Positions 1 through 64,000 of a DNA stretch of 64,000 nucleotides are shown here, piece by piece. The stretch comes from Halothiobacillus sp. Its GTDB lineage: Bacteria; Pseudomonadota; Gammaproteobacteria; Halothiobacillales; Halothiobacillaceae. The stretch is taken from positions 372,001 to 436,000 of the forward strand of contig JADQCE010000003.1 in the NCBI GenBank assembly GCA_016278265.1, written 5' to 3'. The notes under the pieces are model-generated. The model saw nothing but the letters and a program-made list of their open reading frames with translations. It ran no database searches and was not told the origin of the DNA. The position numbers were made by a program, and so were the translations under genes. Each line of letters begins with the position of its first letter. Position 1 is the stretch's first letter.

Positions 1-1
1 G

Positions 2-217
2 CAGTGTGGCTACTGCCAGTCCGGCCAGATCATGCAGGCCGCCGCGCTGTTGGCCGACACCCCGGATCCGTCCGACGAGGACATCGACCGGGCAATGAAG
101 GGCAACCTCTGCCGCTGCGGGACCTACAACCAGATCCGCGCGGCGATCAAGCATGCCTCGCGGGCCAATATGGCCGGCAACGACGGCCAGGGTATCGACA
201 AGGAGGTCTCGGCATGA
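2..217 (+). CDS. (2Fe-2S)-binding subunit of a molybdenum hydroxylase, C-terminal part
   Basis: Only the end of this gene is in the window; the open frame runs in from the left edge. It carries the C-terminal helical [2Fe-2S] domain of xanthine-oxidase-family small subunits: a CGYCQSG motif (C-X2-C) at the very start and NLCRCGTY (C-X-C) about 30 residues later, which together bind the second cluster. The N-terminal plant-ferredoxin-like domain must lie upstream of the window. Its product would pass electrons to or from the molybdopterin subunit encoded next. The TGA stop overlaps the ATG of that gene (ATGA), so the two are translationally coupled. The family assignment is firm; the substrate cannot be told. 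Confidence 0.93.
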
Positions 218-2361
218 CCACGCGCAGGCAGTTTCTCAAGGTCTCCGCTGCCGTGGGTGGCGGGTTGCTGGTCGGCTTTCGTTTCGGCGCCCCCGAGTCG
301 GCCATGGCCGCCGATGGCACGTCGGGCGCGTCGGGGGCGTCGGGTGTTTTCGAACCCAATGCCTGGATCGAGATGCATCCCGACGGTCGCACGATGCTCA
401 CCATCTCGGGTTCGGAGATGGGCCAGGGCGCGATGACGGTGATCCCGATGATGATCGCCGAGGAACTCGACCTGCCTTGGGGCGAGTTCGATACCCGTTT
501 CGCCCCGGCCGACGAGGCCTACGCGAACCCGGCGCTGGGCAGTCAGGTCACCGGCGGCAGTGCCACCGTGCGCGGCTTTTACACCAAGCTGCGCGAGGTG
601 GGGGCGGCAACCCGCGAGATGCTGATGCAGGCCGCGGCCAATCGCTGGGACGTGCCCTTGACCGATCTGCGCACCGAGCCGGGCGTGGTGGTGCATACCG
701 CCACCGGGCGGCAGGTCGAATACAAGGATCTGGTGGCGGATGCCGCTCAGCTCGAGCCACCGGAAGAGGTCTTCACCAAGGACCGCAAGGACTTCCGCAT
801 CATCGGCAAGCCGACCAAGCGCCTGGATACACCGCAGAAGGTCACCGGCCAGGCGGATTTCGGCATCGATGCCCGCCCCGATGGCTTGTTGCAGGCCAGC
901 ATCGAGCGCTGCCCGGTATTCGGCGGCAAGCTTAAGTCGGTAGACGCCGACGAGGCCCGCAAGGCCGATGGGGTCGAGGACGTGATCGAGCTCGAGCATG
1001 GCGTGGCCGTGCTGGCGCGTGACTGGTGGAGTGCCGACCAGGCGCGCGGCAAGCTCTCGATCGAGTGGGACGAGGGCGATCTGGCCGACCTCGATGACGA
1101 GGCGATCGACGCGCAATTCCAGGAACGGATCAAGAAGGATGCTCGCTCCGCGCGCACCGAGGGGCGTGGTGCCGATGCGCTGGGCAGTGACGAGAACACC
1201 CATAGCGCGACCTATCGCGTGCCCTATCTGGCCCACACCACGATGGAGCCGATGAACGCCACCGCCTCGGTGACCGACGACGGCGTGACCCTGTGGGTGC
1301 CGACCCAGGCACCTGGCTCGGTGCAGCAGGTGGCCGCCGAGGTCGCCGGCGTCGACAAGGAGAAGGTCACGGTGCATACCACCTTCCTCGGCGGCGGTTT
1401 CGGGCGTCGATTCGAGACCGACTTCGTCCGCGAGGCGGTCGAGCTCTCCAAACGCGCCGGTCGCCCGGTCAAGGTGATCTATTCGCGTCCGGACGACGTG
1501 CGCCACGACTTCTATCGGCCGGCGGCCTATAACGAGCTGTCCGCCACCCTGGGTGACGATGGCCTGCCGGTGACCTGGGTGCATCGCATCGCCAGTCCGT
1601 CGATCTGGTCACGTGTCGCCCCGGGCATGGTCAAGGACGGCATCGATCCGGCGGCCATCGAAGGTGCGGCGGATCACCCCTATCAGATCGAGAACATTGC
1701 GGTGTCCTACGCCCAGGTCGATCCGGGTATCCCGGTGGGTTTCTGGCGCTCGGTGGGTCACTCGCACAACGCCTACATCGTCGAGTCGTTTCTCGACGAG
1801 CTTGCCCGTCGGGCCGATGTCGATCCGGTCGAGTACCGGCTGCAATTGCTCGAGGGCGACTCGCGTCACGTCGGCGTGCTAAAGCGCGCCGCCGAGATGG
1901 CCGACTGGGGCGGCGAGGTACCCGAGGGCCGTGCCCGCGGCGTGGCACTGGCCAAGTCGTTCGGCAGCTACTGCGCGCAGGTCGCCGAGGTCTCCATCGA
2001 GGACGGCAAGCCACGGGTGCACAAGGTCTGGTGTGCCTTGGACTGCGGCATCGCGGTCAACCCGGCCGGGGTCGAGCGCCAGGTGCATTCCTCGATCGCC
2101 TACGGTCTGACCGCCGCCCTGTTCGGCAAGATCACCATCAAGAACGGCCGCGTCCAGGAGCAGAACTTCAACGACTACCAGGCCGTGAGCATCGACCAGA
2201 TGCCCGAGGTCGAGGTCGGCATCGTCGATTCGGGCCAGCCGCCGGGCGGCGTGGGCGAGCCGGGGCTGCCGCCGCTGGCACCGGCCGTGGTCAACGCGCT
2301 GGCAAGCCTGACCGGCAAGCCGATCCGCCGGTTGCCGATCGAGCTGGGCGACGAGGCGTGA
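214..2361 (+). CDS. Molybdopterin-binding aldehyde/xanthine-type dehydrogenase large subunit, Tat-exported (IorB-like)
   Basis: The 715-residue protein starts at the ATG overlapping the upstream stop. It opens with a twin-arginine signal (TTRRQFLK, then a hydrophobic stretch and an AMA-A cleavage site near residue 31), so the folded cofactor-loaded enzyme is probably exported. The remainder is the Mo-cofactor-binding region of the isoquinoline 1-oxidoreductase/aldehyde dehydrogenase family, with glycine-rich cofactor loops ([11 protein letters not shown]) and the C-terminal [13 protein letters not shown] segment, whose Glu is the family's catalytic residue. A longer open frame begins at position 4, but the signal peptide and ATGA overlap favour 214. 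The partner electron acceptor and the substrate are unknown; no cytochrome subunit is seen downstream. Confidence 0.93.
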
Positions 2362-3368
2362 TCCCATCCCCTTCCGCGGCAAACGACCGCCAGGCGGCCC
2401 TGAGCCTGGCGGTCGAGGCGCTCGAGGCGGGCCGCGAGGTGGCGTTGGTCACGGTGCTCGAGACCTACGGGTCGGCGCCCCGTCGTCCCGGCTCGCTGTG
2501 GGTGATCGTCGACCCGGCCGGCCCTCGGTCGTGCCAGGCCGGGTCGATCTCCGGCGGCTGCGTCGAGGACGACCTGCTCGACTGGCTCGCCGCCCACCCG
2601 GACGAGGGGCAGCGAGGCAAGCCGGTGGAACGGCATTTCGATGGCACCACTCACCCGGGGCTGCCCTGTGGCGGGACCCTGTCGGTGCTGGTCGAGTGGC
2701 CTCGGCAGGCGAGCGAACTGCGCCCGGCGCTGGCGGCCGTTTCCCGTCGCGATGCGGTCTGGCGCGAGGTCGATCTGGCCACCGGCCGGGTGGACTTTTA
2801 CTCGATCGATGGCGTGGTGCCGGAATTGCCCAGCCGCGGTGAAAACACCCTGGCAGTGCCCTTCGGTCCAGCGTGGCGGCTGGTGATTATCGGCACCGGC
2901 CCGGTGGCCGAGGCGCTCGGGCCGCAGGCCCTCTCGCTGGGCTTTGAGGTCGACGTCTGTGACCCGCGACCTCACGCCGACTGGTCCGTTGCTGGGGTGA
3001 CGTGGCATCGCGAGGCACCCGAGCGGTTCTTCGCCGCGACCGGGCTGGATGCGCGCACGGCGGTGGTGGCCGTGGCCCACGATCCCCGGCTCGATGATCT
3101 GGCCCTGATGGATGCCCTCGAATCGCCGGCCTTTCACGTCGCCGCCATGGGGGGCGCGGCCACCAGCCGCGCGCGTCGCGACCGGCTGGTGGCCCTCGGC
3201 ATTGATACCGGGCGGCTGCGGGCCCCGGCGGGGCTCGACATCGGCTCGCATACCCCGGCGGAGATCGCGGTGTCGATGGCCGCCGAGCTGGTCGCGGCGC
3301 GTCATCTCGAACGCCAGCGGGCCACCGCGACGCGATCTGCGGCACGTCACGTCCTCGATGCCGGTTGA
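2358..3368 (+). CDS. XdhC/CoxI family molybdenum-enzyme maturation protein
   Basis: 336 residues from a GTG start that overlaps the preceding TGA (GTGA). The N-terminal half is the XdhC/CoxI domain, with the typical SAPRRPG and GSISGGCVEDDLL motifs. The C-terminal half is the Rossmann-like XdhC_C domain (VIIGTGPVAEALG near residue 177). Family members bind Mo cofactor, help sulfurate it and insert it into xanthine-oxidase-type apoenzymes. Its position directly after the large subunit fits maturation of that enzyme. Coupled upstream and downstream by stop/start overlaps, it is clearly part of one operon. Confidence 0.9.
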   Translation: MIPSPSAANDRQAALSLAVEALEAGREVALVTVLETYGSAPRRPGSLWVIVDPAGPRSCQAGSISGGCVEDDLLDWLAAHPDEGQRGKPVERHFDGTTHPGLPCGGTLSVLVEWPRQASELRPALAAVSRRDAVWREVDLATGRVDFYSIDGVVPELPSRGENTLAVPFGPAWRLVIIGTGPVAEALGPQALSLGFEVDVCDPRPHADWSVAGVTWHREAPERFFAATGLDARTAVVAVAHDPRLDDLALMDALESPAFHVAAMGGAATSRARRDRLVALGIDTGRLRAPAGLDIGSHTPAEIAVSMAAELVAARHLERQRATATRSAARHVLDAG

Positions 3369-3936
3369 CGAGGCCCCGCTCGCCGACGTGGCGGGCGTGG
3401 TGCTGGCCGCCGGGCAGGCGCGACGCTTCGGAGCCGACAAGCGCTGGGCGTCCTGGCAGGACGAGCCGCTGCTCGCCCATGTGCTGCGCACCGCTTGGGC
3501 GACCTGCGAGCGCGTGTTAGTGGTCGTCGAGCGGCACGATCCCGCGCTGGACGAGTTGCTGGGGCGGCTGCCGGCCGAGCCGGTGGTCTGTCCCGACGCA
3601 CGCCGAGGCCTGGCATTCAGCCGCCGTTGCGGACTAGACGCCCTGAACGGCGACCCCGGCCTGCGCGGGGTGCTGGTCTTCCTCGGTGACATGCCGGCCA
3701 TTCGTCCCGCCGATGCCCGTCGATTGGGGCGAAGGATGCTCGAGACCGGACTGCCGGTGCGCCCGGTCTATCGCGGCGAACCCGGGCACCCGGTCGCCTG
3801 TCCGGCCCAATGGCTGGCCGAACTGCGCGAGTCGGGGTTTCCGGGCGAGCAGGGGCGCTTGATCGAGTGGGGCCACGTCGGCGTGGTGCGCGATGTCGAC
3901 TATCCAGCCGATTTGTGTCGCTTGGCCGAGCCCTGA
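3358..3936 (+). CDS. MocA-like molybdenum cofactor nucleotidyltransferase
   Basis: 192 residues. The ATG at 3358 lies 11 bases inside the end of the XdhC-like gene. The N-terminus has the NTP-transferase signature VVLAAGQARRFGADKRW, followed by an FLGDMP metal-binding motif and GHPVACPAQW, the pattern of MocA (CTP:molybdopterin cytidylyltransferase) rather than of MobA. MocA attaches CMP to Mo-molybdopterin to make the MCD cofactor used by the xanthine-oxidase family, which matches the operon. CTP rather than GTP specificity is inferred from the motif and the context. Confidence 0.85.
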   Translation: MPVDEAPLADVAGVVLAAGQARRFGADKRWASWQDEPLLAHVLRTAWATCERVLVVVERHDPALDELLGRLPAEPVVCPDARRGLAFSRRCGLDALNGDPGLRGVLVFLGDMPAIRPADARRLGRRMLETGLPVRPVYRGEPGHPVACPAQWLAELRESGFPGEQGRLIEWGHVGVVRDVDYPADLCRLAEP

Positions 3937-4083
3937 TTCAACCAGTGCTCGGCCGAGCGCGTTACCGTTTCGGTTGGCTGTGCTAAGTTTGAATTGATCC
4001 CGGGTAATCGTCGACCAGGCGCCGTGCCCGATGGTCATTGCATTCCAAACGTAGCCTAATCCGCACCTAACGAAGGACCCCGG

Positions 4084-5586
4084 ATGAACGAGCGTCCGTC
4101 AACGAGTCGTGCCACCGAACCTCTGCACGCCTCGCGGCATTGCTTCGCCCAACCCCGCTTCGCCGACGAGTCGGCCGTGCTTGCCGATGCCTATCGCCTG
4201 CTCGATGACGCGGTGATCCGCTATCAGGGTCGTCCGGTTGGCACGATGGCGAGTCTCGATCCGCGCGCCCCGGCCGAGAACTACCGTGATTGCTTTGTGC
4301 GCGACTTTGTCTCGGCGGCGTTTCTGATGCTGCTGGAAGGGCGTTCGGACGTGGTGCGCGAGTTTCTCGCCATGATCCTGCGCATGCGCGGCCAGCAGGA
4401 GGAGCTGGAAGGGCAGCAGGTCGCGCCGGGCGTGCTGCCGGCCTCGTTCCGCGTCATCACCCTCGATGACGGCAGCGAGCAGCTGTCGGCCGACTTCGGC
4501 GACCGCGCCATCGGTCGGGTTGCCCCGGTCGATTCGATGATGTGGTGGGCGGTGTTGCTGCGCGCCTACGTGCGCTACACCGGCGACACGGCGTTCGCCC
4601 ACACCCCGGAGGTCCAGCGTGGCCTGCGCATGATCCTGAGCCTCTGCCTGCAGAGCCGTTTCGAGGTCTTCCCCACCCTGCTGGTGCCGGATGGCTCGTT
4701 CATGGTCGATCGGCGCATGGGCGTCAATGGCCACCCGCTCGAGATCCAGGCGTTGTTCGACATGACCTTGCGCACGGCCGATCTGTTGACCGTCGACGAG
4801 GGCAGCCACTGGCTGATCGACCTGGCCAAGCGCCGTCGCGAGGTGCTGCGCGACTACGTGCGCCGCTACTACTGGCTCGATCTGGACGTGCTCAACGAGG
4901 TGCACCGGTTCTCCACCGAGAAGTTCGGCCACGACGTCGACAATGTCTTCAACATCTACCCCGAGTCGATCCCCGAATGGGTGGCCGACTGGCTGCCCGA
5001 CGACGGCGGCTACTTCGTCGGCAATCTCGGCCCGGGGCGCATCGATTTCCGCTTTTTCTCGCAGGGCAATTTCCTCGCCACGACCACCGGCCTGGCGACT
5101 GCCGAGCAGGGCGGCCTGCTGATGCACACCGTCACCGAGCGTTGGGACGACCTGGTGGGCCAGATGCCGGTCAAGCTGGTCTATCCCCCGGCACGCGGGG
5201 CCGAGTGGCGCCTGATGACCGGCTCGGATCCGAAGAACGTGCCCTGGTCGTATCACAACGGCGGAAACTGGCCGGTGCTGATCTGGCCGATGGTGGCCGC
5301 CGCGCTGGCGACCGACCGCCAGGATCTGGGCGAGCGGGCCTTCCGCATCGCCGAGCGGCGCCTGATGGCCGACAGCTGGCCCGAATATTACGACGGTCGG
5401 CACGGCCGCCTGATTGGTCGCCGTGCCAATCTGCACCAGGTCTGGAGCGCCACCGGGCTGCTGTTGGCCCGCCACCTGCTGGCCAACCCCGAGAGCCTGG
5501 CGGAACTGGGGCTGACCGAGGATGAGGACAGCGCCCCCGGCAATGGACGTGGCGGGGCGGCAGAGCGACATCAGGGAGGTGAGTGA
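4084..5586 (+). CDS. Glycoside hydrolase family 100 (alkaline/neutral invertase-like)
   Basis: 500 residues with no signal peptide, so cytoplasmic. The sequence follows GH100 alkaline/neutral invertases: NYRDCFVRDFVSAAFLML near residue 65, GVLPASFRV, GRVAPVDSMMWWAVLLRAY, and near the end SYHNGGNWPVLIWPM and NLHQVWSATG. GH100 enzymes hydrolyse sucrose to glucose and fructose. The gene ends four bases before sucrose-phosphate synthase, so one operon both makes and cleaves sucrose. A GAAGGA ribosome-binding site precedes the ATG. The 147-base upstream gap should hold the operon promoter. A glucosylglycerate-type substrate cannot be excluded. Confidence 0.87.
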   Translation: MNERPSTSRATEPLHASRHCFAQPRFADESAVLADAYRLLDDAVIRYQGRPVGTMASLDPRAPAENYRDCFVRDFVSAAFLMLLEGRSDVVREFLAMILRMRGQQEELEGQQVAPGVLPASFRVITLDDGSEQLSADFGDRAIGRVAPVDSMMWWAVLLRAYVRYTGDTAFAHTPEVQRGLRMILSLCLQSRFEVFPTLLVPDGSFMVDRRMGVNGHPLEIQALFDMTLRTADLLTVDEGSHWLIDLAKRRREVLRDYVRRYYWLDLDVLNEVHRFSTEKFGHDVDNVFNIYPESIPEWVADWLPDDGGYFVGNLGPGRIDFRFFSQGNFLATTTGLATAEQGGLLMHTVTERWDDLVGQMPVKLVYPPARGAEWRLMTGSDPKNVPWSYHNGGNWPVLIWPMVAAALATDRQDLGERAFRIAERRLMADSWPEYYDGRHGRLIGRRANLHQVWSATGLLLARHLLANPESLAELGLTEDEDSAPGNGRGGAAERHQGGE

Positions 5587-5590
5587 CACC

Positions 5591-7774
5591 ATGGCGAAGA
5601 CGGGAGACAACCACGGACTGTATATCTGCCTGATCAGCGTGCACGGACTGATCCGCGGGCAGAACCTGGAGCTGGGTCGCGACGCCGATACCGGCGGGCA
5701 GACCCTCTACGTGGTCGAGTTGGCGCGAGCGCTGGCGCGTCGTCCCGAGGTGACCCGCGTCGACTTGTTCACCCGGCGGGTGATCGATCCGCGCGTGGAT
5801 GCCGACTACGCCCGGCCCGAGGAAGACCTGGGCGACAACGCCCACATCATCCGTATCGATGCCGGTCCCGAGGAGTACCTGCCCAAGGAGCGGCTCTGGG
5901 ACTACCTCAACTGCTTTGTCGACGGCGCGCTGGCCCACATCGATCGGATCGGCCGAACGCCGACGCTGATCCACAGCCATTACGCCGATGCCGGTTACGT
6001 CGGCGTGCGACTGGCCCATCATCTGGGCGTGCCGCTGGCGCACACCGGGCATTCGCTGGGACGCGTCAAGCGCCGCCGCCTGCTGGCGCGGGGCGAGAGC
6101 AGCGAGACGATCGAATCGACCTACGCCATGTCCACCCGGGTCCGGGCCGAGGAGGAGGTGCTGATCGCCGCGGACATGGTGGTGGTCAGTACCGGCCAGG
6201 AGATCGAGGAGCAGTATGGGCTCTACGACTGGGCCGACCCCGAGAAGATGACGGTGATCCCGCCCGGCGTGAACCTCGAACGTTTCTCCCCGCCGCCGGA
6301 GCAGTTCGATCCGGCGATCTGTGACGATCTGCGTCGCTTCCTGCGCGAGCCCGAGCGACCGATGGTGCTGGCGCTGTCCCGACCCGACGAGCGCAAGAAC
6401 ATCGCCACCCTGATCGAGGCGTTCGGCGCGCACCCCAGGCTGCGCGAGCAGGCGAATCTGGTGATCATTGCCGGCAACCGCGACGACATCCGCGACATGG
6501 ATGCCGGGCCGCGCAAGGTGCTCACCGATATCTTGCTGCTGATCGACTATCACGACCTCTACGGGGTGGCCGCCTACCCGCGTCACCACCAGTCCGATGA
6601 CGTGCCCGATCTCTACCGGCTGGTCACCCGCAGCGGCGGGGTGTTCATCAACCCGGCGCTGACCGAACCGTTCGGCCTGACCCTGATCGAGGCCGCCGCC
6701 GCCGGGGCGCCGATCCTGGCGACCGAGGACGGCGGGCCGCGCGACATCATCGCCGCCTGCGAGAACGGCGAGCTGATCGACCCCCTGGACGCCGAGGGCA
6801 TCGGCGAACGGATTGCCGCCCTGCTCGAGGACCGCGAGCGCTGGCAGCGCTACTCGCAAAACGGCATTCGGCGCGTGCGCGAGTGCTACGCCTGGGATGC
6901 CCACGTCGAGAGCTACCTGGCCCGCGTGTCCACCCTGTTCGAGGGCGAGCGTCGGGTGGCGCGCCCCAGCCTGCCGGAACACATGCTCACCCAGGTCGAC
7001 CGGGCGCTGGTGGTCGAGTTGGCGGCGTTGGGCGATTCCACCGATGCCACCACGCGCCGGCGCTTGGTCGAGACATTGCGCGCCCATCGTCGGCAGGCCG
7101 GCTTTGCGGTGGTCTCCGATCGGCCACGCCGCGAGGTGCTCAGCGCGCTCAAGGAATTGGGCGTGCCCACACCCGACGTGCTGATCACCCGGGGTGGTAC
7201 GCAGATCCACTACGGCCCACGGCTGTCGCGCGACGAAGGCTGGAGTCGCCATATCGGCTACGCCTGGCAACCGGATCGCGTCTACAACCTGCTGGCCCGG
7301 ACGCCCGGCGTCGAATTGCGTTCCCGGGCGGTGCAGGGGGTGCATGCCGTGCATGCCTTTATCGCCGATCCCGACGTGTTCCCGGGCTTCGAGCACCTGG
7401 AGAACGAGCTGCATCAACTCGACATCCACGCCAACCTGGTGCGCCTGTCGCGCAACGAACTGCTGGCCATGCCGGTGCGCGCCTCCAAGGGCTTCGCCCT
7501 GCGTTACTTCGCCACGCAGTGGGGCATTGCCCTCGACCACCTGCTGGTGGCCGGCGGCGTCGCGACCGACGAGGACATGTTGCGTGGTAACCCGCTCGGG
7601 GCGGTGGTCACGCCCGACGGGGCGCGTGAACTCCCGGGCCTGACGGATCTCGATCGGGTCATATTCACGCGGGCGCATGGGCCGATGGGCGTGCTCGAGG
7701 CGATCGAACACTACGATTTCTTCGGCGCCTGTGCCCTGCCCGAGGAGCGATCCGACAACGGGGGTTCGCCATGA
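5591..7774 (+). CDS. sps: Sucrose-phosphate synthase with C-terminal phosphatase-like domain
   Basis: 727 residues. The first ~470 form a GT4 glycosyltransferase: the sucrose-synthase-type start HGLIRGQNLELGRDADTGGQ, HSHYADAGYVG, HTGHSLGR, LSRPDERKN, and the UDP-glucose-binding TEPFGLTLIEAAAAG segment. It makes sucrose-6-phosphate from UDP-glucose and fructose-6-phosphate. The last ~230 residues resemble sucrose-phosphate phosphatase (ITRGGTQIHYG), but the expected DxDxT nucleophile motif is replaced by ALVVELAALGD. This domain is therefore probably inactive, as in other SPS proteins, and the phosphatase step falls to the next gene. An AGGGAGG stretch before the ATG serves as ribosome-binding site. 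The stop overlaps the next start. Confidence 0.93.
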   Translation: MAKTGDNHGLYICLISVHGLIRGQNLELGRDADTGGQTLYVVELARALARRPEVTRVDLFTRRVIDPRVDADYARPEEDLGDNAHIIRIDAGPEEYLPKERLWDYLNCFVDGALAHIDRIGRTPTLIHSHYADAGYVGVRLAHHLGVPLAHTGHSLGRVKRRRLLARGESSETIESTYAMSTRVRAEEEVLIAADMVVVSTGQEIEEQYGLYDWADPEKMTVIPPGVNLERFSPPPEQFDPAICDDLRRFLREPERPMVLALSRPDERKNIATLIEAFGAHPRLREQANLVIIAGNRDDIRDMDAGPRKVLTDILLLIDYHDLYGVAAYPRHHQSDDVPDLYRLVTRSGGVFINPALTEPFGLTLIEAAAAGAPILATEDGGPRDIIAACENGELIDPLDAEGIGERIAALLEDRERWQRYSQNGIRRVRECYAWDAHVESYLARVSTLFEGERRVARPSLPEHMLTQVDRALVVELAALGDSTDATTRRRLVETLRAHRRQAGFAVVSDRPRREVLSALKELGVPTPDVLITRGGTQIHYGPRLSRDEGWSRHIGYAWQPDRVYNLLARTPGVELRSRAVQGVHAVHAFIADPDVFPGFEHLENELHQLDIHANLVRLSRNELLAMPVRASKGFALRYFATQWGIALDHLLVAGGVATDEDMLRGNPLGAVVTPDGARELPGLTDLDRVIFTRAHGPMGVLEAIEHYDFFGACALPEERSDNGGSP

Positions 7775-8664
7775 GCGAGCTGGCGCCGATCCTGTTGTGC
7801 TGTGACCTCGACCGCACGTTGATCCCCAATGGCAGCGCCGAGGAATCGCGCGACGCCCGGCCACGATTGGCGCGCTTTTGTGCCCAGCCGGCGGTCGAGC
7901 TGGTGTTCGTTTCCGGCCGGGACCTTCAGCTGGTGCTCGACGGCATCGACGAGTGGTCCCTGCCGCAGCCGGACTACATCATCGGTGACGTGGGCACCAC
8001 GATCTACGCGCCGCGCTCGCAGGCCGGCCATGGGGATGGTGACTGGGTCCATTGGCCGGCCTGGACCGATCAGATTGCCCCGGCCTGGAACGGGCTGATG
8101 CACGACGACGTGACCCACATCTTCGCCGACATTTCCGCCATCCGGCCTCAGGAGACGGTCAAGCAGGGGGCGTTCAAGGCGAGCTATTACGTCGACCGGC
8201 AGGCGAATCAGGAGGTGCTCGACGCCGAGCTACACGGTCGGCTGTGGCGCAACGGGGTCGACGCGCGGCTGGTCTGGTCGCTCGACGAGGCGGCCGACGT
8301 GTTGTTGCTCGACGTGTTGCCGACCAGCGCCAGCAAGTTGCACGCGATCGAGTTCCTCATCCAGCACCTGTCCTTCGACGAGAGCCGGGCGATATTTGCC
8401 GGCGATTCGGGCAACGATCTTCACGCCCTCGGCAGCCACATCAACGGCGTGCTGGTGGCCAATGCCGATCCGGCGGTCAAGGCGCGTGCTCGCAAATTGG
8501 TGCGGGCCGGGGCCCTGGAGGACACGCTCTATCTGGCGCAGGGCGGGCTGTTCGGCATGAACGGCAATTACGCCGCCGGCGTGCTCGAGGGGGTGGTGCA
8601 TTACCTGCCCGAAACCCGTGAGTACATGACGCTGGCGGCGAATTCCCACGAGGCCCCGGGTTGA
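7771..8664 (+). CDS. Sucrose-6-phosphate phosphatase (HAD superfamily)
   Basis: 297 residues, with its ATG overlapping the SPS stop (ATGA). It has an intact HAD nucleophile motif (CCDLDRTLIPN, residues ~11-21), SGRDLQLV as the second motif and GDSGNDLHAL as the metal-binding motif, as in cyanobacterial and plant S6PP. It removes phosphate from sucrose-6-phosphate, pulling the SPS reaction forward. An active S6PP beside an SPS with a degenerate phosphatase domain is the expected division of labour. The product, sucrose, would be a compatible solute. Confidence 0.92.
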   Translation: MSELAPILLCCDLDRTLIPNGSAEESRDARPRLARFCAQPAVELVFVSGRDLQLVLDGIDEWSLPQPDYIIGDVGTTIYAPRSQAGHGDGDWVHWPAWTDQIAPAWNGLMHDDVTHIFADISAIRPQETVKQGAFKASYYVDRQANQEVLDAELHGRLWRNGVDARLVWSLDEAADVLLLDVLPTSASKLHAIEFLIQHLSFDESRAIFAGDSGNDLHALGSHINGVLVANADPAVKARARKLVRAGALEDTLYLAQGGLFGMNGNYAAGVLEGVVHYLPETREYMTLAANSHEAPG

Positions 8665-9470
8665 CGGTCTGGCGCTGGCTCGCCGGTCTGTTCGGTCGAG
8701 GCGCTCACGATGTGATTGAGATTCCGCCCCGTGCATGGGCAGCCCTGTGCGCTCAACTGCCGGAACTGGCGGCCCTGTCGACCGAGGACCGCGAGCGCCT
8801 GCGGCCGTTGGCCGGTCGGTTCCTTGCCGGTCGGCCGTTTTACGCCGGCGGGGCGATGGAGCTCACGGATACCATGCAACTGCGGATTGCCGCACTGGCG
8901 AGCCTGCCGGTGCTCTCGCTGGGGATGGATTGGCTGGCGGGCATCCGTTCGGTGGTGGTCTATGCCGATGCCTTTGAGGTCGATCACGAGGAGGTCGACG
9001 AGGCCGGCGTGGTGCACCACGTGCGCGACCTGCGCGCCGGCGAGGCCTGGTCCCATGGCACGCTGGTGCTTTCCTGGGCGGATATCGAGGCCGGTCTCGA
9101 TCCGGATTACGCCGCCAGTGTGGTGATCCACGAGGTGGCGCATTTCATCGACGGGGCCAATGGCGCGGAAAACGGCTTCCCGCCGCTGGGCAAGGGACAT
9201 GACCGCGCCCGCTGGACGCATGACTTCCAGGCGGCCTTCGACCGGCTCAATCGAGAGGTCGATATGGGGAGGGAGCCGGCGATCGACCCGTACGCGGCCA
9301 CCAATCCGGCCGAGTTCTTTGCCGTGCTCTCCGAGTGTTTCTTCCGGCTTCCCGATGCGCTGTGGCACTTCGATGCCGCGCTATACGAGCATCTCTCACG
9401 CTTCTACGGCCAGGACCCGCGGACGCGATTCGCCGCCCTTTCGGCTGGCAAAATCCCCGCAGGGGTCTAA
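8661..9470 (+). CDS. mtfA: MtfA-like zinc peptidase (M90 family)
   Basis: 269 residues from a TTG start overlapping the preceding TGA (TTGA). The zinc-peptidase motif HEVAH is at residues 157-161, followed by FIDG and later NPAEFFAVLSECFF, which supplies the third ligand, as in MtfA. In E. coli MtfA binds the glucose repressor Mlc and affects the phosphotransferase system. Its place as the last gene of the sucrose operon suggests a link to sugar metabolism, but no target can be named. A perfect 8-bp hairpin follows about 15 bases after the stop. Confidence 0.85.
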   Translation: MTVWRWLAGLFGRGAHDVIEIPPRAWAALCAQLPELAALSTEDRERLRPLAGRFLAGRPFYAGGAMELTDTMQLRIAALASLPVLSLGMDWLAGIRSVVVYADAFEVDHEEVDEAGVVHHVRDLRAGEAWSHGTLVLSWADIEAGLDPDYAASVVIHEVAHFIDGANGAENGFPPLGKGHDRARWTHDFQAAFDRLNREVDMGREPAIDPYAATNPAEFFAVLSECFFRLPDALWHFDAALYEHLSRFYGQDPRTRFAALSAGKIPAGV

Positions 9471-9484
9471 GGTCTGGCACAGGC

Positions 9485-9503
9485 CCGGCGCCATAGGCGC
9501 CGG
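9485..9503. repeat. Perfect hairpin between mtfA and bfr
   Basis: CCGGCGCC, a three-base loop ATA, then GGCGCCGG. The stem is followed by AAAAGATTTCC on the plus strand, so there is no clear U tract. It may end the sucrose operon weakly or act as an RNA structure or operator before bfr. Confidence 0.45.
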
Positions 9504-9540
9504 AAAAGATTTCCACTCGTTTCACGGAGGGCTACCACCG

Positions 9541-10038
9541 ATGTGCGCAGCCAAGACGAAGAAAGGCGAAAAGACACTCAAGAACCTGCAACAGGCGCTG
9601 TCCATGGAATTGACCGCCACCCACCAGTACCTGCTGCACGCCCACGTGCTCGAGGACTGGGGGCTGGATCGCCTGGCCACCAAGATGAACGGCGAAGTCC
9701 AGGAAGAGCTGGGGCACGCCAGCAGGTTCATCGATCGCATGCTGTTCCTCAATGGCGACCCGGTGGTCACCGAGGCCAAGCCGACCAAGCGTTCCACGTC
9801 GCTGACCGAGATGTTCAAGGCCGATCTGAAGGAAGAGCTCGCCTCGATCGAGTTCTACGGCAAGGCCGCCGGCGAGGCCGCCGACGACGGTGACGTGGGT
9901 ACCCGGAAGCTGTTCGAGGAAATCCTCATCGACGAGGAAGGGCATGCCGACTGGCTGCAGACCCAGCTCGAACTGCTCGATCGCATGGGCGAACAGAACT
10001 ACTTTGCCGCCTACCACACGCCGAATACTGGCGAATAA
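9541..10038 (+). CDS. bfr: Bacterioferritin-family ferritin lacking the haem-ligand Met
   Basis: 165 residues, the usual bacterioferritin length plus a short N-terminal tail. The ferroxidase ligands are all present by alignment to E. coli Bfr: Glu23, Glu56, His59, Glu99, Glu132 and His135. The residue equivalent to the axial haem ligand Met52 is Leu57 (EELGH where Bfr has EEMKH or DEMKH). The protein should therefore oxidise and store iron but may not bind intersubunit haem, or only in a mixed shell with another Bfr subunit. The ATG is preceded by a GGAGGG ribosome-binding site. A terminator follows the gene. Confidence 0.9.
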   Translation: MCAAKTKKGEKTLKNLQQALSMELTATHQYLLHAHVLEDWGLDRLATKMNGEVQEELGHASRFIDRMLFLNGDPVVTEAKPTKRSTSLTEMFKADLKEELASIEFYGKAAGEAADDGDVGTRKLFEEILIDEEGHADWLQTQLELLDRMGEQNYFAAYHTPNTGE

Positions 10039-10100
10039 GGGCGAGTCCCGCCGGTCCAATCGTGCCGGCGTAAGGTTTGACCAAGAGGCCGCACAACCAC

Positions 10101-10127
10101 GGCCGGCTCTACATGGGTCGGCCTTTT
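10101..10127 (+). terminator. Rho-independent terminator after bfr
   Basis: GGCCG and CGGCC pair across a 13-base loop and are followed by TTTTT. An alternative upstream AGGCCG can pair with the same 3' arm. It lies in the short gap before a convergent gene. Confidence 0.55.
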
Positions 10128-10182
10128 TCGTGTTCCCGTGCTTATCGCGAGTGCGAAGAGCTGTGTGGGATGTCCCGGGGCG

Positions 10183-10821
10183 TCACTTGCCGCCCGATGA
10201 GAGGTGGTCGATGGCCGCTTGCGCCACGCGCTCCGACCAGAGCAGTGCGAAGTGATTCACGGGCAGGCAGCGGTGATCGGTCAGTCCGGGTGTCGAGGTT
10301 TCGGCGACGGCGACCGTGCCGTCGTTGGGTGAGACGAGCGCCTCAGGGACGAGACGACCCGGGCCGACTGGCCGGGTGCCGGCCAGCATCAGGGTGTTGG
10401 GGGCGGTCCAAGTCGGGACGTCGCCGGCGAGTCCCGCCTCCAGGCTGCCGCCGAGCAGCCATCGCCCAAGTCGCCATTGGGCTAGACCTCGGGCGACGGC
10501 GCTGCCGGCCAAGGGTGAGCCCAGCAACACGAGGCGTGCCCCGGGCGGTCGGCTATCGGGGTGGCGGGCGAACAGGTGGGCGAGGAGCACGCCGCCGAGA
10601 CTGTGGGCGAGGAAGTGGTCCGGAGAGGCGTTCTGCTCGTCCAGCCAGTGTGCGAGTCGTTCCGCGTTGGCCGCAGGGGCGGCGCGGCTGGGATAGCCGA
10701 AAAGAAGGGGGGCGAAGCCGGCCTGTTTCAGCCGACGAGCCAGTGGCCACATGGCCCAGCGTCCCATCCACAGCCCGTGGATCAGTACCACGGTCGGCCT
10801 GCGCTCGGAGGAGGGCTCCAT
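10183..10821 (-). CDS. Alpha/beta hydrolase (lipase-like)
   Basis: 212 residues. The start has the oxyanion-loop motif VVLIHGLWMGRWAMWPLARRL; the nucleophile elbow is HSLGG (canonical GXSXG with Ser); NDGTVAV and NHFALL near the end supply the likely acid and histidine. It looks like a small cytoplasmic esterase/lipase related to RBBP9-like and PGAP1-like hydrolases. It ends convergently with bfr and lies 10 bases downstream of the VIT1-like gene on the same strand, so the two may be co-transcribed. Substrate unknown. Confidence 0.75.
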   Translation of the reverse strand: MEPSSERRPTVVLIHGLWMGRWAMWPLARRLKQAGFAPLLFGYPSRAAPAANAERLAHWLDEQNASPDHFLAHSLGGVLLAHLFARHPDSRPPGARLVLLGSPLAGSAVARGLAQWRLGRWLLGGSLEAGLAGDVPTWTAPNTLMLAGTRPVGPGRLVPEALVSPNDGTVAVAETSTPGLTDHRCLPVNHFALLWSERVAQAAIDHLSSGGK

Positions 10822-10831
10822 CGGGTCGCGG

Positions 10832-11536
10832 TCAGACGTGATAGCCGATCAGGTTGCCGATGAAGGCGGTTGCGCCCATGGCGGCCACGCCCCAGAACAG
10901 CACCCGCGCGGCACCGCGTATCACGGAGGCGCCGCCGGCGCGGGCGGCCAAGCCGCCGAGCATCCCAAGCGAGATCAGGGTCATAGCCACCACGGCGACC
11001 ATCATGGTCGAGTCAGGAACGAACAGCATGGTCAGTAGAGGAAGGCCGGCCCCGACGGAGAAGGACGCGGCCGACGACCAGGCGGCGAGAAAGGGTTGGG
11101 CCCGGGTGATCTCGTGCAGACCCATCTCGTCGCGGGCATGTGCGCCGAGGGCATCGTGCGCCATGAGTTGCTGGGCGACGTCCTGGGCCGTTTCCGGTTT
11201 GAGGCCGCGGTCAATGTAGATCTCGCGCAATTCCGCCAGTTCATGGTCGAAGTTGATCTCCAGCTCGCGCGCCTCCATGGCGAGATCCGCCTTTTCCGTG
11301 TCTTTTTGTGACTGCACCGAGACGTACTCGCCGGCCGCCATCGATAGCGCCCCGGAGACCAGCCCGGCGGTGCCCGCCAGCACGATCGCCATGCGCGGGC
11401 TGCCTGCGGCGATAAAGCCCAGCATCAGGCTCGAGACCGACACGATGCCGTCGTTGGCCCCCATCACGGACGCCCGGAGCCATGAGTTCCGATTGATGCG
11501 GTGATGCTCGGCGTGAATGTCGATCTTCTTTTCCAT
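10832..11536 (-). CDS. VIT1/CCC1-family transporter (iron/manganese)
   Basis: 234 residues, with the start placed at MEKKIDIHAEHH. N-terminal motifs ANDGIVSVSSLMLG and SMAAGEYVSVQSQKD are hallmarks of the VIT1/CCC1 family. A soluble helical insert rich in Glu (ELEINFDHELAELREIY) follows, then two C-terminal membrane segments. These membrane proteins move Fe2+ or Mn2+ out of the cytoplasm. Its closeness to a ferritin gene, although convergent, makes iron a reasonable substrate. An upstream in-frame extension to 11623 lacks family similarity and was not used. Confidence 0.85.
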   Translation of the reverse strand: MEKKIDIHAEHHRINRNSWLRASVMGANDGIVSVSSLMLGFIAAGSPRMAIVLAGTAGLVSGALSMAAGEYVSVQSQKDTEKADLAMEARELEINFDHELAELREIYIDRGLKPETAQDVAQQLMAHDALGAHARDEMGLHEITRAQPFLAAWSSAASFSVGAGLPLLTMLFVPDSTMMVAVVAMTLISLGMLGGLAARAGGASVIRGAARVLFWGVAAMGATAFIGNLIGYHV

Positions 11537-11705
11537 GAGGCGTCTTCGTCCTGGGGTATCCCCGGCTGGCGGGCCGGGTGATAATCTGATGACACCCCGC
11601 CGGTCGGGCTGGCGGGGACGCATTTCAACGGAATATTGCCACGGTAACCAGCCCTAACCCAACACGAGGCCACGGGTCGGCCGGCAAGGCCATCGATGTA
11701 ACATC

Positions 11706-13646
11706 ATGCAGCATCCGCTCGACATCAGCTCCGGTCATCTCTGCCAGCGCCTGCAACAGGTGCTCGATGGCATGGGCGGCGTGATCGCGCCCGATGTGGC
11801 GCTGGCCGTGGAACACTTGTGTCTGTCGGTCGCAGGCGTCTCGGAAGCGGCGTTCGGTCCGCACGTGGCCGTGGCGCTGGCGGATATCCAGGCCGACCTG
11901 CCCACCCTGGTCGCGGCCTTGCTGGCGGATCCGGCCCTGGGTGCGTCCGACGCGGGCGAATCCGACTCGACGGAGTCTGAAGCCGCCTCGCTCGCCACGA
12001 CACTGCTGGATCGCAACGGCCGGCGCGACGTGCAACGCCTGCTCGAGGCGATCGAGCGTCTGCGGGGCTGGGAGTCGGTGTATCCCGAGCCGCGTGCCGA
12101 GCAGCAACGCGAGTACTGGCGTCGCCTGTTGCTCGCTGGCGCGCGTGACGCCCGCGCGGTGCTGATCGATCTGGCCTACCGCCTCGAGGGGATGCGGGTA
12201 CTCGGCGACGAGCCCGACGAGGCGCGGCGTCGGCGCTTCGCCGGCATGACGCTGGCCGTCCACGCGCCGATTGCGCATCGGCTCGGACTGGGTCAAATCA
12301 AGTGGGAGCTCGAGGATCTGGCATTCCGCCACCTTGAGCCGAACACCTACGTCGAGATCGCCCGGCTGCTCGACGAACGTCGCACCAGCCGCGAGTCGTA
12401 TCTGGCTCACGTCGAGCAAAAATTGAACCACGCCCTGATCCAGGCGGGCATCCGGGCGGAGGTCTACGGTCGACCCAAGCACATCTACAGCATTTGGGGG
12501 AAGATGTGCCGCAAGCAGGTCTCCTTCGAGGGGCTGTTCGACGTGCGCGCGCTGCGGGTGCAGGTCAACTCGGTTACCGACTGTTACGCGGCGCTCTCCG
12601 TGGTCCACGAACTGTTTCGCCCCATTCCCAGCGAATACGACGACTACATCGCCCGGCCCAAGCCCAATGGCTACCAGTCGCTGCACACCGCCGTGCACGC
12701 CGATGAGGACAAGGTGGTCGAGATCCAGATCCGCACCGAGCGGATGCACGCGTTCGCCGAGTTCGGTGTTGCCGCCCACTGGCGCTACAAGGCCGGCGGC
12801 GGGTCGGCGAATCCGTTCGATATGCAGGTCGAATCGCTGCGTCGTGATCTGTCACGCGGCGATATCCGGCCGCTGGATGCGCCGATGGTGTATGCCTTCA
12901 CGCCCGACGGAGAGTTGGTCGAGCTGCCGGCAGGGGCGACGGTGCTCGATTTCGCCTATCGCATCCACACCCACCTGGGGCACCGTTGCCGCGGGGCGAA
13001 GGTCAACCGCCAGATCGCGCCACTTAAGACCGAGGTGGCCAATGGCGACACAGTTGAGGTCTTGACCAACAAGGAGCCGGCGCCCAGCCGCGAGTGGGCA
13101 CACACCAAGAGCGGCTTTCTGCGCTCGGCCAGTTCGCGCGCCAAGGTGCGCAACTGGTTCGCGCAGTTCGACCGAGAGGATGCCCGTGAACGGGGACGGC
13201 TGATCTGCGAGCGGCTGTTTAGGCGCTTTTCCATGGATGCCGCGGCGCGGCGGCGGCTGCTCGAGGCGCTTGGCGTCAACAGCGAAGACCAGCTGTTCCT
13301 GGCGGTGGGACACCATCGTATCGCCGCCGAAACGTTGCAGGCCGCCGCCCGTGGCCAGTTGGGCGCGGCGGCCGACCGCTCCGCGCGTCCGCCGCGCGTG
13401 GCCCCGCCCGAGGGCGAGCCGCTGCCCGAACCGCCGGGCGGGCGCAGCCTCGTGATCGAGAACCAGTCGATCGATGGGCTCAAGGTGACGCGCGCGAAGT
13501 GCTGCCAGCCGCAGCCTGGCGATCGGGTGATGGCCTTCCTCAGTCGCTCGCAGGGCTACAAGCTCCATCGCCCGGATTGCCGCAACCTCGCCCACCTGGC
13601 TCGCCAATTCCCCGAGCGGGTATTGCCGGTCGAATGGCCCGATTAG
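11706..13646 (+). CDS. relA: RelA-type (p)ppGpp synthetase lacking the ACT domain
   Basis: 646 residues, about 100 shorter than E. coli RelA. Domains in order: an inactive HD-like region without the HD residues (1-~180), the synthetase domain (GRPKHIYSIWGKM, FDVRALRV, KPNGYQSLHT, EIQIRT), a TGS domain (YAFTPDGELVELPAGATVLDFAY) and the cysteine-containing region (AKCCQPQPGD, HRPDCRNL). The catalytic loop carries EYDD at residue 310, the EXDD form of monofunctional RelA. The protein stops right after the Cys region, so the C-terminal ACT/RRM domain is missing. Its TAG stop shares a base with a terminal-inverted-repeat element, suggesting an insertion may have trimmed the gene. Confidence 0.92.
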   Translation: MQHPLDISSGHLCQRLQQVLDGMGGVIAPDVALAVEHLCLSVAGVSEAAFGPHVAVALADIQADLPTLVAALLADPALGASDAGESDSTESEAASLATTLLDRNGRRDVQRLLEAIERLRGWESVYPEPRAEQQREYWRRLLLAGARDARAVLIDLAYRLEGMRVLGDEPDEARRRRFAGMTLAVHAPIAHRLGLGQIKWELEDLAFRHLEPNTYVEIARLLDERRTSRESYLAHVEQKLNHALIQAGIRAEVYGRPKHIYSIWGKMCRKQVSFEGLFDVRALRVQVNSVTDCYAALSVVHELFRPIPSEYDDYIARPKPNGYQSLHTAVHADEDKVVEIQIRTERMHAFAEFGVAAHWRYKAGGGSANPFDMQVESLRRDLSRGDIRPLDAPMVYAFTPDGELVELPAGATVLDFAYRIHTHLGHRCRGAKVNRQIAPLKTEVANGDTVEVLTNKEPAPSREWAHTKSGFLRSASSRAKVRNWFAQFDREDARERGRLICERLFRRFSMDAAARRRLLEALGVNSEDQLFLAVGHHRIAAETLQAAARGQLGAAADRSARPPRVAPPEGEPLPEPPGGRSLVIENQSIDGLKVTRAKCCQPQPGDRVMAFLSRSQGYKLHRPDCRNLAHLARQFPERVLPVEWPD

Positions 13647-13747
13647 GGAAGGTCGGTACGATTCGATAGCGCCTCTGCGGGACCGCCAACGCCGAGTGCG
13701 GGCAAACCCGCAAGCCAGAGATGGCATCGAATCGTACCGACCTTCCC
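13646..13747. repeat. TIR hairpin element, copy 1 (102 bp)
   Basis: Ends are perfect 22-bp inverted repeats beginning GGGAAGGTCGGTACGATTCG. The interior holds GCGCCTCTG and GCCGAGTGCGGGCAAACC, both also found in copy 2 near 30.7 kb. It begins at the last base of the relA stop codon and ends 55 bases before the glycosyltransferase start. No target-site duplication is visible. Confidence 0.8.
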
Positions 13748-13801
13748 TTGACGAGCGCGACTGACAACAAACCGTCATGGACGCGGGGTAGTTTGGTGCA
13801 A

Positions 13802-14992
13802 ATGGAAAAGACACCTGCTTCCCCGGCACTGCACCTGGCCGACGTCACCATGTTCTGGGGGCCGGCCTCGGGCGGCGTGCGGCGTTACCTCGAGGCCAAG
13901 CGCGACCACATCGCCGGTTGCCCGGATTGCCAGCACAGCCTGCTGGTTCCCGGCCCCCACCCAGCGTGGTCGGCCGATGCCAATCAATGGTTGCGCCAGT
14001 TGCCGGCTTGGCGTCTGCCGGCCGGTGATGGTTATCGCTTTCCCTTGCGCGCCGGCCCCTGGCGCGAGGCGTTGATCGAACTGGCACCCGATGCGATCGA
14101 GGCCGGCGATCCCTACGTGACGGCGCACGCCGCCCAGGCCGCGGCAAACCGTTTGGGGGTGCCGGCGGTCGGCTTCTTTCACTCGGATCTTTCTCGGTTG
14201 CTCGCGCTGCGCTGCGGCGACTGGGTCAGGCCGCTGTCCGGGCGCTACCTGGCGCGGTTGTATCGTCGCTTCGACTGGATGTTCGCCCCCAGTGACGTCA
14301 TGGCCAGTCAGCTGGCCGATCTGGGCGTGCGCAATGTGAGTGTGCAGCGGCTCGGCGTGGATACCTCGGTCTTTCGCCCCTCGGCGGTCCAACCCGGACT
14401 GCGTGACAGCCTGGGGATCCCGCGAGACGCCCGGGTGTTGGTGTTCGCGGGTCGCAACACGCGCGAGAAGCACGTCGACCAGCTGGTCGCGGCGCTCGAT
14501 GAACTCGACGAGCGTTACTACCTGTTGCTGATCGGCGCTGGCATGCCGGTCGGCAGTCATCCCCGTCTGCGCGTGGTCGATTACGTTGCCGACGAGCATA
14601 CGCTCGCCGCCTACCTCGCCTCAGCGGACGCATTGCTGCATGCCGGCGATGCCGAGACCTTCGGATTGGTGATCCTCGAGGCGATGGCCTGCGGCCTGCC
14701 GGTGGTCGGCGTGGCTGCCGGGGCCACGCCGGAACTGGTCGACGAGGCGGTGGGGGAGCTGGTCCCGAAGGCTCGGGCCGCCGCGCTGGCCCGAGGCGTG
14801 ACGCGTCTGTTCGAGCGCGACTGGCTGGCGGCAGGCGCCGCCGCGCGCCGACGGGCGGTGCGCCACTACGGCTGGGGATCGCAGCTTGATCGGCAATTGA
14901 TGCGGATGGGCCAGCTGTGCCGCGAGGGGCGTGTCAGTGACGACAGCAGCGTCGAGAAACCGTGGCCACAGAAGGGCTCGGTTTCCGCCTGA
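13802..14992 (+). CDS. Glycosyltransferase family 4
   Basis: 396 residues from ATG 13802. An open frame extends to 13721, but that part runs through the repeat element and has no family similarity. GT-B fold features: the N-terminal WGPASGGVRRYLEAK loop, GFFHSDLSRLLAL, RLGVDTSVFRP, VFAGRNTREKHVDQLVAAL, and the C-terminal DAETFGLVILEAMACGLPVVG nucleotide-sugar motif with the E-X7-E pattern. It probably transfers a hexose to a lipid or another sugar, in the manner of alpha-mannosyltransferases. No neighbouring polysaccharide genes indicate the acceptor. Confidence 0.85.
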   Translation: MEKTPASPALHLADVTMFWGPASGGVRRYLEAKRDHIAGCPDCQHSLLVPGPHPAWSADANQWLRQLPAWRLPAGDGYRFPLRAGPWREALIELAPDAIEAGDPYVTAHAAQAAANRLGVPAVGFFHSDLSRLLALRCGDWVRPLSGRYLARLYRRFDWMFAPSDVMASQLADLGVRNVSVQRLGVDTSVFRPSAVQPGLRDSLGIPRDARVLVFAGRNTREKHVDQLVAALDELDERYYLLLIGAGMPVGSHPRLRVVDYVADEHTLAAYLASADALLHAGDAETFGLVILEAMACGLPVVGVAAGATPELVDEAVGELVPKARAAALARGVTRLFERDWLAAGAAARRRAVRHYGWGSQLDRQLMRMGQLCREGRVSDDSSVEKPWPQKGSVSA

Positions 14993-15032
14993 TCGCGCCA
15001 CGCGGGCCCGCGGTTGTGCCGGCCTGCCCGGA

Positions 15033-16130
15033 TTACCTCGCCAGTGCCGCGCTCTTGACCAAGGCGATGACGGCCTGGCCGGCATCCAGCCCCATGTCGG
15101 CCACCGCGCGCTCGGTGACCTCGCTGACCAGCCGTTGACCGTCGTCCAGGGTGAGGAACACGGCCCGGCGGCCGGGGGCGCTGGTGTCGATCCGTTCGAT
15201 CCGGGCCGGGAGCTGGTTCTGCATCGAGATGTTGTCGAGTCGCTCCCGGGCCAGTGCCACGTCGTCGGCGCGCACCCGCAGGCGGCGCGGGCCGTGCTCG
15301 GTCGTCGAGCCGTCCGCGCCCAGTTGGAAGGTCACCGGCTGGCCGGTGCCCGTTTGGGGCGCGGTGACGAAGCGCAGCCGGTGCGGGTCGCCGTGGACGT
15401 GCTCCACGTGGCCGTCGAGCGAGGCGACCGGGCCTTCCTCGGTGAACAGCGGCGAGTCGACCCGCCCGAGCGCCTCCTTCAATGTCTCGACCCGCTCGAC
15501 CCGTCCTTCCGCCATGAACACCACCCGGTCGGCCAGCCGTTCCACCTCCGCCGGGGCGTGGGTGATCATCACGGTGGGGATGGCGAAATCGCGGATCACC
15601 GTCTCGAACAGGTCGAGCAGTTCGGCCTTGGCGCGCCAGTCGAGCGCGGCCAGCGGCTCGTCCATCATTAGCACGCGAGGTTTGCCGATCAGCGCCCGGG
15701 CGATGGCGATCCGTTGGCGTTCGCCGCCGGAGAGGTTGCCCACCGCCCGGTCGAGCAGCGGGCCGATGCCGGTGCGCTCGATGATCTGGTCGCGGTCGAT
15801 GGCCGCCCCACGGTCTTGCGGCGCGCGCCGAGCGGCGAAGTCGAGATTGCCGCGCACCGTGCGGTGCGCGAGCAGGGCGGCGTGCTGGAAGACCATGCCG
15901 ATGTCGCGCTGCTCGGCCGGTCGGCCACGACGGCCGTCCTGCCAGACCTCGTCGTGAAAGCGCAGCTGGCCGCGGGTATGCCGGTCCAATCCGGCCATGG
16001 CGCGCAGCAGCGTGCTCTTGCCCGAGCCCGAGCGGCCGAATAGGGCGGTAACGCCTTCCGAGTCGAAGGCGAAGTCGCCGGACGCCATCCGGAAGTCGCC
16101 GACGGTCAGTGTCAGGTTGCCTAAGAACAT
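15033..16130 (-). CDS. modC: Molybdate ABC transporter ATP-binding protein
   Basis: 365 residues. It has Walker A GRSGSGKST near residue 32, the signature LSGGERQRIAIARAL, Walker B VLMMDEPLAALD, and a C-terminal TOBE/MOP-type domain (QNQLPARIERIDTS to the end) that binds molybdate. It powers uptake through ModB. The upstream frame reaches 16373 only because the insert between modB and modC happens to be open; the ATG at 16130 matches ModC families. It is the last gene of the modABC run and separated from modB by about 290 bases of palindrome-rich DNA. Confidence 0.93.
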   Translation of the reverse strand: MFLGNLTLTVGDFRMASGDFAFDSEGVTALFGRSGSGKSTLLRAMAGLDRHTRGQLRFHDEVWQDGRRGRPAEQRDIGMVFQHAALLAHRTVRGNLDFAARRAPQDRGAAIDRDQIIERTGIGPLLDRAVGNLSGGERQRIAIARALIGKPRVLMMDEPLAALDWRAKAELLDLFETVIRDFAIPTVMITHAPAEVERLADRVVFMAEGRVERVETLKEALGRVDSPLFTEEGPVASLDGHVEHVHGDPHRLRFVTAPQTGTGQPVTFQLGADGSTTEHGPRRLRVRADDVALARERLDNISMQNQLPARIERIDTSAPGRRAVFLTLDDGQRLVSEVTERAVADMGLDAGQAVIALVKSAALAR

Positions 16131-16139
16131 TGAGTACCT

Positions 16140-16409
16140 CGAAAAAGCGTCATGAGCCGCCCGAGTGCAAGGAGCCGCGGAGCGAGCGACGAGACATATC
16201 GGATAGATAGGCGGATGCAGGCCATTCATGGCCTGCTTGCTGCGCACGCGCTTCGCGCGTCCCGATTTGCTCCAAGCAAATCGGTAGGAGCGAGTGACGC
16301 AATGGCCTGGATGCCATTGCGGACGCAGGCGCAGCCTGCGCTCGCGAGGGGCATGGACGCCCCGAGTCCGCACGCGACGCCGAAATCGGGTGGCGGAATA
16401 GCTTTTTCG
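16140..16409. repeat. Palindrome-rich insert splitting modB and modC
   Basis: Bounded by a perfect 9-bp inverted repeat (CGAAAAAGC at 16140-16148, GCTTTTTCG at 16401-16409) that continues imperfectly for about 25 bases. Inside are at least six short palindromes, among them GGCCATTCATGGCC, CGATTTGCTCCAAGCAAATCG-type arms, and GGGGC/GCCCC around CATGGAC. No gene of normal composition is seen. It resembles a small non-autonomous mobile or REP-like element lying inside an operon whose genes normally abut. Confidence 0.65.
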
Positions 16410-16422
16410 GGGTGCTCATGGC

Positions 16423-17115
16423 TTATCCGAGTCGTGCCGAGAATCGGCGATTGATCAGGTACACGCCCACCAGCGTGACGAAGGCGAAGACCACCATCAC
16501 CGCCGAGAGCAGGTGGGCCTGGGCGTACTCGAACGACTCGACGTGATCGAAGATCGCGATCGAGACCATGCGCGTCTGCCCTTCGATATTGCCGCCGACC
16601 ATCAGCACCACGCCGAACTCGCCCATGGTGTGGGCGAAGGTGAGCACCGAGCCCACCAGCAGCCCCTGGCGCGACAGTGGCAGGATTACGGTGAAGAAAC
16701 GGTCGACAAAGCCCGCGCGCATCAGCCGGGCGGCATCCAGCACCTCCTCGGAGAGCCCCTGGAAGGCGGACATCATCGGCTGGACCATGAACGGCAGCGA
16801 GAACAGCACCGAGCCGATCACCAGGCCGGTGAAGTTGAAGGTCAGCTGGCCGTCGAAGCCGAACAGTCCCAGGAACTGGGTCAGCGCGCCGTTGGGGTTC
16901 ATGGCGATGATCAGGTAGAAGCCCAGCACCGTCGGCGGCAGCACCAGCGGCAGGGAGACCAGCGCCTCGAAGGCCACCCGCCAGCGCGAGCGCATGCGGG
17001 AAAGCCCCCAGGCGATGGGTACGCCGATGAGCAGCAGCAGGATGGTGGTCACCGCCGCCACCTGCAGGGTCAGCCAAATGGGGTGAGCGTCGAGCGGGAT
17101 GCCGAACAGCGTCAT
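16423..17115 (-). CDS. modB: Molybdate ABC transporter permease
   Basis: 230 residues, a typical ModB length, with about five membrane segments starting at TLQVAAVTTILLLLIGVPIAW. The permease EAA loop is DAARLMRAGFVDRFFTVILPLSRQGLLVG, followed by FAHTMGEFGVVLMVGG, characteristic of ModB. It forms the molybdate channel with ModC on the cytoplasmic side and receives substrate from ModA. Nine bases separate it from modA upstream. Confidence 0.93.
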   Translation of the reverse strand: MTLFGIPLDAHPIWLTLQVAAVTTILLLLIGVPIAWGLSRMRSRWRVAFEALVSLPLVLPPTVLGFYLIIAMNPNGALTQFLGLFGFDGQLTFNFTGLVIGSVLFSLPFMVQPMMSAFQGLSEEVLDAARLMRAGFVDRFFTVILPLSRQGLLVGSVLTFAHTMGEFGVVLMVGGNIEGQTRMVSIAIFDHVESFEYAQAHLLSAVMVVFAFVTLVGVYLINRRFSARLG

Positions 17116-17124
17116 GGCCTGTCC

Positions 17125-17889
17125 TCAGGGCGTGTCGTAGCCATACTTCTCCATGATCGCCGCGCCCTGGTCGCTGCGAACGAAGGCGAGGAAATCGTCG
17201 ACCACCTCGGGGTGCTGGCTGCGGGTCAGCGCAGCGGCGCCCTGCTCGATGGGATCGTAGTCCTCTGCCGGCGGCATCCAGATGTGCCCCTCGTCCGTTA
17301 CCGGGCTTTGCGGGTCACGCAGTTGCGACAGGGCGACAAAACCCAGCTGGGCGTTGCCGGTGGTGACGAACTGGAAGGTCTGCGTGATGCTCTCGCCGGT
17401 GGCGATCTTCCCTTCCGCCCGATAGCGCTGGTAGAGACCACGCTTTTCCAGCACCTGCTGCGCGGCAAGCCCATAGGGGGCCGCCTTCGGATTGGCCGCG
17501 GCCAGGTAGCGGAATGCGCCGTCGGCCAGGATATCCTCGGCGCGCTCGTGCACGGGCAGATCGAGGCTGAACAGGGCCAGTTTCCCCCGGGCGTAGACGA
17601 AGGCGTCCCTTGCCTCGCCGGACTCGGCCAGCTGTTCCGGTCGGCCGGTGTCGGCGGAGAAATAGGCGTCGAAGGGGGCGCCGTTACGGATCTGGGCCAG
17701 GAGCTTGCCCGAGGGGCCGAAGGAGAACCGCACCTCGTGGCCGGAGGACTCTTCCCAGGCCGCGCCGATCTCCTCGGCCGCCTTGGTGAAGTTCGCGGCC
17801 ACCGCCACGGTGAGGGTCTCGGCATGGGCCGCCGCCGCAGTCAGCCAGCCGCTGGCAAGCAGGGCGGCCATCAGGGTCTTCTTCCACAT
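17125..17889 (-). CDS. modA: Molybdate-binding periplasmic protein
   Basis: 254 residues from the ATG preceded by AGGAGTTCGAG, a good ribosome-binding site. A Sec signal peptide ends at AHA-E near residue 24. The mature start TLTVAVAANFTKAAEEIGAAWE and the SFGPSGKLLAQIRNGAPFDAYFSAD segment are ModA hallmarks; the serines and later Tyr/Ala positions coordinate molybdate. It delivers molybdate to ModB. A ModE-type half-site lies 27-50 bases upstream. Confidence 0.94.
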   Translation of the reverse strand: MWKKTLMAALLASGWLTAAAAHAETLTVAVAANFTKAAEEIGAAWEESSGHEVRFSFGPSGKLLAQIRNGAPFDAYFSADTGRPEQLAESGEARDAFVYARGKLALFSLDLPVHERAEDILADGAFRYLAAANPKAAPYGLAAQQVLEKRGLYQRYRAEGKIATGESITQTFQFVTTGNAQLGFVALSQLRDPQSPVTDEGHIWMPPAEDYDPIEQGAAALTRSQHPEVVDDFLAFVRSDQGAAIMEKYGYDTP

Positions 17890-17915
17890 CTCGAACTCCT
17901 TGGTTTTGTCTTTCG

Positions 17916-17939
17916 ATCGGTTGTTGGGTATATATCGAT
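17916..17939 (-). promoter_or_regulatory. ModE half-site/promoter upstream of modA
   Basis: Reading the minus strand, ATCGATATATA matches the left half of the E. coli ModE box (ATCGCTATATA) at 10 of 11 positions. An AACCGAT sequence follows, though at shorter spacing than the consensus. The TATATA could also be the -10 element. ModE with molybdate would repress modABC from here. Confidence 0.5.
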
Positions 17940-17974
17940 GCGCCAAGCGAGACACCGCGTGAGTGCTCGCGGGG

Positions 17975-18748
17975 CTACTCGTCCACGCCCAGGATCACGT
18001 GGCTGGCCTTGACCAGCGCGCAGGTCGCCGCCCCCTCGGCAAGGCCCAGCGTGTCGATGCTGGTGTTGGTGACCACCGCCGTCAGGCGCGCGCCGCCGGG
18101 AAGGGCGACCACCACCTCGCTGTTGACCGCGCCGGTCTCGATGCGCTCGACCGTGCCGCAGAGCTGATTGCGCGCCGAGGTGCGCGAGTCGGCGTCGCTC
18201 AGGATCACGAAGCTTGCCTTGATCAGGGCATGCACGGCACGACCCTCGGCCAACGCCATGTCCTCGGCGCTGCGGCGCGTGATCACCGCGACCAGCTCGT
18301 CGCCACCGGCCAGCGAGACGACCACCTCGCTGCTGACCGGGCCGTGGGTGATCGCCTTCACCCGGCCGGCCAGGGCGTTCCTCGCGCTGGTCTTCATGTG
18401 GATCCTCCGCAGCAGGTCCAGATCGTCGGTCAGCTCGTTGCGTTCGAACAGGGCCAGCAGCTCCTGTTGCATGCCGTTGAGTCGCTTCCAGGCGGCCAGC
18501 AGGCGCCGCCCGTCCTCGGTGAGCACTGCCCCGCCGCCCTTCGACCCGCCATGACGGGTGGTGACCAGCGGCTTGTCGGCGAGGTTGTTGATCGCGTCGA
18601 CCGCGTCCCAGGCCGCCTTGTAGGTCATGCCGATCGACCGCGCCGCGCCGCTGATCGAGCCGGTCTGTTCCAGGGCGGCCAGCAGCCGCAGGCGGCGATC
18701 GGACACCTCGCCGGCACCCAGTTTCAGGCCGAGCGAGCCGGTGAACAT
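17975..18748 (-). CDS. modE: Molybdate-responsive transcriptional regulator
   Basis: 257 residues if started at ATG 18748; the frame also allows ATG 18778. The shorter start aligns with E. coli ModE (MFTGSLGLKLG against ILLTLKL). The N-terminus is a LysR-like winged helix (TGSISGAARSIGMTYKAAWDAVDAIN). Two TOBE molybdate-binding domains follow, each opening with TSARNxLxGxV. With molybdate bound it dimerises and represses mod genes. The 30 bases between the two candidate starts match a ModE operator, arguing for the internal start and for autoregulation. It lies directly upstream of modA on the same strand. Confidence 0.92.
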   Translation of the reverse strand: MFTGSLGLKLGAGEVSDRRLRLLAALEQTGSISGAARSIGMTYKAAWDAVDAINNLADKPLVTTRHGGSKGGGAVLTEDGRRLLAAWKRLNGMQQELLALFERNELTDDLDLLRRIHMKTSARNALAGRVKAITHGPVSSEVVVSLAGGDELVAVITRRSAEDMALAEGRAVHALIKASFVILSDADSRTSARNQLCGTVERIETGAVNSEVVVALPGGARLTAVVTNTSIDTLGLAEGAATCALVKASHVILGVDE

Positions 18749-18776
18749 CGCGTTATGTTTTTCACTATATATCGAC
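18749..18776 (-). promoter_or_regulatory. Candidate ModE operator abutting modE
   Basis: On the minus strand GTCGATATATA, six bases, AACATAACGCG. Against ATCGCTATATA-N6-TATATAACGAT this is 9/11 and 7/11 at the exact spacing. It ends one base before ATG 18748. Confidence 0.5.
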
Positions 18777-18830
18777 ATGAAGCTCAGAACAACGAGGTAA
18801 ACGGGTGGCCGATCTTACCCGGATCGGCCG

Positions 18831-20282
18831 TTACCTCTCGTAATCCTTGATCTGCGCGAACGCCTCCAGGGCCGCCTCGCGGGAGGCCTTGAGATCGACG
18901 ATCGGGCGGGGGTAGGTCTCGCCAAGCGTCACGCCGGCGCGGCTCAGGGTGCCGGGGTCGGCCTCCCAGGGGGCGAACAGCGCCTTGTCGGGCAGCCCGG
19001 CCAGTTCGGGTACCCAGCGGCGGACGAAGGCGCCCTCGGGGTCGAACTTCCCGCCCTGCAGCACCGGGTTGAAGATGCGGAAGTAGGGCGCGGCGTCCGC
19101 GCCGGTGCCCGCCACCCACTGCCAGCCGGCGGTGTTGCTGGGCAGGTCGGCGTCGACCAGCGTGTCCATGAACCAGTCGGCGCCGATGCGCCAGTCGACC
19201 AGGCAGTTCTTGGTCAGGAAGGACGCGACGATCATCCGAGCGCGGTTGTGCATCCAGCCGGTCGCCCACAGGGCACGCATGGCCGCGTCGACCACCGGAA
19301 TGCCGGTCTCGCCACGTTGCCAGGCGGTGATGTGGTCGGCGGCGTTGCGCCAGGGCAGGTGGTCGAAGCGGGCATCGAGGTTCTCGGTTTCGGTCTGCGG
19401 GAAGTGGTAGAGCAGATTGGCGCCGAACTCGCGCCAGCCGATCTCGCGCAGGAAGTGTTCCGGGCCCTTGTCGTCGAGGGCGTCCGGGTAGGCGCTGCGT
19501 ACCCGGGCGACCACCTGGCGCGGGGAGATCTCGCCGAAGTGCAGGTGCGGCGAGAGCCGCGAGGTGCCGTCGAGATCGAGCCGGTTGCGGGTTTCGTGGT
19601 AGTGCGAGACGTCGTCGAGGAACGACTCGAACCGATCCCAGGCGCCCGCTTCGCCCGGTACCCACCAGTCGGCAAAGCCGTCCGCCCAGTCCCGTTTCGG
19701 CAGGAGGCCGAGCGAGTCGATCGTCTCGCCCTCGATGGCCTTGTCCACCGTTGGCAGCCGCTCGGGCTCGGGCAGGACCGGCAGGTCGATGCCCTCGGCG
19801 AGCAGCGCCTTCCAGTAGGGCGTGAACACCTTGTAGGGCGCGCCCTGCTTGTTGAGCACGTTCCACGGCTCGTGCAGGTAGTTGCCGGCAAATGACTGCG
19901 CGGCCAGGGCCTCGTCGCGCAGCGCTTGCTTGATGACCCGGTCGGTGGCGATACCGGCCGGTTCCAGCCGCCGGTTCCAGTGCACGGCCGAGGCGCCGGA
20001 TTCGGTGGCCAGACTCGTCAGCACCTCGGTCGGCTCGCCGCGGCGGACAAGCAGTCGGCTGCCCAATGCCCGCAGGTCGCGATCGAGCGCCGTCAGGCTG
20101 TGGTGCAGCCACCAGCGATTGGCGCCTCCCTTGAGAAAGCCGTCGTGGCCCTGCGCCTCGCCCTCGGGCGGGACGATGTAGACGGGTATGATGTGCTCGG
20201 ATGCCAGCGCGGCGTCGAGCGCCGGGTTGTCGGCAAGGCGCAGATCCTGGCGGAACCAGACGAGGGTGGTTGATGTGGACAT
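18831..20282 (-). CDS. phrB: Deoxyribodipyrimidine photo-lyase (class I)
   Basis: 483 residues starting at the ATG of MSTSTTLVWFRQDLRLADNPAL, the classic N-terminal antenna-domain opening. The C-terminal FAD-binding domain carries LSPHLHFGEISPRQV, FLREIGWREFGANLLYHFP, GIPVVDAAMRALWATGWMHNRARM and WQWVAGTGADAAPYFRIFNP. It repairs cyclobutane pyrimidine dimers using blue light. A much longer open frame upstream runs antisense to the efflux gene and is not part of it. Only 36 bases separate its start from the divergent RND adaptor gene. Confidence 0.95.
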   Translation of the reverse strand: MSTSTTLVWFRQDLRLADNPALDAALASEHIIPVYIVPPEGEAQGHDGFLKGGANRWWLHHSLTALDRDLRALGSRLLVRRGEPTEVLTSLATESGASAVHWNRRLEPAGIATDRVIKQALRDEALAAQSFAGNYLHEPWNVLNKQGAPYKVFTPYWKALLAEGIDLPVLPEPERLPTVDKAIEGETIDSLGLLPKRDWADGFADWWVPGEAGAWDRFESFLDDVSHYHETRNRLDLDGTSRLSPHLHFGEISPRQVVARVRSAYPDALDDKGPEHFLREIGWREFGANLLYHFPQTETENLDARFDHLPWRNAADHITAWQRGETGIPVVDAAMRALWATGWMHNRARMIVASFLTKNCLVDWRIGADWFMDTLVDADLPSNTAGWQWVAGTGADAAPYFRIFNPVLQGGKFDPEGAFVRRWVPELAGLPDKALFAPWEADPGTLSRAGVTLGETYPRPIVDLKASREAALEAFAQIKDYER

Positions 20283-20318
20283 GGACGGTTCGGTAATGGC
20301 GGCAGGGAGGAATGGCCG

Positions 20319-21455
20319 GTGAGTATGGCAAAGCGCCGTGGCTTTTTTCTGCCGATCCTCGCCGTGGTCGGCGGCCTTTTCGTCGCGCTGGGTCTGCCCG
20401 TCGAGCGGGCATTGGCCGAGTCCAAGTCGGCGGGCAACGATGCTCCCGTGGTGCTGGTAGGGCCGTTGACCACCGGTGTGGTGACCCATGCACCGTTGGT
20501 CGGCGAGGTGACCGCGGAGACCACGGCGTCGGTCGGATTTCAAGTGACCGGGCGCATCAGCGAACGCCCGGTGCGCCGCGGGCAGCGGCTTGTCGCCGGT
20601 GAGCCGCTGGCCCGGCTCGACAGCCGCGACCTGGCCGCACGGGTCGACTCGGTTCAGGCCGAACTCGCGCAGGCGCGGGCCGAGGCGCGACTGGCCGCGC
20701 AGGAGCTCGAGCGCACCCGCCAGTTGCAAGAGCGCCTGGTTGCGAGCCGACAGGCCCTTGACCAGGCGATCTCCCGCGAACAGGCGACCCGCGCCCGCGC
20801 GGCCAGCGCCGAGGCGCGGCTGGCCGAGGCGCGCAATGCCCTGGATTACGCCACGCTGGCGGCGCCCTTTGCGGGCGTGGTGATCGAGATCGTCGCCGAT
20901 GTCGGTGAGGTGGTGGCCGCCGGTCAGCCGGTGGTGCGGCTGGCGGCCGATGACGGTCGGCTGGTCGAGGTGGCGGTGCCCGAGCGGCGCCTGGTCGACG
21001 TGCCCGACACGGGCATCGCACACCTGGAAAGCGACTCGGTCCAGGTCGAGGCCACGCTGGATTCGGTGAGCGGCGCGGCCGATCCGGTCAGTCGGACATT
21101 TGCCGCCCGCTACCGGTTGCCCGTCGCCGACGGGCGGCCCTGGTCGCTGGGTCAGACCGCGACGTTGGCGTTCAGGGAAGAGACGTCGCAGCGGCGCGTG
21201 CCGATCGGTGCCGTCTTCGCCCGTGATGATCGTCCGCGGGTCTTCCGGGTGGTCGACGGCCGGGTCGAGGCGGTCGAGGTGCGCCTGGTGCGTATCGAGG
21301 CTGGTCATGCCGTGATCGAGTCCGATCTGCCAGCCGGCGCGCTGGTAGTGATCGCCGGGGTCAACCGACTGCATGACGGCCAGGCCGTCGAGCCGCGACG
21401 CGGCGACGAGGTCGCGGCCGGTGCGGCGGACGAGGTCGAGGAGATCTCGCCTTGA
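20319..21455 (+). CDS. RND efflux periplasmic adaptor (membrane fusion protein)
   Basis: 378 residues from GTG 20319; an ATG two codons on is the alternative, but the GGGAGG site is better spaced for the GTG. An N-terminal signal/anchor (FFLPILAVVGGLFVALG) is followed by the biotinyl-lipoyl half-motifs (VGFQVTGRISERPVRRGQRLVAGEPLARLD and LAAPFAGVVIEIVADVGEVVAAGQPVVRL) flanking an alanine-rich coiled coil, then a beta-barrel domain. It bridges the inner-membrane pump encoded next to an outer-membrane channel not present here. Its stop overlaps the pump start. Confidence 0.9.
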   Translation: MSMAKRRGFFLPILAVVGGLFVALGLPVERALAESKSAGNDAPVVLVGPLTTGVVTHAPLVGEVTAETTASVGFQVTGRISERPVRRGQRLVAGEPLARLDSRDLAARVDSVQAELAQARAEARLAAQELERTRQLQERLVASRQALDQAISREQATRARAASAEARLAEARNALDYATLAAPFAGVVIEIVADVGEVVAAGQPVVRLAADDGRLVEVAVPERRLVDVPDTGIAHLESDSVQVEATLDSVSGAADPVSRTFAARYRLPVADGRPWSLGQTATLAFREETSQRRVPIGAVFARDDRPRVFRVVDGRVEAVEVRLVRIEAGHAVIESDLPAGALVVIAGVNRLHDGQAVEPRRGDEVAAGAADEVEEISP

Positions 21456-24400
21456 GCCAGTCGGTCGTCAGCCGCTTCAATCTCTCCGCGCTGGCGGTCC
21501 GCGAGCGGTCGATCACCCTCTACCTGATCCTGCTGGTCGCCTTCGCCGGCCTGTATGCCTTTGTCTCGCTGGGGCGTGCCGAGGACCCGGCCTTCACCCT
21601 CAAGGTGATGCTCGCCGAGGCGCACTGGGACGGGGCGACTGCCCGCGAGATGCAGCAGCAGGTGGGCGAGCCGCTCGAGGTGGCGCTCGACAACGTGCCG
21701 TATTTCGACTTCGTCGAGACCATCAGTCGGCCCGGCTCGGTCTACCTGCGCATCAATTTCGCCGAGTCCACGCCGCCCGAGGCGGTCGACAATGCCTTCT
21801 ACCAGGTGCGCAAGCACCTCTCCGATGCCGCCCCACAGCTGCCCCCCGGCGTGGCCGGACCGTTCTTCAACGACGACTTCTCGGATGTCTATTTCACGCT
21901 CTACGCACTGACCGCGCCCGGGGTGGATCAGCGCACACTGGTGGATGCTGCCGAGACGTTGCGGCGCGAGGCGCTGCGGGTCGAGGGCGTGGACAAGGCC
22001 CACCTGATCGGCGAGCAGGACGACCGGGTCGAGATCCGTCTCGATCCGGCCCGCATCCAGTCGATGGGATTGTCGGTCGAGGCAGTCGCCGCGGCCATCG
22101 ACGGCCAGAACCGCCTGACCGGCCGCGGGCTGATCGAGACCGACGGCCCCCGCCTGTACCTGCGGGTCGGGCCGGGGCTGGATGCCGATGGCCCCGAGAC
22201 GATCGAGCGCCTCGCGGCCACCCCGCTGACCATCGGCGGTCGGGTGCTGCGCGTCGCGGACGTGGCCGAGGTCTCGCGCCGACTGGCCGATCCGCCCGCC
22301 TTCGTGGTGGAGAACAATGGCGAGCGCGCCCTGATGGTGGGCGTTATCATGGAGGAAAACGTCAACGGCCTGAAACTCGGCGAGCGCCTGGCGGCCTTCG
22401 AGGAGCGTGTCGTCACCGGCCTGCCGGCCGGCGTGGAGCTCGAGAAGGTCACCAACCAGGCCGATGCGATCCGGCTGGCGGTCGACACCTTCCAGATCAA
22501 GTTCCTGCTCGCCCTGGGCGTGGTGATGCTGGTGGGTTTTCTCGCCCTGGGCCTGCGTGCCGGGTTGGTGGTCGCGTTGGCCGTGCCGCTGACCCTGGCC
22601 ATGACCTTCGTCGTCATGCAGATCACCGGCAAGAACCTCGATCGGATCACGCTTGGGGCACTGATTCTCTCGCTGGGCCTGCTGGTGGACGATGCCATCA
22701 TCGCCATCGAGATGATGCTGGTGAAGCTCGAGGAGGGCGCCGATCGCATTGCCGCGGCGGGCCATGCCTGGACGGTCACCGCCATGCCGATGCTGGTGGG
22801 CACCCTGGTCACCGTGGTCGGCTTCGTGCCGATCGGTTTCGCCCAGTCGAACGTGGGCGAGTACGCCGGCAATATCTTTTGGATCCTGGGCATCTCCCTG
22901 ATCGCCTCGTGGTTCGTCGCGGTGGTGTTCACGCCGTATCTCGGTGTGAAGCTATTGCCGCGCATCGAGCCGTCACCGGGCGAGATGTACGGCGGGCGCA
23001 TCTACCGCGCGCTGCGCTGGCTGATTACCGGTTGCGTCGCGCATCGCTGGTGGGTGCTCGGCGGCACCCTGATCCTGTTCGTCGCCTCGGCCATGTTGAT
23101 GGCCCAAGGCGTGGCCCAGCAGTTCTTCCCTAGTTCCGACCGCCCCGAGTTGCTGATCGACATCCAGCTGCCCGAGGGCAGTTCGACCGTCGCGACCCGA
23201 GAGGTGGCCGAGCGCGTGGCCGCGGCGATCGAGAACGACCCGGCGCTGGAGTCACTGTCGACCTATATCGGACGTGGTGCGCCGCGCTTCTTCCTTGCGC
23301 TCAACCCCGAGCTGCCTGACCCCGCCTTCGCCAAGATCATCGCCGTCACCCACAATGCCGAGGCGCGCGAGGCCCTGCGCGAACGTCTGGAGACGATGAT
23401 CGTCGACGGCGCCTTCCCCGAGGCGCGCGTGCGCCCGCACCCCTTGCTGTACGGCCCGCCGGTGGTCTGGCCGGTGCAGTTCCGCGTCATGGGGGCGGAG
23501 ATCGAGCGGCTGGTGGCAATCGGCGAGCGGGTGCGTGACGTGATGGCGGAGAATCCGCACCTGGTCGATCCGCATCTCGAGTGGGGTCGGCAGGTGCCCA
23601 CCCTGTCGCTGTCGCTCGATCCGGCGCGGCTGGCGGCCTTCGGCCTGACACCGGTCGAGGTGCAGCGCCAGACCGCGCGCCTGATCAATGGTCAGGTGGC
23701 CACCGAGCTGCGCGAGGGCATCCGGGGCATCGAGGTGGTGGTCCGCGGTGATCCGGCCGTGGCCCGCGACCCGGCCCGGCTCGAGACCTTGCCGATTCGG
23801 CTCGATGACGGCACCAGCGTGCCGCTGGCACAACTCGGCGAGATCGTGGTCGAGACCGAGTTGCCGGTGTTCAAGCGCCGCAATCAGACCCCGTATCTCA
23901 ACGTGAATGCCGAGATCCGAGGCGCCCAGCCGCCGGATGCGACCAGTGCGAGCTGGCAGGATCTGGCCGAGCTGCGCGCCGACCTGCCGCCCGGTTATCG
24001 CCTGGAGATCGGTGGCACCGTCGAGCAGTCGGCCAAGGCCCAGAACTCGCTCAAGGTGATCATGCCGCTGATGGTGGTGCTGATGCTGACCCTGCTGATG
24101 CTCAACATGCGCTCGTTCCCGGGCCTGTTCATGGTGCTGCTGACCGCCCCGCTGGGGTTGATCGGTGCCGCTGGGGCGCTGGCGCTGTTCAACCAGCCGT
24201 TCGGTTTTGTCGCGCTCCTCGGCCTGATCGGGTTGGCGGGCATCCTGATGCGCAACACCCTGATCCTGGTGGGGCAGATCGACGAGAACCGCCGCGCCGG
24301 CGATGATCGCCACACGGCGGTGATCGAGGCGACCATCCGCCGGGCTCGGCCGGTGGTGCTGACCGCCCTGGCCGCGGTGCTCGCCTTCGTGCCGCTCACT

Positions 24401-24535
24401 GCCAGCACCTTCTGGGGGCCGCTGGCCTACACACTGATCGGCGGGATCGCCGTCGGCACGGTGCTGACCATCGTGTTCCTGCCGGCGATGTATGCGGTGT
24501 GGTTCCGGGTCAAGCCGCCCGAGGTGTCCGCTTGA
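21452..24535 (+). CDS. RND efflux transporter permease
   Basis: 1027 residues from a TTG start overlapping the adaptor stop (TTGA). The usual RND arrangement is visible: TM1 near residues 20-40, a large periplasmic domain, a helix bundle with LGLLVDDAIIAIEMMLVKLEEG (the TM4 region with the paired Asp residues of the proton relay), a second periplasmic domain, and the C-terminal bundle (LIGLAGILMRNTLILVGQIDENR). It exports drugs, detergents or similar compounds by proton antiport. The adaptor/pump pair without an outer-membrane factor is common, and TolC would be supplied elsewhere. Substrate unknown. Confidence 0.93.
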   Translation: MSQSVVSRFNLSALAVRERSITLYLILLVAFAGLYAFVSLGRAEDPAFTLKVMLAEAHWDGATAREMQQQVGEPLEVALDNVPYFDFVETISRPGSVYLRINFAESTPPEAVDNAFYQVRKHLSDAAPQLPPGVAGPFFNDDFSDVYFTLYALTAPGVDQRTLVDAAETLRREALRVEGVDKAHLIGEQDDRVEIRLDPARIQSMGLSVEAVAAAIDGQNRLTGRGLIETDGPRLYLRVGPGLDADGPETIERLAATPLTIGGRVLRVADVAEVSRRLADPPAFVVENNGERALMVGVIMEENVNGLKLGERLAAFEERVVTGLPAGVELEKVTNQADAIRLAVDTFQIKFLLALGVVMLVGFLALGLRAGLVVALAVPLTLAMTFVVMQITGKNLDRITLGALILSLGLLVDDAIIAIEMMLVKLEEGADRIAAAGHAWTVTAMPMLVGTLVTVVGFVPIGFAQSNVGEYAGNIFWILGISLIASWFVAVVFTPYLGVKLLPRIEPSPGEMYGGRIYRALRWLITGCVAHRWWVLGGTLILFVASAMLMAQGVAQQFFPSSDRPELLIDIQLPEGSSTVATREVAERVAAAIENDPALESLSTYIGRGAPRFFLALNPELPDPAFAKIIAVTHNAEAREALRERLETMIVDGAFPEARVRPHPLLYGPPVVWPVQFRVMGAEIERLVAIGERVRDVMAENPHLVDPHLEWGRQVPTLSLSLDPARLAAFGLTPVEVQRQTARLINGQVATELREGIRGIEVVVRGDPAVARDPARLETLPIRLDDGTSVPLAQLGEIVVETELPVFKRRNQTPYLNVNAEIRGAQPPDATSASWQDLAELRADLPPGYRLEIGGTVEQSAKAQNSLKVIMPLMVVLMLTLLMLNMRSFPGLFMVLLTAPLGLIGAAGALALFNQPFGFVALLGLIGLAGILMRNTLILVGQIDENRRAGDDRHTAVIEATIRRARPVVLTALAAVLAFVPLTASTFWGPLAYTLIGGIAVGTVLTIVFLPAMYAVWFRVKPPEVSA

Positions 24536-24630
24536 CGGCCGTCTCGGTTGGAGAGAGGAATCAGAATCCAGGGGTTAGGAATGGCGTTGTCCTGCCCTCT
24601 GGGCTCTCCCCGGGGTTCTTGGGGTTTTCG

Positions 24631-24670
24631 CTGTCACCGAACCGTTGTCACACTTTCATCTTGCTGTCAC
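24631..24670 (+). promoter_or_regulatory. Tandem Pho boxes upstream of pstS
   Basis: CTTTCAT (24653) and CTGTCAC (24664) stand exactly 11 bases apart, matching the Pho-box form CTGTCAT-N4-CTGTCAT. Another CTGTCAC lies 22 bases upstream at 24631, on the same 11-base phase. TGCAAT at 24694 could be the -10. PhoB-dependent induction under phosphate limitation is expected. Confidence 0.75.
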
Positions 24671-24734
24671 AAATCGTCATCAGACTCCTTCCCTGCAATC
24701 GCGTTGTGTTGAACACCAAATGAGGTTTTTTCTG

Positions 24735-25751
24735 ATGAAACGTTTTGCCGTATCCAGCATCGGCCTGGCCGCCGTCATGGCCGCGACCATGAGCTCCGCC
24801 CAGGCGCGAGAACAGCTCCGCATCGTCGGTTCGTCCACCGTCTTCCCGTTCTCGAGCTACGTGGCTGAAGAGCTGGGCGCAACCACCAAGTGGTCCACTC
24901 CGGTCATCGAATCCACCGGTTCCGGCGGCGGCATGAAGCTGTTCTGCGAAGGCAACGGTCTGGACACCCCGGACATCACCAATGCGTCGCGCCGCATGAA
25001 GCCGTCCGAGTTCGAGCGCTGCCAGGAAAACGGCGTCACCGACATCACCGAGGCCATGGTCGGTTACGACGGCATCGCCTTCGCCCAGAGCAACACCAAC
25101 GACGACGTCAACCTGACCCGCGAGCAGATCGCCCTGGCGCTGCTGGAGAAGGTGCCGCAGGACGGTGAGCTGGTCGACAACCCGTACATGAAGTGGAGCG
25201 ACATCGACGCCTCCTTGCCGGCCCGCGAGATCCGCGTCTACGGCCCGCCGACCACTTCCGGCACCCGTGACGCCTTCGAGGAGCTGGTGCTCGAGGCCGT
25301 GACCGAGGAAATGGAAGCCTACGGTAATGAAGGCTATGCCAACCTGCGCAAGGACGGTGCCTACATCGACGCCGGCGAGAATGACAACCTGATCGTGCAG
25401 AAGCTCGAAAAGGACACCGAAGCCTTTGGCATTTTCGGTTACTCCTTCCTCGAGGAGAACTCCGATAAGCTGTCTGGGGCCAACATCGACGGCGTCGCGC
25501 CGGAGCCGGACGCGATCGGTTCGGGCGAGTACCCGGTTTCCCGTTCGCTGTGGTTCTACATCAAGAACAGCCACGCCGACGAGGTTCCGGCCATGGGTGA
25601 CTACGTCGAGCTGTTCATGAGCGACAAGATGATCAGCGATCTCGGTTACCTCAAGGGCACCGGCCTGATCCCGATGCCGCAGGATCTGCTCAACGAATGG
25701 CAGGCCGACGTGTCCGATCGCAAAAAGCTTGAGCTCTCCGATCTCAAGTAA
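24735..25751 (+). CDS. pstS: Phosphate-binding periplasmic protein
   Basis: 338 residues from the ATG at 24735, chosen because GAGG sits nine bases before it and the signal peptide MKRFAVSSIGLAAVMAATMSSAQA begins there; the frame opens earlier. The mature protein starts REQLRIVGSSTVFPFSSYVAEELG and has STGSGGGMKLFCEG and PPTTSGTRDAFEEL, the phosphate-binding loops (Ser, Thr, Arg, Asp) of the PstS family. It captures phosphate for PstCAB. A hairpin terminator downstream likely lowers read-through, so pstS would be expressed more than the membrane genes. Confidence 0.94.
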   Translation: MKRFAVSSIGLAAVMAATMSSAQAREQLRIVGSSTVFPFSSYVAEELGATTKWSTPVIESTGSGGGMKLFCEGNGLDTPDITNASRRMKPSEFERCQENGVTDITEAMVGYDGIAFAQSNTNDDVNLTREQIALALLEKVPQDGELVDNPYMKWSDIDASLPAREIRVYGPPTTSGTRDAFEELVLEAVTEEMEAYGNEGYANLRKDGAYIDAGENDNLIVQKLEKDTEAFGIFGYSFLEENSDKLSGANIDGVAPEPDAIGSGEYPVSRSLWFYIKNSHADEVPAMGDYVELFMSDKMISDLGYLKGTGLIPMPQDLLNEWQADVSDRKKLELSDLK

Positions 25752-25804
25752 GTGATGGAGCCGCTCCCCAGGGACGGGGAGGGGATGTCCTCCAAGGGAA
25801 GGGG

Positions 25805-25831
25805 AAAGCCGGTGGGCCATCCGCCGGCTTT
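25805..25831 (+). terminator. Attenuating terminator between pstS and pstC
   Basis: AAAGCCGGTGG pairs with CCGCCGGCTTT (one G-U) across a five-base loop and is followed by CTCTTGTT. It fits partial termination after pstS. Confidence 0.65.
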
Positions 25832-25833
25832 CT

Positions 25834-25880
25834 CTTGTTGCAAGCATTTGCTGCGTTGATGAGCGAATGCTTGCAACAAG
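25834..25880. repeat. 15-bp inverted repeat between pstS and pstC
   Basis: CTTGTTGCAAGCATT at 25834-25848 is perfectly complementary to AATGCTTGCAACAAG at 25866-25880, with a 17-base loop. It starts three bases after the terminator stem. Function unknown; it could stabilise the pstS mRNA 3' end. Confidence 0.7.
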
Positions 25881-25983
25881 AGCCGGGTTCTCAATAATGG
25901 CCTGCTTAAACAGAGCCGCCTAGGCCAATGATCGACCGGATGGCCGGCCATGACCGGCCATCGACAAGACGGGACACGCTGAC

Positions 25984-27243
25984 ATGCAGACCGACCAGAT
26001 ACTGATCACGTTCTTCGCCGGGGTACTGTTGCTTGGGCTGCTGGGATTCTTCCTTGGGCGCTCCAAGGCCGTCCGGGTACGCGCCGCTGGCACGCACATG
26101 CATTCCCAGCCGGGTCAGTACGCCTGGTTCACCGTTCTGAGCGCGGCCGGTCCGGCGGTGATCGTCGCGATGATTGCCGCGATCGTCCTCGGGCTGTTCG
26201 AGACGGCGTTTCCCGGTTGGTTGGCCGTGCTTGGTGCGCTGGGCCTGGGTGCCTTCGGTCTGTTCATTGGCCTGAACCGTGTCCGCCCCGAACTGCGGGC
26301 GCGCGACTCGCTGGAGCGGGCGGTCAAGTGGGTGCTGATCGGCGCGGCCTCGATCTCGGTGCTGGCGACCTTCGGCATCCTGTTCTCCATCCTGTTCGAG
26401 GCGATCCGCTTCTTCCAGATGGAGAGCTTCTGGTATTTCATCACCGGCACCAACTGGGCGCCGGGCGATGCGTTCCTGGAAGGCGCCGGCCGGGCCGAGG
26501 CGACCGAGGGGCCGTCGGGGAATTTCGGTGCCGTGCCGCTGTTCGCCGGCACGTTCATGATTACCGCCATCGCCATGCTGGTGGCCGTGCCCATCGGCGT
26601 CTCGGCGGCGATCTACATGGCCGAGTACGCGCCGAGCAAGGTGCGAGACGTCGCCAAGCCGGTGCTCGAGGTGCTCGCCGGCATCCCGACGGTGGTCTAC
26701 GGCTTCTTCGCGGCGATCACGGTCGCCCCGCTGATCGTGTCGGCGGCGGATGCGGTCGGGCTCGATGCCTCTTTCAACAACGCCCTGGCCCCGGGGATCG
26801 TCATGGGCATCATGATCATCCCCTTCATTTCCTCGCTCTCCGACGACGTGATCAGTTCGGTGCCCAATGCAATGCGGCAAGGTTCACTGGCGTTGGGCAC
26901 CACCCGCAACGAGACCATCCGCCACGTGGTGCTGCCCGCCGCGCTGCCGGGCATTATCTCGGCGACGCTGCTGGGTGTCTCGCGGGCGCTGGGCGAGACC
27001 ATGATCGTGGTGATGGCCGCAGGCATGCGCCCCAACCTCACGGCCAACCCGCTCGAGGACATGACCACCGTGACCGTCAGCATCGTCTCGGCGCTGACCG
27101 GGGATAATGAGTTCGAGTCCGCCGCGACATTGTCGGCCTTCGCCCTGGGGCTGGTGCTGTTCGTGATCACCCTGGCGTTGAATTTCGTCTCCGTGATCAT
27201 GATCCGCCGCTTCCGTGAGAAGTACGCGGTCAACGCTCTTTAA
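25984..27243 (+). CDS. pstC: Phosphate ABC transporter permease PstC
   Basis: 419 residues, about 100 more than E. coli PstC. The extra N-terminal part contains three hydrophobic segments (ILITFFAGVLLLGLLGFFLG and two more) before the conserved core. The core has GTFMITAIAMLVAVPIGVSAAIYMAEYAP and the EAA loop SLALGTTRNETIRHVVLPAALPGIISATLLGVSRALGETM. It forms the phosphate channel with PstA. Long PstC proteins of this type are known in gammaproteobacteria. Confidence 0.92.
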   Translation: MQTDQILITFFAGVLLLGLLGFFLGRSKAVRVRAAGTHMHSQPGQYAWFTVLSAAGPAVIVAMIAAIVLGLFETAFPGWLAVLGALGLGAFGLFIGLNRVRPELRARDSLERAVKWVLIGAASISVLATFGILFSILFEAIRFFQMESFWYFITGTNWAPGDAFLEGAGRAEATEGPSGNFGAVPLFAGTFMITAIAMLVAVPIGVSAAIYMAEYAPSKVRDVAKPVLEVLAGIPTVVYGFFAAITVAPLIVSAADAVGLDASFNNALAPGIVMGIMIIPFISSLSDDVISSVPNAMRQGSLALGTTRNETIRHVVLPAALPGIISATLLGVSRALGETMIVVMAAGMRPNLTANPLEDMTTVTVSIVSALTGDNEFESAATLSAFALGLVLFVITLALNFVSVIMIRRFREKYAVNAL

Positions 27244-27268
27244 TTCGATCAACCGGAAAGATTCTGTC

Positions 27269-28435
27269 ATGGCCCAGTCCCTCGATGACATTTCCCGCCA
27301 GCTGAAAAAGCGTCACCGCAAGTCTGCCCGGATGAAGTGGCTGTCGATGTCGGCGCTGATTGCTGCCGGTGCCTTCCTGCTGCTCTTCCTTGCCGACATG
27401 CTGGTCAAGGGGCTGCCGGCCTTCCAGCAGGGCTATATCGAGGTCGAGATCGACTACAGCGAGCGGGCCGCCGAGCTGCCGCTCGCCGCGGTACAGGCCG
27501 ACGTGCGCGATCTGGTCAGCCGGGGCTATCTGCGCCTGATCCCGGGACGCATGGCCGAGGACGAGTCGCTGCTGGGCACCCAGCGCATGGAGTGGGTGCT
27601 GGCGGATGACGAGGTCGACCAGTACCTCAAGGGGCACGACGCCCGCCTCAAGGACAAGCAGATCGCCGTGATCGATCGGCTGGCCGAACAGGGGCGCGCG
27701 GAGCTCAAATTCAATACGGGCTTTTTCACCAACGGTGACTCCAAGTTGCCGGAAATGGCGGGCCTGGCCTCGGCGGCCATCGGCTCGGTGCTGGTGCTGA
27801 TCATCACCCTGGCCTTTGCCTTCCCGGTGGGCGTGATGACGGCGGTGTACCTGGAGGAGTTCGCGCCGGACAACCGCTTCACGCGCTTTCTGGAAATCAA
27901 TATCAACAACCTTGCCGCGATCCCGTCGATCCTGTTCGGTCTGCTGGGCCTGGCGATCTTCATCAACTTCTTCGGCGCGCCGCGTTCCTCGGCGTTGGCC
28001 GGCGGCCTGACGCTGGGGCTCATGACCCTGCCGATCATCATCATTACCGCGCGGGCCGCGTTGAGCGCGGTGCCCGATTCGATTCGCCATGCCGCCTTCG
28101 GCGTCGGTGCGACCCGCTGGCAGACCGTGCGTGACCACGTGTTGCCCCTGTCGATGCCCGGCATCTTCACAGGCTCGATCATCGGTCTCGCCCAGGCGCT
28201 GGGCGAGACGGCGCCGCTGATCATTATCGGCATGATCGCCTATATCCCGGACGCCCCCACCAGCTTCACTCAGGCGGCCACGGTGCTGCCCGCCCAGATA
28301 TTCACCTGGGCGGGCATGCCGGAATCGTCGTATGTCGAGCGGACCGCGGCGGGTATTCTCGTGCTGCTCTCGGTGTTGATCACGCTCAACGCGACGGCGG
28401 TGTATCTGCGCAAGAAATTCGAGCATCGCTGGTAA
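27269..28435 (+). CDS. pstA: Phosphate ABC transporter permease PstA
   Basis: 388 residues from ATG 27269, preceded by CCGGAAAG. After the first membrane segment ([22 protein letters not shown]) comes a soluble periplasmic insert of about 130 residues ([18 protein letters not shown] to FNTGFF) absent from the short E. coli protein. The permease core follows, with [42 protein letters not shown]. It pairs with PstC. The gene is separated from pstB by 169 bases containing a hairpin. Confidence 0.92.
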
Positions 28436-28471
28436 TGAAGCCCGCGTTCGAGTCCCATGTCGCTCCGATCT

Positions 28472-28502
28472 GGCGAGGCGATGGTTGCATCAGCGCCTCG
28501 CC
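28472..28502. repeat. Hairpin between pstA and pstB
   Basis: GGCGAGGCG and CGCCTCGCC form a perfect 9-bp stem with a 13-base loop in the 169-base gap. There is no U tract, so it may be an mRNA processing or stability element rather than a terminator. Confidence 0.55.
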
Positions 28503-28604
28503 GTGCCCCCGTCGGGTGTGCCGTGCGACCTCGGATTCGCATGGCGTCTCCCGGCAGGCGGAACATCCTTTCTCACACGTCAACCAACGACAGGTACGGC
28601 GAGC

Positions 28605-29420
28605 ATGACAACCAAACTCGCATCCCCCGGTGCCCCGGTCACCTTCAACCCGGAGACCACCCACGAGCTCGAGTTGACCGTGCGCGATCTCAAGCTCTGG
28701 TATGGGGACAAGCAGGCGCTGCACGGCATCGATCTGGACATCTACCAGAACAACATCACCGCGCTGATCGGCCCGTCGGGCTGTGGCAAGTCCACCTTCC
28801 TGCGTTGCCTGAACCGCATGAACGACCTGATCCCGGCGGCCCGTGCCGACGGCGAGGTCATGATGGAAGGCCGGAACGTGCTCTCCAGGCAGGTCGACGA
28901 GGTCGCCCTGCGCAAGAAGGTGGGCATGGTGTTCCAGAAGCCCAACCCGTTCCCGAAGAGCATCTACGAGAACGTCGCCTACGCGCCGCGCATGCATGAC
29001 ATCGTCTCCAAGGGCAAGGAGCAGGACGAGCTGGTCGAGCAGTCGTTGCGCGCGGCCGGCCTGTGGGACGAGGTCAAGGATCAGCTCGACAAGCCGGGCA
29101 CCTCGCTTTCCGGCGGTCAGCAACAGCGCCTGTGCATTGCCCGCGCGATCGCCGTGCAACCGAGCGTGATCCTGATGGACGAGCCCACCTCCGCGCTCGA
29201 TCCGATCTCCACGGCGACGATCGAGGAGCTGATGCACGAGCTCAAGCGTGACTACACCATCGTCGTGGTGACCCACAACATGCAGCAGGCCGCGCGCGTG
29301 GCCGACTACACCGCGTTCTTCCACCTGGGCAGCGTAATCGAGTACAACGACACCGCGACCATGTTCTCGACGCCTGAAAAGAAGAAGACCGAGGATTACA
29401 TCACCGGGCGGTACGGCTAA
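28605..29420 (+). CDS. pstB: Phosphate ABC transporter ATP-binding protein
   Basis: 271 residues from ATG 28605. Walker [22 protein letters not shown] loop [18 protein letters not shown], signature [14 protein letters not shown], Walker [16 protein letters not shown] and the switch His in [10 protein letters not shown] are all present. NPFPKSIY is diagnostic for PstB. It drives phosphate import. No phoU follows; the run ends with a strong terminator, so PhoU must be encoded elsewhere or be absent. Confidence 0.96.
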
Positions 29421-29536
29421 GCCGACAGCTGGCAGGCTAGAAGCCGGAAGCCGCCCTAGGGGCTTGCTGCCACACGAGTGTCGGCTGCGCACCCCTTCCT
29501 GCTTCAGGCTGTCGGCTTTCAGCTCCGGAAAAAGAA

Positions 29537-29569
29537 AAAGCCCCGCGAGTCGACGACCCGCGGGGCTTT
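29537..29569. terminator. Bidirectional terminator between pstB and fbp
   Basis: AAAGCCCCGCG and CGCGGGGCTTT pair perfectly over an 11-base loop. A run of A and G precedes and CTTGT follows, serving the convergent genes on both strands. Confidence 0.8.
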
Positions 29570-29595
29570 CTTGTATCCGGGCTGCCGGTAAGGCC

Positions 29596-30600
29596 TTAGC
29601 CTTCCTTGTGGTAGTCCCAGAGGCGCTGGACCTCGTTCTTGGAGCCCAGGATGACCGGTACGCGCTGGTGCAGCTTTTGCGGCTCGATGGTCATGATCCG
29701 GTCCGGACCGGTGATCGACAGGCCGCCGGCCTGCTCGACGATCATGGACATCGGGTTCGCCTCGTACATCAGGCGCAGCTTGCCGCCGCGCTCGCGGTGC
29801 TTGCTGTCGATCGGGTACATGAACACGCCGCCACGCACCAGGATGCGGTGCACTTCGGCGACCATCGAGGCGACCCAGCGCATGTTGAAGTCCTTGTCCC
29901 GCTCGCCTTCGGTGCCGGCGAGGCACTCGTCGACGTAGCGCTTGACCGGCGCGTCCCAGAAACGCTGGTTCGACATGTTGATGGCGAACTCGGCGGTGTC
30001 TTCCGGGATGGTCATGTTCGGGTGGGTCAGCTTGAACTCGCCGACCGAGCGGTCGAGCGTGAAGCCGTCGACGCCGTCACCGATAGTCAGGACCAGGATG
30101 GTGGACGGGCCGTAGGTGACGTAACCGGCGGCGACCTGCTCGGTGCCCGGCTGCATGAAGTCTTCCTCGGTCGGGTTCTCCTTGCCGGTGGGCGCCTTGA
30201 GGACCGAGAAGATGGTGCCGACGGTGACGTTGACGTCGATGTTCGACGAGCCGTCCAGCGGATCGTAGGTGCACAGGTACGGGCCGCGGTGCTTGCCGGC
30301 CGGCAGGTCGTAGACCTCGTCCATTTCCTCGGAGGCGAGACCGGCGACGTGGCCGCCCTCGGTGAGGATGTCGGTGAACTCGTCGTTGGAGATGATATCC
30401 AGTTTCTTCTGGGTCTCGCCCTGAACGTTCTCGGTCTCGGCGGAGCCCAGCAGGCCGATGAGGTTGCCGCGGCCGACCTGGTCGGCGATCAGCTTGCAGC
30501 CGGCGGCCACGTCGCTGATCAGGCCGACGAAGTCGGCGTCGACGCGACCCTGGCGCTGGTGCTCGGCCAGGTACTGCGAAAGTCGCTTGGCATCAGACAT
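29596..30600 (-). CDS. fbp: Fructose-1,6-bisphosphatase class I
   Basis: 334 residues. The start [18 protein letters not shown] is the conserved N-terminus. The metal/substrate site is [22 protein letters not shown] near residue 118, with GGVFMYP and [14 protein letters not shown] further on, all class I signatures. It converts fructose-1,6-bisphosphate to fructose-6-phosphate for gluconeogenesis and, in an autotroph, for the Calvin cycle. Fructose-6-phosphate is also the acceptor for the sucrose-phosphate synthase in this window. The gene reads away from a TIR element in its upstream region. Confidence 0.95.
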
Positions 30601-30667
30601 GGAAAGATCCTCTGTGTCAGTCGAATGGGTAAACGGGATTGGAGACAGGAAGTCTTTGAATGCGTTA

Positions 30668-30896
30668 GGGAAGGTCTGCACGAATCGATGGCGCCTCTGG
30701 CTGGCGGGTTTGTTCGCAATCAAGGCGCCGTGCCGAGTGCGGGCAAACCCGCCAGCCCCATCCGGGCGGGCCGCCAAGGACCCATTTGCGGCGTTGCAGT
30801 CCTTGTGAAGGACACCGCCATTCACGGCGAACTGCGCCTTGCAACTGGGTCCTTGGCGGTCCCGCGGAGGCACTATCGATTCGTGCAGACCTTCCC
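30668..30896. repeat. TIR hairpin element, copy 2 (229 bp)
   Basis: Perfect 22-bp terminal inverted repeats starting GGGAAGGTCTGCACGAATCG. The interior shares GCGCCTCTG and GCCGAGTGCGGGCAAACC with copy 1 and contains further nested complementary segments. It occupies more than half of the 422-base gap between the divergent fbp and PilZ genes, starting 67 bases from the fbp ATG, so it could influence either promoter. The remainder of the gap shows no gene. Confidence 0.8.
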
Positions 30897-31022
30897 GAGC
30901 ATTCAGAGCCGCCCTGCCACAAAAATCGGCGCCTATAGTAACCGATCGCCGGCACCAACCGAACCACGGCCGACGAGCGGCGCTGTTATGCGGTTTCCGG
31001 GCGGCTGCAGGGTAAGGGCAAA

Positions 31023-31808
31023 ATGGGTATGCTGGTCGGCGCTCATGCTCGGGCGGCGCTGGCCGCCCCGGCCGAACCCACGGATCCGGAGTCATCGGTC
31101 TTGGACGATCAGGACATCAAAACCGTCCGCGCGCCCCGCACTATCGAGCGCTCGATCGAGCGATTGTACGAGGCCCGCGGCCATGTCTGGCTGATCCCCG
31201 ATGACGACCCCGACTTTCAGGGTCAGGTCCAGGTGGTCGGAAACGAGCCCGATGCCCGTCGGCTGGTGCTCGACTGCCCCGAACCCGTGGTGCTTCGCCA
31301 TGTGCTGCACGCCCGCCAGGTGCGTCTGCAGGTGGTCATCGACGGTCTGCTGAACTGGTTCTATTCCACCGACCTTGCGACCCGTGAGGAAGATGGCGAC
31401 TGTTACCTGAGCGTTGGCTATCCCCAAGTGATGCAGCGTCTCCAGCGCCGGGCGGCCTTTCGCGTCGACCTCCCCCCGGATGTGCCCGGCACGCTGGCGT
31501 TCTGCCCGTCGCCGCCGCGAGGCGTCACGTCCGGTGACGTGGTCAACCTTTCGGCCACCGGCTGTGCCGTGAGCGTGGTGGGTGAAAAGGACCCGGGGCT
31601 CAAGCCCGGCGACGAGATCAGCGCCGCGCGCCTGAAGGTCGGCGACGGCATCGACGTGCGCCTGGAATTTATCGTGCGCAACCGCCGCCCGGGCGTGGGC
31701 AAGAGCGTGGTCTATGGTCTGGAGTTCGCCGCACTGCCCCCGCGCGACAGCCAGTTGATCGATCGCGAGGTCATGCGCCTGCAACGCCTGAGGCTGACGC
31801 GGGGCTGA
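31023..31808 (+). CDS. PilZ-domain protein (YcgR-like, c-di-GMP receptor)
   Basis: 261 residues. The C-terminal half is a PilZ domain with both c-di-GMP-binding motifs: [10 protein letters not shown] (RXXXR) near residue 141 and NLSATGC (D/N-X-S-X-X-G) near residue 176. The N-terminal half has the weak similarity to YcgR flagellar-brake proteins expected for the YcgR domain. It would respond to cyclic di-GMP, but no flagellar or cellulose genes are near. A second ATG two codons in is possible. It converges on the CBM48 gene, 39 bases apart. Confidence 0.82.
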
Positions 31809-31847
31809 GATCCCGACCGCCCCCGCACGGGGTCGGCTGGTCGGGGC

Positions 31848-32153
31848 TCAGGTCCGCAGTACGCCGTTGTCGCCGGTGCCGTACGGGTTGGGCACGTAGT
31901 CGTCGGCCGCCTCGTCGTTGTCCCAGCGTTCCTCGTCGATCAGGTAGCGGAAGGCGTACTCGCCACCCTGCGGCAGGCTGACCGTGGTCCGGTAGCTGCC
32001 GTCGCGCTGGCGTTTGAGCGGCAACGTTTCATCGCCCCAGCCGTTGAAATCGCCGCGCACCTCGACATGGTGTTTCCCGCCGTCGTTCGGGCGGTAACTG
32101 AAGGTGACGCGACACTCGGGACGTACCTTGAGCGGTTTTTTCGTGATCGACAT
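31848..32153 (-). CDS. Stand-alone CBM48 (glycogen-binding/isoamylase N-terminal-like) protein
   Basis: 101 residues from the ATG preceded by GGGAAGG. The whole protein is one early-set/CBM48 domain: VTFSYRPNDGGKHHVEVRGDFNGWGD, then YRTTVSLPQGGEYAFRYLIDEERWDND. Such domains bind glycogen-like glucans, usually as part of branching or debranching enzymes or AMPK beta subunits. Here no catalytic domain is attached and no glycogen gene is adjacent, so it may act as a glucan-binding adaptor. The N-terminal basic stretch is not conserved. Confidence 0.8.
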   Translation of the reverse strand: MSITKKPLKVRPECRVTFSYRPNDGGKHHVEVRGDFNGWGDETLPLKRQRDGSYRTTVSLPQGGEYAFRYLIDEERWDNDEAADDYVPNPYGTGDNGVLRT

Positions 32154-32312
32154 GGCCTTCCCTCCATTGACACACAAAGCCGACCGGGCGCCGGTCGCCT
32201 TAAATTGCCTAAGCAATGTCGGGCGAACGGGCAATCCAGTCAAGTGATTGTTTACGCGACGATCTTGACGGTTGTGTGACGCGGAGGGTGTTTGGCTCGG
32301 AGACGGTCGGGG

Positions 32313-32669
32313 TCAGCGCGTCAGGTTCTTCTCGAGCACCCGCATCAGTCGACCCTCACTGACCAGTCCGGCCGTGACGAAGGCCAGCAGCAGGAGCACC
32401 AGCAGCCCCACGGCCAGGAACAGCATCGGCGCGGTCACGGCCAGCAGGGCCTGGGTGGCCGAGTCGAGGTTGCCGGTCTGCATCAGGTCGAGCACGTGCA
32501 GCGGATTGACCAGGATCGGGCGATGGAAGAAGGCCCAGACATAGAAGCCAACGGTCACCGCGCCCAGCAGGAGTGCAATCGCCGGCCAGATGCGGATCAG
32601 GCGGCGCCGACGCGAGATGATTTGGCGCATGTCTCGCTGCATGTCGTTGGCGGACGGTTTCTTGGCCAT
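32313..32669 (-). CDS. Small two-TM membrane protein, unknown function
   Basis: 118 residues. A basic N-terminus (RQIISRRRRLIRIW) leads into one membrane segment (PAIALLLGAVTVGFYVWAFF), a loop of about 35 residues, and a second (APMLFLAVGLLVLLLLAFVTAGLV). The gene starts three bases after the MoaD-like stop on the same strand, so the two form an operon. I do not recognise the family. Confidence 0.7.
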   Translation of the reverse strand: MAKKPSANDMQRDMRQIISRRRRLIRIWPAIALLLGAVTVGFYVWAFFHRPILVNPLHVLDLMQTGNLDSATQALLAVTAPMLFLAVGLLVLLLLAFVTAGLVSEGRLMRVLEKNLTR

Positions 32670-32672
32670 GGC

Positions 32673-32900
32673 TCAGCCTCCGGTCACCGGTGGGAAGAAC
32701 GCGACCTCGTCGCCATCCGAGAGCGGATGAGCCAGGTCGACATATTCGTGATTGACGGCCGCCAGGGTGTTGCTGGGGCGCTCGATGTCGGTGACCTGCT
32801 GCCAGGCCTCGGCCACCGTGGCGGGGGTCTGGTCAAGCCGGGTCTCGTCGAATCCGATGCGCTCGCGCAGGCTGGCAAACAGGCGGACGGTGATGCTCAT
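32673..32900 (-). CDS. MoaD/ThiS-family sulfur carrier (molybdopterin synthase small subunit-like)
   Basis: 75 residues with a beta-grasp fold pattern (ITVRLFASLRERIG, VNHEYVDLAHPLSDGDEVAFFPPVTGG). It ends in Gly-Gly, which is thiocarboxylated for sulfur transfer. The FFPPVTGG end is typical of MoaD, which donates sulfur to precursor Z to make molybdopterin. MoaE and the other moa genes are not in the window. This adds to the molybdenum-related content of the region. Confidence 0.85.
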   Translation of the reverse strand: MSITVRLFASLRERIGFDETRLDQTPATVAEAWQQVTDIERPSNTLAAVNHEYVDLAHPLSDGDEVAFFPPVTGG

Positions 32901-33103
32901 GGTCGGTCGTTTCGCTGACGGTGAGTGTATGCCCTGCCGGGCGTTTCGACACCTGCGAACGCCCGGTCTGGCAACGCCTATTGTCTGCTAAAGTCTGAAC
33001 CAATCCTAGTCCGGATTGCGCCCCGAGCCACTGGAATCGACCGGGCCGATCGGACCAATCGGGCACGTGTGCCCGGCCATCGACATTCGAGGACGCCCCC
33101 TGC

Positions 33104-35506
33104 ATGAAATGGATCAAGCGCATTGGCCTGCTTTTCGTCGCGATCGTGCTGGTCGCCATACTGGCGATCACAGCCTTCGTTTTGACCTTCGACCCCAATG
33201 ACTACAAGCCGCAGATCGCCGCCCAGGTGGAAAAGCAGACCGGGCGCAGCATCCAGTTCAACGGTGACCTGTCGGTAACGATCTTCCCCTGGCTGGGGGC
33301 GGCCACCGAGGACGTGGTGCTGGCAAATGCCGAGGGCTTCGAGCCCGAGTCGATGATCACGGTCAAGCGACTCGAGGCCAAGGCCGCGCTGCTGCCGCTG
33401 CTGCGCGGCGAGTTCGAGATCGGCACCCTGCTGCTCGAGGACGCCGAGATCCATCTGACCCGCCTCAAGGACGGGCGCAACAACTGGGACGACCTGATCG
33501 AGCGCTCCGCCGATTCGGCCGAGGCATCCAGCGGCGAGCCGGACATGATCGAGCCGCAGGATGGTGGCGGCCCGGCCCTGGCGCTCACGGTCGGTGGTGT
33601 CGATATCCGCAACGCCACCCTGCATTGGCGTGACGAGCAGGCCAATCAGCAACTGACCATCGACGGGCTGGATCTGCAGACCGGCGAACTGACCGACGGC
33701 ACACCCACCGATATCGAGCTGGTCTCGGGCTTTCGCCTGGCGATGCCGGACATGCCGGTCTTGAGCGGTAGCGTCGATCTGTCCACGCGGGCCCAGTTGT
33801 GGCTCGATCGTCAGGACATGCTGTTCGAGGATTTTGAGCTCAATCTGGTGGCCAGCCACGACGAGGGTGCCGAGACCGGCCTGCCCGAGCGCATCGAGGC
33901 GATGCTGCAGGTGGAGAAGGCCGACGTGCGCCTGGCCAAGTCCCAGGCGCGGCTCGACGGGGTGGTGCTCGATCTCAACGGCAAGGGTGTCGGCCCGCTG
34001 ACCTATCTTGAGAGTCATCTCGAAACCGTGCTTGAGGCCGACTGGTCCACCGGTCGTTATGAATTGCCGCACCTGGCGTTGAATGCCGATCTCAAGGGGG
34101 TTCCCGAGGTGGCCAAAACGGTCAGCCTGTCGAGCAATGCGGTGGTCAGCGTGGATATGGGCGGCGGCACCGCCACCATCAGCGACTTCGTGCTGGCCTC
34201 CGACCCGATCAGGGCATCGGGCCATCTCGACGTCAGCGGGCTGGGCTCGGGTGAGTTTGTCGCCAGCGGTCCGATCAATATTGCCGCCTTTGATCCGCGC
34301 GAGTTGGCCGACCGGCTGGGCATGACCGCGCCCGAGATGCGATCGGACGAGGCGCTGCGCGAGTTCGCGTTGACGGGCCAGGTCGACGTCACCCCGTCGC
34401 GGGCAATGCTCGACGATCTACGCGTCACGCTAGACGGAAACCAACTGACCGGCCGTGCCGGTATCGACAACCTCGAGACCGGCCGCCTGTTCGCCCGTTT
34501 GCAGGGCGGTGATCTCGACGCCAACCCGTACCTCGCGCCCAAGACCGAAGGCGACAAGGACGCCAGCGAGCCGTCGGGTTCGGGCAGTGGCGGCAGTGTG
34601 CAAAGCGAGGCCGCCGCCAAGACCGCCGAGATCGACTTGCCGGTGGAGACGCTGCGCGGGCTCAATCTCGATGCCCGCCTGCAACTGGCCAGCCTGCGCT
34701 ACGAGGGCTACCGCCTGAGCAGCCCGGTGGTGCACGTGACGGCGGCCGGCGGTCGGCTGCAACTGGCCGAGCTGACCGCCAATGCCTTCGACGGGGCGAT
34801 CAATGCCAGCGGTGCACTGGACGTGCGCGGCGAGGTCCCGAGCTACGCCGGCAAGGGCCGGATGCAAGGGGTGTCGCTGCAACCGTTGCTTATCGCGGTG
34901 ATGGACGAGGAGCGACTGCTCGGCAAGGGTGACGTCGCCTTTGACCTCACCACCCAGGGCAAGCGCGTCGACCAGCTCAAGGCGGGGCTCGACGGCAATG
35001 CCGATTTCGCCCTGCGCGATGGCAAGGTCAAGGGTTTCGATGTCGGCTACCTGCTGCGTCGGGCGCAGGCGCGCCTCGAGGGCAAGACCGAGCCGGAACC
35101 CGCAGAGCTGTCCACCGACTTCACGGCGATCACCGGCACGGCGGCCATCCGCAATGGCGTGGTGCGCAACGACGATCTGGCCGGCTCCTCCCCGCTGCTG
35201 CGGGTCGCCGGCAAGGGCGAGGTCGACCTGCCGCGCGAGCAGATCGACTACGGGCTGACCGTCACCGTGGTAAACACCGCCACCGGCCAGGGCGGCAAGG
35301 ATCTCGAGCGGCTCAAGCAGGTGCCGGTGCCGATTCGCATCAAGGGGGCGCTCAGCGATCCATCGATCACGCTCGACCTCGAGTCGCTGGCCCGCGAGGC
35401 GGTCAAGAGCGAGGTGAAGGAGCGTGTCGAGGAAGAGATCGACAAGCGCCTGAAGGACAAGGGCGGCGATGCGGTGAAGGAAATGCTGAAGGGCTTCGGC
35501 CTGTGA
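33104..35506 (+). CDS. AsmA family protein
   Basis: 800 residues. One N-terminal membrane segment (IGLLFVAIVLVAILAITAFVLTF) is followed by the typical DPNDYKPQIAAQVEKQTGRSIQFNGDLSVTIFPWLG motif, then long beta-rich repeats and the conserved C-terminal AsmA_2 part (ALRDGKVKGFDVGYLLRRAQ, DYGLTVTVVNT). A Ser/Gly-rich linker lies near residue 490. AsmA-like proteins sit in the inner membrane with a large periplasmic part and help carry phospholipids to the outer membrane. The highly charged KE-rich C-terminal tail is unusual but seen in the family. Confidence 0.9.
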   Translation: MKWIKRIGLLFVAIVLVAILAITAFVLTFDPNDYKPQIAAQVEKQTGRSIQFNGDLSVTIFPWLGAATEDVVLANAEGFEPESMITVKRLEAKAALLPLLRGEFEIGTLLLEDAEIHLTRLKDGRNNWDDLIERSADSAEASSGEPDMIEPQDGGGPALALTVGGVDIRNATLHWRDEQANQQLTIDGLDLQTGELTDGTPTDIELVSGFRLAMPDMPVLSGSVDLSTRAQLWLDRQDMLFEDFELNLVASHDEGAETGLPERIEAMLQVEKADVRLAKSQARLDGVVLDLNGKGVGPLTYLESHLETVLEADWSTGRYELPHLALNADLKGVPEVAKTVSLSSNAVVSVDMGGGTATISDFVLASDPIRASGHLDVSGLGSGEFVASGPINIAAFDPRELADRLGMTAPEMRSDEALREFALTGQVDVTPSRAMLDDLRVTLDGNQLTGRAGIDNLETGRLFARLQGGDLDANPYLAPKTEGDKDASEPSGSGSGGSVQSEAAAKTAEIDLPVETLRGLNLDARLQLASLRYEGYRLSSPVVHVTAAGGRLQLAELTANAFDGAINASGALDVRGEVPSYAGKGRMQGVSLQPLLIAVMDEERLLGKGDVAFDLTTQGKRVDQLKAGLDGNADFALRDGKVKGFDVGYLLRRAQARLEGKTEPEPAELSTDFTAITGTAAIRNGVVRNDDLAGSSPLLRVAGKGEVDLPREQIDYGLTVTVVNTATGQGGKDLERLKQVPVPIRIKGALSDPSITLDLESLAREAVKSEVKERVEEEIDKRLKDKGGDAVKEMLKGFGL

Positions 35507-35558
35507 GTCGGCCCGACGCTGGCAACTGGCGAGCGGTCGGCCACCCCCGCTGCGGGTC

Positions 35559-36614
35559 GTGACCGCCCCGTTCGCCGAACGGCTGCTGGCCTGGTTTGAC
35601 GACCACGGTCGGCATGACCTGCCGTGGCAGCACCCGCGCACGCCCTACCGGGTGTGGGTCTCGGAGATCATGCTCCAGCAGACCCAGGTCGCCACGGTCA
35701 TCCCGTATTTCGAGCGCTTCATGGCGCGTTTCCCGGATGTCGAGTCGCTTGCGGCCGCCGAGCCCGATGCGGTGCTCGCCCTGTGGTCGGGGCTGGGTTA
35801 CTACGCCCGCGCCCGCAACCTCCATGCCGCCGCCAGGCAGATGATCGAGTCTGGTGTGCCCGAGACGATCGAGGGCTGGGCGGAGCTGTCGGGTGTCGGG
35901 CCGTCGACCGCGGCGGCGATCGTTGCCCAGGCCTTCGACCGGCGGGCGGTGATCCTGGATGGCAACGTCAAGCGGGTGCTCGCCCGGCATGCCGCGGTCG
36001 ATGCCCCGATGGAAACCGCCGCCACCCAGCGCGAGCTGTGGTCGCTGGCCGAGGCATACACCCCGGCCTGCCGTCCCGCCGACTACACCCAGGCGATCAT
36101 GGATCTGGGCGCGACCATCTGTCGGCGCGGCACGCCCCGTTGTGATGTCTGTCCGGTGAGCGAGGACTGCCAGGCACGCCGGCAGGGTCGCGAACAGGAA
36201 CTGCCGGCTCGTCGGCGGCGCAAGCCCAAGCCGGTGCGCGAGCGGGTGCTGCTGTGGCTGGAAGATGGTGAAGGGCGAGTTTTCCTGGAAAAGCGTCCGC
36301 CGAGTGGCATCTGGGGCGGCCTTGCCTGCCTGCCGGTGAGCGAAACGCCCGAGGCGGTCGATCGACGGCTGGCCGAGCTTGGGTTCAAGCCGGCCGACGA
36401 CTGGCAGGCACTGGGCCAGCTACGGCATGTCTTCAGCCACTTCGAGCTGGCCGCCGAGGTGTGGGGCATGCGGGTTGCGCCGGCTGCGGTCGCCGATCGC
36501 CACGGTGAATGGCACGCGGTCGAACAGTTGGTCCACGAGCCGCCGGTGGGGCTGCCCGCCCCGATCCAGCGGCTGATCCGCGAGCGCGGCGGGGCGGCAC
36601 TGGGTCAATCGTGA
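35559..36614 (+). CDS. mutY: A/G-specific adenine glycosylase
   Basis: 351 residues from a GTG start. It has catalytic Glu36 in SEIMLQQTQV, the helix-hairpin-helix LSGVGPSTAAAIVAQAF, catalytic Asp134 in ILDGNVKRVLARH, and four cysteines at 188, 195, 198 and 204 (C-X6-C-X2-C-X5-C) for the 4Fe-4S cluster. The C-terminal third is the NUDIX-like domain recognising 8-oxoguanine (FLEKRPPSGIWGGLACLP, RHVFSHFEL). It removes adenine mispaired with 8-oxoG. mutY next to yggX is a conserved gammaproteobacterial pair. Confidence 0.95.
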   Translation: MTAPFAERLLAWFDDHGRHDLPWQHPRTPYRVWVSEIMLQQTQVATVIPYFERFMARFPDVESLAAAEPDAVLALWSGLGYYARARNLHAAARQMIESGVPETIEGWAELSGVGPSTAAAIVAQAFDRRAVILDGNVKRVLARHAAVDAPMETAATQRELWSLAEAYTPACRPADYTQAIMDLGATICRRGTPRCDVCPVSEDCQARRQGREQELPARRRRKPKPVRERVLLWLEDGEGRVFLEKRPPSGIWGGLACLPVSETPEAVDRRLAELGFKPADDWQALGQLRHVFSHFELAAEVWGMRVAPAAVADRHGEWHAVEQLVHEPPVGLPAPIQRLIRERGGAALGQS

Positions 36615-36775
36615 ATCCTGCTCGTCTCGCTGGCACCGCCGGCTTTTTCGGTGGGATGTCGGTACGGTAATGTCCAACCCCGCCCGCTGACTGTCGGGCG
36701 GCCCCTGCCGGCACTGTTATCATCCCGGTCACATTTCTCGGGCATGTTCCGCACCGAGTCGCAAACGAGGTTTAC

Positions 36776-37057
36776 ATGACTGACCGCACCGTTTTCTGCC
36801 AGCGCCTGCAGTGCGAGGCCGAGGCCCTGCCCAAGCCGCCCTATCCGGGCGAGATGGGCGAGCGCATCTACAACAACATCTCCAAGGCCGCCTGGCAGCA
36901 GTGGCTGGCGCACCAGACCATGCTGATCAACGAGTATCGCCTGACGCCGATCGACCCCAAGGCGCGCGAATTCCTGCTCCGCGAGATGGAGAAATTCCTG
37001 TTCGAGGGCAGCGAGGACAAGCCGGAAGGCTACGTCCCGCCGAGCGAGGGCGAATAA
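36776..37057 (+). CDS. yggX: YggX-family Fe(II)-trafficking protein
   Basis: 93 residues covering the entire family: [53 protein letters not shown]. The single conserved Cys is at position 8. YggX helps protect Fe-S clusters from oxidative damage, in keeping with the Fe-S enzyme MutY upstream. A 161-base gap separates the two, and a strong hairpin lies just downstream. Confidence 0.95.
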
Positions 37058-37088
37058 TTCCCCGAGCGGGGTGTTGAGCCGTTGGGGT

Positions 37089-37151
37089 GTCGGACTGAAG
37101 TCCGACCTACAACGGAAGCCCCGCCACCCGTAGGTCGGACTTCAGTCCGAC
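37089..37151. repeat. Paired GTCGGACTGAAGTCCGAC hairpins
   Basis: Two inverted 22-bp copies (37089-37110 and 37130-37151) flank a 19-base spacer. Each copy is itself palindromic (GTCGGACTGAAGTCCGAC plus CTAC). The pair fills the gap between yggX and the convergent HAD gene, where it may terminate both. The same unit occurs singly at 50500-50521, and a variant at 48936-48953. Confidence 0.85.
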
Positions 37152-37155
37152 ACGG

Positions 37156-37881
37156 TCAAAGAGTTGAGCGCGGCGCTAGGGCCGCCGTCGCGGCCAGAAA
37201 ATCGTCCAACGTGAGGAACGGCGCGGTATCCATCGGCTCGCCGCGGCTGTTGGGCAGGGTGATCGCCCGCAGGTGGCGGATGCCGAAGTCCTCGGCGGCC
37301 GCCAGGGCGACCAGGTTGTCGTCGACCAGCAGGGTGCGGTCGGGGTCGAAGTGCAGTTGCTGGTCGAGTTGCTCCCAGAAGCGCGGTGATTCCTTGGCCG
37401 CGCCGATCTCGTGGGCGTTGAAGATCCGATCGAGCCGCGCCGAGAGATCGACCCGCTCGAACTTGAGATCGACGCTTGCCGGGTGGGCATTGGTCACCAG
37501 TACGCGTTGTTTGCCCGCCGCGCCCAGGCGCTCGAGGAAATCGGGCACGCCGTGGCGATAGCGGATGTGATGGGCCAGTTCGCGTTTCAAGGCGATCAGG
37601 TCGAGCTCGTTGCGACAATCGGGGGCCAGCGCGCGGTGCCAGTCGTCGAGGCAGTACCAGGCCAGTTGGCCGCGCAGCCCCTCGAAGCGGGCGTTGAGTC
37701 GCGCCATCGCCTCGGGCTCGGCAAGCCCGCTCAGCTCGACGTAGCGCTGCGGGAAGTGTTCCTTCCAGAAGCGGGCATCGAAGTCGAGATCGAGCAGCGT
37801 GCCGTCCATGTCCAGCAGGACGGTGTCGATCTCGCCCCAGGGCAGGGCCGGGGGCGGCGCGGAAGATTCGCTCATGGGCAT
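37156..37881 (-). CDS. yrfG: HAD-family nucleotidase (YrfG-like GMP/IMP nucleotidase)
   Basis: 241 residues; ATG 37875 two codons in is equally possible, since neither has a clear ribosome-binding site. HAD motif I is VLLDMDGTLLDLDFDARFW, motif II LVTNAHPAS, and motif III/IV KESPRFW with LLVDDNLVALAAAEDFGI. The LDLDFDARFWKEHFPQRY segment matches the YrfG group, in which the E. coli enzyme dephosphorylates GMP and IMP. Specificity is inferred from family resemblance only. Confidence 0.8.
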   Translation of the reverse strand: MPMSESSAPPPALPWGEIDTVLLDMDGTLLDLDFDARFWKEHFPQRYVELSGLAEPEAMARLNARFEGLRGQLAWYCLDDWHRALAPDCRNELDLIALKRELAHHIRYRHGVPDFLERLGAAGKQRVLVTNAHPASVDLKFERVDLSARLDRIFNAHEIGAAKESPRFWEQLDQQLHFDPDRTLLVDDNLVALAAAEDFGIRHLRAITLPNSRGEPMDTAPFLTLDDFLAATAALAPRSTL

Positions 37882-37983
37882 CGGCTAACGGGATTGGGTG
37901 GGCCGGCTTAGAGCCGGTGGCAAATACTATCAGTACAGACAGACGAGCCGGGCGGACGGTTCCGGCACAACAGGAGAGAGACG

Positions 37984-38199
37984 ATGGCTGAATCGACAGT
38001 CCGCATCGAGCTCAACGGCGAGCCGCGCGACGTGCCCGAGGGCACCACGATCGAGGCGCTGGTCACGCTGGCCGGAACGAGCGGCAAGCGCTACGCGGTC
38101 GAGGTCAACGGCGAGATCTGCCCGCGTGCCGAGCACGCCAGTACCGTGGCCGCCGACGGTGATCGGGTCGAGATCGTCCAGGCGATCGGCGGGGGCTGA
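37984..38199 (+). CDS. thiS: Sulfur carrier protein ThiS
   Basis: 71 residues, beta-grasp: VRIELNGEPRDVPEGTTIEALV, YAVEVNGEICPR, GDRVEIVQAIGGG. The C-terminal Gly-Gly receives the thiocarboxylate used to build the thiamine thiazole. The VNGEIVPR-like and VQAIGGG segments mark ThiS rather than MoaD. A GGAGAGA site precedes the ATG. Normally thiG follows; here a gamma-glutamyltransferase gene does, two bases after the stop. Confidence 0.9.
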   Translation: MAESTVRIELNGEPRDVPEGTTIEALVTLAGTSGKRYAVEVNGEICPRAEHASTVAADGDRVEIVQAIGGG

Positions 38200-38201
38200 G
38201 C

Positions 38202-39899
38202 GTGAGAGTGCTGCGCCGGTTCGCCCTCGCTCTTGTCTTCCTGCCGGGGGCGTTCGGCCAGGCCGCACTCGCGGCACCGGGCCAGGCCGCCATCGCCACC
38301 GCCCACCCCATGGCCACGGCCGCCGGGCGCGAGGTGCTGGAGGCCGGCGGCAATGCCTTCGACTCGGCGGTCGCCATCACCGCTGCGCTGGCGGTGGTCG
38401 AGCCCTACAGCTCCGGCCTGGGTGGCGGCGGCTTCTACCTGCTCCATGACGCGACAAGCGGGCGCGATGTGATGCTCGATGCCCGCGAGCGTGCGCCGGG
38501 GCAGGCCAGACGCGACATGTATCTCGACGACCAGGGCAACCCCCAACCCGATCGGTCCGTCGATGGCGCGTTGGCCGCCGGCGTCCCCGGCATTCCCGCC
38601 GCGCTCGATCACCTGGCCGCCGATTACGGCGCACTGCCTCTAAGCACGACCCTCGATCCGGCCATCCGTGCCGCCCGCGACGGCTTTGCGGTCACCGAGA
38701 TGTATCGCCGCCTGGCCGGCTTCCGCGAGGAACTGCTGGCGAACGATCCGGGCAGCCGGTCGATCTTCCTGGATGATGGCAAGCTCCCGGCGCTGGGGCA
38801 TGTCATTCGCCAACCGGACCTTGCCGAGACGCTCGAGCGTCTCGCCGTCGAGGGCCGCGACGGCTTCTACCAGGGCGAGCTGGCGGGGCGACTGGTCGAC
38901 GGGGTGCGCAAGGCCGGCGGCATCTGGTGTCGCTCGGATCTCGCCGGCTACCGCGTGGTCGAGCGCGAGCCGGTGGTCAGCCACTTCCGTGGCTTCGAGG
39001 TGGTTTCCGCCGCGCCGCCGTCCTCCGGCGGCGTGGCCATCGCGCAGATACTGAACACCTATGGCGCACTCGAGCGCCGCGCCGGCGGGCTGGACGACCT
39101 GTCCGTGCTGGGCCTGCATTACCGGGTCGAGGCGATGCGCCGCGCCTACCGTGATCGCGCCGAGTACCTGGGCGACCCGGACTACGTCGACATGCCGCTC
39201 GAACGACTCACCGGCGACGACTACGCCGCCGGGCTGGCGGTGGGCATCTCCCCGACCGACGCCACGCCCTCATCGAGTCTCGCCCCGGTGGTCACCGAGC
39301 CCGAAGGCCCCCACACCACGCATTTCTCGGTGATGGACGGCGAGGGCAACTACGTCGCCGCCACCCTCTCGATCAACTACCCGTTCGGCGCCGGGGTGAC
39401 CGTGCCGGGCACCGGCGTGCTCCTGAACGACGAGATGGACGACTTCTCGCAAAAGCCGGGCGTGCCCAATGTCTACGGGCTGGTCGGCGCCGAGGCCAAT
39501 GCCATTGCCCCGGGCAAGCGACCATTGTCCTCGATGTCGCCCACCTTCGTGCGCAGCGAGGATCTGATCGGCGTGCTCGGCACGCCCGGCGGCTCGCGCA
39601 TCATCACCATGGTGCTCGGTGGCGTGCTGGCGGCGACCCGGGGCGAGCCGGTCGACCAGTGGGTGGCCGCGCCGCGCATCCACCACCAGTACCTGCCCGA
39701 CCGGATCGAGGTCGAGCCCGACCTGCTCAGTGATGCGCAGCGCGCCGAGCTCGAGTTGATGGGGCATCGCATCGAGGTCAATGACGGCTTCGGCAACATG
39801 CAGGCGGTTGCCTGGTGGCGTGACGACGGCCGACTCGAGGCGGCCAGCGACCCGCGCGGGGAAGGGCAGGCGGACGTGTTTGCCCCCGAGGCGCCATGA
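38202..39899 (+). CDS. ggt: Gamma-glutamyltransferase
   Basis: 565 residues from GTG 38202. A signal peptide (LRRFALALVFLPGAFGQAALA) directs it to the periplasm. Large-subunit motifs include GGNAFDSAVAITAALAVVEPYSSGLGGGGFYL. Autocleavage is expected before Thr372 (TTHFSVMDGEGNYVAATLSIN), creating the small subunit with its N-terminal nucleophile; GKRPLSSMSPT and GTPGGSRIITMVLGG follow. It breaks gamma-glutamyl bonds of glutathione. It is coupled to thiS upstream and to a UbiC-like gene downstream (ATGA). Confidence 0.94.
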   Translation: MRVLRRFALALVFLPGAFGQAALAAPGQAAIATAHPMATAAGREVLEAGGNAFDSAVAITAALAVVEPYSSGLGGGGFYLLHDATSGRDVMLDARERAPGQARRDMYLDDQGNPQPDRSVDGALAAGVPGIPAALDHLAADYGALPLSTTLDPAIRAARDGFAVTEMYRRLAGFREELLANDPGSRSIFLDDGKLPALGHVIRQPDLAETLERLAVEGRDGFYQGELAGRLVDGVRKAGGIWCRSDLAGYRVVEREPVVSHFRGFEVVSAAPPSSGGVAIAQILNTYGALERRAGGLDDLSVLGLHYRVEAMRRAYRDRAEYLGDPDYVDMPLERLTGDDYAAGLAVGISPTDATPSSSLAPVVTEPEGPHTTHFSVMDGEGNYVAATLSINYPFGAGVTVPGTGVLLNDEMDDFSQKPGVPNVYGLVGAEANAIAPGKRPLSSMSPTFVRSEDLIGVLGTPGGSRIITMVLGGVLAATRGEPVDQWVAAPRIHHQYLPDRIEVEPDLLSDAQRAELELMGHRIEVNDGFGNMQAVAWWRDDGRLEAASDPRGEGQADVFAPEAP

Positions 39900-40396
39900 G
39901 CCGGTTTGCCCTGGGCTGCTTCCGGGCCACGGCGCGGCCGGCGGGGGGCGAGACGCTGTTCAGCCTCCCGGCCGCCCAGCGGCGGCTGGCCGGCACACCG
40001 GGATCGTTTACGCGCGCATTGCACCGGGAAACCGGCCATCCCGTGATCGTCCGCCGGCTTGCGGAAGGCTGGCGCGATCACGTGCCGGGTCACTGGCCCG
40101 TCCCGCGGGCCACCCGCGTCTGGCAACGGCGCGTGCGCCTGGAGAGCGGTGCGGCCCGGATCGAGGCGATGACCGAGGTCGCCGGGGTCAACGGCCCCAT
40201 CCCGCCGAAGCTCCACCGCGCGATCACCGGCCTGGGCGACATGCCGCTGATGGAGGTGCTCGCCCGTCAGCCGCGCTGCCGGCGACTGAGCTTCCGGGTC
40301 CGTCGCGAGGGGCGCCTGATCACCCGCGAGACGGTCTACCGCATCCACCTCGCTCGCGTGCGTGTCACCGAGTGGTTCGACGTTGACCTGCGCTGA
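39896..40396 (+). CDS. Chorismate-lyase-like (UbiC family) protein
   Basis: 166 residues; the ATG overlaps the ggt stop. The order of motifs follows UbiC: GSFTRALHRETGHPVIVRRLAEGW, WQRRVRLESG, LGDMPLMEVLA, then TRETVYRIHLARVRVTEWF, where UbiC has LG-X-X-PLG-X-X-LF, GRRS and a catalytic Glu in LTELF. Glu and the key Arg positions appear kept, but the usual GRRSXF motif is changed. UbiC releases pyruvate from chorismate to give 4-hydroxybenzoate for ubiquinone. Activity is not assured. A strong terminator follows. Confidence 0.65.
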   Translation: MSRFALGCFRATARPAGGETLFSLPAAQRRLAGTPGSFTRALHRETGHPVIVRRLAEGWRDHVPGHWPVPRATRVWQRRVRLESGAARIEAMTEVAGVNGPIPPKLHRAITGLGDMPLMEVLARQPRCRRLSFRVRREGRLITRETVYRIHLARVRVTEWFDVDLR

Positions 40397-40423
40397 GGCG
40401 TGACCCGGCAGGCCACCACGAAA

Positions 40424-40457
40424 AAGCCGCGCCCGGTATCGCTCCGGGGCGCGGCTT
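40424..40457 (+). terminator. Terminator after the UbiC-like gene
   Basis: AAGCCGCGCCC pairs with GGGCGCGGCTT over a 12-base loop; AAA precedes and ATTT follows. It ends the thiS-ggt-ubiC-like operon. Confidence 0.8.
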
Positions 40458-40461
40458 ATTT

Positions 40462-40729
40462 GGGAAGGTCTGCACGAATCCGATGCCACTCTGGCCTGGC
40501 GGGGCGTTCGTGATCAAGGCGCGATGTCGCCGGCGTGCCGGTGGCCACGTCAAGACGTCGCAACGCAGAGCACGGGCGCCCCGCCAGGCCCCACAGGGCG
40601 CGCCTTGAGCCGGACATCTGCTGCGTTGCCGTCCTTGGAAAGGGAATCACCCTTCCACGACGGACGGTCGCCTTGCATCTGCCCGGCTCAAGGCACGCAG
40701 AGTGGTATCGGATTCGTGCAGACCTTCCC
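40462..40729. repeat. TIR hairpin element, copy 3 (268 bp)
   Basis: Perfect 23-bp terminal inverted repeats starting GGGAAGGTCTGCACGAATCC. The interior differs from copies 1 and 2 but keeps an internally complementary layout (GCCTGGCGGGG and CCCCGCCAGGC arms). It fills most of the 352-base gap between convergent genes, starting five bases after the terminator. Confidence 0.8.
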
Positions 40730-40748
40730 TGAGGCTGATGGTCCGGCC

Positions 40749-41411
40749 TTAGCCGAATTCCATGCTCTGGGTGTTGCCGCCCAGGTCGCCGAGGGTCTTT
40801 TTGACCTGCTCGGTGAAGGCGGGCGGGCCGCAGACATAGAACTCCTCGGACAGGTCGCGCACGTGCTCGCGGATAAAGCCGTCGTCGACGTGGCCGCTAT
40901 GGGTGCACAGCGGCGAGTGCTCGCGGGTGCAGACGAAATGGGCGTTCTCGCCGAAGGCGGCCTCCAGTTCGCGCTGCTGGATGATGTCGTCGGGGGTTTT
41001 GTTCGAGTAGATCAGCTTCTGTCCCTCGAGCTCACCACGGTCCGCGAGATCCCGAATGATGGCGAGGAACGGCGTGATGCCGGCGCCACCGGCGATAAAC
41101 CAGCCCGGCCCGTCGTAGGTGAAGCTGTCGAACGGTTCGGAGAGCAGCAGTTTCTGCCCCGGTTGTGACTTGCCCAGCGTCTGCGTCATGCCGTCGTGAT
41201 CGCCGTAGCTCTTGATCATCAGTTCCAGCACGCGGTCGTCGACCCGGTTGGTCAGCGTGAAAGGCCGGGCCTCGTCGTGCCACTTGGGCTCGTCGATGGC
41301 CAGTTCGATCGCCTGTCCCGGCGTGAACGAGAAGCCCTCGGGCTTGGCCAGGATGTAACGCTGGACGTCGTGGGTAACGAATTCGCGCAGAAGGAGTTCG
41401 GTCTGGAACAT
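40749..41411 (-). CDS. FAD/NAD(P)-binding flavodoxin/ferredoxin reductase-like oxidoreductase
   Basis: 220 residues. FAD-binding barrel: FSFTPGQAIELAI and ARPFTLTN (the RXYS-type flavin motif, with FT in place of YS). NAD(P)-binding half: GPGWFIAGGAGITPFLAIIRDL and EEFYVCGPPAFTEQV. It would move electrons between NAD(P)H and a small acceptor; no ferredoxin or flavodoxin gene is adjacent. It is transcribed away from rpe across a shared 294-base promoter region. Exact partner unknown. Confidence 0.82.
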   Translation of the reverse strand: MFQTELLLREFVTHDVQRYILAKPEGFSFTPGQAIELAIDEPKWHDEARPFTLTNRVDDRVLELMIKSYGDHDGMTQTLGKSQPGQKLLLSEPFDSFTYDGPGWFIAGGAGITPFLAIIRDLADRGELEGQKLIYSNKTPDDIIQQRELEAAFGENAHFVCTREHSPLCTHSGHVDDGFIREHVRDLSEEFYVCGPPAFTEQVKKTLGDLGGNTQSMEFG

Positions 41412-41705
41412 AGTGGTGTTGAATCTGGCTCGGCTGGAAAATGTCGGGGGAGTCTAGCCGATTTGCGCCACCGTCGCTGCCAGGGCCCCGAAGATGACGC
41501 CGAACGCGGCGCGTGCCGGATGGCCGCAACGCGCCTCCCGGCCGGTGGTTGACCCATGCCGTTCTTAAAAAATCGCGCCGAATCCGGTACATTGACCGCC
41601 AGTTTCCGCGCGTGTGTTGAATTGCCCGAGTCCGTGTCGACGGCCGGGCCCAGAGCCGCGCGCCCGAATTTCCCCCGCATTTTGCAAGTATCCGAGGAAC
41701 GCGAG

Positions 41706-42395
41706 ATGAGCGACTACATCATTGCCCCGAGCATCCTGTCTGCCGACTTCGCCCGCCTGGGCGAGGAAGTGGACAACGTCCTGAAGTCGGGCGCCGACTG
41801 GGTCCACTTCGACGTGATGGACAACCACTACGTGCCCAACCTGACCATCGGCCCGCTGGTCTGCGACGCGCTGCGCAAGCACGGCGTCACCGCGCCGATC
41901 GACGTCCACTTGATGGTCAAGCCGGTCGATCGCATCATCCCGGACTTCGCCAAGGCCGGTGCCACCTCGATCACCTTCCACCCGGAGGCCACCGAGCACG
42001 TCGACCGCAGCCTGCAGCTGGTTCGTGACGAGGGCTGCCAGTCCGGTCTCGTCTTCAACCCGGGCACCCCGCTGGACGTGCTGGAATGGGTGATCGACAA
42101 GGTCGACATCGTCCTGCTGATGTCCGTCAACCCGGGCTTCGGCGGCCAGAAGTTCATCCCGGCGACCCTCGAGAAGGCCCGCCAGGCGCGCGAGATCATC
42201 GACCGCTCCGGCCGTGACATCCGCCTCGAGATCGACGGTGGCGTTTCCAGCGCCAACATCGCCGAGATCGCCGCAGCCGGCGTCGACACCTTCGTTTCCG
42301 GCTCCGCTCTGTTCGGCAAGGGCCAGGATTCCGACCCCAATGGCTACGACAGCGTCATCAAGGAGATGCGCGCCGAGCTGGCCAAGGTCAAGTGA
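41706..42395 (+). CDS. rpe: Ribulose-phosphate 3-epimerase
   Basis: 229 residues from ATG 41706, behind a GAGGAACGCGAG ribosome-binding site; upstream frame excluded. [35 protein letters not shown] (metal His/Asp), [25 protein letters not shown] and [12 protein letters not shown] are all family signatures. It interconverts ribulose-5-phosphate and xylulose-5-phosphate in the pentose phosphate and Calvin cycles. Its stop overlaps the gph start (TGATG). rpe-gph-trpE is a conserved order. Confidence 0.96.
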
Positions 42396-43069
42396 TGCCA
42401 CGCTTCACGCCACGCATGGTGCTGTTCGACCTGGACGGCACCCTGGTCGACTCGGTGCCCGACCTGCTGGTCTCGGTCAATGCCATGCAGCGTGAGCTGG
42501 GCAACCCCGAGCGCGCCGAAGAGGACGTCCGCAACTGGGTGGGTAACGGCGTCGAGCGGCTGGTCGAGCGCGCGCTGACCAACGACCTCGACGGCACGCC
42601 CGATCCGGCCGAACTCGACGAGGCCCTGCCGGTATTCAAGCGTCACTACGCCGAGAACAACGGCCAGCACTCGCAGGTCTTCGACGGCGTGTTGCAGGGG
42701 CTGGAGTTCGTCAAGTCGCTGGGCCTGCCGATGGGTTGCGTGACCAACAAGGCCGAGGCGTTCACCCTGCCGCTGCTCGAGCAGACCGGCCTGCGTGATC
42801 ACTTCGAGGTGGTCATCAGCGGCGACACCCTGCCGCTGAAGAAACCGGACCCGGCCCCGCTGATCTACTCGGCGGGCTGGTTCCACGTTCACCCCTCCGA
42901 GGCGCTGATGATCGGCGACTCGATCTCCGACGTGAAGGCCGCCCGCGCCGCGGGCTTCTCGATCGTCTGCATGAGCTATGGCTACAACCACGGCAAGGAC
43001 ATCCGGGACTTCGACCCGGATGCCGTCATCGACTCGATGACGGAGTTGTCCGGGTTGATCGGCCGGTAA
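42395..43069 (+). CDS. gph: Phosphoglycolate phosphatase
   Basis: 224 residues from the ATG sharing a base with the rpe stop (a GTG one codon earlier is possible). HAD motifs: MVLFDLDGTLVDSVPDLL, GCVTNKAEAF, KKPDPAPL and MIGDSISDVKAARAAG. It dephosphorylates 2-phosphoglycolate, which arises from RuBisCO oxygenation or from repair of DNA 3'-phosphoglycolate ends. Coupling to rpe suits a carbon-fixing host but is also found in heterotrophs. Confidence 0.94.
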   Translation: MPRFTPRMVLFDLDGTLVDSVPDLLVSVNAMQRELGNPERAEEDVRNWVGNGVERLVERALTNDLDGTPDPAELDEALPVFKRHYAENNGQHSQVFDGVLQGLEFVKSLGLPMGCVTNKAEAFTLPLLEQTGLRDHFEVVISGDTLPLKKPDPAPLIYSAGWFHVHPSEALMIGDSISDVKAARAAGFSIVCMSYGYNHGKDIRDFDPDAVIDSMTELSGLIGR

Positions 43070-43089
43070 GCCGCATGCCGGGGCCAGGG

Positions 43090-43137
43090 ATGATGGCGAC
43101 GGGGACGACGCGATGGCGGAGACGATGGCGTAGCTGA
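43090..43137 (+). CDS. Possible trp leader peptide
   Basis: A 15-codon open frame, [15 protein letters not shown], ends 47 bases before trpE and contains two Trp codons separated by three Arg codons. This resembles leader peptides that sense charged tRNA-Trp. The ribosome-binding site is weak (GGGG seven bases upstream). The local GATGGCG repetition could produce such a frame by chance, so confidence is low. Confidence 0.35.
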
Positions 43138-43157
43138 AACGCCCACTCGTCCCCGTC
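43098..43157 (+). promoter_or_regulatory. Hairpin in the trpE leader
   Basis: GACGGGGACGA (43098-43108) is perfectly complementary to TCGTCCCCGTC (43147-43157). The 5' arm lies within the candidate leader peptide, ahead of its Trp codons, so a stalled ribosome would melt it. No U-rich terminator follows, hence no classic attenuator. Confidence 0.5.
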
Positions 43158-43184
43158 CCTCGTTACCCCGTTCCGGAGCCCGTC

Positions 43185-44690
43185 ATGCCCAACCGTTTTC
43201 AGCCCTACCAGCCCACCCGCGTCGACCTCGAGCAGCTCGCCGCCGAGGGCTACAACCGCGTCCCCGTCACCCGCCGCGTGCTGGGCGACTACGACACGCC
43301 GCTGTCCGTCTACCGCAAGCTGGTCGAGGGGCCGTTCGGCTACCTGTTCGAGTCGGTCACCGGCGGCGAGCGCTGGGGGCGCTACTCGATCATCGGCCTG
43401 CCGTCTTCCACCGTCCTGACCGTCCACGGCCACCGCGTGGTGGTGAAACAGAACGGCGAGATCGTCGAGGACGAAACCGTCGACGACCCGCTCGCCTGGA
43501 TCGAGACCTTCAAGGCCCGCTACCGCGTCTTCGAGCCCCTCGATATGCCGCGCTTTCACGGCGGGCTGGTCGGCTACTTCGGCTTCGAGACCATCGGCTA
43601 CATCGAGCCGCGCCTGGCCAACTTCGACGCCGACGACCCGTTGGGTGTGCCCGACATCCTGCTGATGGCCAGCGAAGAGGTGGTCGTGGTCGACAACCTC
43701 TCCAGCGAGCTGCTGCTGGTGACCCTGATCGACCCGGCCGAGACCGGCGCGATCGATCTAGCCCAGGTGCGTCTCGATACGCTGGCCGCCCGCCTGCGCG
43801 AGCCGGTGGCCAACTACGGATCAAGCGCCCCGGGCAAGCCGATCGACGAGAACGACTTTACCGCCACCTTCACCCGCGAAGGCTACGAGAACGCCGTGCG
43901 CTCCATCCGCGAGTACATCGCGGCGGGGGATGTCATGCAGGTGGTGCCCAGCCAGCGGATGAGCATCGAGTTTGGCGCCGAGCCGATCGACCTCTACCGC
44001 GCGCTGCGCAGCATCAACCCCTCGCCTTACATGTACTTCATCGATGCCGGCGAGTTCACCGTGGTGGGTTCGAGCCCCGAGATCCTCGCCCGGCTCGAGG
44101 ACGGCACGGTCACCGTCCGTCCCATCGCCGGCACCCGCCCGCGCGGGGCCACGGAGGCCGAGGACAAGGCCCTCGAGCAGGATCTCCTGAGCGATCCCAA
44201 GGAGATCGCCGAGCACGTCATGCTGATCGACCTGGGGCGCAACGACACCGGCCGTGTTGCCAAGGTGGGCAGCGTCAAGCTCGAGGAGCGCATGATCATC
44301 GAGCGCTACTCGCACGTCATGCACATCGTCTCGCAGGTCACCGGTCAGCTGGACGACGATCTCAACGCCATGGACGTCCTGCGCGCGACCTTCCCCGCCG
44401 GCACCGTCTCGGGTGCACCCAAGATCCGCGCGCTGGAGATCATCCAGGAGCTCGAGCCGGTCAAGCGCGGCGTCTACGCCGGGGCGGTGGGTTACTGGGC
44501 CTGGAACGGCAACATGGATACGGCGATTGCGATCCGTACCGGGGTGATCAAGGACGGGCAGTTGCATGTTCAGGCGGGTGGCGGGATCGTCGCCGACTCG
44601 ATTCCTGCGACTGAGTGGGAAGAGACGTTGAATAAGCGGCGGGCGTTGTTCAGGGCGGCGAATATGGCTAGTCGGGGGTTGGATGGTTAA
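43185..44690 (+). CDS. trpE: Anthranilate synthase component I
   Basis: 501 residues. The N-terminal domain has [20 protein letters not shown], which includes the LLES-like feedback region for tryptophan binding. The C-terminal chorismate-binding domain holds [46 protein letters not shown] and [19 protein letters not shown]. It converts chorismate and glutamine-derived ammonia to anthranilate. trpG is not in the window; an AT-richer island begins just after the stop. The last ~130 bases already use more AT-rich codons than the rest. Confidence 0.96.
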
Positions 44691-44751
44691 GAACGATAAC
44701 CACACTCCCCATCTCAGCAGTTAAGGAAAATTCCGACAAGGATTGGTTTTC

Positions 44752-46431
44752 ATGAGTGAGTTGCACGTAAGACAAATTAAAGCCGCATTGGCGCGAAACT
44801 TCAATGGCCTGGTGGACATGAGTGACTATGCGTCAAAGTCTGCCGATGATCGCGAAAAAGCTTTTCTGTCTCGGGCCCAAGCAGCCTTTGTGTTGACATA
44901 TTTGACAGGTGACTCCCCAGAAGAGCTTGCGCTGTCAATTACGGATGGTGGACAAGATAATGGACTTGACGCGGTTTATTATCACTCGTCTGAGCGAGTG
45001 ATCTATCTGGTCCAAAGTAAATGGCGTTCCGATGGTTCGGGAAGCATCTCGCGAGGAGAGGTCCAGAAGTTTATACAAGGGTTCCGTGATCTTATTAATG
45101 CGCGCTGGGATCGTTTTAACGACACAATACAAGCTAGAGCTACAGCTCTTGAGAGTGCGCTCAATGACGCTTCGATCAGAATCGTGCTCGTCGTCGTGTA
45201 TACGGGGCAGCAGCCATTAGGAGAGGAGGTTCAGCAGGATGTTGATGACACTCTCCGAGAAGTGAATGATACGGCTGAGCTTGTTTCATTTCAGGCGCTT
45301 CGGCAGACAGACATTTATTCCGCAGTATCCCAAGGTATCGAGGGTGCCCCGGTTGATCTTGATGTGGCTCTTTATGATTGGGGTCAGGTCCGGGAGCCTT
45401 ATACAGCTTTTTATGGGCAGGTCGCGGCAAGTGATGTTGCTCATTGGTATACAGCGCATCAGGGGCATCTTTTCGCTCCGAACATCAGGATGTTCCTTGG
45501 TCCCACAGACGTGAACGCTAGTATCGTTGATACATTAAGTGAGTCGCCCCAAGATTTTTGGTATTTTAATAACGGGATAACAGCACTTTGTCGATCGGTT
45601 TCCAAGAAGCCAATAGGCGGATCCTCCAAGGAGACTGGTATTTTTGAATGTCATGATCTCCGTGTCGTTAACGGTGCGCAGACGGTAGGTGCGATAGCTA
45701 ATGCATTCGAAAGGAACTCTGACGCAGTGTCTGGGGCGAGGGTTAGTATTCGAATAGTTTCACTGGAATCTTGCCCGCCGGGATTTGATCGACTGATAAC
45801 TCGGTACAATAATACGCAAAACCGAATTGACCGGCGTGATTTCGTTGCATTGGATCCGCAGCAGGAGCGTTTGCGGGGGGAGCTCCAGTTAGAAGGGGTT
45901 CAGTACGTTTATAAATCGGGTGACGCAGTTGGCTCGGCATCGAATGGCTTTGATTTGGCTGAGGCAACAGTTGCCCGCGCCTGTCGTCATTCCGGAATTA
46001 GTACAGCCGTTCAGGCAAAACGAGAAATCGGTCGGCTCTGGGAGAACCTGAACGAAGCGCCGTACAGGGTGCTTTTTAATCCTTCGGTTAATGGGCCTGA
46101 ATTATGGCGGCAAGTTCTGATCATTCGGATTGTTGAGGAAGTGTTGGCGGTTCATCGTAAAGATGGAGAAGGCCGGCACCGGCTTTTGGCTGTTCACGGA
46201 AATCGCGTCATAGAGCATTTGGTGATGCAGTGTTTGGCGACGAATATCACGGATGGTCATGGTGAGCTAGACTCTGACGAAGTTTCTGAGGTCAAAAGGT
46301 TGGCGAATAGCGTTTTTTTAGAAACGCTTGAAATTGTTAACCGCCTTTATCCTGAGGCGTACCTTGGTAGTCTCTTTAAGAACGCTTCCAAGTGTAGGCG
46401 GCTTGGAGAAGAGTTTTTGTGTCCGGAATAG
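44752..46431 (+). CDS. AIPR-family protein with PD-(D/E)XK-like N-terminus (probable phage defence)
   Basis: 559 residues from ATG 44752, nine bases after AAGGA; TTG 44743 is too close to that site. Residues ~60-91 contain DGGQDNGLDAVYYHSSERVIYLVQSKW: Asp73 and the Gln88-Ser-Lys90 triad suit a restriction-endonuclease-like active site. Residues ~235-330 have the AIPR (abortive infection phage resistance) hallmarks: NIRMFLGPTDVNASIVDTL, FWYFNNGITALC and LRVVNGAQTVGAI. Together this looks like a single-protein nuclease-type defence gene. Base composition is far more AT-rich than the neighbours, a sign of horizontal transfer. It stands alone: no methylase or other known defence partner is adjacent. 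Confidence 0.82.
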   Translation: MSELHVRQIKAALARNFNGLVDMSDYASKSADDREKAFLSRAQAAFVLTYLTGDSPEELALSITDGGQDNGLDAVYYHSSERVIYLVQSKWRSDGSGSISRGEVQKFIQGFRDLINARWDRFNDTIQARATALESALNDASIRIVLVVVYTGQQPLGEEVQQDVDDTLREVNDTAELVSFQALRQTDIYSAVSQGIEGAPVDLDVALYDWGQVREPYTAFYGQVAASDVAHWYTAHQGHLFAPNIRMFLGPTDVNASIVDTLSESPQDFWYFNNGITALCRSVSKKPIGGSSKETGIFECHDLRVVNGAQTVGAIANAFERNSDAVSGARVSIRIVSLESCPPGFDRLITRYNNTQNRIDRRDFVALDPQQERLRGELQLEGVQYVYKSGDAVGSASNGFDLAEATVARACRHSGISTAVQAKREIGRLWENLNEAPYRVLFNPSVNGPELWRQVLIIRIVEEVLAVHRKDGEGRHRLLAVHGNRVIEHLVMQCLATNITDGHGELDSDEVSEVKRLANSVFLETLEIVNRLYPEAYLGSLFKNASKCRRLGEEFLCPE

Positions 46432-46444
46432 TTAGGGTGTTTGT

Positions 46445-46963
46445 GTGATTAGAATCTACGCTGTTGCAATTGCGTTATTTTTGGGTGGGTGCGCCTCTGC
46501 GCCGACTGATCAGGATGGTGAATCGTCTGGAGCGATTTTGATCAATTTTTCTGGTGCTAATGACGAGGGTGGCAAGGGTGCCATTCCGACAAAAATGCAA
46601 CAGATGGTGCCATTGCAGGAATGGCATGGTGATGTGAATTTAGATTTTCCTTTGACCCGCGCGGTTAAGTGTGAGGCTAAAGAGGGCAAATGCGAGCAAG
46701 CCGTGGTGAGCGCAAGCCTTGAGTTCAAATATTCTTTGACGGGACCTAAAAAAGTCTGCTTGTCTGGCAGCTTGATGTCTCAAATGGGGCGCTCTCTTTC
46801 GGTAGAAGGGAAAAACTTCAATCAGGTGCGGAGTGTCTCGGCTTCAGTTCCTTTAATTGATGACGTTACAAAGCGAAGTCCGATAGACGTCTGCCTAAAA
46901 CAGGGAGAGTCGCACGCTATTGGAGGGCTGGGCGGTGTGACGGTGACGGTCACGAATATGTGA
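46445..46963 (+). CDS. Small lipoprotein of unknown function
   Basis: 172 residues from GTG 46445, 13 bases after the AIPR gene. The lipobox LFLGGC puts the lipidated Cys at position 16; Ala/Ser at the next positions favours outer-membrane sorting. The mature part is soluble and beta-rich, with Cys residues in VKCEAKEGKCEQ, KVCLSG and DVCLKQG that could form disulfides. It shares the low G+C of the AIPR gene and lies in the same direction, so both may have arrived together. I do not recognise the family. Confidence 0.7.
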   Translation: MIRIYAVAIALFLGGCASAPTDQDGESSGAILINFSGANDEGGKGAIPTKMQQMVPLQEWHGDVNLDFPLTRAVKCEAKEGKCEQAVVSASLEFKYSLTGPKKVCLSGSLMSQMGRSLSVEGKNFNQVRSVSASVPLIDDVTKRSPIDVCLKQGESHAIGGLGGVTVTVTNM

Positions 46964-47189
46964 CTCGTCAGGGTGCGCCCTTGAGGCGCCTGCGCCGCCT
47001 AGGTGCAGACGGTCGCAGCCTAGGCGGGCGTCCACGCGGAAATAACCGAACTACTCAATGACGGGGTCGGACCTAGTCAAGCACTTGATATAACGTCTTT
47101 TCCCCTCTTCTGAGGGGCTTTTCATGTCATAGATCGTCATTTTTGCCGTGAAAACGGCTTCCGTAAAAGTTTGTTCTTGGGCCCCATCT
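46964..47189. other. AT-rich intergenic end of the acquired island
   Basis: This non-coding stretch holds a 9-bp inverted repeat (CCGCCTAGG at 46995, CCTAGGCGG at 47019) and then a terminator. No gene is seen. G+C rises sharply beyond it, where the composite repeat begins. Confidence 0.5.
47102..47122 (+). terminator. Terminator after the AIPR/lipoprotein pair
   Basis: CCCCTC, loop TTCT, GAGGGG followed by CTTTTC. It is 138 bases after the lipoprotein stop and probably ends that transcript. Confidence 0.65.
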
Positions 47190-47895
47190 CGAAGCGTGGT
47201 GGATCGGTTTCACGCGCTCGTTGCGTGACGTGGCATCGCTTCGGCTCCGTGCCTAGCGCGCGAGTCGGTTTTCTTGCTTGTCCAAGAAAACCGACGAAAA
47301 GAAGGACACCCCGACGCCTTGGCCCTGCGGGCCTGATCGCTGCGCGATCAGCCTCGCGAACGGGGAAGCGCGGACGGGTCGGTTCGACGCGACGTCGTGT
47401 CGCGGCGAACCTCGGGCCGCCGTCCATGGCGGCCCGACCCTGCAATTCCCCGTCCGCGAGGCAAGGCGTAAGGGGACTTGCCCTTCGATTCCGACTGTTG
47501 CGAGCGTTCAAGGGATGCAATTTTCTTGGAGTTCTGGCCGAAGAAAGATCGGAGCGGCAATACCGCACGGCGTGGTAACGGAGGGGGTGCCCCTTGACGG
47601 CTTGCCTCACGGCCGGCGGGTGGCCGGGGTCGGAGCGACATGGACGTCGCTCCGAGGCTCAGCGCGACACGACGTCGCGTCGAGCCGGCCCCGAGACATT
47701 TGCCGGCCGTGAGGCTTCGAGGTCGGACACTGTCCGGCCTCGAAGGCCCGAAGGGCCAAGCCGTGGGGTGTCGTTCTTTTCGCCTCTTTTCTTGGACAAG
47801 CAAGAAAAGGGGCTCGCGCGCCGGGCAGGGCGATGTCTATTGATCGCCGCGCGCAACAGGCGTGCGAAACGATCCTCCAGCGTATATTCGAGTGA
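47190..47895. repeat. Composite inverted-repeat element, copy A (full, ~0.7 kb)
   Basis: Two long imperfect arms face each other. The left arm core (about 47256-47325) reads GCGCGCGAG, then GTCGGTTTTCTTG-CTTGTC-CAAGAAAACCGAC as a 13-bp perfect hairpin, then GAAAAGAAGGACACCCC and CCTTGGCCC. The right arm (about 47745-47822) is its reverse complement with changes that largely keep the hairpin. Between them lie paired segments such as GGGCCGCC/GGCGGCCC and CGGAGCGAC/GTCGCTCCG. It fills nearly the whole gap between the lipoprotein and the TolA-like gene; the open frames inside are shadows of the repeat. Confidence 0.75.
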
Positions 47896-47914
47896 CCGAG
47901 GCAGTCGGCCGAGA

Positions 47915-48568
47915 CTACTGAGGTCTGAAGCTAAAACGGATTTCTTCTTGCCAGATCGAGCTGATAGCAGGCTTGGGCAAAGGCGATGAAGACTCGATAG
48001 CTGATCGGACTGACTCCCGGAAAGCTGTGTCGCCATCGCACTCTTCTATAGTGACGGATTGCACGCTTCCAGTCGGTTCCATTTTTACGGTTGCCAGGCA
48101 ACTCCAACCAGCACGTGCCTCCTCCGGGCGTTTCCAGTTTTCGGTCACTGTCTCGTGGATTGACATAGCCCAATGATGAAGCGCCTCGCGACGCATGCTT
48201 TCGTTTTCAGACACAAGCCCGTGTTCCTGGCTGGCTCGTTCGAAGCCATCCTCGTTTGAATAGCATCGCAGGAAGATTTGCTCCCCAAAGGCTCTTCCGC
48301 CGTTGCCAATTTCTCGCGGTCCTTTGGTGTACGCCTCTAGCACTATTTTCTCGCGTGCTGAGTCACCGACGGCTTCAAGCAGCGCATCTGGTAGAGGGAT
48401 TCTCTTTACGAAGCGATCATTTGCCGTACGTGCCGCGAATGCTCCGAGGGACTTGCACGCCTTGATTGCATTTCTGCGATCTTCAGGGGTGGCAGCAGTG
48501 ACTGACGTGGCATATGCGGCGAGCAGGCAGGCTGCGATGGTGGAGGTCACCGACTTAAAAGTCGTCAT
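47915..48568 (-). CDS. Periplasmic protein with TonB/TolA-like C-terminal domain
   Basis: 217 residues. A signal peptide (SVTSTIAACLLAAYATSVTA) is followed by a helical region of about 100 residues with two Cys. The final ~80 residues (VTENWKRPEEARAGWSCLATVKMEPTGSVQSVTIEECDGDTAFRESVRSAIESSSPLP) match the TolA/TonB C-terminal fold, in which the WxRP, GxVxSVxI and AFxxSVxxAI patterns are typical. There is no membrane-anchored proline- or alanine-rich spacer, so it is not a complete TolA. Function unknown. Repeat copy A's right arm lies at its 3' side. Confidence 0.72.
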   Translation of the reverse strand: MTTFKSVTSTIAACLLAAYATSVTAATPEDRRNAIKACKSLGAFAARTANDRFVKRIPLPDALLEAVGDSAREKIVLEAYTKGPREIGNGGRAFGEQIFLRCYSNEDGFERASQEHGLVSENESMRREALHHWAMSIHETVTENWKRPEEARAGWSCLATVKMEPTGSVQSVTIEECDGDTAFRESVRSAIESSSPLPKPAISSIWQEEIRFSFRPQ

Positions 48569-48706
48569 GGAAGTGCTTCCGTTGCGTGGTCATGGAACAA
48601 GCGGTCAGGGTACTTTCCGTCGATTGTTGTCGGTTGTCCAGCAACCGTCTGAGCTGGCTTCTACCGTGTGCCAGAACAGTGACTCACACTATCCGGTATG
48701 GGCGTG

Positions 48707-48915
48707 AGTCTTCGAGGACGGACACTGTCCGGCCTCGAAGGCCCGAAGGCCCGAAGGGCCAAGCCGTGGGGTGTCTTTCTTTTCGCCCCCATGCTCATCA
48801 CTTGGCTTGGACAAGCAAGAAAAGGGGCTCGCACGCCGGGCAGGGCGGTCGCTATTGTCCGCTCCCCGCAACAGGCGTGCGAAACGAGTCTCCAATGTGT
48901 ATTCGGGTGGTCTGT
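48707..48915. repeat. Composite element half copy B
   Basis: It matches the right arm of copy A: GGACACTGTCCGGCCTCGAAGG, GGGCCAAGCCGTGGGGTGTC, CTTTTCG, CTTGGACAAGCAAGAAAAGGGGCTCGC, then GCAACAGGCGTGCGAAACGA. Before the hairpin it has CCCATGCTCATCACTTGG instead of the CCTCTTTT arm of copy A. It lies in the 451-base gap 3' of mscS and in the 5' region of the TolA-like gene; the rest of that gap shows no gene. Confidence 0.75.
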
Positions 48916-48935
48916 GTAGTCGGCCCAGGGTCGAC

Positions 48936-48953
48936 GTTGGGCTGAAGCCCAAC
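48936..48953. repeat. GTTGGGCTGAAGCCCAAC hairpin
   Basis: An 18-base palindrome with the same GTYGGRCTGAAGYCCRAC plan as the unit at 37089 and 50500, followed by CCACAGG as the others are by CTAC. It is 21 bases after half copy B and 67 bases before the mscS stop. Confidence 0.7.
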
Positions 48954-49019
48954 CCACAGGGTGGCTTGTGTCAGTCAAGGTCGGCTCGCCCCCTCAACAA
49001 CTCGCATACCCGGCGGGGC

Positions 49020-50081
49020 TCAGGACGGTTCCTGGTCGTCCACCAGCCGGGCCCTCACGCGAGGCAACTGGGCCGGGTAGTTTTCCTGAATGAAGGTCAC
49101 AAGCCCTTCACGAATGGCGCACCGAAGGTCCCAGTTCCGGGAGGAGTCCGGTGCGCTCATCAAAAAACGAACCTGCAAGGCCTGGTCGCTGGCATCGGTT
49201 ACCTGCACCGTGGCAAGTTTTCCGTCCCAGATAGTCGAATGGGAAAGCAGGCGGTTGAATTCCTGTCGAAGCGGTTCTATCGGCATGGTGTAATCCACCC
49301 AGATGAACACCGTTCCCAGCAGCTCAGAACTGTGTCTGGACCAGTTCTGGAACGGGTTGTCGATAAACCACTGCAACGGAATAACCAGGCGCCGTAAATC
49401 CCAGATTCTGACCACCACGTAAGTGGCGGTCACCTCTTCCACCCAGCACCACTCTCCCTCTACGTTAAGTACATCGTCGATGCGAAAAGGCTGTGTGAGA
49501 GCAATCTGCATCCCGGCCAGCAAGTTGCTGAGCACCGGGCGGGCCGCAAAACCCAGAATCAAACCGCCCACACCGGCGGACGCCAGCAGACTGGCTCCCA
49601 TATGCTTAACGGACTGAAAGGTCATCAGGGCCGCGCCCAAACCGATGATCACGATCAGGATCCTCAGCGCCCGTACAAGAAACCTGGTTTGGGTCTCAAC
49701 TTTGCGTGCTCGCTTCCACTCGCCTTCAAGCACCGGGTTCAGCGCGACAATGACCTCGCCAATCGCAGACGTCAGTCGCACCGAGGCCCAGGTAATCGCA
49801 AGCACCAGCAATAACGAGGTGGTTTGCTGGATGCCTGTTATGAAGGGCAGATCAGGTGGCGCCGAGGCGAGCGTCCCCGCTAACGCCAGCAGGGAGAATA
49901 CCGCCCCCAGGGCCCCGGCCGCGGCGTCGACAAAGAGTCGAAATACAGCCCGTGATTCAGAGAAATGACGGAAAACCGCCAGGGCGGCGCGGTAAATGGC
50001 ATAGGTGACCACCACCGAAAGAATGGCCGAGATCCCGGGCCACAACCACGCTTTTAAACCGGCTTCCAACGCGTCCAGCAT
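49020..50081 (-). CDS. MscS-family mechanosensitive ion channel
   Basis: 353 residues from ATG 50081 (GGGGGATTG precedes). Three to four N-terminal membrane segments lead to the MscS core: LLASAGVGGLILGFAARPVLSNLLAGMQIALTQPFRIDDVLNVEGEWCWVEEVTATYVVVRIWDLRRLVIPLQWFIDNPFQNWSR. The pore helix is Gly/Ala-rich as in MscS. The gene opens under membrane tension to release solutes after hypo-osmotic shock, which suits a host that accumulates sucrose. It is flanked by directly repeated half-elements B and C. Confidence 0.9.
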   Translation of the reverse strand: MLDALEAGLKAWLWPGISAILSVVVTYAIYRAALAVFRHFSESRAVFRLFVDAAAGALGAVFSLLALAGTLASAPPDLPFITGIQQTTSLLLVLAITWASVRLTSAIGEVIVALNPVLEGEWKRARKVETQTRFLVRALRILIVIIGLGAALMTFQSVKHMGASLLASAGVGGLILGFAARPVLSNLLAGMQIALTQPFRIDDVLNVEGEWCWVEEVTATYVVVRIWDLRRLVIPLQWFIDNPFQNWSRHSSELLGTVFIWVDYTMPIEPLRQEFNRLLSHSTIWDGKLATVQVTDASDQALQVRFLMSAPDSSRNWDLRCAIREGLVTFIQENYPAQLPRVRARLVDDQEPS

Positions 50082-50247
50082 CAATCCCCCGCGAGCACGC
50101 TATTTTACGAATCACAAGAACAGCGAAAAAAGTGACTTGCCCGCTTTCGGGGAAGATCGCACCAGCTTCTATCCAGCAGGGAGGGTAGTCATGATGGAGG
50201 AGTTGCAGGATCTGGTTCAAGATTGCTGGAAGCCGAGTCTTGCCGTG

Positions 50248-50470
50248 ATACGGCGTCGTGTCGGGCCGGCGGTCGTGATGCATCGAGGTCGGACGTCGTC
50301 CGGCCTCGAAGGGCCGAAGGGCCAAGCCGTGGGGTGTCTTTCTTTTCGGCCCCATGTTCATCACTTGGCTTGGACAAGCAAGAAAAGGGGCTCGCGCGCC
50401 GGGCAGGGCGCTCGATCGTGGCCACGCCACGAAACAGGCGTGCGAAACGATCCACCAGCATCTATCCGAG
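50248..50470. repeat. Composite element half copy C
   Basis: Same orientation and subtype as copy B: GTCGTCCGGCCTCGAAGGGC, GGGCCAAGCCGTGGGGTGTC, CCCATGTTCATCACTTGG, CTTGGACAAGCAAGAAAAGGGG, then GAAACAGGCGTGCGAAACGATCC. It sits in the 468-base gap between the mscS start and the 3' end of the GGDEF gene. The remainder of the gap holds the next hairpin and the mscS promoter region. Confidence 0.75.
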
Positions 50471-50499
50471 AGATTTGAGGTAGCCAGCCGGTGGCCGGC

Positions 50500-50521
50500 G
50501 TCGGACTGAAGTCCGACCTAC
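50500..50521. repeat. GTCGGACTGAAGTCCGAC hairpin, single copy
   Basis: Identical to the unit at 37089-37110 including the trailing CTAC. It lies 30 bases after half copy C, the same arrangement as the variant after copy B. Confidence 0.85.
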
Positions 50522-50549
50522 AGTTGGTGGCAGTCGTGGGGAAAGGGAG

Positions 50550-51206
50550 TCAGCCCCCTTTTCTCTTGGTGACCAACCGGACGACCGGTTCCCCCCAGTC
50601 CGCCTGTGCCGCCCGGCTCTCGTCGAGCGCCTCGTATGCACGCCGGACCACGGCATTGGGAGTCTCGTCCTCGACGCGGAAGGCATCCACGCCCACGCTG
50701 ACATCAAATGTCGTTGATGCCTCGGCGTCTTCGACCAGGAAGTAGGCGGCCGCCAGGCGCAGCTTGTCCGCGACCGCCGAGGCGCCGTTTACCGAGGTGT
50801 CGGGCAGGATCACGGCAAACTCGTGGTCGGCGATGCGAAACGACATGTCCATGCCACGCAGCGTCTCGCGCAGGCAATCGCTGAAGGCGCGCAGGACACG
50901 GTCTTCGGCCGAGGGGGCTTGGTGGTTAATGAACTGGACGATGTCGAGCAGGATCAGGCTCACCGGCAGGTCGTTGCGCTGATGTTGACTGAACAGGGTG
51001 TCCAGTTGGCGCACGAAGTCACGGCGATTGCCCAGGCCGGTCAGATCATCGATCAGCGCCCGCCCACGGTCGTGAGCCAGGCCGAGTTCCGCGGCCATGG
51101 AGCGCAGGCGCTCGATCAAGCCCTCTCGATCAAGCGAGTCGATATCCGCCAGCCAGTGCGCGGACGGTTTGCTGGAAGGGTGCTGACTCACGGAAAACTC
51201 CTTCAT
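50550..51206 (-). CDS. GGDEF-domain protein with degenerate active site
   Basis: 218 residues from ATG 51206; the frame extends upstream without family similarity. After a helical segment, LIDDLTGLGNRRDFVRQLDTLF opens a GGDEF domain and SLILLDIVQFINHQ follows. The signature loop reads RIADHEFAVILPDT, so GG(D/E)EF is replaced by ADHEF. The metal-binding Asp of motif I is kept (LLDI), but cyclase activity is doubtful; it may bind c-di-GMP or GTP as a sensor. The 345 bases upstream, shared with the divergent DUF4282 gene, show no other gene. Confidence 0.8.
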   Translation of the reverse strand: MKEFSVSQHPSSKPSAHWLADIDSLDREGLIERLRSMAAELGLAHDRGRALIDDLTGLGNRRDFVRQLDTLFSQHQRNDLPVSLILLDIVQFINHQAPSAEDRVLRAFSDCLRETLRGMDMSFRIADHEFAVILPDTSVNGASAVADKLRLAAAYFLVEDAEASTTFDVSVGVDAFRVEDETPNAVVRRAYEALDESRAAQADWGEPVVRLVTKRKGG

Positions 51207-51551
51207 GACGAAGCGCCGACCACGCGGCACGGCACGCATTGTGACAATGGCAGCAAGCCCAAGACAGGATCGGGTGGTGAAGTCTCGGATAACGGGGCCA
51301 GAACCCTGTCCGTCAGGCCTCAATCCGGGCAACCCTGCCTGTGGTAGGCTCGCCTGGAAGCCAATTCGACAGGAAGTCGAGACGCTTGGAAGGGAATCTG
51401 TTGTTTTCCGACTTCCTCCCTGGCCGGCGTTCCCATGCCGGTCATTCAAAACGGCTGACGCACTGTGGTCTGCAGAGCGCGGCGCCGTCTCCCGTCTTGA
51501 CTGTCCTTCGTGCTTCAAAAAAAACCAAGAACCTAAAAAGGACCAAGAGCA

Positions 51552-51803
51552 ATGAAAGACCTTCTTTTCTTCGACAAGATGCTGACGCCAAAGTTTATTA
51601 CCGTCATCTACTGGCTACTGCTGGTCGGTGTGGTGATCGGCGGTATTGGCATCATGTTCGCCGGTTACGGCTTCTCGTTCGCTGCGTTCTTCTCGGGGCT
51701 GATGACCATCGTCTTCGGCGCGATCCTGGCGCGTATCTGGTGTGAGCTGATGATCGTGCTGTTCAAGATGAACGAGGCGCTGCAGGAGATTCGCCACAAG
51801 TAA
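51552..51803 (+). CDS. DUF4282 small membrane protein
   Basis: 83 residues. It starts MKDLLFFDKMLTPKFITVIYWLLLVGVVIGGIGIMF, the usual DUF4282 opening, followed by a second membrane segment and RIWCELMIVLFKMNEALQEIRHK. Function of the family is unknown. AAAAGGACC precedes the ATG and a strong terminator follows, so it is a single-gene transcript. Confidence 0.85.
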   Translation: MKDLLFFDKMLTPKFITVIYWLLLVGVVIGGIGIMFAGYGFSFAAFFSGLMTIVFGAILARIWCELMIVLFKMNEALQEIRHK

Positions 51804-51843
51804 ATGCCGTTACCGGCCCCGGTTCCCCCCGGGGTCGCTAACC

Positions 51844-51884
51844 AAAGTCGCAGGCAGACCGATATGGTCGCTGCGGCTTTTTTC
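51844..51884 (+). terminator. Terminator after the DUF4282 gene
   Basis: AAAGTCGCAG pairs with CTGCGGCTTT (one G-U), with an inner GACC/GGTC stem, and runs into TTTTTTCG. Confidence 0.85.
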
Positions 51885-52038
51885 GTTCCTAGACCGTTCA
51901 TCCGGTTGGCCCAGCCGCGGTCCACTACAATCCATCCAGGATCAGCAGGCCGGAGATCGGCGACTTGTGGTTGACGGGGCGTTGGCCATGTCGCCGTCGT
52001 CCCGTCTGTGCTGCCATGTCCATCGACGCGTGAAATAG

Positions 52039-53502
52039 ATGACTGCGATTTCCCAGGAACTGAGTTATGCCGTGCGGATGCCGGTGCTGGCGAAGTACCT
52101 GGGCATGCTCGCCTTCATGCTTGCCTTGCTGACGCTGGTGCCATTGGGCGCGGCGATGCTGTTTCAGGACTACGACATTGCCCTGCGTTACCTCCCGGTC
52201 ATCGCCGTGCTGCTGGCCGCCTGGGGTGCATCACGCGCCATCCCCGAACCCCGACGGATACAGACGAACGAGGCGCTGACCATCGTCACGCTGGCCTTCG
52301 TGCTGTCCCCGCTGCTGATGACCTTCCCGTTCATGGCAAGCGGCCTGAGCTTTGCCAATGCCCTGTTCGAGGCGATCTCCGCGGTCACGACCACCGGCCT
52401 GTCGGTGAGCACCGATCTCGCGAGCAAGCCGGAGACCTTCCTGTTCGCCCGTTCATGGATGCAGTGGTACGGCGGCCTGGGGATCGTCGTGCTTTCGATT
52501 GCCATCCTGATGGGGAGCCAGATGCCCGGGCGCAGCCTGACCGAGCCGCTGGGAGGGGAGGCGCTCGCGACGACGACGCGGAGACACGCCCGTCAGGCAC
52601 TGGTCATCTACAGCGCCCTGACGGCGGCCGGCATCGCCGTGGTCTGGTTGATCTCCGGCAATGCCGGGGTGGCGATCAACCATGTGCTGGCCGCCGTGTC
52701 GACAGGCGGGTTCTCGTCTTTCGATGACAGTCTGGCGGGGCTCGATGGCTGGACCAGCCGCTTCGCCATTATCGGCATCAGCCTCTGTGGTGCCCTGCCG
52801 TTGACGCTCTATGCGCTGATGGCATCGAGGAAGTGGCGCACGGGCATCCAGGATGTGGAATTGCTGGCCTTGGTGGCGGCGGTCGTGCTGGTCGCGCTGC
52901 TGTTGTTTCTGTCCCTGCGTTTGCAGACGGGCATGGGGCTGTCGGATGCCGCCGGCCACGCGCTTTTTCTGGCGATGTCGGCGCAAACCACCGCCGGGTT
53001 CACGACGCTCGATCTGAGCGCGATGGACGACAGCGCCAAGCTGAGCATGATCGTGTCGATGCTGGTCGGCGGCGGTGTCGGCTCGACGGCAGGCGGCATC
53101 AAGCTGTTGCGCTTGCTGATCCTGCTGCGCGTGATCCAGGTAATGCTGCGACGCGCGACCATGCCGTCACACGCGCTGCACTACGCCAGGCTTCGCGGCA
53201 AGGTGCTGGATGACACCACCCTCCAGCGTGTCCTGATCCTCATCCTGCTGTACGTTGGCGTGGTGGCGTTCTCGTGGTTCGCCTTCCTGGCGTATGGCTA
53301 TGCGCCCATGGATGCGCTTTTCGAGGTGGCTTCGGCCACGGCCACGGCCGGTCTGAGTGTCGGCATCACCACCGCCGACATGCCGGCCTTCCTCAAGGCA
53401 GTCTTGTGCCTGGACATGTTGCTCGGACGGCTGGAAATCATTGCGTTGCTGGTCGTCCTCTATCTCCCGAACTGGGTCGGAACGCGTAAGGATGCCCCAT
53501 GA
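52039..53502 (+). CDS. TrkH-family potassium uptake protein
   Basis: 487 residues with the four pore loops of the Trk/Ktr superfamily: ISAVTTTGLSV, AAVSTGGFSSFDDS, MSAQTTAGFTTLDLS and ASATATAGLSVGI. The first filter also follows WMQWYGGLGIVVLSIAIL. It forms the K+ channel-like subunit and takes up potassium with the NAD-binding protein encoded next (ATGA overlap). K+ uptake is the first response to high osmolarity, which again suits a salt-tolerant host. Confidence 0.93.
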   Translation: MTAISQELSYAVRMPVLAKYLGMLAFMLALLTLVPLGAAMLFQDYDIALRYLPVIAVLLAAWGASRAIPEPRRIQTNEALTIVTLAFVLSPLLMTFPFMASGLSFANALFEAISAVTTTGLSVSTDLASKPETFLFARSWMQWYGGLGIVVLSIAILMGSQMPGRSLTEPLGGEALATTTRRHARQALVIYSALTAAGIAVVWLISGNAGVAINHVLAAVSTGGFSSFDDSLAGLDGWTSRFAIIGISLCGALPLTLYALMASRKWRTGIQDVELLALVAAVVLVALLLFLSLRLQTGMGLSDAAGHALFLAMSAQTTAGFTTLDLSAMDDSAKLSMIVSMLVGGGVGSTAGGIKLLRLLILLRVIQVMLRRATMPSHALHYARLRGKVLDDTTLQRVLILILLYVGVVAFSWFAFLAYGYAPMDALFEVASATATAGLSVGITTADMPAFLKAVLCLDMLLGRLEIIALLVVLYLPNWVGTRKDAP

Positions 53503-54176
53503 AAGCGATATTCGTCGGTGCGAGTTCCACTGCCGTGATGACGGCGCAGGTGCTGTTGAAACGAAACCATGAAGTGGTGATCGTCGAACGGGAAAAGGCG
53601 AAGCTCGACGAGCTCAGCAACGAGCTGGACTGCGGCTTTCTGCTTGGCGATGGCAGCAAGCCTGCCCTGCTACGCGAGACGAACCCGCAAGCCGACGACG
53701 TGCTCTACTGCCTGACCGGCGAGGACCAGACGAACATCATCGCCAGCCTGGTCGGGCGATCGCTGGGGTTCGAGAAGGTGGTCACCAAGATTCAGGACCC
53801 GAGTTACGAGCATATCTGCATCGAGCTCGGCCTTGATTCCACGATCATCCCGTCGCGCACCATCGGCCGGCATCTGGCCGATATGTTCGAAGGGCGCGAC
53901 CCGTTCGAGCTCTCCACCATCTTCCGTTATGACGCCTCGACCTTTTCGTTTGTGGCCCAGAAAGACCAGGTCGGCGCCATCAGCGCACTGGCCCTGCCCA
54001 GGCCCAGCCGCATCATGTGCCTCTACCGCAATGAACAATTGATCATCCCGGATGAAGACGAACGGATCGAGATCGGTGATGAAGTGATGATCATTACGCA
54101 TCGGAAAAACGTCGACGCATTGCATGAGCAGCTGGGGCCGGTCATCGAGGATAAATCCGATGAGCCTGGTGCATGA
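53499..54176 (+). CDS. TrkA-like NAD-binding regulatory subunit
   Basis: 225 residues: one TrkA_N Rossmann domain (KAIFVGASSTAVMTAQVLLKRNHEVVIVE, with GXSXXA replacing GXGXXG) and one TrkA_C domain (RIMCLYRNEQLIIPDEDERIEIGDEVMIITH). E. coli TrkA has two such units in tandem, so this is the half-length KtrA/C-like form. It gates TrkH in response to NAD(H) or ATP. The coupling to trkH shows the pair works together. Confidence 0.9.
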   Translation: MKAIFVGASSTAVMTAQVLLKRNHEVVIVEREKAKLDELSNELDCGFLLGDGSKPALLRETNPQADDVLYCLTGEDQTNIIASLVGRSLGFEKVVTKIQDPSYEHICIELGLDSTIIPSRTIGRHLADMFEGRDPFELSTIFRYDASTFSFVAQKDQVGAISALALPRPSRIMCLYRNEQLIIPDEDERIEIGDEVMIITHRKNVDALHEQLGPVIEDKSDEPGA

Positions 54177-54505
54177 CGCGATGCCCCACGCTCCAAAACC
54201 GAATGCTTCGGTTGGCAGGGAGGCGAGGAATCATGAAGCGCTTTCTGGGGGCGGCGAGCAAGTTCCGTTTGTTGCCGTCGAGACGGGTGCCCACTGGTCC
54301 GGCAGAGGCGGATCCGCGTCCGGTTCCCGGATTGTCTTCCCCATGATCCCGAGGCGCGGGTGGCTGGAGGGTCAGGGCGCTCGAGTCGAGCCGTCTGACT
54401 GGTCAGTAGCCGACTGTCCGGGGTCCGGGCCGTCCTCCCGTGATCCTCCACTACCCTTAACCGGGGCGGGCTCACCCATCAACAAACTCAAGGGCAGGAG
54501 ACGTT
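54177..54505 (+). other. Intergenic region with one weak small ORF
   Basis: No convincing gene. A 37-codon frame (54233-54346, starting MKRFLGAASKFRLLP) stands behind a good GGGAGGCGAGG site but has no recognisable similarity. The promoter of the following membrane-protein gene is probably here. Confidence 0.35.
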
Positions 54506-54964
54506 ATGCGCGAGATGAAAGATTATTCCGAATGGGTGGGTCGCTTTGTCTATTTGCTGATCAGCCTGAGTCTGGCCATGATCAGCGTCGCCATGATGGC
54601 GGCCGCCTTGTGGGATATCTGGCTGTCGTTGCACGATAAGGCCTTGTTCGTAAAGTCGCTTCTTGATGCCATTGGGCTGATCGTGATCGGCATGGCGGTA
54701 TTCGATGTTTCCAAGTTCCTGCTGGAGGAGGAAGTCTTCCGGAGCAGCTCCACGAAGTCGCCGGCCAAGCAACGAGCGACCCTGTTGAAGTTCCTCGTGA
54801 TCATTGCCATCGCCGTGAGCCTGGAAGCCCTCGTGTTCATCTTCGATGCCGGGAAGCAAGATGTCGCTGACCTGGTTTACCCCACCTTGCTGTTGGCCTC
54901 TGCGGTACTGGTCGTGGTCGGTCTGGGCGTGTACCAACGGCTGACCCGGGATGAAGCAAACTGA
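54506..54964 (+). CDS. Four-TM membrane protein, unknown function
   Basis: 152 residues with a CAGGAG site before the ATG. Four hydrophobic segments are visible: FVYLLISLSLAMISVAMMAAALW, LLDAIGLIVIGMAVFDVSKFLL, LLKFLVIIAIAVSLEALVFIF and LVYPTLLLASAVLVVVGLGVY. A charged loop (EEEVFRSSSTKSPAKQRA) separates the two pairs. I do not recognise a family. It lies between the potassium uptake pair and a LapA-like gene, all on the plus strand. Confidence 0.75.
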   Translation: MREMKDYSEWVGRFVYLLISLSLAMISVAMMAAALWDIWLSLHDKALFVKSLLDAIGLIVIGMAVFDVSKFLLEEEVFRSSSTKSPAKQRATLLKFLVIIAIAVSLEALVFIFDAGKQDVADLVYPTLLLASAVLVVVGLGVYQRLTRDEAN

Positions 54965-55033
54965 CCGGGATGCGTTCCGGGTTCGTATCTCGAGCAAGTC
55001 GCCGGGGCTTGAGGAAAATCGGAAGGGGGCAAC

Positions 55034-55243
55034 ATGGGTAAAGCGAAACTGATCGCCGCGCTGGTGCTGGTGGCGGTCGTGCTGATCATCGTCTTGCAGA
55101 ACACGCAACCGGTCGAGACCAGGGTGCTGTTCATGACGCTCACGATGCCCAGGGCCGCCCTGTTGGCGATAACGATGCTGATCGGTGTGGGCGTCGGCAT
55201 GCTCATCGCGTTGGCCTTGTCGGCTCGAAAGCGCAACAGGTAA
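55034..55243 (+). CDS. LapA-domain (DUF1049) small membrane protein
   Basis: 69 residues with two membrane segments (LIAALVLVAVVLIIVLQNTQPVETRVLF and ALLAITMLIGVGVGMLIALAL) and a basic tail. The VLQNTQPVETRVLF motif between them is the LapA-domain signature. LapA-type proteins are linked to lipopolysaccharide assembly in E. coli, but the precise role is open. Preceded by GGAAGGGGG. Confidence 0.82.
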   Translation: MGKAKLIAALVLVAVVLIIVLQNTQPVETRVLFMTLTMPRAALLAITMLIGVGVGMLIALALSARKRNR

Positions 55244-55330
55244 GCGGGCGGTGGCGTGGCTCATGGGGTGGGGCGGCGATTTCCCGCCCGGCATGGCGTC
55301 TCCCTGAGCATTCGGGCATCCTCTCGTCCG

Positions 55331-56395
55331 ATGATTTCCGAACGACAACTGCTTTTCCTGACCCGCGCCGGCTACGAGGGCGACTGCGCCGCCCAGGTGC
55401 AGGCTGTCGCCGCCGAGGCCGGCGTGCATGGCTACTGCAAGGCCAAGCCCGATACCGGCTACCTGACCTTCATCGCCCACGACCCCGAGTCGCTGGCGGC
55501 GTGGTTCGAGGCGCTCTCGCTCGATGACCTGATCTTCGCCCGGCAGTTGTGCCTGGCCGGCGAGCCGCTCGACGACCTGCCGCCGGACAACCGGCTGGGA
55601 CCGATCCTCGCCGCGCTCGACGGGCAGACGTTCGGCGGCACCTATGTCGAGACGCCGGATGCCGAGGCGACCCGGCCGCTGATGCGACTGGCGCGCCAGT
55701 TCACCAAGCCGCTGGAGCAGTCGATGCGCAAGCGCGGGCTGCTCGAGCCGGGCAAACGGGAGCTTCCGCGGCTGCATCTCACCTTCATTGATTCCACTAC
55801 CGTGATCCCCGGCTGGTCGCACCCGGGGCAGGCGGCACCGAGACCGATGGGCATCCCGCGCCTGAAACTCTCCAAGCACGCGCCCAGCCGCTCGGCGCTC
55901 AAGCTCGAGGAGGCGCTGATCACTTTTCTCTCGCCCGACGAGCGCCAGGAGTTGTTGCGTGCTGGTCTGGAGTCGGTCGACCTGGGTGCCGCACCCGGTG
56001 GCTGGACCTGGCAGCTGGTGCGCGACGGGCTGATGGTCACGGCCGTCGACAACGGCCCGATGGCGGATGAGTTGGCCGCGTCCCACCAGGTGGAGCACCG
56101 CCGCGAGGACGGTTTCACCTTCCGCCCCGAGCGGCCGGTGGAATGGCTGGTCTGCGACATGGTGGAAAAGCCGATCCGCGTGGCGGCGCTGATGGCCGAG
56201 TGGATGGCGCGGGGTGATTGCCGGCGGGCGATCTTCAATCTCAAGCTGCCGATGAAGAAACGCCAGCAGGCGGTGATGGAGTGCCGGGAGTTGATCGAGG
56301 ATCGATTGGTTGCCGCCGAGGTGCCGTTCGAGATGGATGTTCGGCAGCTTTATCACGATCGGGATGAGGTGACGGCGTATTTGCGGCGTGTGTGA
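55331..56395 (+). CDS. rlmM: 23S rRNA (cytidine-2498-2'-O)-methyltransferase
   Basis: 354 residues from ATG 55331. The N-terminal THUMP-like domain contains GYEGDCAAQVQAVAAEAGVHGYCKAKPDTGYLTF. The RrmJ/FtsJ methyltransferase domain has the SAM motif SVDLGAAPGGWTWQL near residue 218, DNGPM, LVCDMVEKP and the catalytic Lys in FNLKLPMKKR. FARQL and GMPRPMGIPR-like segments match RlmM. It methylates the ribose of C2498 in 23S rRNA. The last codons lead into composite repeat D. Confidence 0.94.
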   Translation: MISERQLLFLTRAGYEGDCAAQVQAVAAEAGVHGYCKAKPDTGYLTFIAHDPESLAAWFEALSLDDLIFARQLCLAGEPLDDLPPDNRLGPILAALDGQTFGGTYVETPDAEATRPLMRLARQFTKPLEQSMRKRGLLEPGKRELPRLHLTFIDSTTVIPGWSHPGQAAPRPMGIPRLKLSKHAPSRSALKLEEALITFLSPDERQELLRAGLESVDLGAAPGGWTWQLVRDGLMVTAVDNGPMADELAASHQVEHRREDGFTFRPERPVEWLVCDMVEKPIRVAALMAEWMARGDCRRAIFNLKLPMKKRQQAVMECRELIEDRLVAAEVPFEMDVRQLYHDRDEVTAYLRRV

Positions 56396-56410
56396 TGCGT
56401 CCCACTGCTA

Positions 56411-57100
56411 GCCGTAGGAGAGGGTTTCGCACGCATCTTGTGTGACGAGGCTCTCGGTTTGCCGCCATGCCCGGCGTGCGAGTCGATTTTCTTGCTTGTC
56501 CAAGAAAACCGACGAAAAGAAGACACCCCGGCGCCTTGGCCCTCCGGGCCTGATCGCCGCGGATGGTATCCGCGACGATCAGCCTCGCGACCGAGCGATT
56601 GCGGACGGGTCGGTTCGACGCGACGTCCTGTCGCGGTGAACCTCTGGCCGGCGTCCCTGCCGGCCAGACCCTGCAACCCCTCGCTAGCGAGGCAAGGCAC
56701 AAGGGGACTCGCCCCTTCGATTGCGTTTGAAACGCGACCTCCCAGCGTTCCTGTTGCCTTGAGAAGCTGTTGTATGTCGCCGGATGGTTGGGAGCCAGGC
56801 CCCCTTGCGTCCTGTCTCGCGGCTGGTGGGTGGCTCGGGGTCGGAGCGACAGGGACGTCGCTCCGAGGCTCGCCGTGACAGGAAGTCGCGTCGAGCCGGC
56901 CCCGAAGCCAGCCGCCGGTCGCGAGGATTCGAGTCCGGACATCGTCCGGGCTCGAAGGCCCGCAGGGCCAGGACGCCGGGGTGTCCTTCTTTTCGGGTGT
57001 TTTCTTGGACAAGCAAGAAAATACCCTCGTGCGCCGGGCACGGCGGCAACTCCTTGCCTGCTCGCGCAACCGGCGCGCGAAATACCATCCAGCGGCCCAA
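56411..57100. repeat. Composite inverted-repeat element, copy D (full, ~0.7 kb)
   Basis: Same plan as copy A: left arm with GAGTCGATTTTCTTG-CTTGTC-CAAGAAAACCGAC, AAAAGAAGACACCCC and GCGCCTTGGCCC; middle with GGTCGGTTCGACGCGACG and CGGAGCGAC/GTCGCTCCG arms; right arm with GTGTCCTTCTTTTCGG and GTTTTCTTGGACAAGCAAG. It takes up most of the 929-base gap between rlmM and mgtE. The open frames inside are repeat shadows. The remaining ~220 bases before mgtE hold no gene. Confidence 0.75.
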
Positions 57101-57324
57101 AGCATGTGTCCTCCGAAACCGCATGTACGAGCCTTCTCGAACGGGCACGGCCGCCGACGCGGCGCTCCCACTCTGGCTGGGTGGTATCGCCCCTTGGCCA
57201 TGAGGCCCGTCAAGAGGGTGCGCACTCGAAACAAGCCGCCGCCGACAGTTATATTGCCCTTGCCGTATCGCCGAGCCGATAACCGGACATCCACCCGCCC
57301 ATCAACCCCAGTCGGAGCCCTTTG

Positions 57325-58695
57325 ATGCCCCAATCCGAGAAGATCCAGCAGCTTGCCGCGGCCTTTCGGCGTTTTGAACACGGTGAGGTCGACGCCGGAT
57401 CGCTGTGCGACGACCTGGCCGCGGTGCGTGATCAGGACATCGCCCGGGCGATGGCCGAGCTGGATCGCGACGGCATGGGCCGCGTGCTGGACCTGTTGCC
57501 GGCCGAGCGGCGCACCGAGGTGTTCGGTTTTCTCGAGCCGCGGACTCAATTCGCACTGACCGAGCGGCTGGACGATGAGACCGCGCGGGAGCTGATCGAG
57601 GGCCTGCGCCCGGACAACCTGACCGCGCTGCTCGAGGACCTTTCGCCGGAGGAGGGCGAGGCGGTGGTGCGCCGGCTCAGCCCGGAGCGGGTCGGGCAGG
57701 CGATGCGGCTGCTGGGCTATCCACCGGAGAGTGCCGGCCGGCTGATGACGCCGGATTTCATCGCGCTGCGACCCGACTGGACGTTGTCGCATGCGCTGGG
57801 GCACGTGCAGGCGCATGCCGGGCGCAGCGAGACGGTGGACATCCTGTTTATCACCGACGGGCGCGGCCGATTGCTCGGCTGGACCGGCCTGCGCACGCTG
57901 GTGCTGGGCGACCCGGAGGCGAAGGTCGAGTCCCTGCTCGGCGACGAGCCGGTGAGCATCGTCGTCTCCGAGGACCGCGAGGAGGCGGCCCACCTGATCC
58001 AGCACTACGACCTGACCGCCCTGCCGGTGGTCGACGAGGCCGGCGTGCTGCTGGGGATGGTGACCATCGACGACGTCATGGACGTGGTCGAGGAGGAGGC
58101 CACCGAGGACATCCACAAGCTCGGCGGCCTGGGCGCGAAGCAGCTCAGTCTGCGCGGGGCGTCCATCCTCGAGCTGTTCAAGAAGCGTATCGGCTGGCTG
58201 TTGATGCTGGTGTTTTTGGCCATCTTCGCCGCCGGGGCGGTCTCGGCCTTCGAGGAGACGCTCGAGACGGCGGTGGTGCTGAGCTTCTTCCTGCCGCTGA
58301 TCATCGGCTCGGGCGGCAACGCCGGCTCGCAGGGGGCAACCATGATGGTGCGCGCCCTGGCGACCGGGGACGTGGGGCCCGGGGACTGGCTCAAGCTGTG
58401 GGTGCGGGAACTGGGTGTGGCCAGCGCCCTGGGCGTGACGATGGCGACAGCGGCCTGGGGCATCGGCTTGTTCTACGGTGGCACCATGCTGGCCAACGTG
58501 GTGTTCCTGTCGATGATCGCGGTGGTGATCTTCGGCAGCATGGTGGGCATGCTGCTGCCGTTCCTGCTTACCCGATTCCGCCTCGACCCGGCCACGGCCT
58601 CGGCCCCGCTGATCACCTCGATTGCCGACATCGGCGGCATCCTGATCTATTTCGGCATCGCCACCGCCTGGATCGAGGCGACGCCGGCGGGCTGA
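57325..58695 (+). CDS. mgtE: Magnesium transporter MgtE
   Basis: 456 residues from ATG 57325. The N-terminal superhelical domain (residues ~1-130) is followed by two CBS domains (RLMTPDFIALRPDWTLSHAL... and ALPVVDEAGVLLGMVTIDDVMDVVEEEATEDIHKL), a plug helix, and five membrane segments with the pore motif SGGNAGSQGATMMVRALATGDV. It is a Mg2+ channel closed by Mg2+ binding in the cytosolic domains. No M-box riboswitch was recognised upstream, where the repeat lies. Confidence 0.94.
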   Translation: MPQSEKIQQLAAAFRRFEHGEVDAGSLCDDLAAVRDQDIARAMAELDRDGMGRVLDLLPAERRTEVFGFLEPRTQFALTERLDDETARELIEGLRPDNLTALLEDLSPEEGEAVVRRLSPERVGQAMRLLGYPPESAGRLMTPDFIALRPDWTLSHALGHVQAHAGRSETVDILFITDGRGRLLGWTGLRTLVLGDPEAKVESLLGDEPVSIVVSEDREEAAHLIQHYDLTALPVVDEAGVLLGMVTIDDVMDVVEEEATEDIHKLGGLGAKQLSLRGASILELFKKRIGWLLMLVFLAIFAAGAVSAFEETLETAVVLSFFLPLIIGSGGNAGSQGATMMVRALATGDVGPGDWLKLWVRELGVASALGVTMATAAWGIGLFYGGTMLANVVFLSMIAVVIFGSMVGMLLPFLLTRFRLDPATASAPLITSIADIGGILIYFGIATAWIEATPAG

Positions 58696-58841
58696 AGTTG
58701 CCCGCCGGGCGAAGGGATGGCCTGCCCCTCCATGAGGACGGCCGGGCAACCTCAGCCAAAGGTCAGTAACACGGACCGATCATTGGTGTTTCTGCTGCTA
58801 ATGTTGCACAGACGTTTCGCCTTGCCGAGGAGGCCGCCGTC

Positions 58842-59362
58842 ATGTTCGTAAATGAACCCATGTTGGACGTGGTGCTGCGAGGCGTGATCCTGACCGCGCT
58901 GGCCATGTCCTGGGTCGTGCTGCTGGTGCGCATCAATGGGTTGCGGTCGTTCTCGAAAATGACCAATTTCGACTTCGTGATGACGATCGCGGTTGGCTCC
59001 ATGCTTGCCGGCGCGAGTCAGTCCACCAGCTGGACTGCTTTCGTCCAGACGTTGCTGCCATGGCGTTGCTGTTTGTCGTGCAGTACTCGACCGCTCGGCT
59101 GCGCAGGGTGTCGCCCACGTTTAGCCGTGTGGTGCAGAACGAGCCGGTGGTGCTAATGCGTGACGGCCAGATACTGGAGGAGGCGCTGGCGGAAACGCGC
59201 GTGGCAAGGGGTGATCTGATCGCCAAGCTTCGAGAGGCCAACGTGCTCGACCTCTCCGAGGTGCGCGCCGTTGTCCTGGAAACCACCGGTGACATATCGG
59301 TACTCCATGGCCAGAAGAGCGTGGATGAGCTTTTGCAAGGCACCCGCCGCGTCGATTGGTAA
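58842..59362 (+). pseudogene. DUF421 (YetF-like) membrane protein, frameshifted
   Basis: The frame from 58842 encodes VVLRGVILTALAMSWVVLLVRINGLRSFSKMTNFDFVMTIAVGSMLAGA, a typical DUF421 N-terminus, but runs off into unrelated residues after TAFVQTLL. The frame from 59060 resumes with MALLFVVQYSTARLRRVSPTFSRVVQNEPVVLMRDGQILEEAL and ends VRAVVLETTGDISVLH, the DUF421 C-terminal domain. Restoring one G near 59057 (TTGCTG-GCC-ATG) joins them into a single ~173-residue protein. Either a recent one-base deletion or a sequencing error. Confidence 0.82.
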
Positions 59363-59669
59363 CGGGCTCCTCGATCACCCTCCGCCAGGCGCGCAACCGC
59401 ATTACCAAGCCACCCCCGCGGCCCTGGTCGTGTGTGGGGCAGCGCCACTCCTGCCTTGCATGGGACCCTCCCGGAAACCGGGGGCGGTTGTACCTCGTCC
59501 GAGTGGGCCCACCAGCCAGGCCCTTCGTGTAGGCAAGCGCCGGCCTATCTCGGTTGGTCGGGGCCATGAGGTCCGTGGTTGGGGGATTCCAGGAGGCAAG
59601 ACGGCACTTCTCAGTGTTTGTCGTGTCTAGATTTGGAGTCACACGCGATACGCCACGGAGGAGCAGGTA
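59363..59669 (+). other. Intergenic region before the DUF305 gene
   Basis: About 307 bases with no supported gene; the open frames here have no family features. Several GC-rich partial inverted repeats are visible (CCTCCCGG/CCGGGGG around 59470). The end holds the GGAGGAGCAGG ribosome-binding site of the next gene. Confidence 0.5.
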
Positions 59670-60227
59670 ATGAGTCAGCACAAGCAGACGAGCGGCATGG
59701 GTTGGGGGCGCTTTGCGGGGATGATCGCGACGTCGACCTTCATCATGTTTTTCTTGATGTACCAGCTCGTATTCTCGATAGATCACGCCACATTCAGCAC
59801 GAACCGCCTGATTGCCTCCTTGCTGATGGGCTGCGTCATGGCCGTCGTGATGCTGGCCTTCATGTGGCCCATGTACAAAGGCGTGAAGCTCAAGGTGGCG
59901 GTGGTCGTTGTGGCCGCATTGTTGGCCGTGGCATTGCTGTTCACGAATAGGGGCCAAGTGGTGGTCGAGGATACCGCGTACATGAAGTCCATGATTCCCC
60001 ACCACTCGATTGCCATCAACAGCTCGCGCAAGGCAAGCATCAGCGATCCGCGCGTTCGCGAGCTGGCCGACCAAATCATCGCGGCGCAGGTGCGCGAAAT
60101 CGAGCTGATGAAGCGGCTCCTGGAAGATATCGATCAAAATGGCGAGCGAGGCGAGGTGGACCTGCCCCCCCGTTCCACCGAGATCACCCCTGAAATGGAG
60201 CGCAAGATCCAGGAAGCGATGCAGTGA
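59670..60227 (+). CDS. DUF305 membrane protein
   Basis: 185 residues. Three N-terminal membrane segments ([57 protein letters not shown]) precede a DUF305 domain: [48 protein letters not shown], a ferritin-like helical pair with the conserved MIPHH motif. Such proteins often neighbour copper or metal-resistance genes, but none is here. Function unknown. Confidence 0.85.
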
Positions 60228-60274
60228 CCGACGCAAACGGGCGGTGTCGTTGACCGTTGGCGCCAGGGGCGGGG

Positions 60275-61780
60275 TTACTTCTTGTCCTTCGCCCCGTGCA
60301 ACGAGTTCTCTACGGCTTGCGCCGCGATCCGCATCACCTCGATCCGCGCATAGCGCTTGTCGTTGGCCGGGATGATGTGCCACGGCGCGTACTCGGTGGA
60401 GGTGCGGATCACCATCTCGTTGATCGCGGCCTTGTAGTCGTCCCATTTTTCCCGATTGCGCCAATCGTCGGCGGTGATCTTGTGCTGCTTGTAGGGGGTC
60501 TGCTGGCGGGCCTCGAAACGTTTTAGCTGCTCCTCGGGCGTGATGTTGAGCCAGAACTTGAGCAGGGTGACACCGTGGTCGGCGAGCTGCTCTTCGAAGG
60601 TGTTGATCTCGTGGTAGGCGCGCGCCCAGTCGGGCTGGGGGGCGAGCGCCTCCACCCGTTCGACCAGTACCCGGCCGTACCAGGAGCGGTCGAAGATGGC
60701 CCAGTAGCCGTCGCGCGGCATCTGTCGCCAGAAGCGCCACAGGTAGTGGTGGTCGGCTTCCTCGTCGCTGGGCGCGGCGATGGGGATCACGCGGTAGAGG
60801 CGGGCGTCGAGCGCCTCGGTGAGCCGGCGGATGGCGCCGCCCTTGCCGGCGGCGTCCCAGCCCTCGAACAGGGCGACCACCGGCCGGCGCGCCTCGAATC
60901 CCTGCCATCCCAACCGGTTGAGTTGGGCGTCGAGCGACTCCTTGCGTTGCTTGTAGTCGGCCTTGTCCAGCACGAGGTCGTCGGGGACGTGGTCGACGAT
61001 GGTGCGCCGGGCGCTGTCGGCCTCGGGTAGGGCCGGCGAGTGCGAGACCTTGATGGGATTTTCCCCGGCCCCATTGGCCAGGCGGGTGTCGATGGCGCGC
61101 AGCAGGGTCTTGCCGGCGGTCAGATCGCGGAAGTGCGGGTCGGTGGCCTCGATCAAGAACCACGGCGCCTCGCCGGTGTCCGTCTCGCGCACCACGCGGG
61201 TGGCGATGTCGATGAACTGGTCGTAGTGGTTGGCCTCCTTGGCCGTTTCCGGCGCCATGTGCCAGTGGCTGGCGGGATCCTTGCGGCGTTCCTTGACCCG
61301 GCGGGCCTGCTCACGCGCCGGCAGGTGAAACCAGAACTTGACCAGCAGCGCGCCGCCGTTGATCAGCATGTGCTCGGTCTCGCGGATGCGCTCGAGCTCG
61401 CCGCTGACACCGTCTTCCTTCAGGCGGCCGTGCTGGGCATCCTCGATCAGGTGCTGATACCAGCCACCGAACAGCACGCCGATCTCGCCGCCCGCCGGCA
61501 TCACCCGCCAGTAGCGCCACCAGCGCGGGCGCTGCTTCTCCTCGTCGGTCTCGTCCCAGAAGACGTGGGTCTGCACGCCGCGCGAATCCAGCCACTCGAG
61601 CAGGTGGTTGACCAGTTCGCCCTTGCCGGCACCGGCCACGCCATTGATCAGCAGCAGCACCGGCAGGTTGGCGGCCCGCGCCCGGCGCTGGGCATCGAGC
61701 AGTTGCAGGCGCAAGGACGGCTCGGCGTCCTTGAAATCGGCCTTGGAGAGGCGGCGGCCCAGTTCGGCGGCTTCGAACAT
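60275..61780 (-). CDS. pap: Polyphosphate:AMP phosphotransferase (two-domain PPK2)
   Basis: 501 residues from ATG 61780, with AGGACACC before it. Two PPK2 domains lie in tandem. The first has Walker A GVAGAGKGELVNHLLEWLDSRG, the second GWDAAGKGGAIRRLTEALDARLYRVIPIAAPSDEEADHHYLWRFWRQMPRDG and FDRSWYGRVLVERVE. The double-domain form is the class II PPK2 (PAP), which makes ADP from AMP and polyphosphate. It links polyphosphate reserves to energy charge. Upstream in-frame extension to 61942 is not supported. Confidence 0.92.
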   Translation of the reverse strand: MFEAAELGRRLSKADFKDAEPSLRLQLLDAQRRARAANLPVLLLINGVAGAGKGELVNHLLEWLDSRGVQTHVFWDETDEEKQRPRWWRYWRVMPAGGEIGVLFGGWYQHLIEDAQHGRLKEDGVSGELERIRETEHMLINGGALLVKFWFHLPAREQARRVKERRKDPASHWHMAPETAKEANHYDQFIDIATRVVRETDTGEAPWFLIEATDPHFRDLTAGKTLLRAIDTRLANGAGENPIKVSHSPALPEADSARRTIVDHVPDDLVLDKADYKQRKESLDAQLNRLGWQGFEARRPVVALFEGWDAAGKGGAIRRLTEALDARLYRVIPIAAPSDEEADHHYLWRFWRQMPRDGYWAIFDRSWYGRVLVERVEALAPQPDWARAYHEINTFEEQLADHGVTLLKFWLNITPEEQLKRFEARQQTPYKQHKITADDWRNREKWDDYKAAINEMVIRTSTEYAPWHIIPANDKRYARIEVMRIAAQAVENSLHGAKDKK

Positions 61781-61904
61781 GTGGTGTCCTGCATGGATGG
61801 GGAGGAAAGAGGCAAGACTAGCACTGCAAAGACGGCAAGCTCGATCCCGCATTAACCGCCTGCCTGTGCCATCCTCAAACCCTACTCTCCAACGAGCCGA
61901 TCCC

Positions 61905-64000
61905 ATGAGTCGACTGCCCCCGCTCTTGCTGTCGCTGGCCATGGTGGGGTGGATGGCCGGCGGCGTCGCGAGCGCCGAGAATCGCCTGGCGGATACCGCC
62001 TCGGACTACCTGCGCGATCACGCCGACAACCCGGTCGACTGGTATCCCTGGGGGGAAGAGGCCTTGTCGGCGGCCCGCGAGCAGGACAAGCCGATCTTCG
62101 TCTCGGTGGGCTATTCCACCTGCTACTGGTGTCACGTCGCCAAGCGCGAGCTCTACGAGGACCCCGAGATCGCCGCGGCGATGAACGAAGGATTCATCAA
62201 CATCAAGATCGACCGCGAGCAGCGCCCCGACCTCGATCGCGTGCTGATGGCCGCCACGCGGGCGCTGGGCGAGGGCGACGGCTGGCCCAACAACGTCTTT
62301 CTCACCCCCGATCTCGAGCCGTTCTTCGCCGGCAGCTATTTCCCGCCCGAGCCGTTGTCCGGTCGCGAGAGCTTTCCGCAGATCCTCGAGCGCCTGTCCG
62401 ATCAATGGCAGTCGAACCGCGAGCCGCTGCTCGAGCGGGCCGAGACAACGGCCGAGGCGCTGCGGGCGGGGGCGGATGCCAGCCTGGCGCCCGAGCGCAT
62501 CGACCCGGCCGACTGGCAGGCGCGAGCCATCGAGGCGCTGGAGGGGCAGTTCGATGCGCTGGTGGGCGGTTTTGCCCCGCCGGGGCAGTCGAGCCGTTTC
62601 CCGCAGTCGCCAAAGCTGGCGTTGCTGCTCTCGGCGATCGATGACGACGAGCAGGCCGCAAGGGCGGAGCCGATGCTGCGCCAGACCCTGGCGGCGATGA
62701 GCATCGGCGCGCTGTTCGATCACGTCGGCGGCGGGTTCCACCGCTATACCGTCGATCCCGAGTGGGCGATCCCGCACTTCGAGAAGATGCTGGTCGACAA
62801 CGCCCAGCTGGTCGGTCACTACGCGCGGGCCGGGCAGCGGCTGGACGAGGACTGGTTCGATGACGTCGCCGCGCGCAGCGTCGACTATCTCGAGCGTCGG
62901 CTGTGGGCGGACCAGGGGGGCTATTTCACCGCGGAGAATGCCGAGCTCGACGGTGTCGAGGGCAAGAGCTACGTCTTTACCGCCGAGGAGATCCGCGCGG
63001 TGTTGGGCGAGGATGCCGAGGCCTTCCTCGACTGGCATCAGCTGGCCGCCCTGCCGGAAAGCCGGATCGACCACGAACTGCCCGATGGCGGCGCAGTGAA
63101 CCTGGCCGCGGGCCGGGCCCTTGATGCCTTCGCGCAGGGCGAACTGGCCGAGTCGATCGCCGGATTCGAGGCGGAGTACGCGACCTTGCTCGATGCACGC
63201 CAGGCGCGCGGCCTGCCCCAGCGCGATCGCAAGCAGGTCGCCGAATTCAACGCCCTGGCCGGTCTGGGGCTGCTGGCGGCCGCCCAGTCAGTCGACCGGG
63301 GCGAGTGGCACGAGCGGGCGCAGGCGGTGGGGGACTGGCTCTGGACGAGGCTCTGGGATGTCGATGCGCAGCGCCTAAATCGGCAGGCCTACGAAGGCGA
63401 GGTCTCCGGCGAAGCGTTCCTTTCCGATCACGCGGCCGCGGGGCGCCTGATGCTGGCGTTGTACGGATCGAGCCACGATATCCGCTGGCTGTTCCGCGCT
63501 CAGCGGCTCGCCGCGACGATCGAGCGCGATTACCTCGACGAGTCGGGTCGGCTGCACGAGCGCCCGCCAAAATCGGGCGGCGGGTTGCCGCTTTCGCCGC
63601 CGCTAGTGGGTGACGATGCCTCGCCGTCGGGGCATTCGCAGGCGGTGGTGTTCCTGCTGGATCTCGCTGCCGTGCTCGAGGACTCGGCGCGAGAAGCGCG
63701 GGCCGTGCGCGCGCTGGCGGGGTTCGCCGCTGAGGTGGATGCCGCGCCGGCCGACTGGGGCTTTCTGGTCGGGGCGCTGGCCCGGCCGTCACGTGCCGCG
63801 GTGGTGACGCGCGAGGCGGCGCGCCTGGTCGAGGCGGCCGAGGCCGCCGGCGGGCCGGGTGAGACGCGCGATCACGTCGAGGTCGAGGCGCGCCTGATCG
63901 AGGGCGGCGCGGCCATTCTCGTGCGGCTGGAAATCGATGACGGTTTTCACATCAATGCCAATCCGGCCAGCGAGGATTTCCTGGTGCCGACGCGGATCAC
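61905..64000 (+). CDS. Exported DUF255 thioredoxin-like protein (YyaL/SSP411 family), truncated by the window end
   Basis: At least 698 residues; the frame is open at the right edge. It has a signal peptide (LPPLLLSLAMVGWMAGGVASA), then the DUF255 opening YLRDHADNPVDWYPWGEEALSAAREQDKPIFVSVGYSTCYWCHV with a CXXC pair at Cys73 and Cys76. EGDGWPNNVFLTPDLEPFFAGSYFPPE and the alpha/alpha-barrel part (FDHVGGGFHRYTVDPEWAIPHFEKML) follow. The final residues in view (VEARLIEGGAAILVRLEIDDGFHINANPASEDF) resemble the DsbD N-terminal fold, suggesting a fusion. Periplasmic location is unusual for this family. Substrate unknown. Confidence 0.85.
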   Translation, partial: MSRLPPLLLSLAMVGWMAGGVASAENRLADTASDYLRDHADNPVDWYPWGEEALSAAREQDKPIFVSVGYSTCYWCHVAKRELYEDPEIAAAMNEGFINIKIDREQRPDLDRVLMAATRALGEGDGWPNNVFLTPDLEPFFAGSYFPPEPLSGRESFPQILERLSDQWQSNREPLLERAETTAEALRAGADASLAPERIDPADWQARAIEALEGQFDALVGGFAPPGQSSRFPQSPKLALLLSAIDDDEQAARAEPMLRQTLAAMSIGALFDHVGGGFHRYTVDPEWAIPHFEKMLVDNAQLVGHYARAGQRLDEDWFDDVAARSVDYLERRLWADQGGYFTAENAELDGVEGKSYVFTAEEIRAVLGEDAEAFLDWHQLAALPESRIDHELPDGGAVNLAAGRALDAFAQGELAESIAGFEAEYATLLDARQARGLPQRDRKQVAEFNALAGLGLLAAAQSVDRGEWHERAQAVGDWLWTRLWDVDAQRLNRQAYEGEVSGEAFLSDHAAAGRLMLALYGSSHDIRWLFRAQRLAATIERDYLDESGRLHERPPKSGGGLPLSPPLVGDDASPSGHSQAVVFLLDLAAVLEDSAREARAVRALAGFAAEVDAAPADWGFLVGALARPSRAAVVTREAARLVEAAEAAGGPGETRDHVEVEARLIEGGAAILVRLEIDDGFHINANPASEDFLVPTRI

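Follow-up and report, generated by a model that had tools for sequence, protein, structure and literature searches.

What does the gene that directly follows trpE in this Halothiobacillus genome encode, and how did it come to lie there? The locus was studied within a 64,000-nucleotide stretch of DNA (the window; Table 1), in which a preliminary description had proposed a horizontally acquired, single-gene phage defence effector joining a nuclease-like domain to an AIPR domain. The open reading frame is intact from its ATG to its stop codon, with an in-frame TTG 9 bp 5' of the ATG, and it does stand directly after trpE, whose stop at position 44690 leaves a gap of 61 bp. The gene had been called AT-rich, which holds relative to the host (49.3% GC, against 66.4% in trpE) and not in absolute terms; the corresponding GC3 values are 46% and 90%. 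It is the single AIPR gene found in the host genome, and a promoter scan of positions 44500-47250 gave no sites above those of shuffled sequence. We propose, with moderate confidence, that its product is a stand-alone anti-phage nuclease of the PD-(D/E)XK type, gated by a ParB-like nucleotide switch and acquired by horizontal transfer.

Table 1. Features of the trpE-proximal locus and of the repeats that follow it, in window coordinates.
Feature	Position	Strand	Remarks
trpE, left boundary of the variable slot	43185..44690	+	Homology with sister genomes ends at the stop codon
AIPR/AbiU-family protein, 559 aa	44752..46431	+	49% GC
Predicted PD-(D/E)XK (Mrr/MspJI-like, D-QxK) nuclease domain, residues 1-198	44752..45345	+	D73, Q88, K90
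AIPR core, predicted ParB/Srx-like fold, residues 197-432	45340..46047	+	
C-terminal helical region, residues 433-559	46048..46428	+	AlphaFold2 model
172-aa ORF with lipoprotein-like N-terminus	46445..46963	+	13 bp downstream of the AIPR gene
Dispersed self-inverted intergenic repeat, right boundary of the slot	47061..47910		Homology with sister genomes resumes (47060-47195)
TwoAYGGAY match in repeat arm	47348-47471	-	
TwoAYGGAY match in repeat arm	47625-47693	+	
TwoAYGGAY match in repeat arm	56596-56673	-	
TwoAYGGAY match in repeat arm	56836-56904	+	
Further copy of the repeat family	48700-48928		
Further copy of the repeat family	50270-50523		
Further copy of the repeat family	56423-57094		

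By its sequence the gene is a member of the known AIPR/AbiU family. A search with the Pfam AIPR profile (PF10592) scored 119.9 bits (E 2.3e-34) against a gathering threshold of 25, over residues 241-400; the best stretch covers profile positions 1-159 of 308, and this profile models the core only, the nuclease motif discussed below lying outside the modelled region. The PADLOC AbiU model (PDLC02357), judged on its E-value of 3.1e-29, spans both parts of the protein (residues 57-388), and PHROG 1841, a group annotated under abortive infection as Abi alpha-like, aligns with all but the ends of the protein (residues 8-550, E 3.3e-94). The likeness to these families consists in full-length homology to PHROG 1841 and in the core motifs FNNG and VNGAQT, which lie within the hallmark sequences FWYFNNGIT and VVNGAQTV noted earlier and now located at residues 269-277 and 305-312. 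The MzaE model (NCBIfam NF041935) matched the AIPR core weakly (E 5e-10), and its 38.5 bits against a curated cut-off of 1050 led us to reject membership of the MZA system; MzaE is the AIPR protein of a multi-gene system, whereas no multi-gene operon is present at the Halothiobacillus gene. Searches of PDB sequences with phmmer and hmmsearch returned no usable relative, a match to syntaxin-12 (E 0.022) being discarded as weak. AIPR genes were found in this analysis on phages, plasmids and chromosomes, and no description of AIPR biochemistry was found in the literature searched.

The N-terminal part of the protein is predicted to be a nuclease. After GLDA (G71-L72-D73-A74) come 13 residues and then QSK (Q88-S89-K90), the pattern from which an active site had been suggested, and the spacing and identity of D73, Q88 and K90 proved to be conserved far beyond chance. 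Among 69 homologues collected from phages, plasmids, genome contigs and viral contigs (non-redundant at 90%, the Halothiobacillus protein included), D69 is present in 66, D73 in 68, Q88 in 66 and K90 in 52, and the 13-residue spacing between D and Q is constant in the close branch. A full-length AlphaFold2 model built from a 42-sequence alignment (pLDDT 87) gave no significant E-value in a Foldseek search of the PDB, and the domains were resolved by a second look with VIA-align, not by Foldseek alone. In this comparison residues 1-198 match FokI (Z 9.1, 143 aligned, 3.5 A), MspJI (Z 9.1, 134 aligned, 4.0 A), Avs4 (Z 8.0, 133 aligned, 3.8 A) and HamA of Hachiman (Z 7.7, 162 aligned, 4.2 A), to be read with the tool's own caveat that a Z under 8 may reflect a common arrangement only. 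Since the best structural matches come from a single superfamily, whose active-site pattern is present in the sequence, we read residues 1-198 as a predicted PD-(D/E)XK nuclease-like fold with a D...QxK site, in agreement with the nuclease-like N-terminus put forward in the preliminary description, and infer that this domain would cleave DNA in a metal-dependent manner. The Q-x-K form is known from Mrr and MspJI. The likeness to these D-QxK endonucleases lies in the fold and in Q-x-K standing in place of E-x-K, and that to the nuclease domains of Avs4 and HamA in the fold; the sensor domains of all of them differ from that of the AIPR protein, in which no separate DNA-recognition domain was found. 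A quite different N-terminus, an HEPN RNase toxin, is suggested by a published statement on AIPR proteins (PMC3506569), and a 2013 survey of HEPN proteins counts AbiU2 among its families; set against the conserved D-QxK motif, an alpha/beta nuclease model with PD-(D/E)XK matches and the lack of any HEPN family match in Pfam and PADLOC, this reading is barely credible, and we rejected it as not fitting the AIPR branch to which the Halothiobacillus gene belongs.

The pairing of nuclease and AIPR domain is not special to this gene, as most of the homologues collected carry the motif. K90 is replaced by tyrosine in 15 of the 69 (QCY, QGY and similar), and nearly all of these proteins carry a TDGxxDKKxD-like stretch; this replacement means that part of the family may act without DNA cleavage, and the tyrosine group possibly represents an inactive or repurposed nuclease fold. 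Members of this group (L082, L087, L094, L096, L105, L108-L110 and L112-L115) retain D69, D73 and Q88. Three longer AIPR proteins of relatives (L007-L009, open frames of 611-698 aa) gave no alignment to the D-QxK motif, which indicates that not every AIPR protein has the nuclease half. The viral contigs yielded no match when scanned with a single AIPR sequence and 80 loci when scanned with an alignment. The widely shared nuclease half, together with the lysine-to-tyrosine group, is a useful addition to the picture of the family.

The AIPR core, whose likeness to the ParB/Srx fold the preliminary description had overlooked, was modelled alone (residues 197-432, pLDDT 80). Its nine best structural rows all belong to the ParB/Srx superfamily, with Z scores of 4.8-5.8, modest values below the Z of 8 in the tool's caveat; the next row scores 3.0. 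These rows are Noc (5.8), ParB-CDP (5.7), PadC (5.7), a pNOB8-like ParB-N (5.3), ParB of C. crescentus (5.3), KorB (5.3 and 5.2), sulfiredoxin-ATP (4.9) and a second pNOB8-like row (4.8), and several of the matched structures were solved with CTP, CDP or ATP; the full-length model likewise matches ParB-N and SspE. Foldseek E-values for the isolated core were not significant, and hhalign of the core against family alignments of DndB and GmrS gave probabilities below 1%, so the link to ParB rests on predicted structure. The same non-significant local alignments place VVNGAQT in register with DGQHR of DndB and with DGQQR of GmrS, a protein whose ParB/Srx-fold domain carries the motif (I/V)DGQQR (PMC4619093). 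N244, R246, N255, N273-N274-G275, N307 and Q310 are invariant residues of the core; the N273-N274-G275 stretch, N307 and Q310 are identical in 69 of 69 homologues, and the polar residues among these latter positions (N273, N274, N307 and Q310) suggest a ligand site. We regard a ParB/Srx fold for the core as likely but unproven. The nuclease could instead be the effector while the AIPR domain serves as a nucleic-acid-binding or protein-sensing scaffold that neither binds nor hydrolyses nucleotide, its resemblance to ParB/Srx being one of shared arrangement only; the non-significant Foldseek values, the modest Z scores and the presence of NGAQT where DGQHR or DGQQR would be expected all fit such a scaffold, whereas the confinement of the nine best rows to one superfamily, the gap that follows them and the invariant polar residues do not, and we consider it unlikely though deserving of serious weight. 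Neither a ParB fold nor a PD-(D/E)XK nuclease in AIPR is described in the literature searched, which included few subscription papers and no bioRxiv preprints, and AIPR is absent from the main text of a 2025 survey of the ParB-CTPase fold (PMC12704722).

Comparison with the rest of the genus bears on the origin of the gene. It is absent from all ten congeners searched (one genome per species), and among 187 relatives AIPR matches, all of them distant, occur in four other genomes. A base-by-base comparison with six sister genomes shows that homology ends at the trpE stop and restarts in a repeat that begins between 47060 and 47195; the space between holds a different cargo in each (loci L116-L121). 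In G002 this is a DNA methyltransferase with an XcyI-type restriction enzyme, forming a type II R-M pair; G003 has an AAA ATPase that weakly matches PDC-S59, G004 an OLD/AriA-like ATPase, G005 a family-less protein of 246 aa, G009 an RT-Toprim protein of a type I-C retron (E 6.8e-203) and G001 a small membrane protein. The cargo genes have about 44-54% GC, and three of the six sister slots contain clear defence genes. The region between trpE and the repeat is therefore a variable defence slot, a feature of the locus missed in the preliminary description, and its defence cargo supports both a defence role for the AIPR gene and its horizontal gain; the latter, already put forward there, is supported also by the absence from congeners, the deviant GC content and the break in homology at the trpE stop. 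Within the slot we saw no integrase, and outside the genus the region downstream of trpE is different. The family-less cargo of the sister slots may itself include defence genes. A single copy of horizontal origin could be a domesticated or decaying passenger with no present role in defence, which we judge improbable given the intact frame, the retention of every conserved residue, a relative of 68% identity in a MAG and the presence of other kinds of defence gene in the sister slots.

The repeat at the right boundary belongs to a family of which the genomes of the genus carry many copies each, in both orientations and at roughly 67-90% identity; in the host genome its copies were sampled by search. 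The boundary copy holds two matches to TwoAYGGAY (RF01731) and a terminator-like hairpin at 47102. Rfam types TwoAYGGAY as cis-regulatory; within the genus, 10 of 11 genomes contain 4-18 matches apiece, and here the element behaves as part of the dispersed repeat rather than as a gene-specific leader. Copies of the repeat flank the slot and several nearby genes.

Does the AIPR protein act alone? The earlier claim that it needs no partner agrees with the neighbourhoods of its homologues, since across 41 non-redundant close homologue loci no co-directional gene accompanies AIPR from host to host. The commonest neighbours are phage genes that lie downstream on the opposite strand in 9-10 of the 41 loci, which we take to be P2-like portal and terminase genes; others reach at most 7. 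The gene is flanked by replication and mobilisation genes on 5.6-kb Klebsiella plasmids, adjoins the repressor in Aggregatibacter phage S1249, and on a Deinococcus plasmid stands among SNF2, methyltransferase and helicase genes, a setting that agrees with the reported association of AIPR with R-M (PMC2292703). A two-gene system formed with the lipoprotein-like ORF downstream would account for their shared strand, 13-bp spacing and similarly low GC content. Yet this ORF has no family match and no homologue in the other AIPR loci fetched, a short N-terminal stretch of it matches two longer proteins at other loci in two congeners, and on small plasmids and phages AIPR homologues occur by themselves; a two-gene system is thus very improbable, and the ORF is probably passenger cargo of the slot.

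Our structural and comparative data suggest a model in which a single AIPR/AbiU chain would unite an N-terminal D-QxK endonuclease, a diverged ParB/Srx nucleotide module and a helical C-terminal region. The ParB-like module would bind nucleotide and the nuclease would be held inactive until infection, when a phage-induced cue, whether a DNA state, a protein or the nucleotide pool, would cause a conformational change in the module that frees the nuclease to cut DNA; the gene itself would have arrived by horizontal transfer into the slot between trpE and the dispersed repeat. The proposal that the core acts as a nucleotide-dependent switch draws on analogy with SspE, the closest worked-out analogue, in which recognition of a DNA mark triggers GTP hydrolysis and this licenses the nuclease (PMC13251355). 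SspE, a phosphorothioate-dependent ParB-fold GTPase with an HNH nuclease, and GmrSD combine a ParB/Srx-like module and a nuclease in one chain, as is predicted for the AIPR protein (structural match to SspE: Z 4.0, 118 aligned, 4.4 A). Their nucleases are HNH and C-terminal, whereas that predicted in the AIPR protein is PD-(D/E)XK and N-terminal, and VVNGAQT differs from the DGQQR of GmrS. The N-terminus of DndB, of the DGQHR family, has been assigned to AbiU1/AIPR (PMC3506569), and viral DndB-like models turn up in the fold search with non-significant E-values, but in DndB such a nuclease domain is undescribed in the literature searched. The same likeness to GmrSD and SspE, and to the MspJI/Mrr class of nucleases, would suit restriction in place of abortive infection, the protein being a type IV-like enzyme that depends on DNA modification, cuts modified DNA as it enters and leaves the cell alive; no modification-reading domain was found in the protein and the family is named after abortive infection, and we hold this to be a minority prospect.

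Extending the gated stand-alone nuclease to the family is more tentative, and we put its chances somewhat below even: the main AIPR/AbiU branch may form a distinct class of defence nucleases, each a single polypeptide whose Mrr-type PD-(D/E)XK domain is under the direct control of a ParB-like NTPase, with the lysine-to-tyrosine branch working otherwise and such genes circulating within Halothiobacillus through the repeat-bounded trpE slot. AIPR is a widespread defence family, and should the two-domain reading hold, it would gain a testable mechanism, nucleotide-gated DNA cleavage, for which the residues to mutate are named here, and would join SspE, GmrSD and DndB among the ParB-fold defence proteins. 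For the genus Halothiobacillus, the slot behind trpE is a place in which to seek further defence genes.
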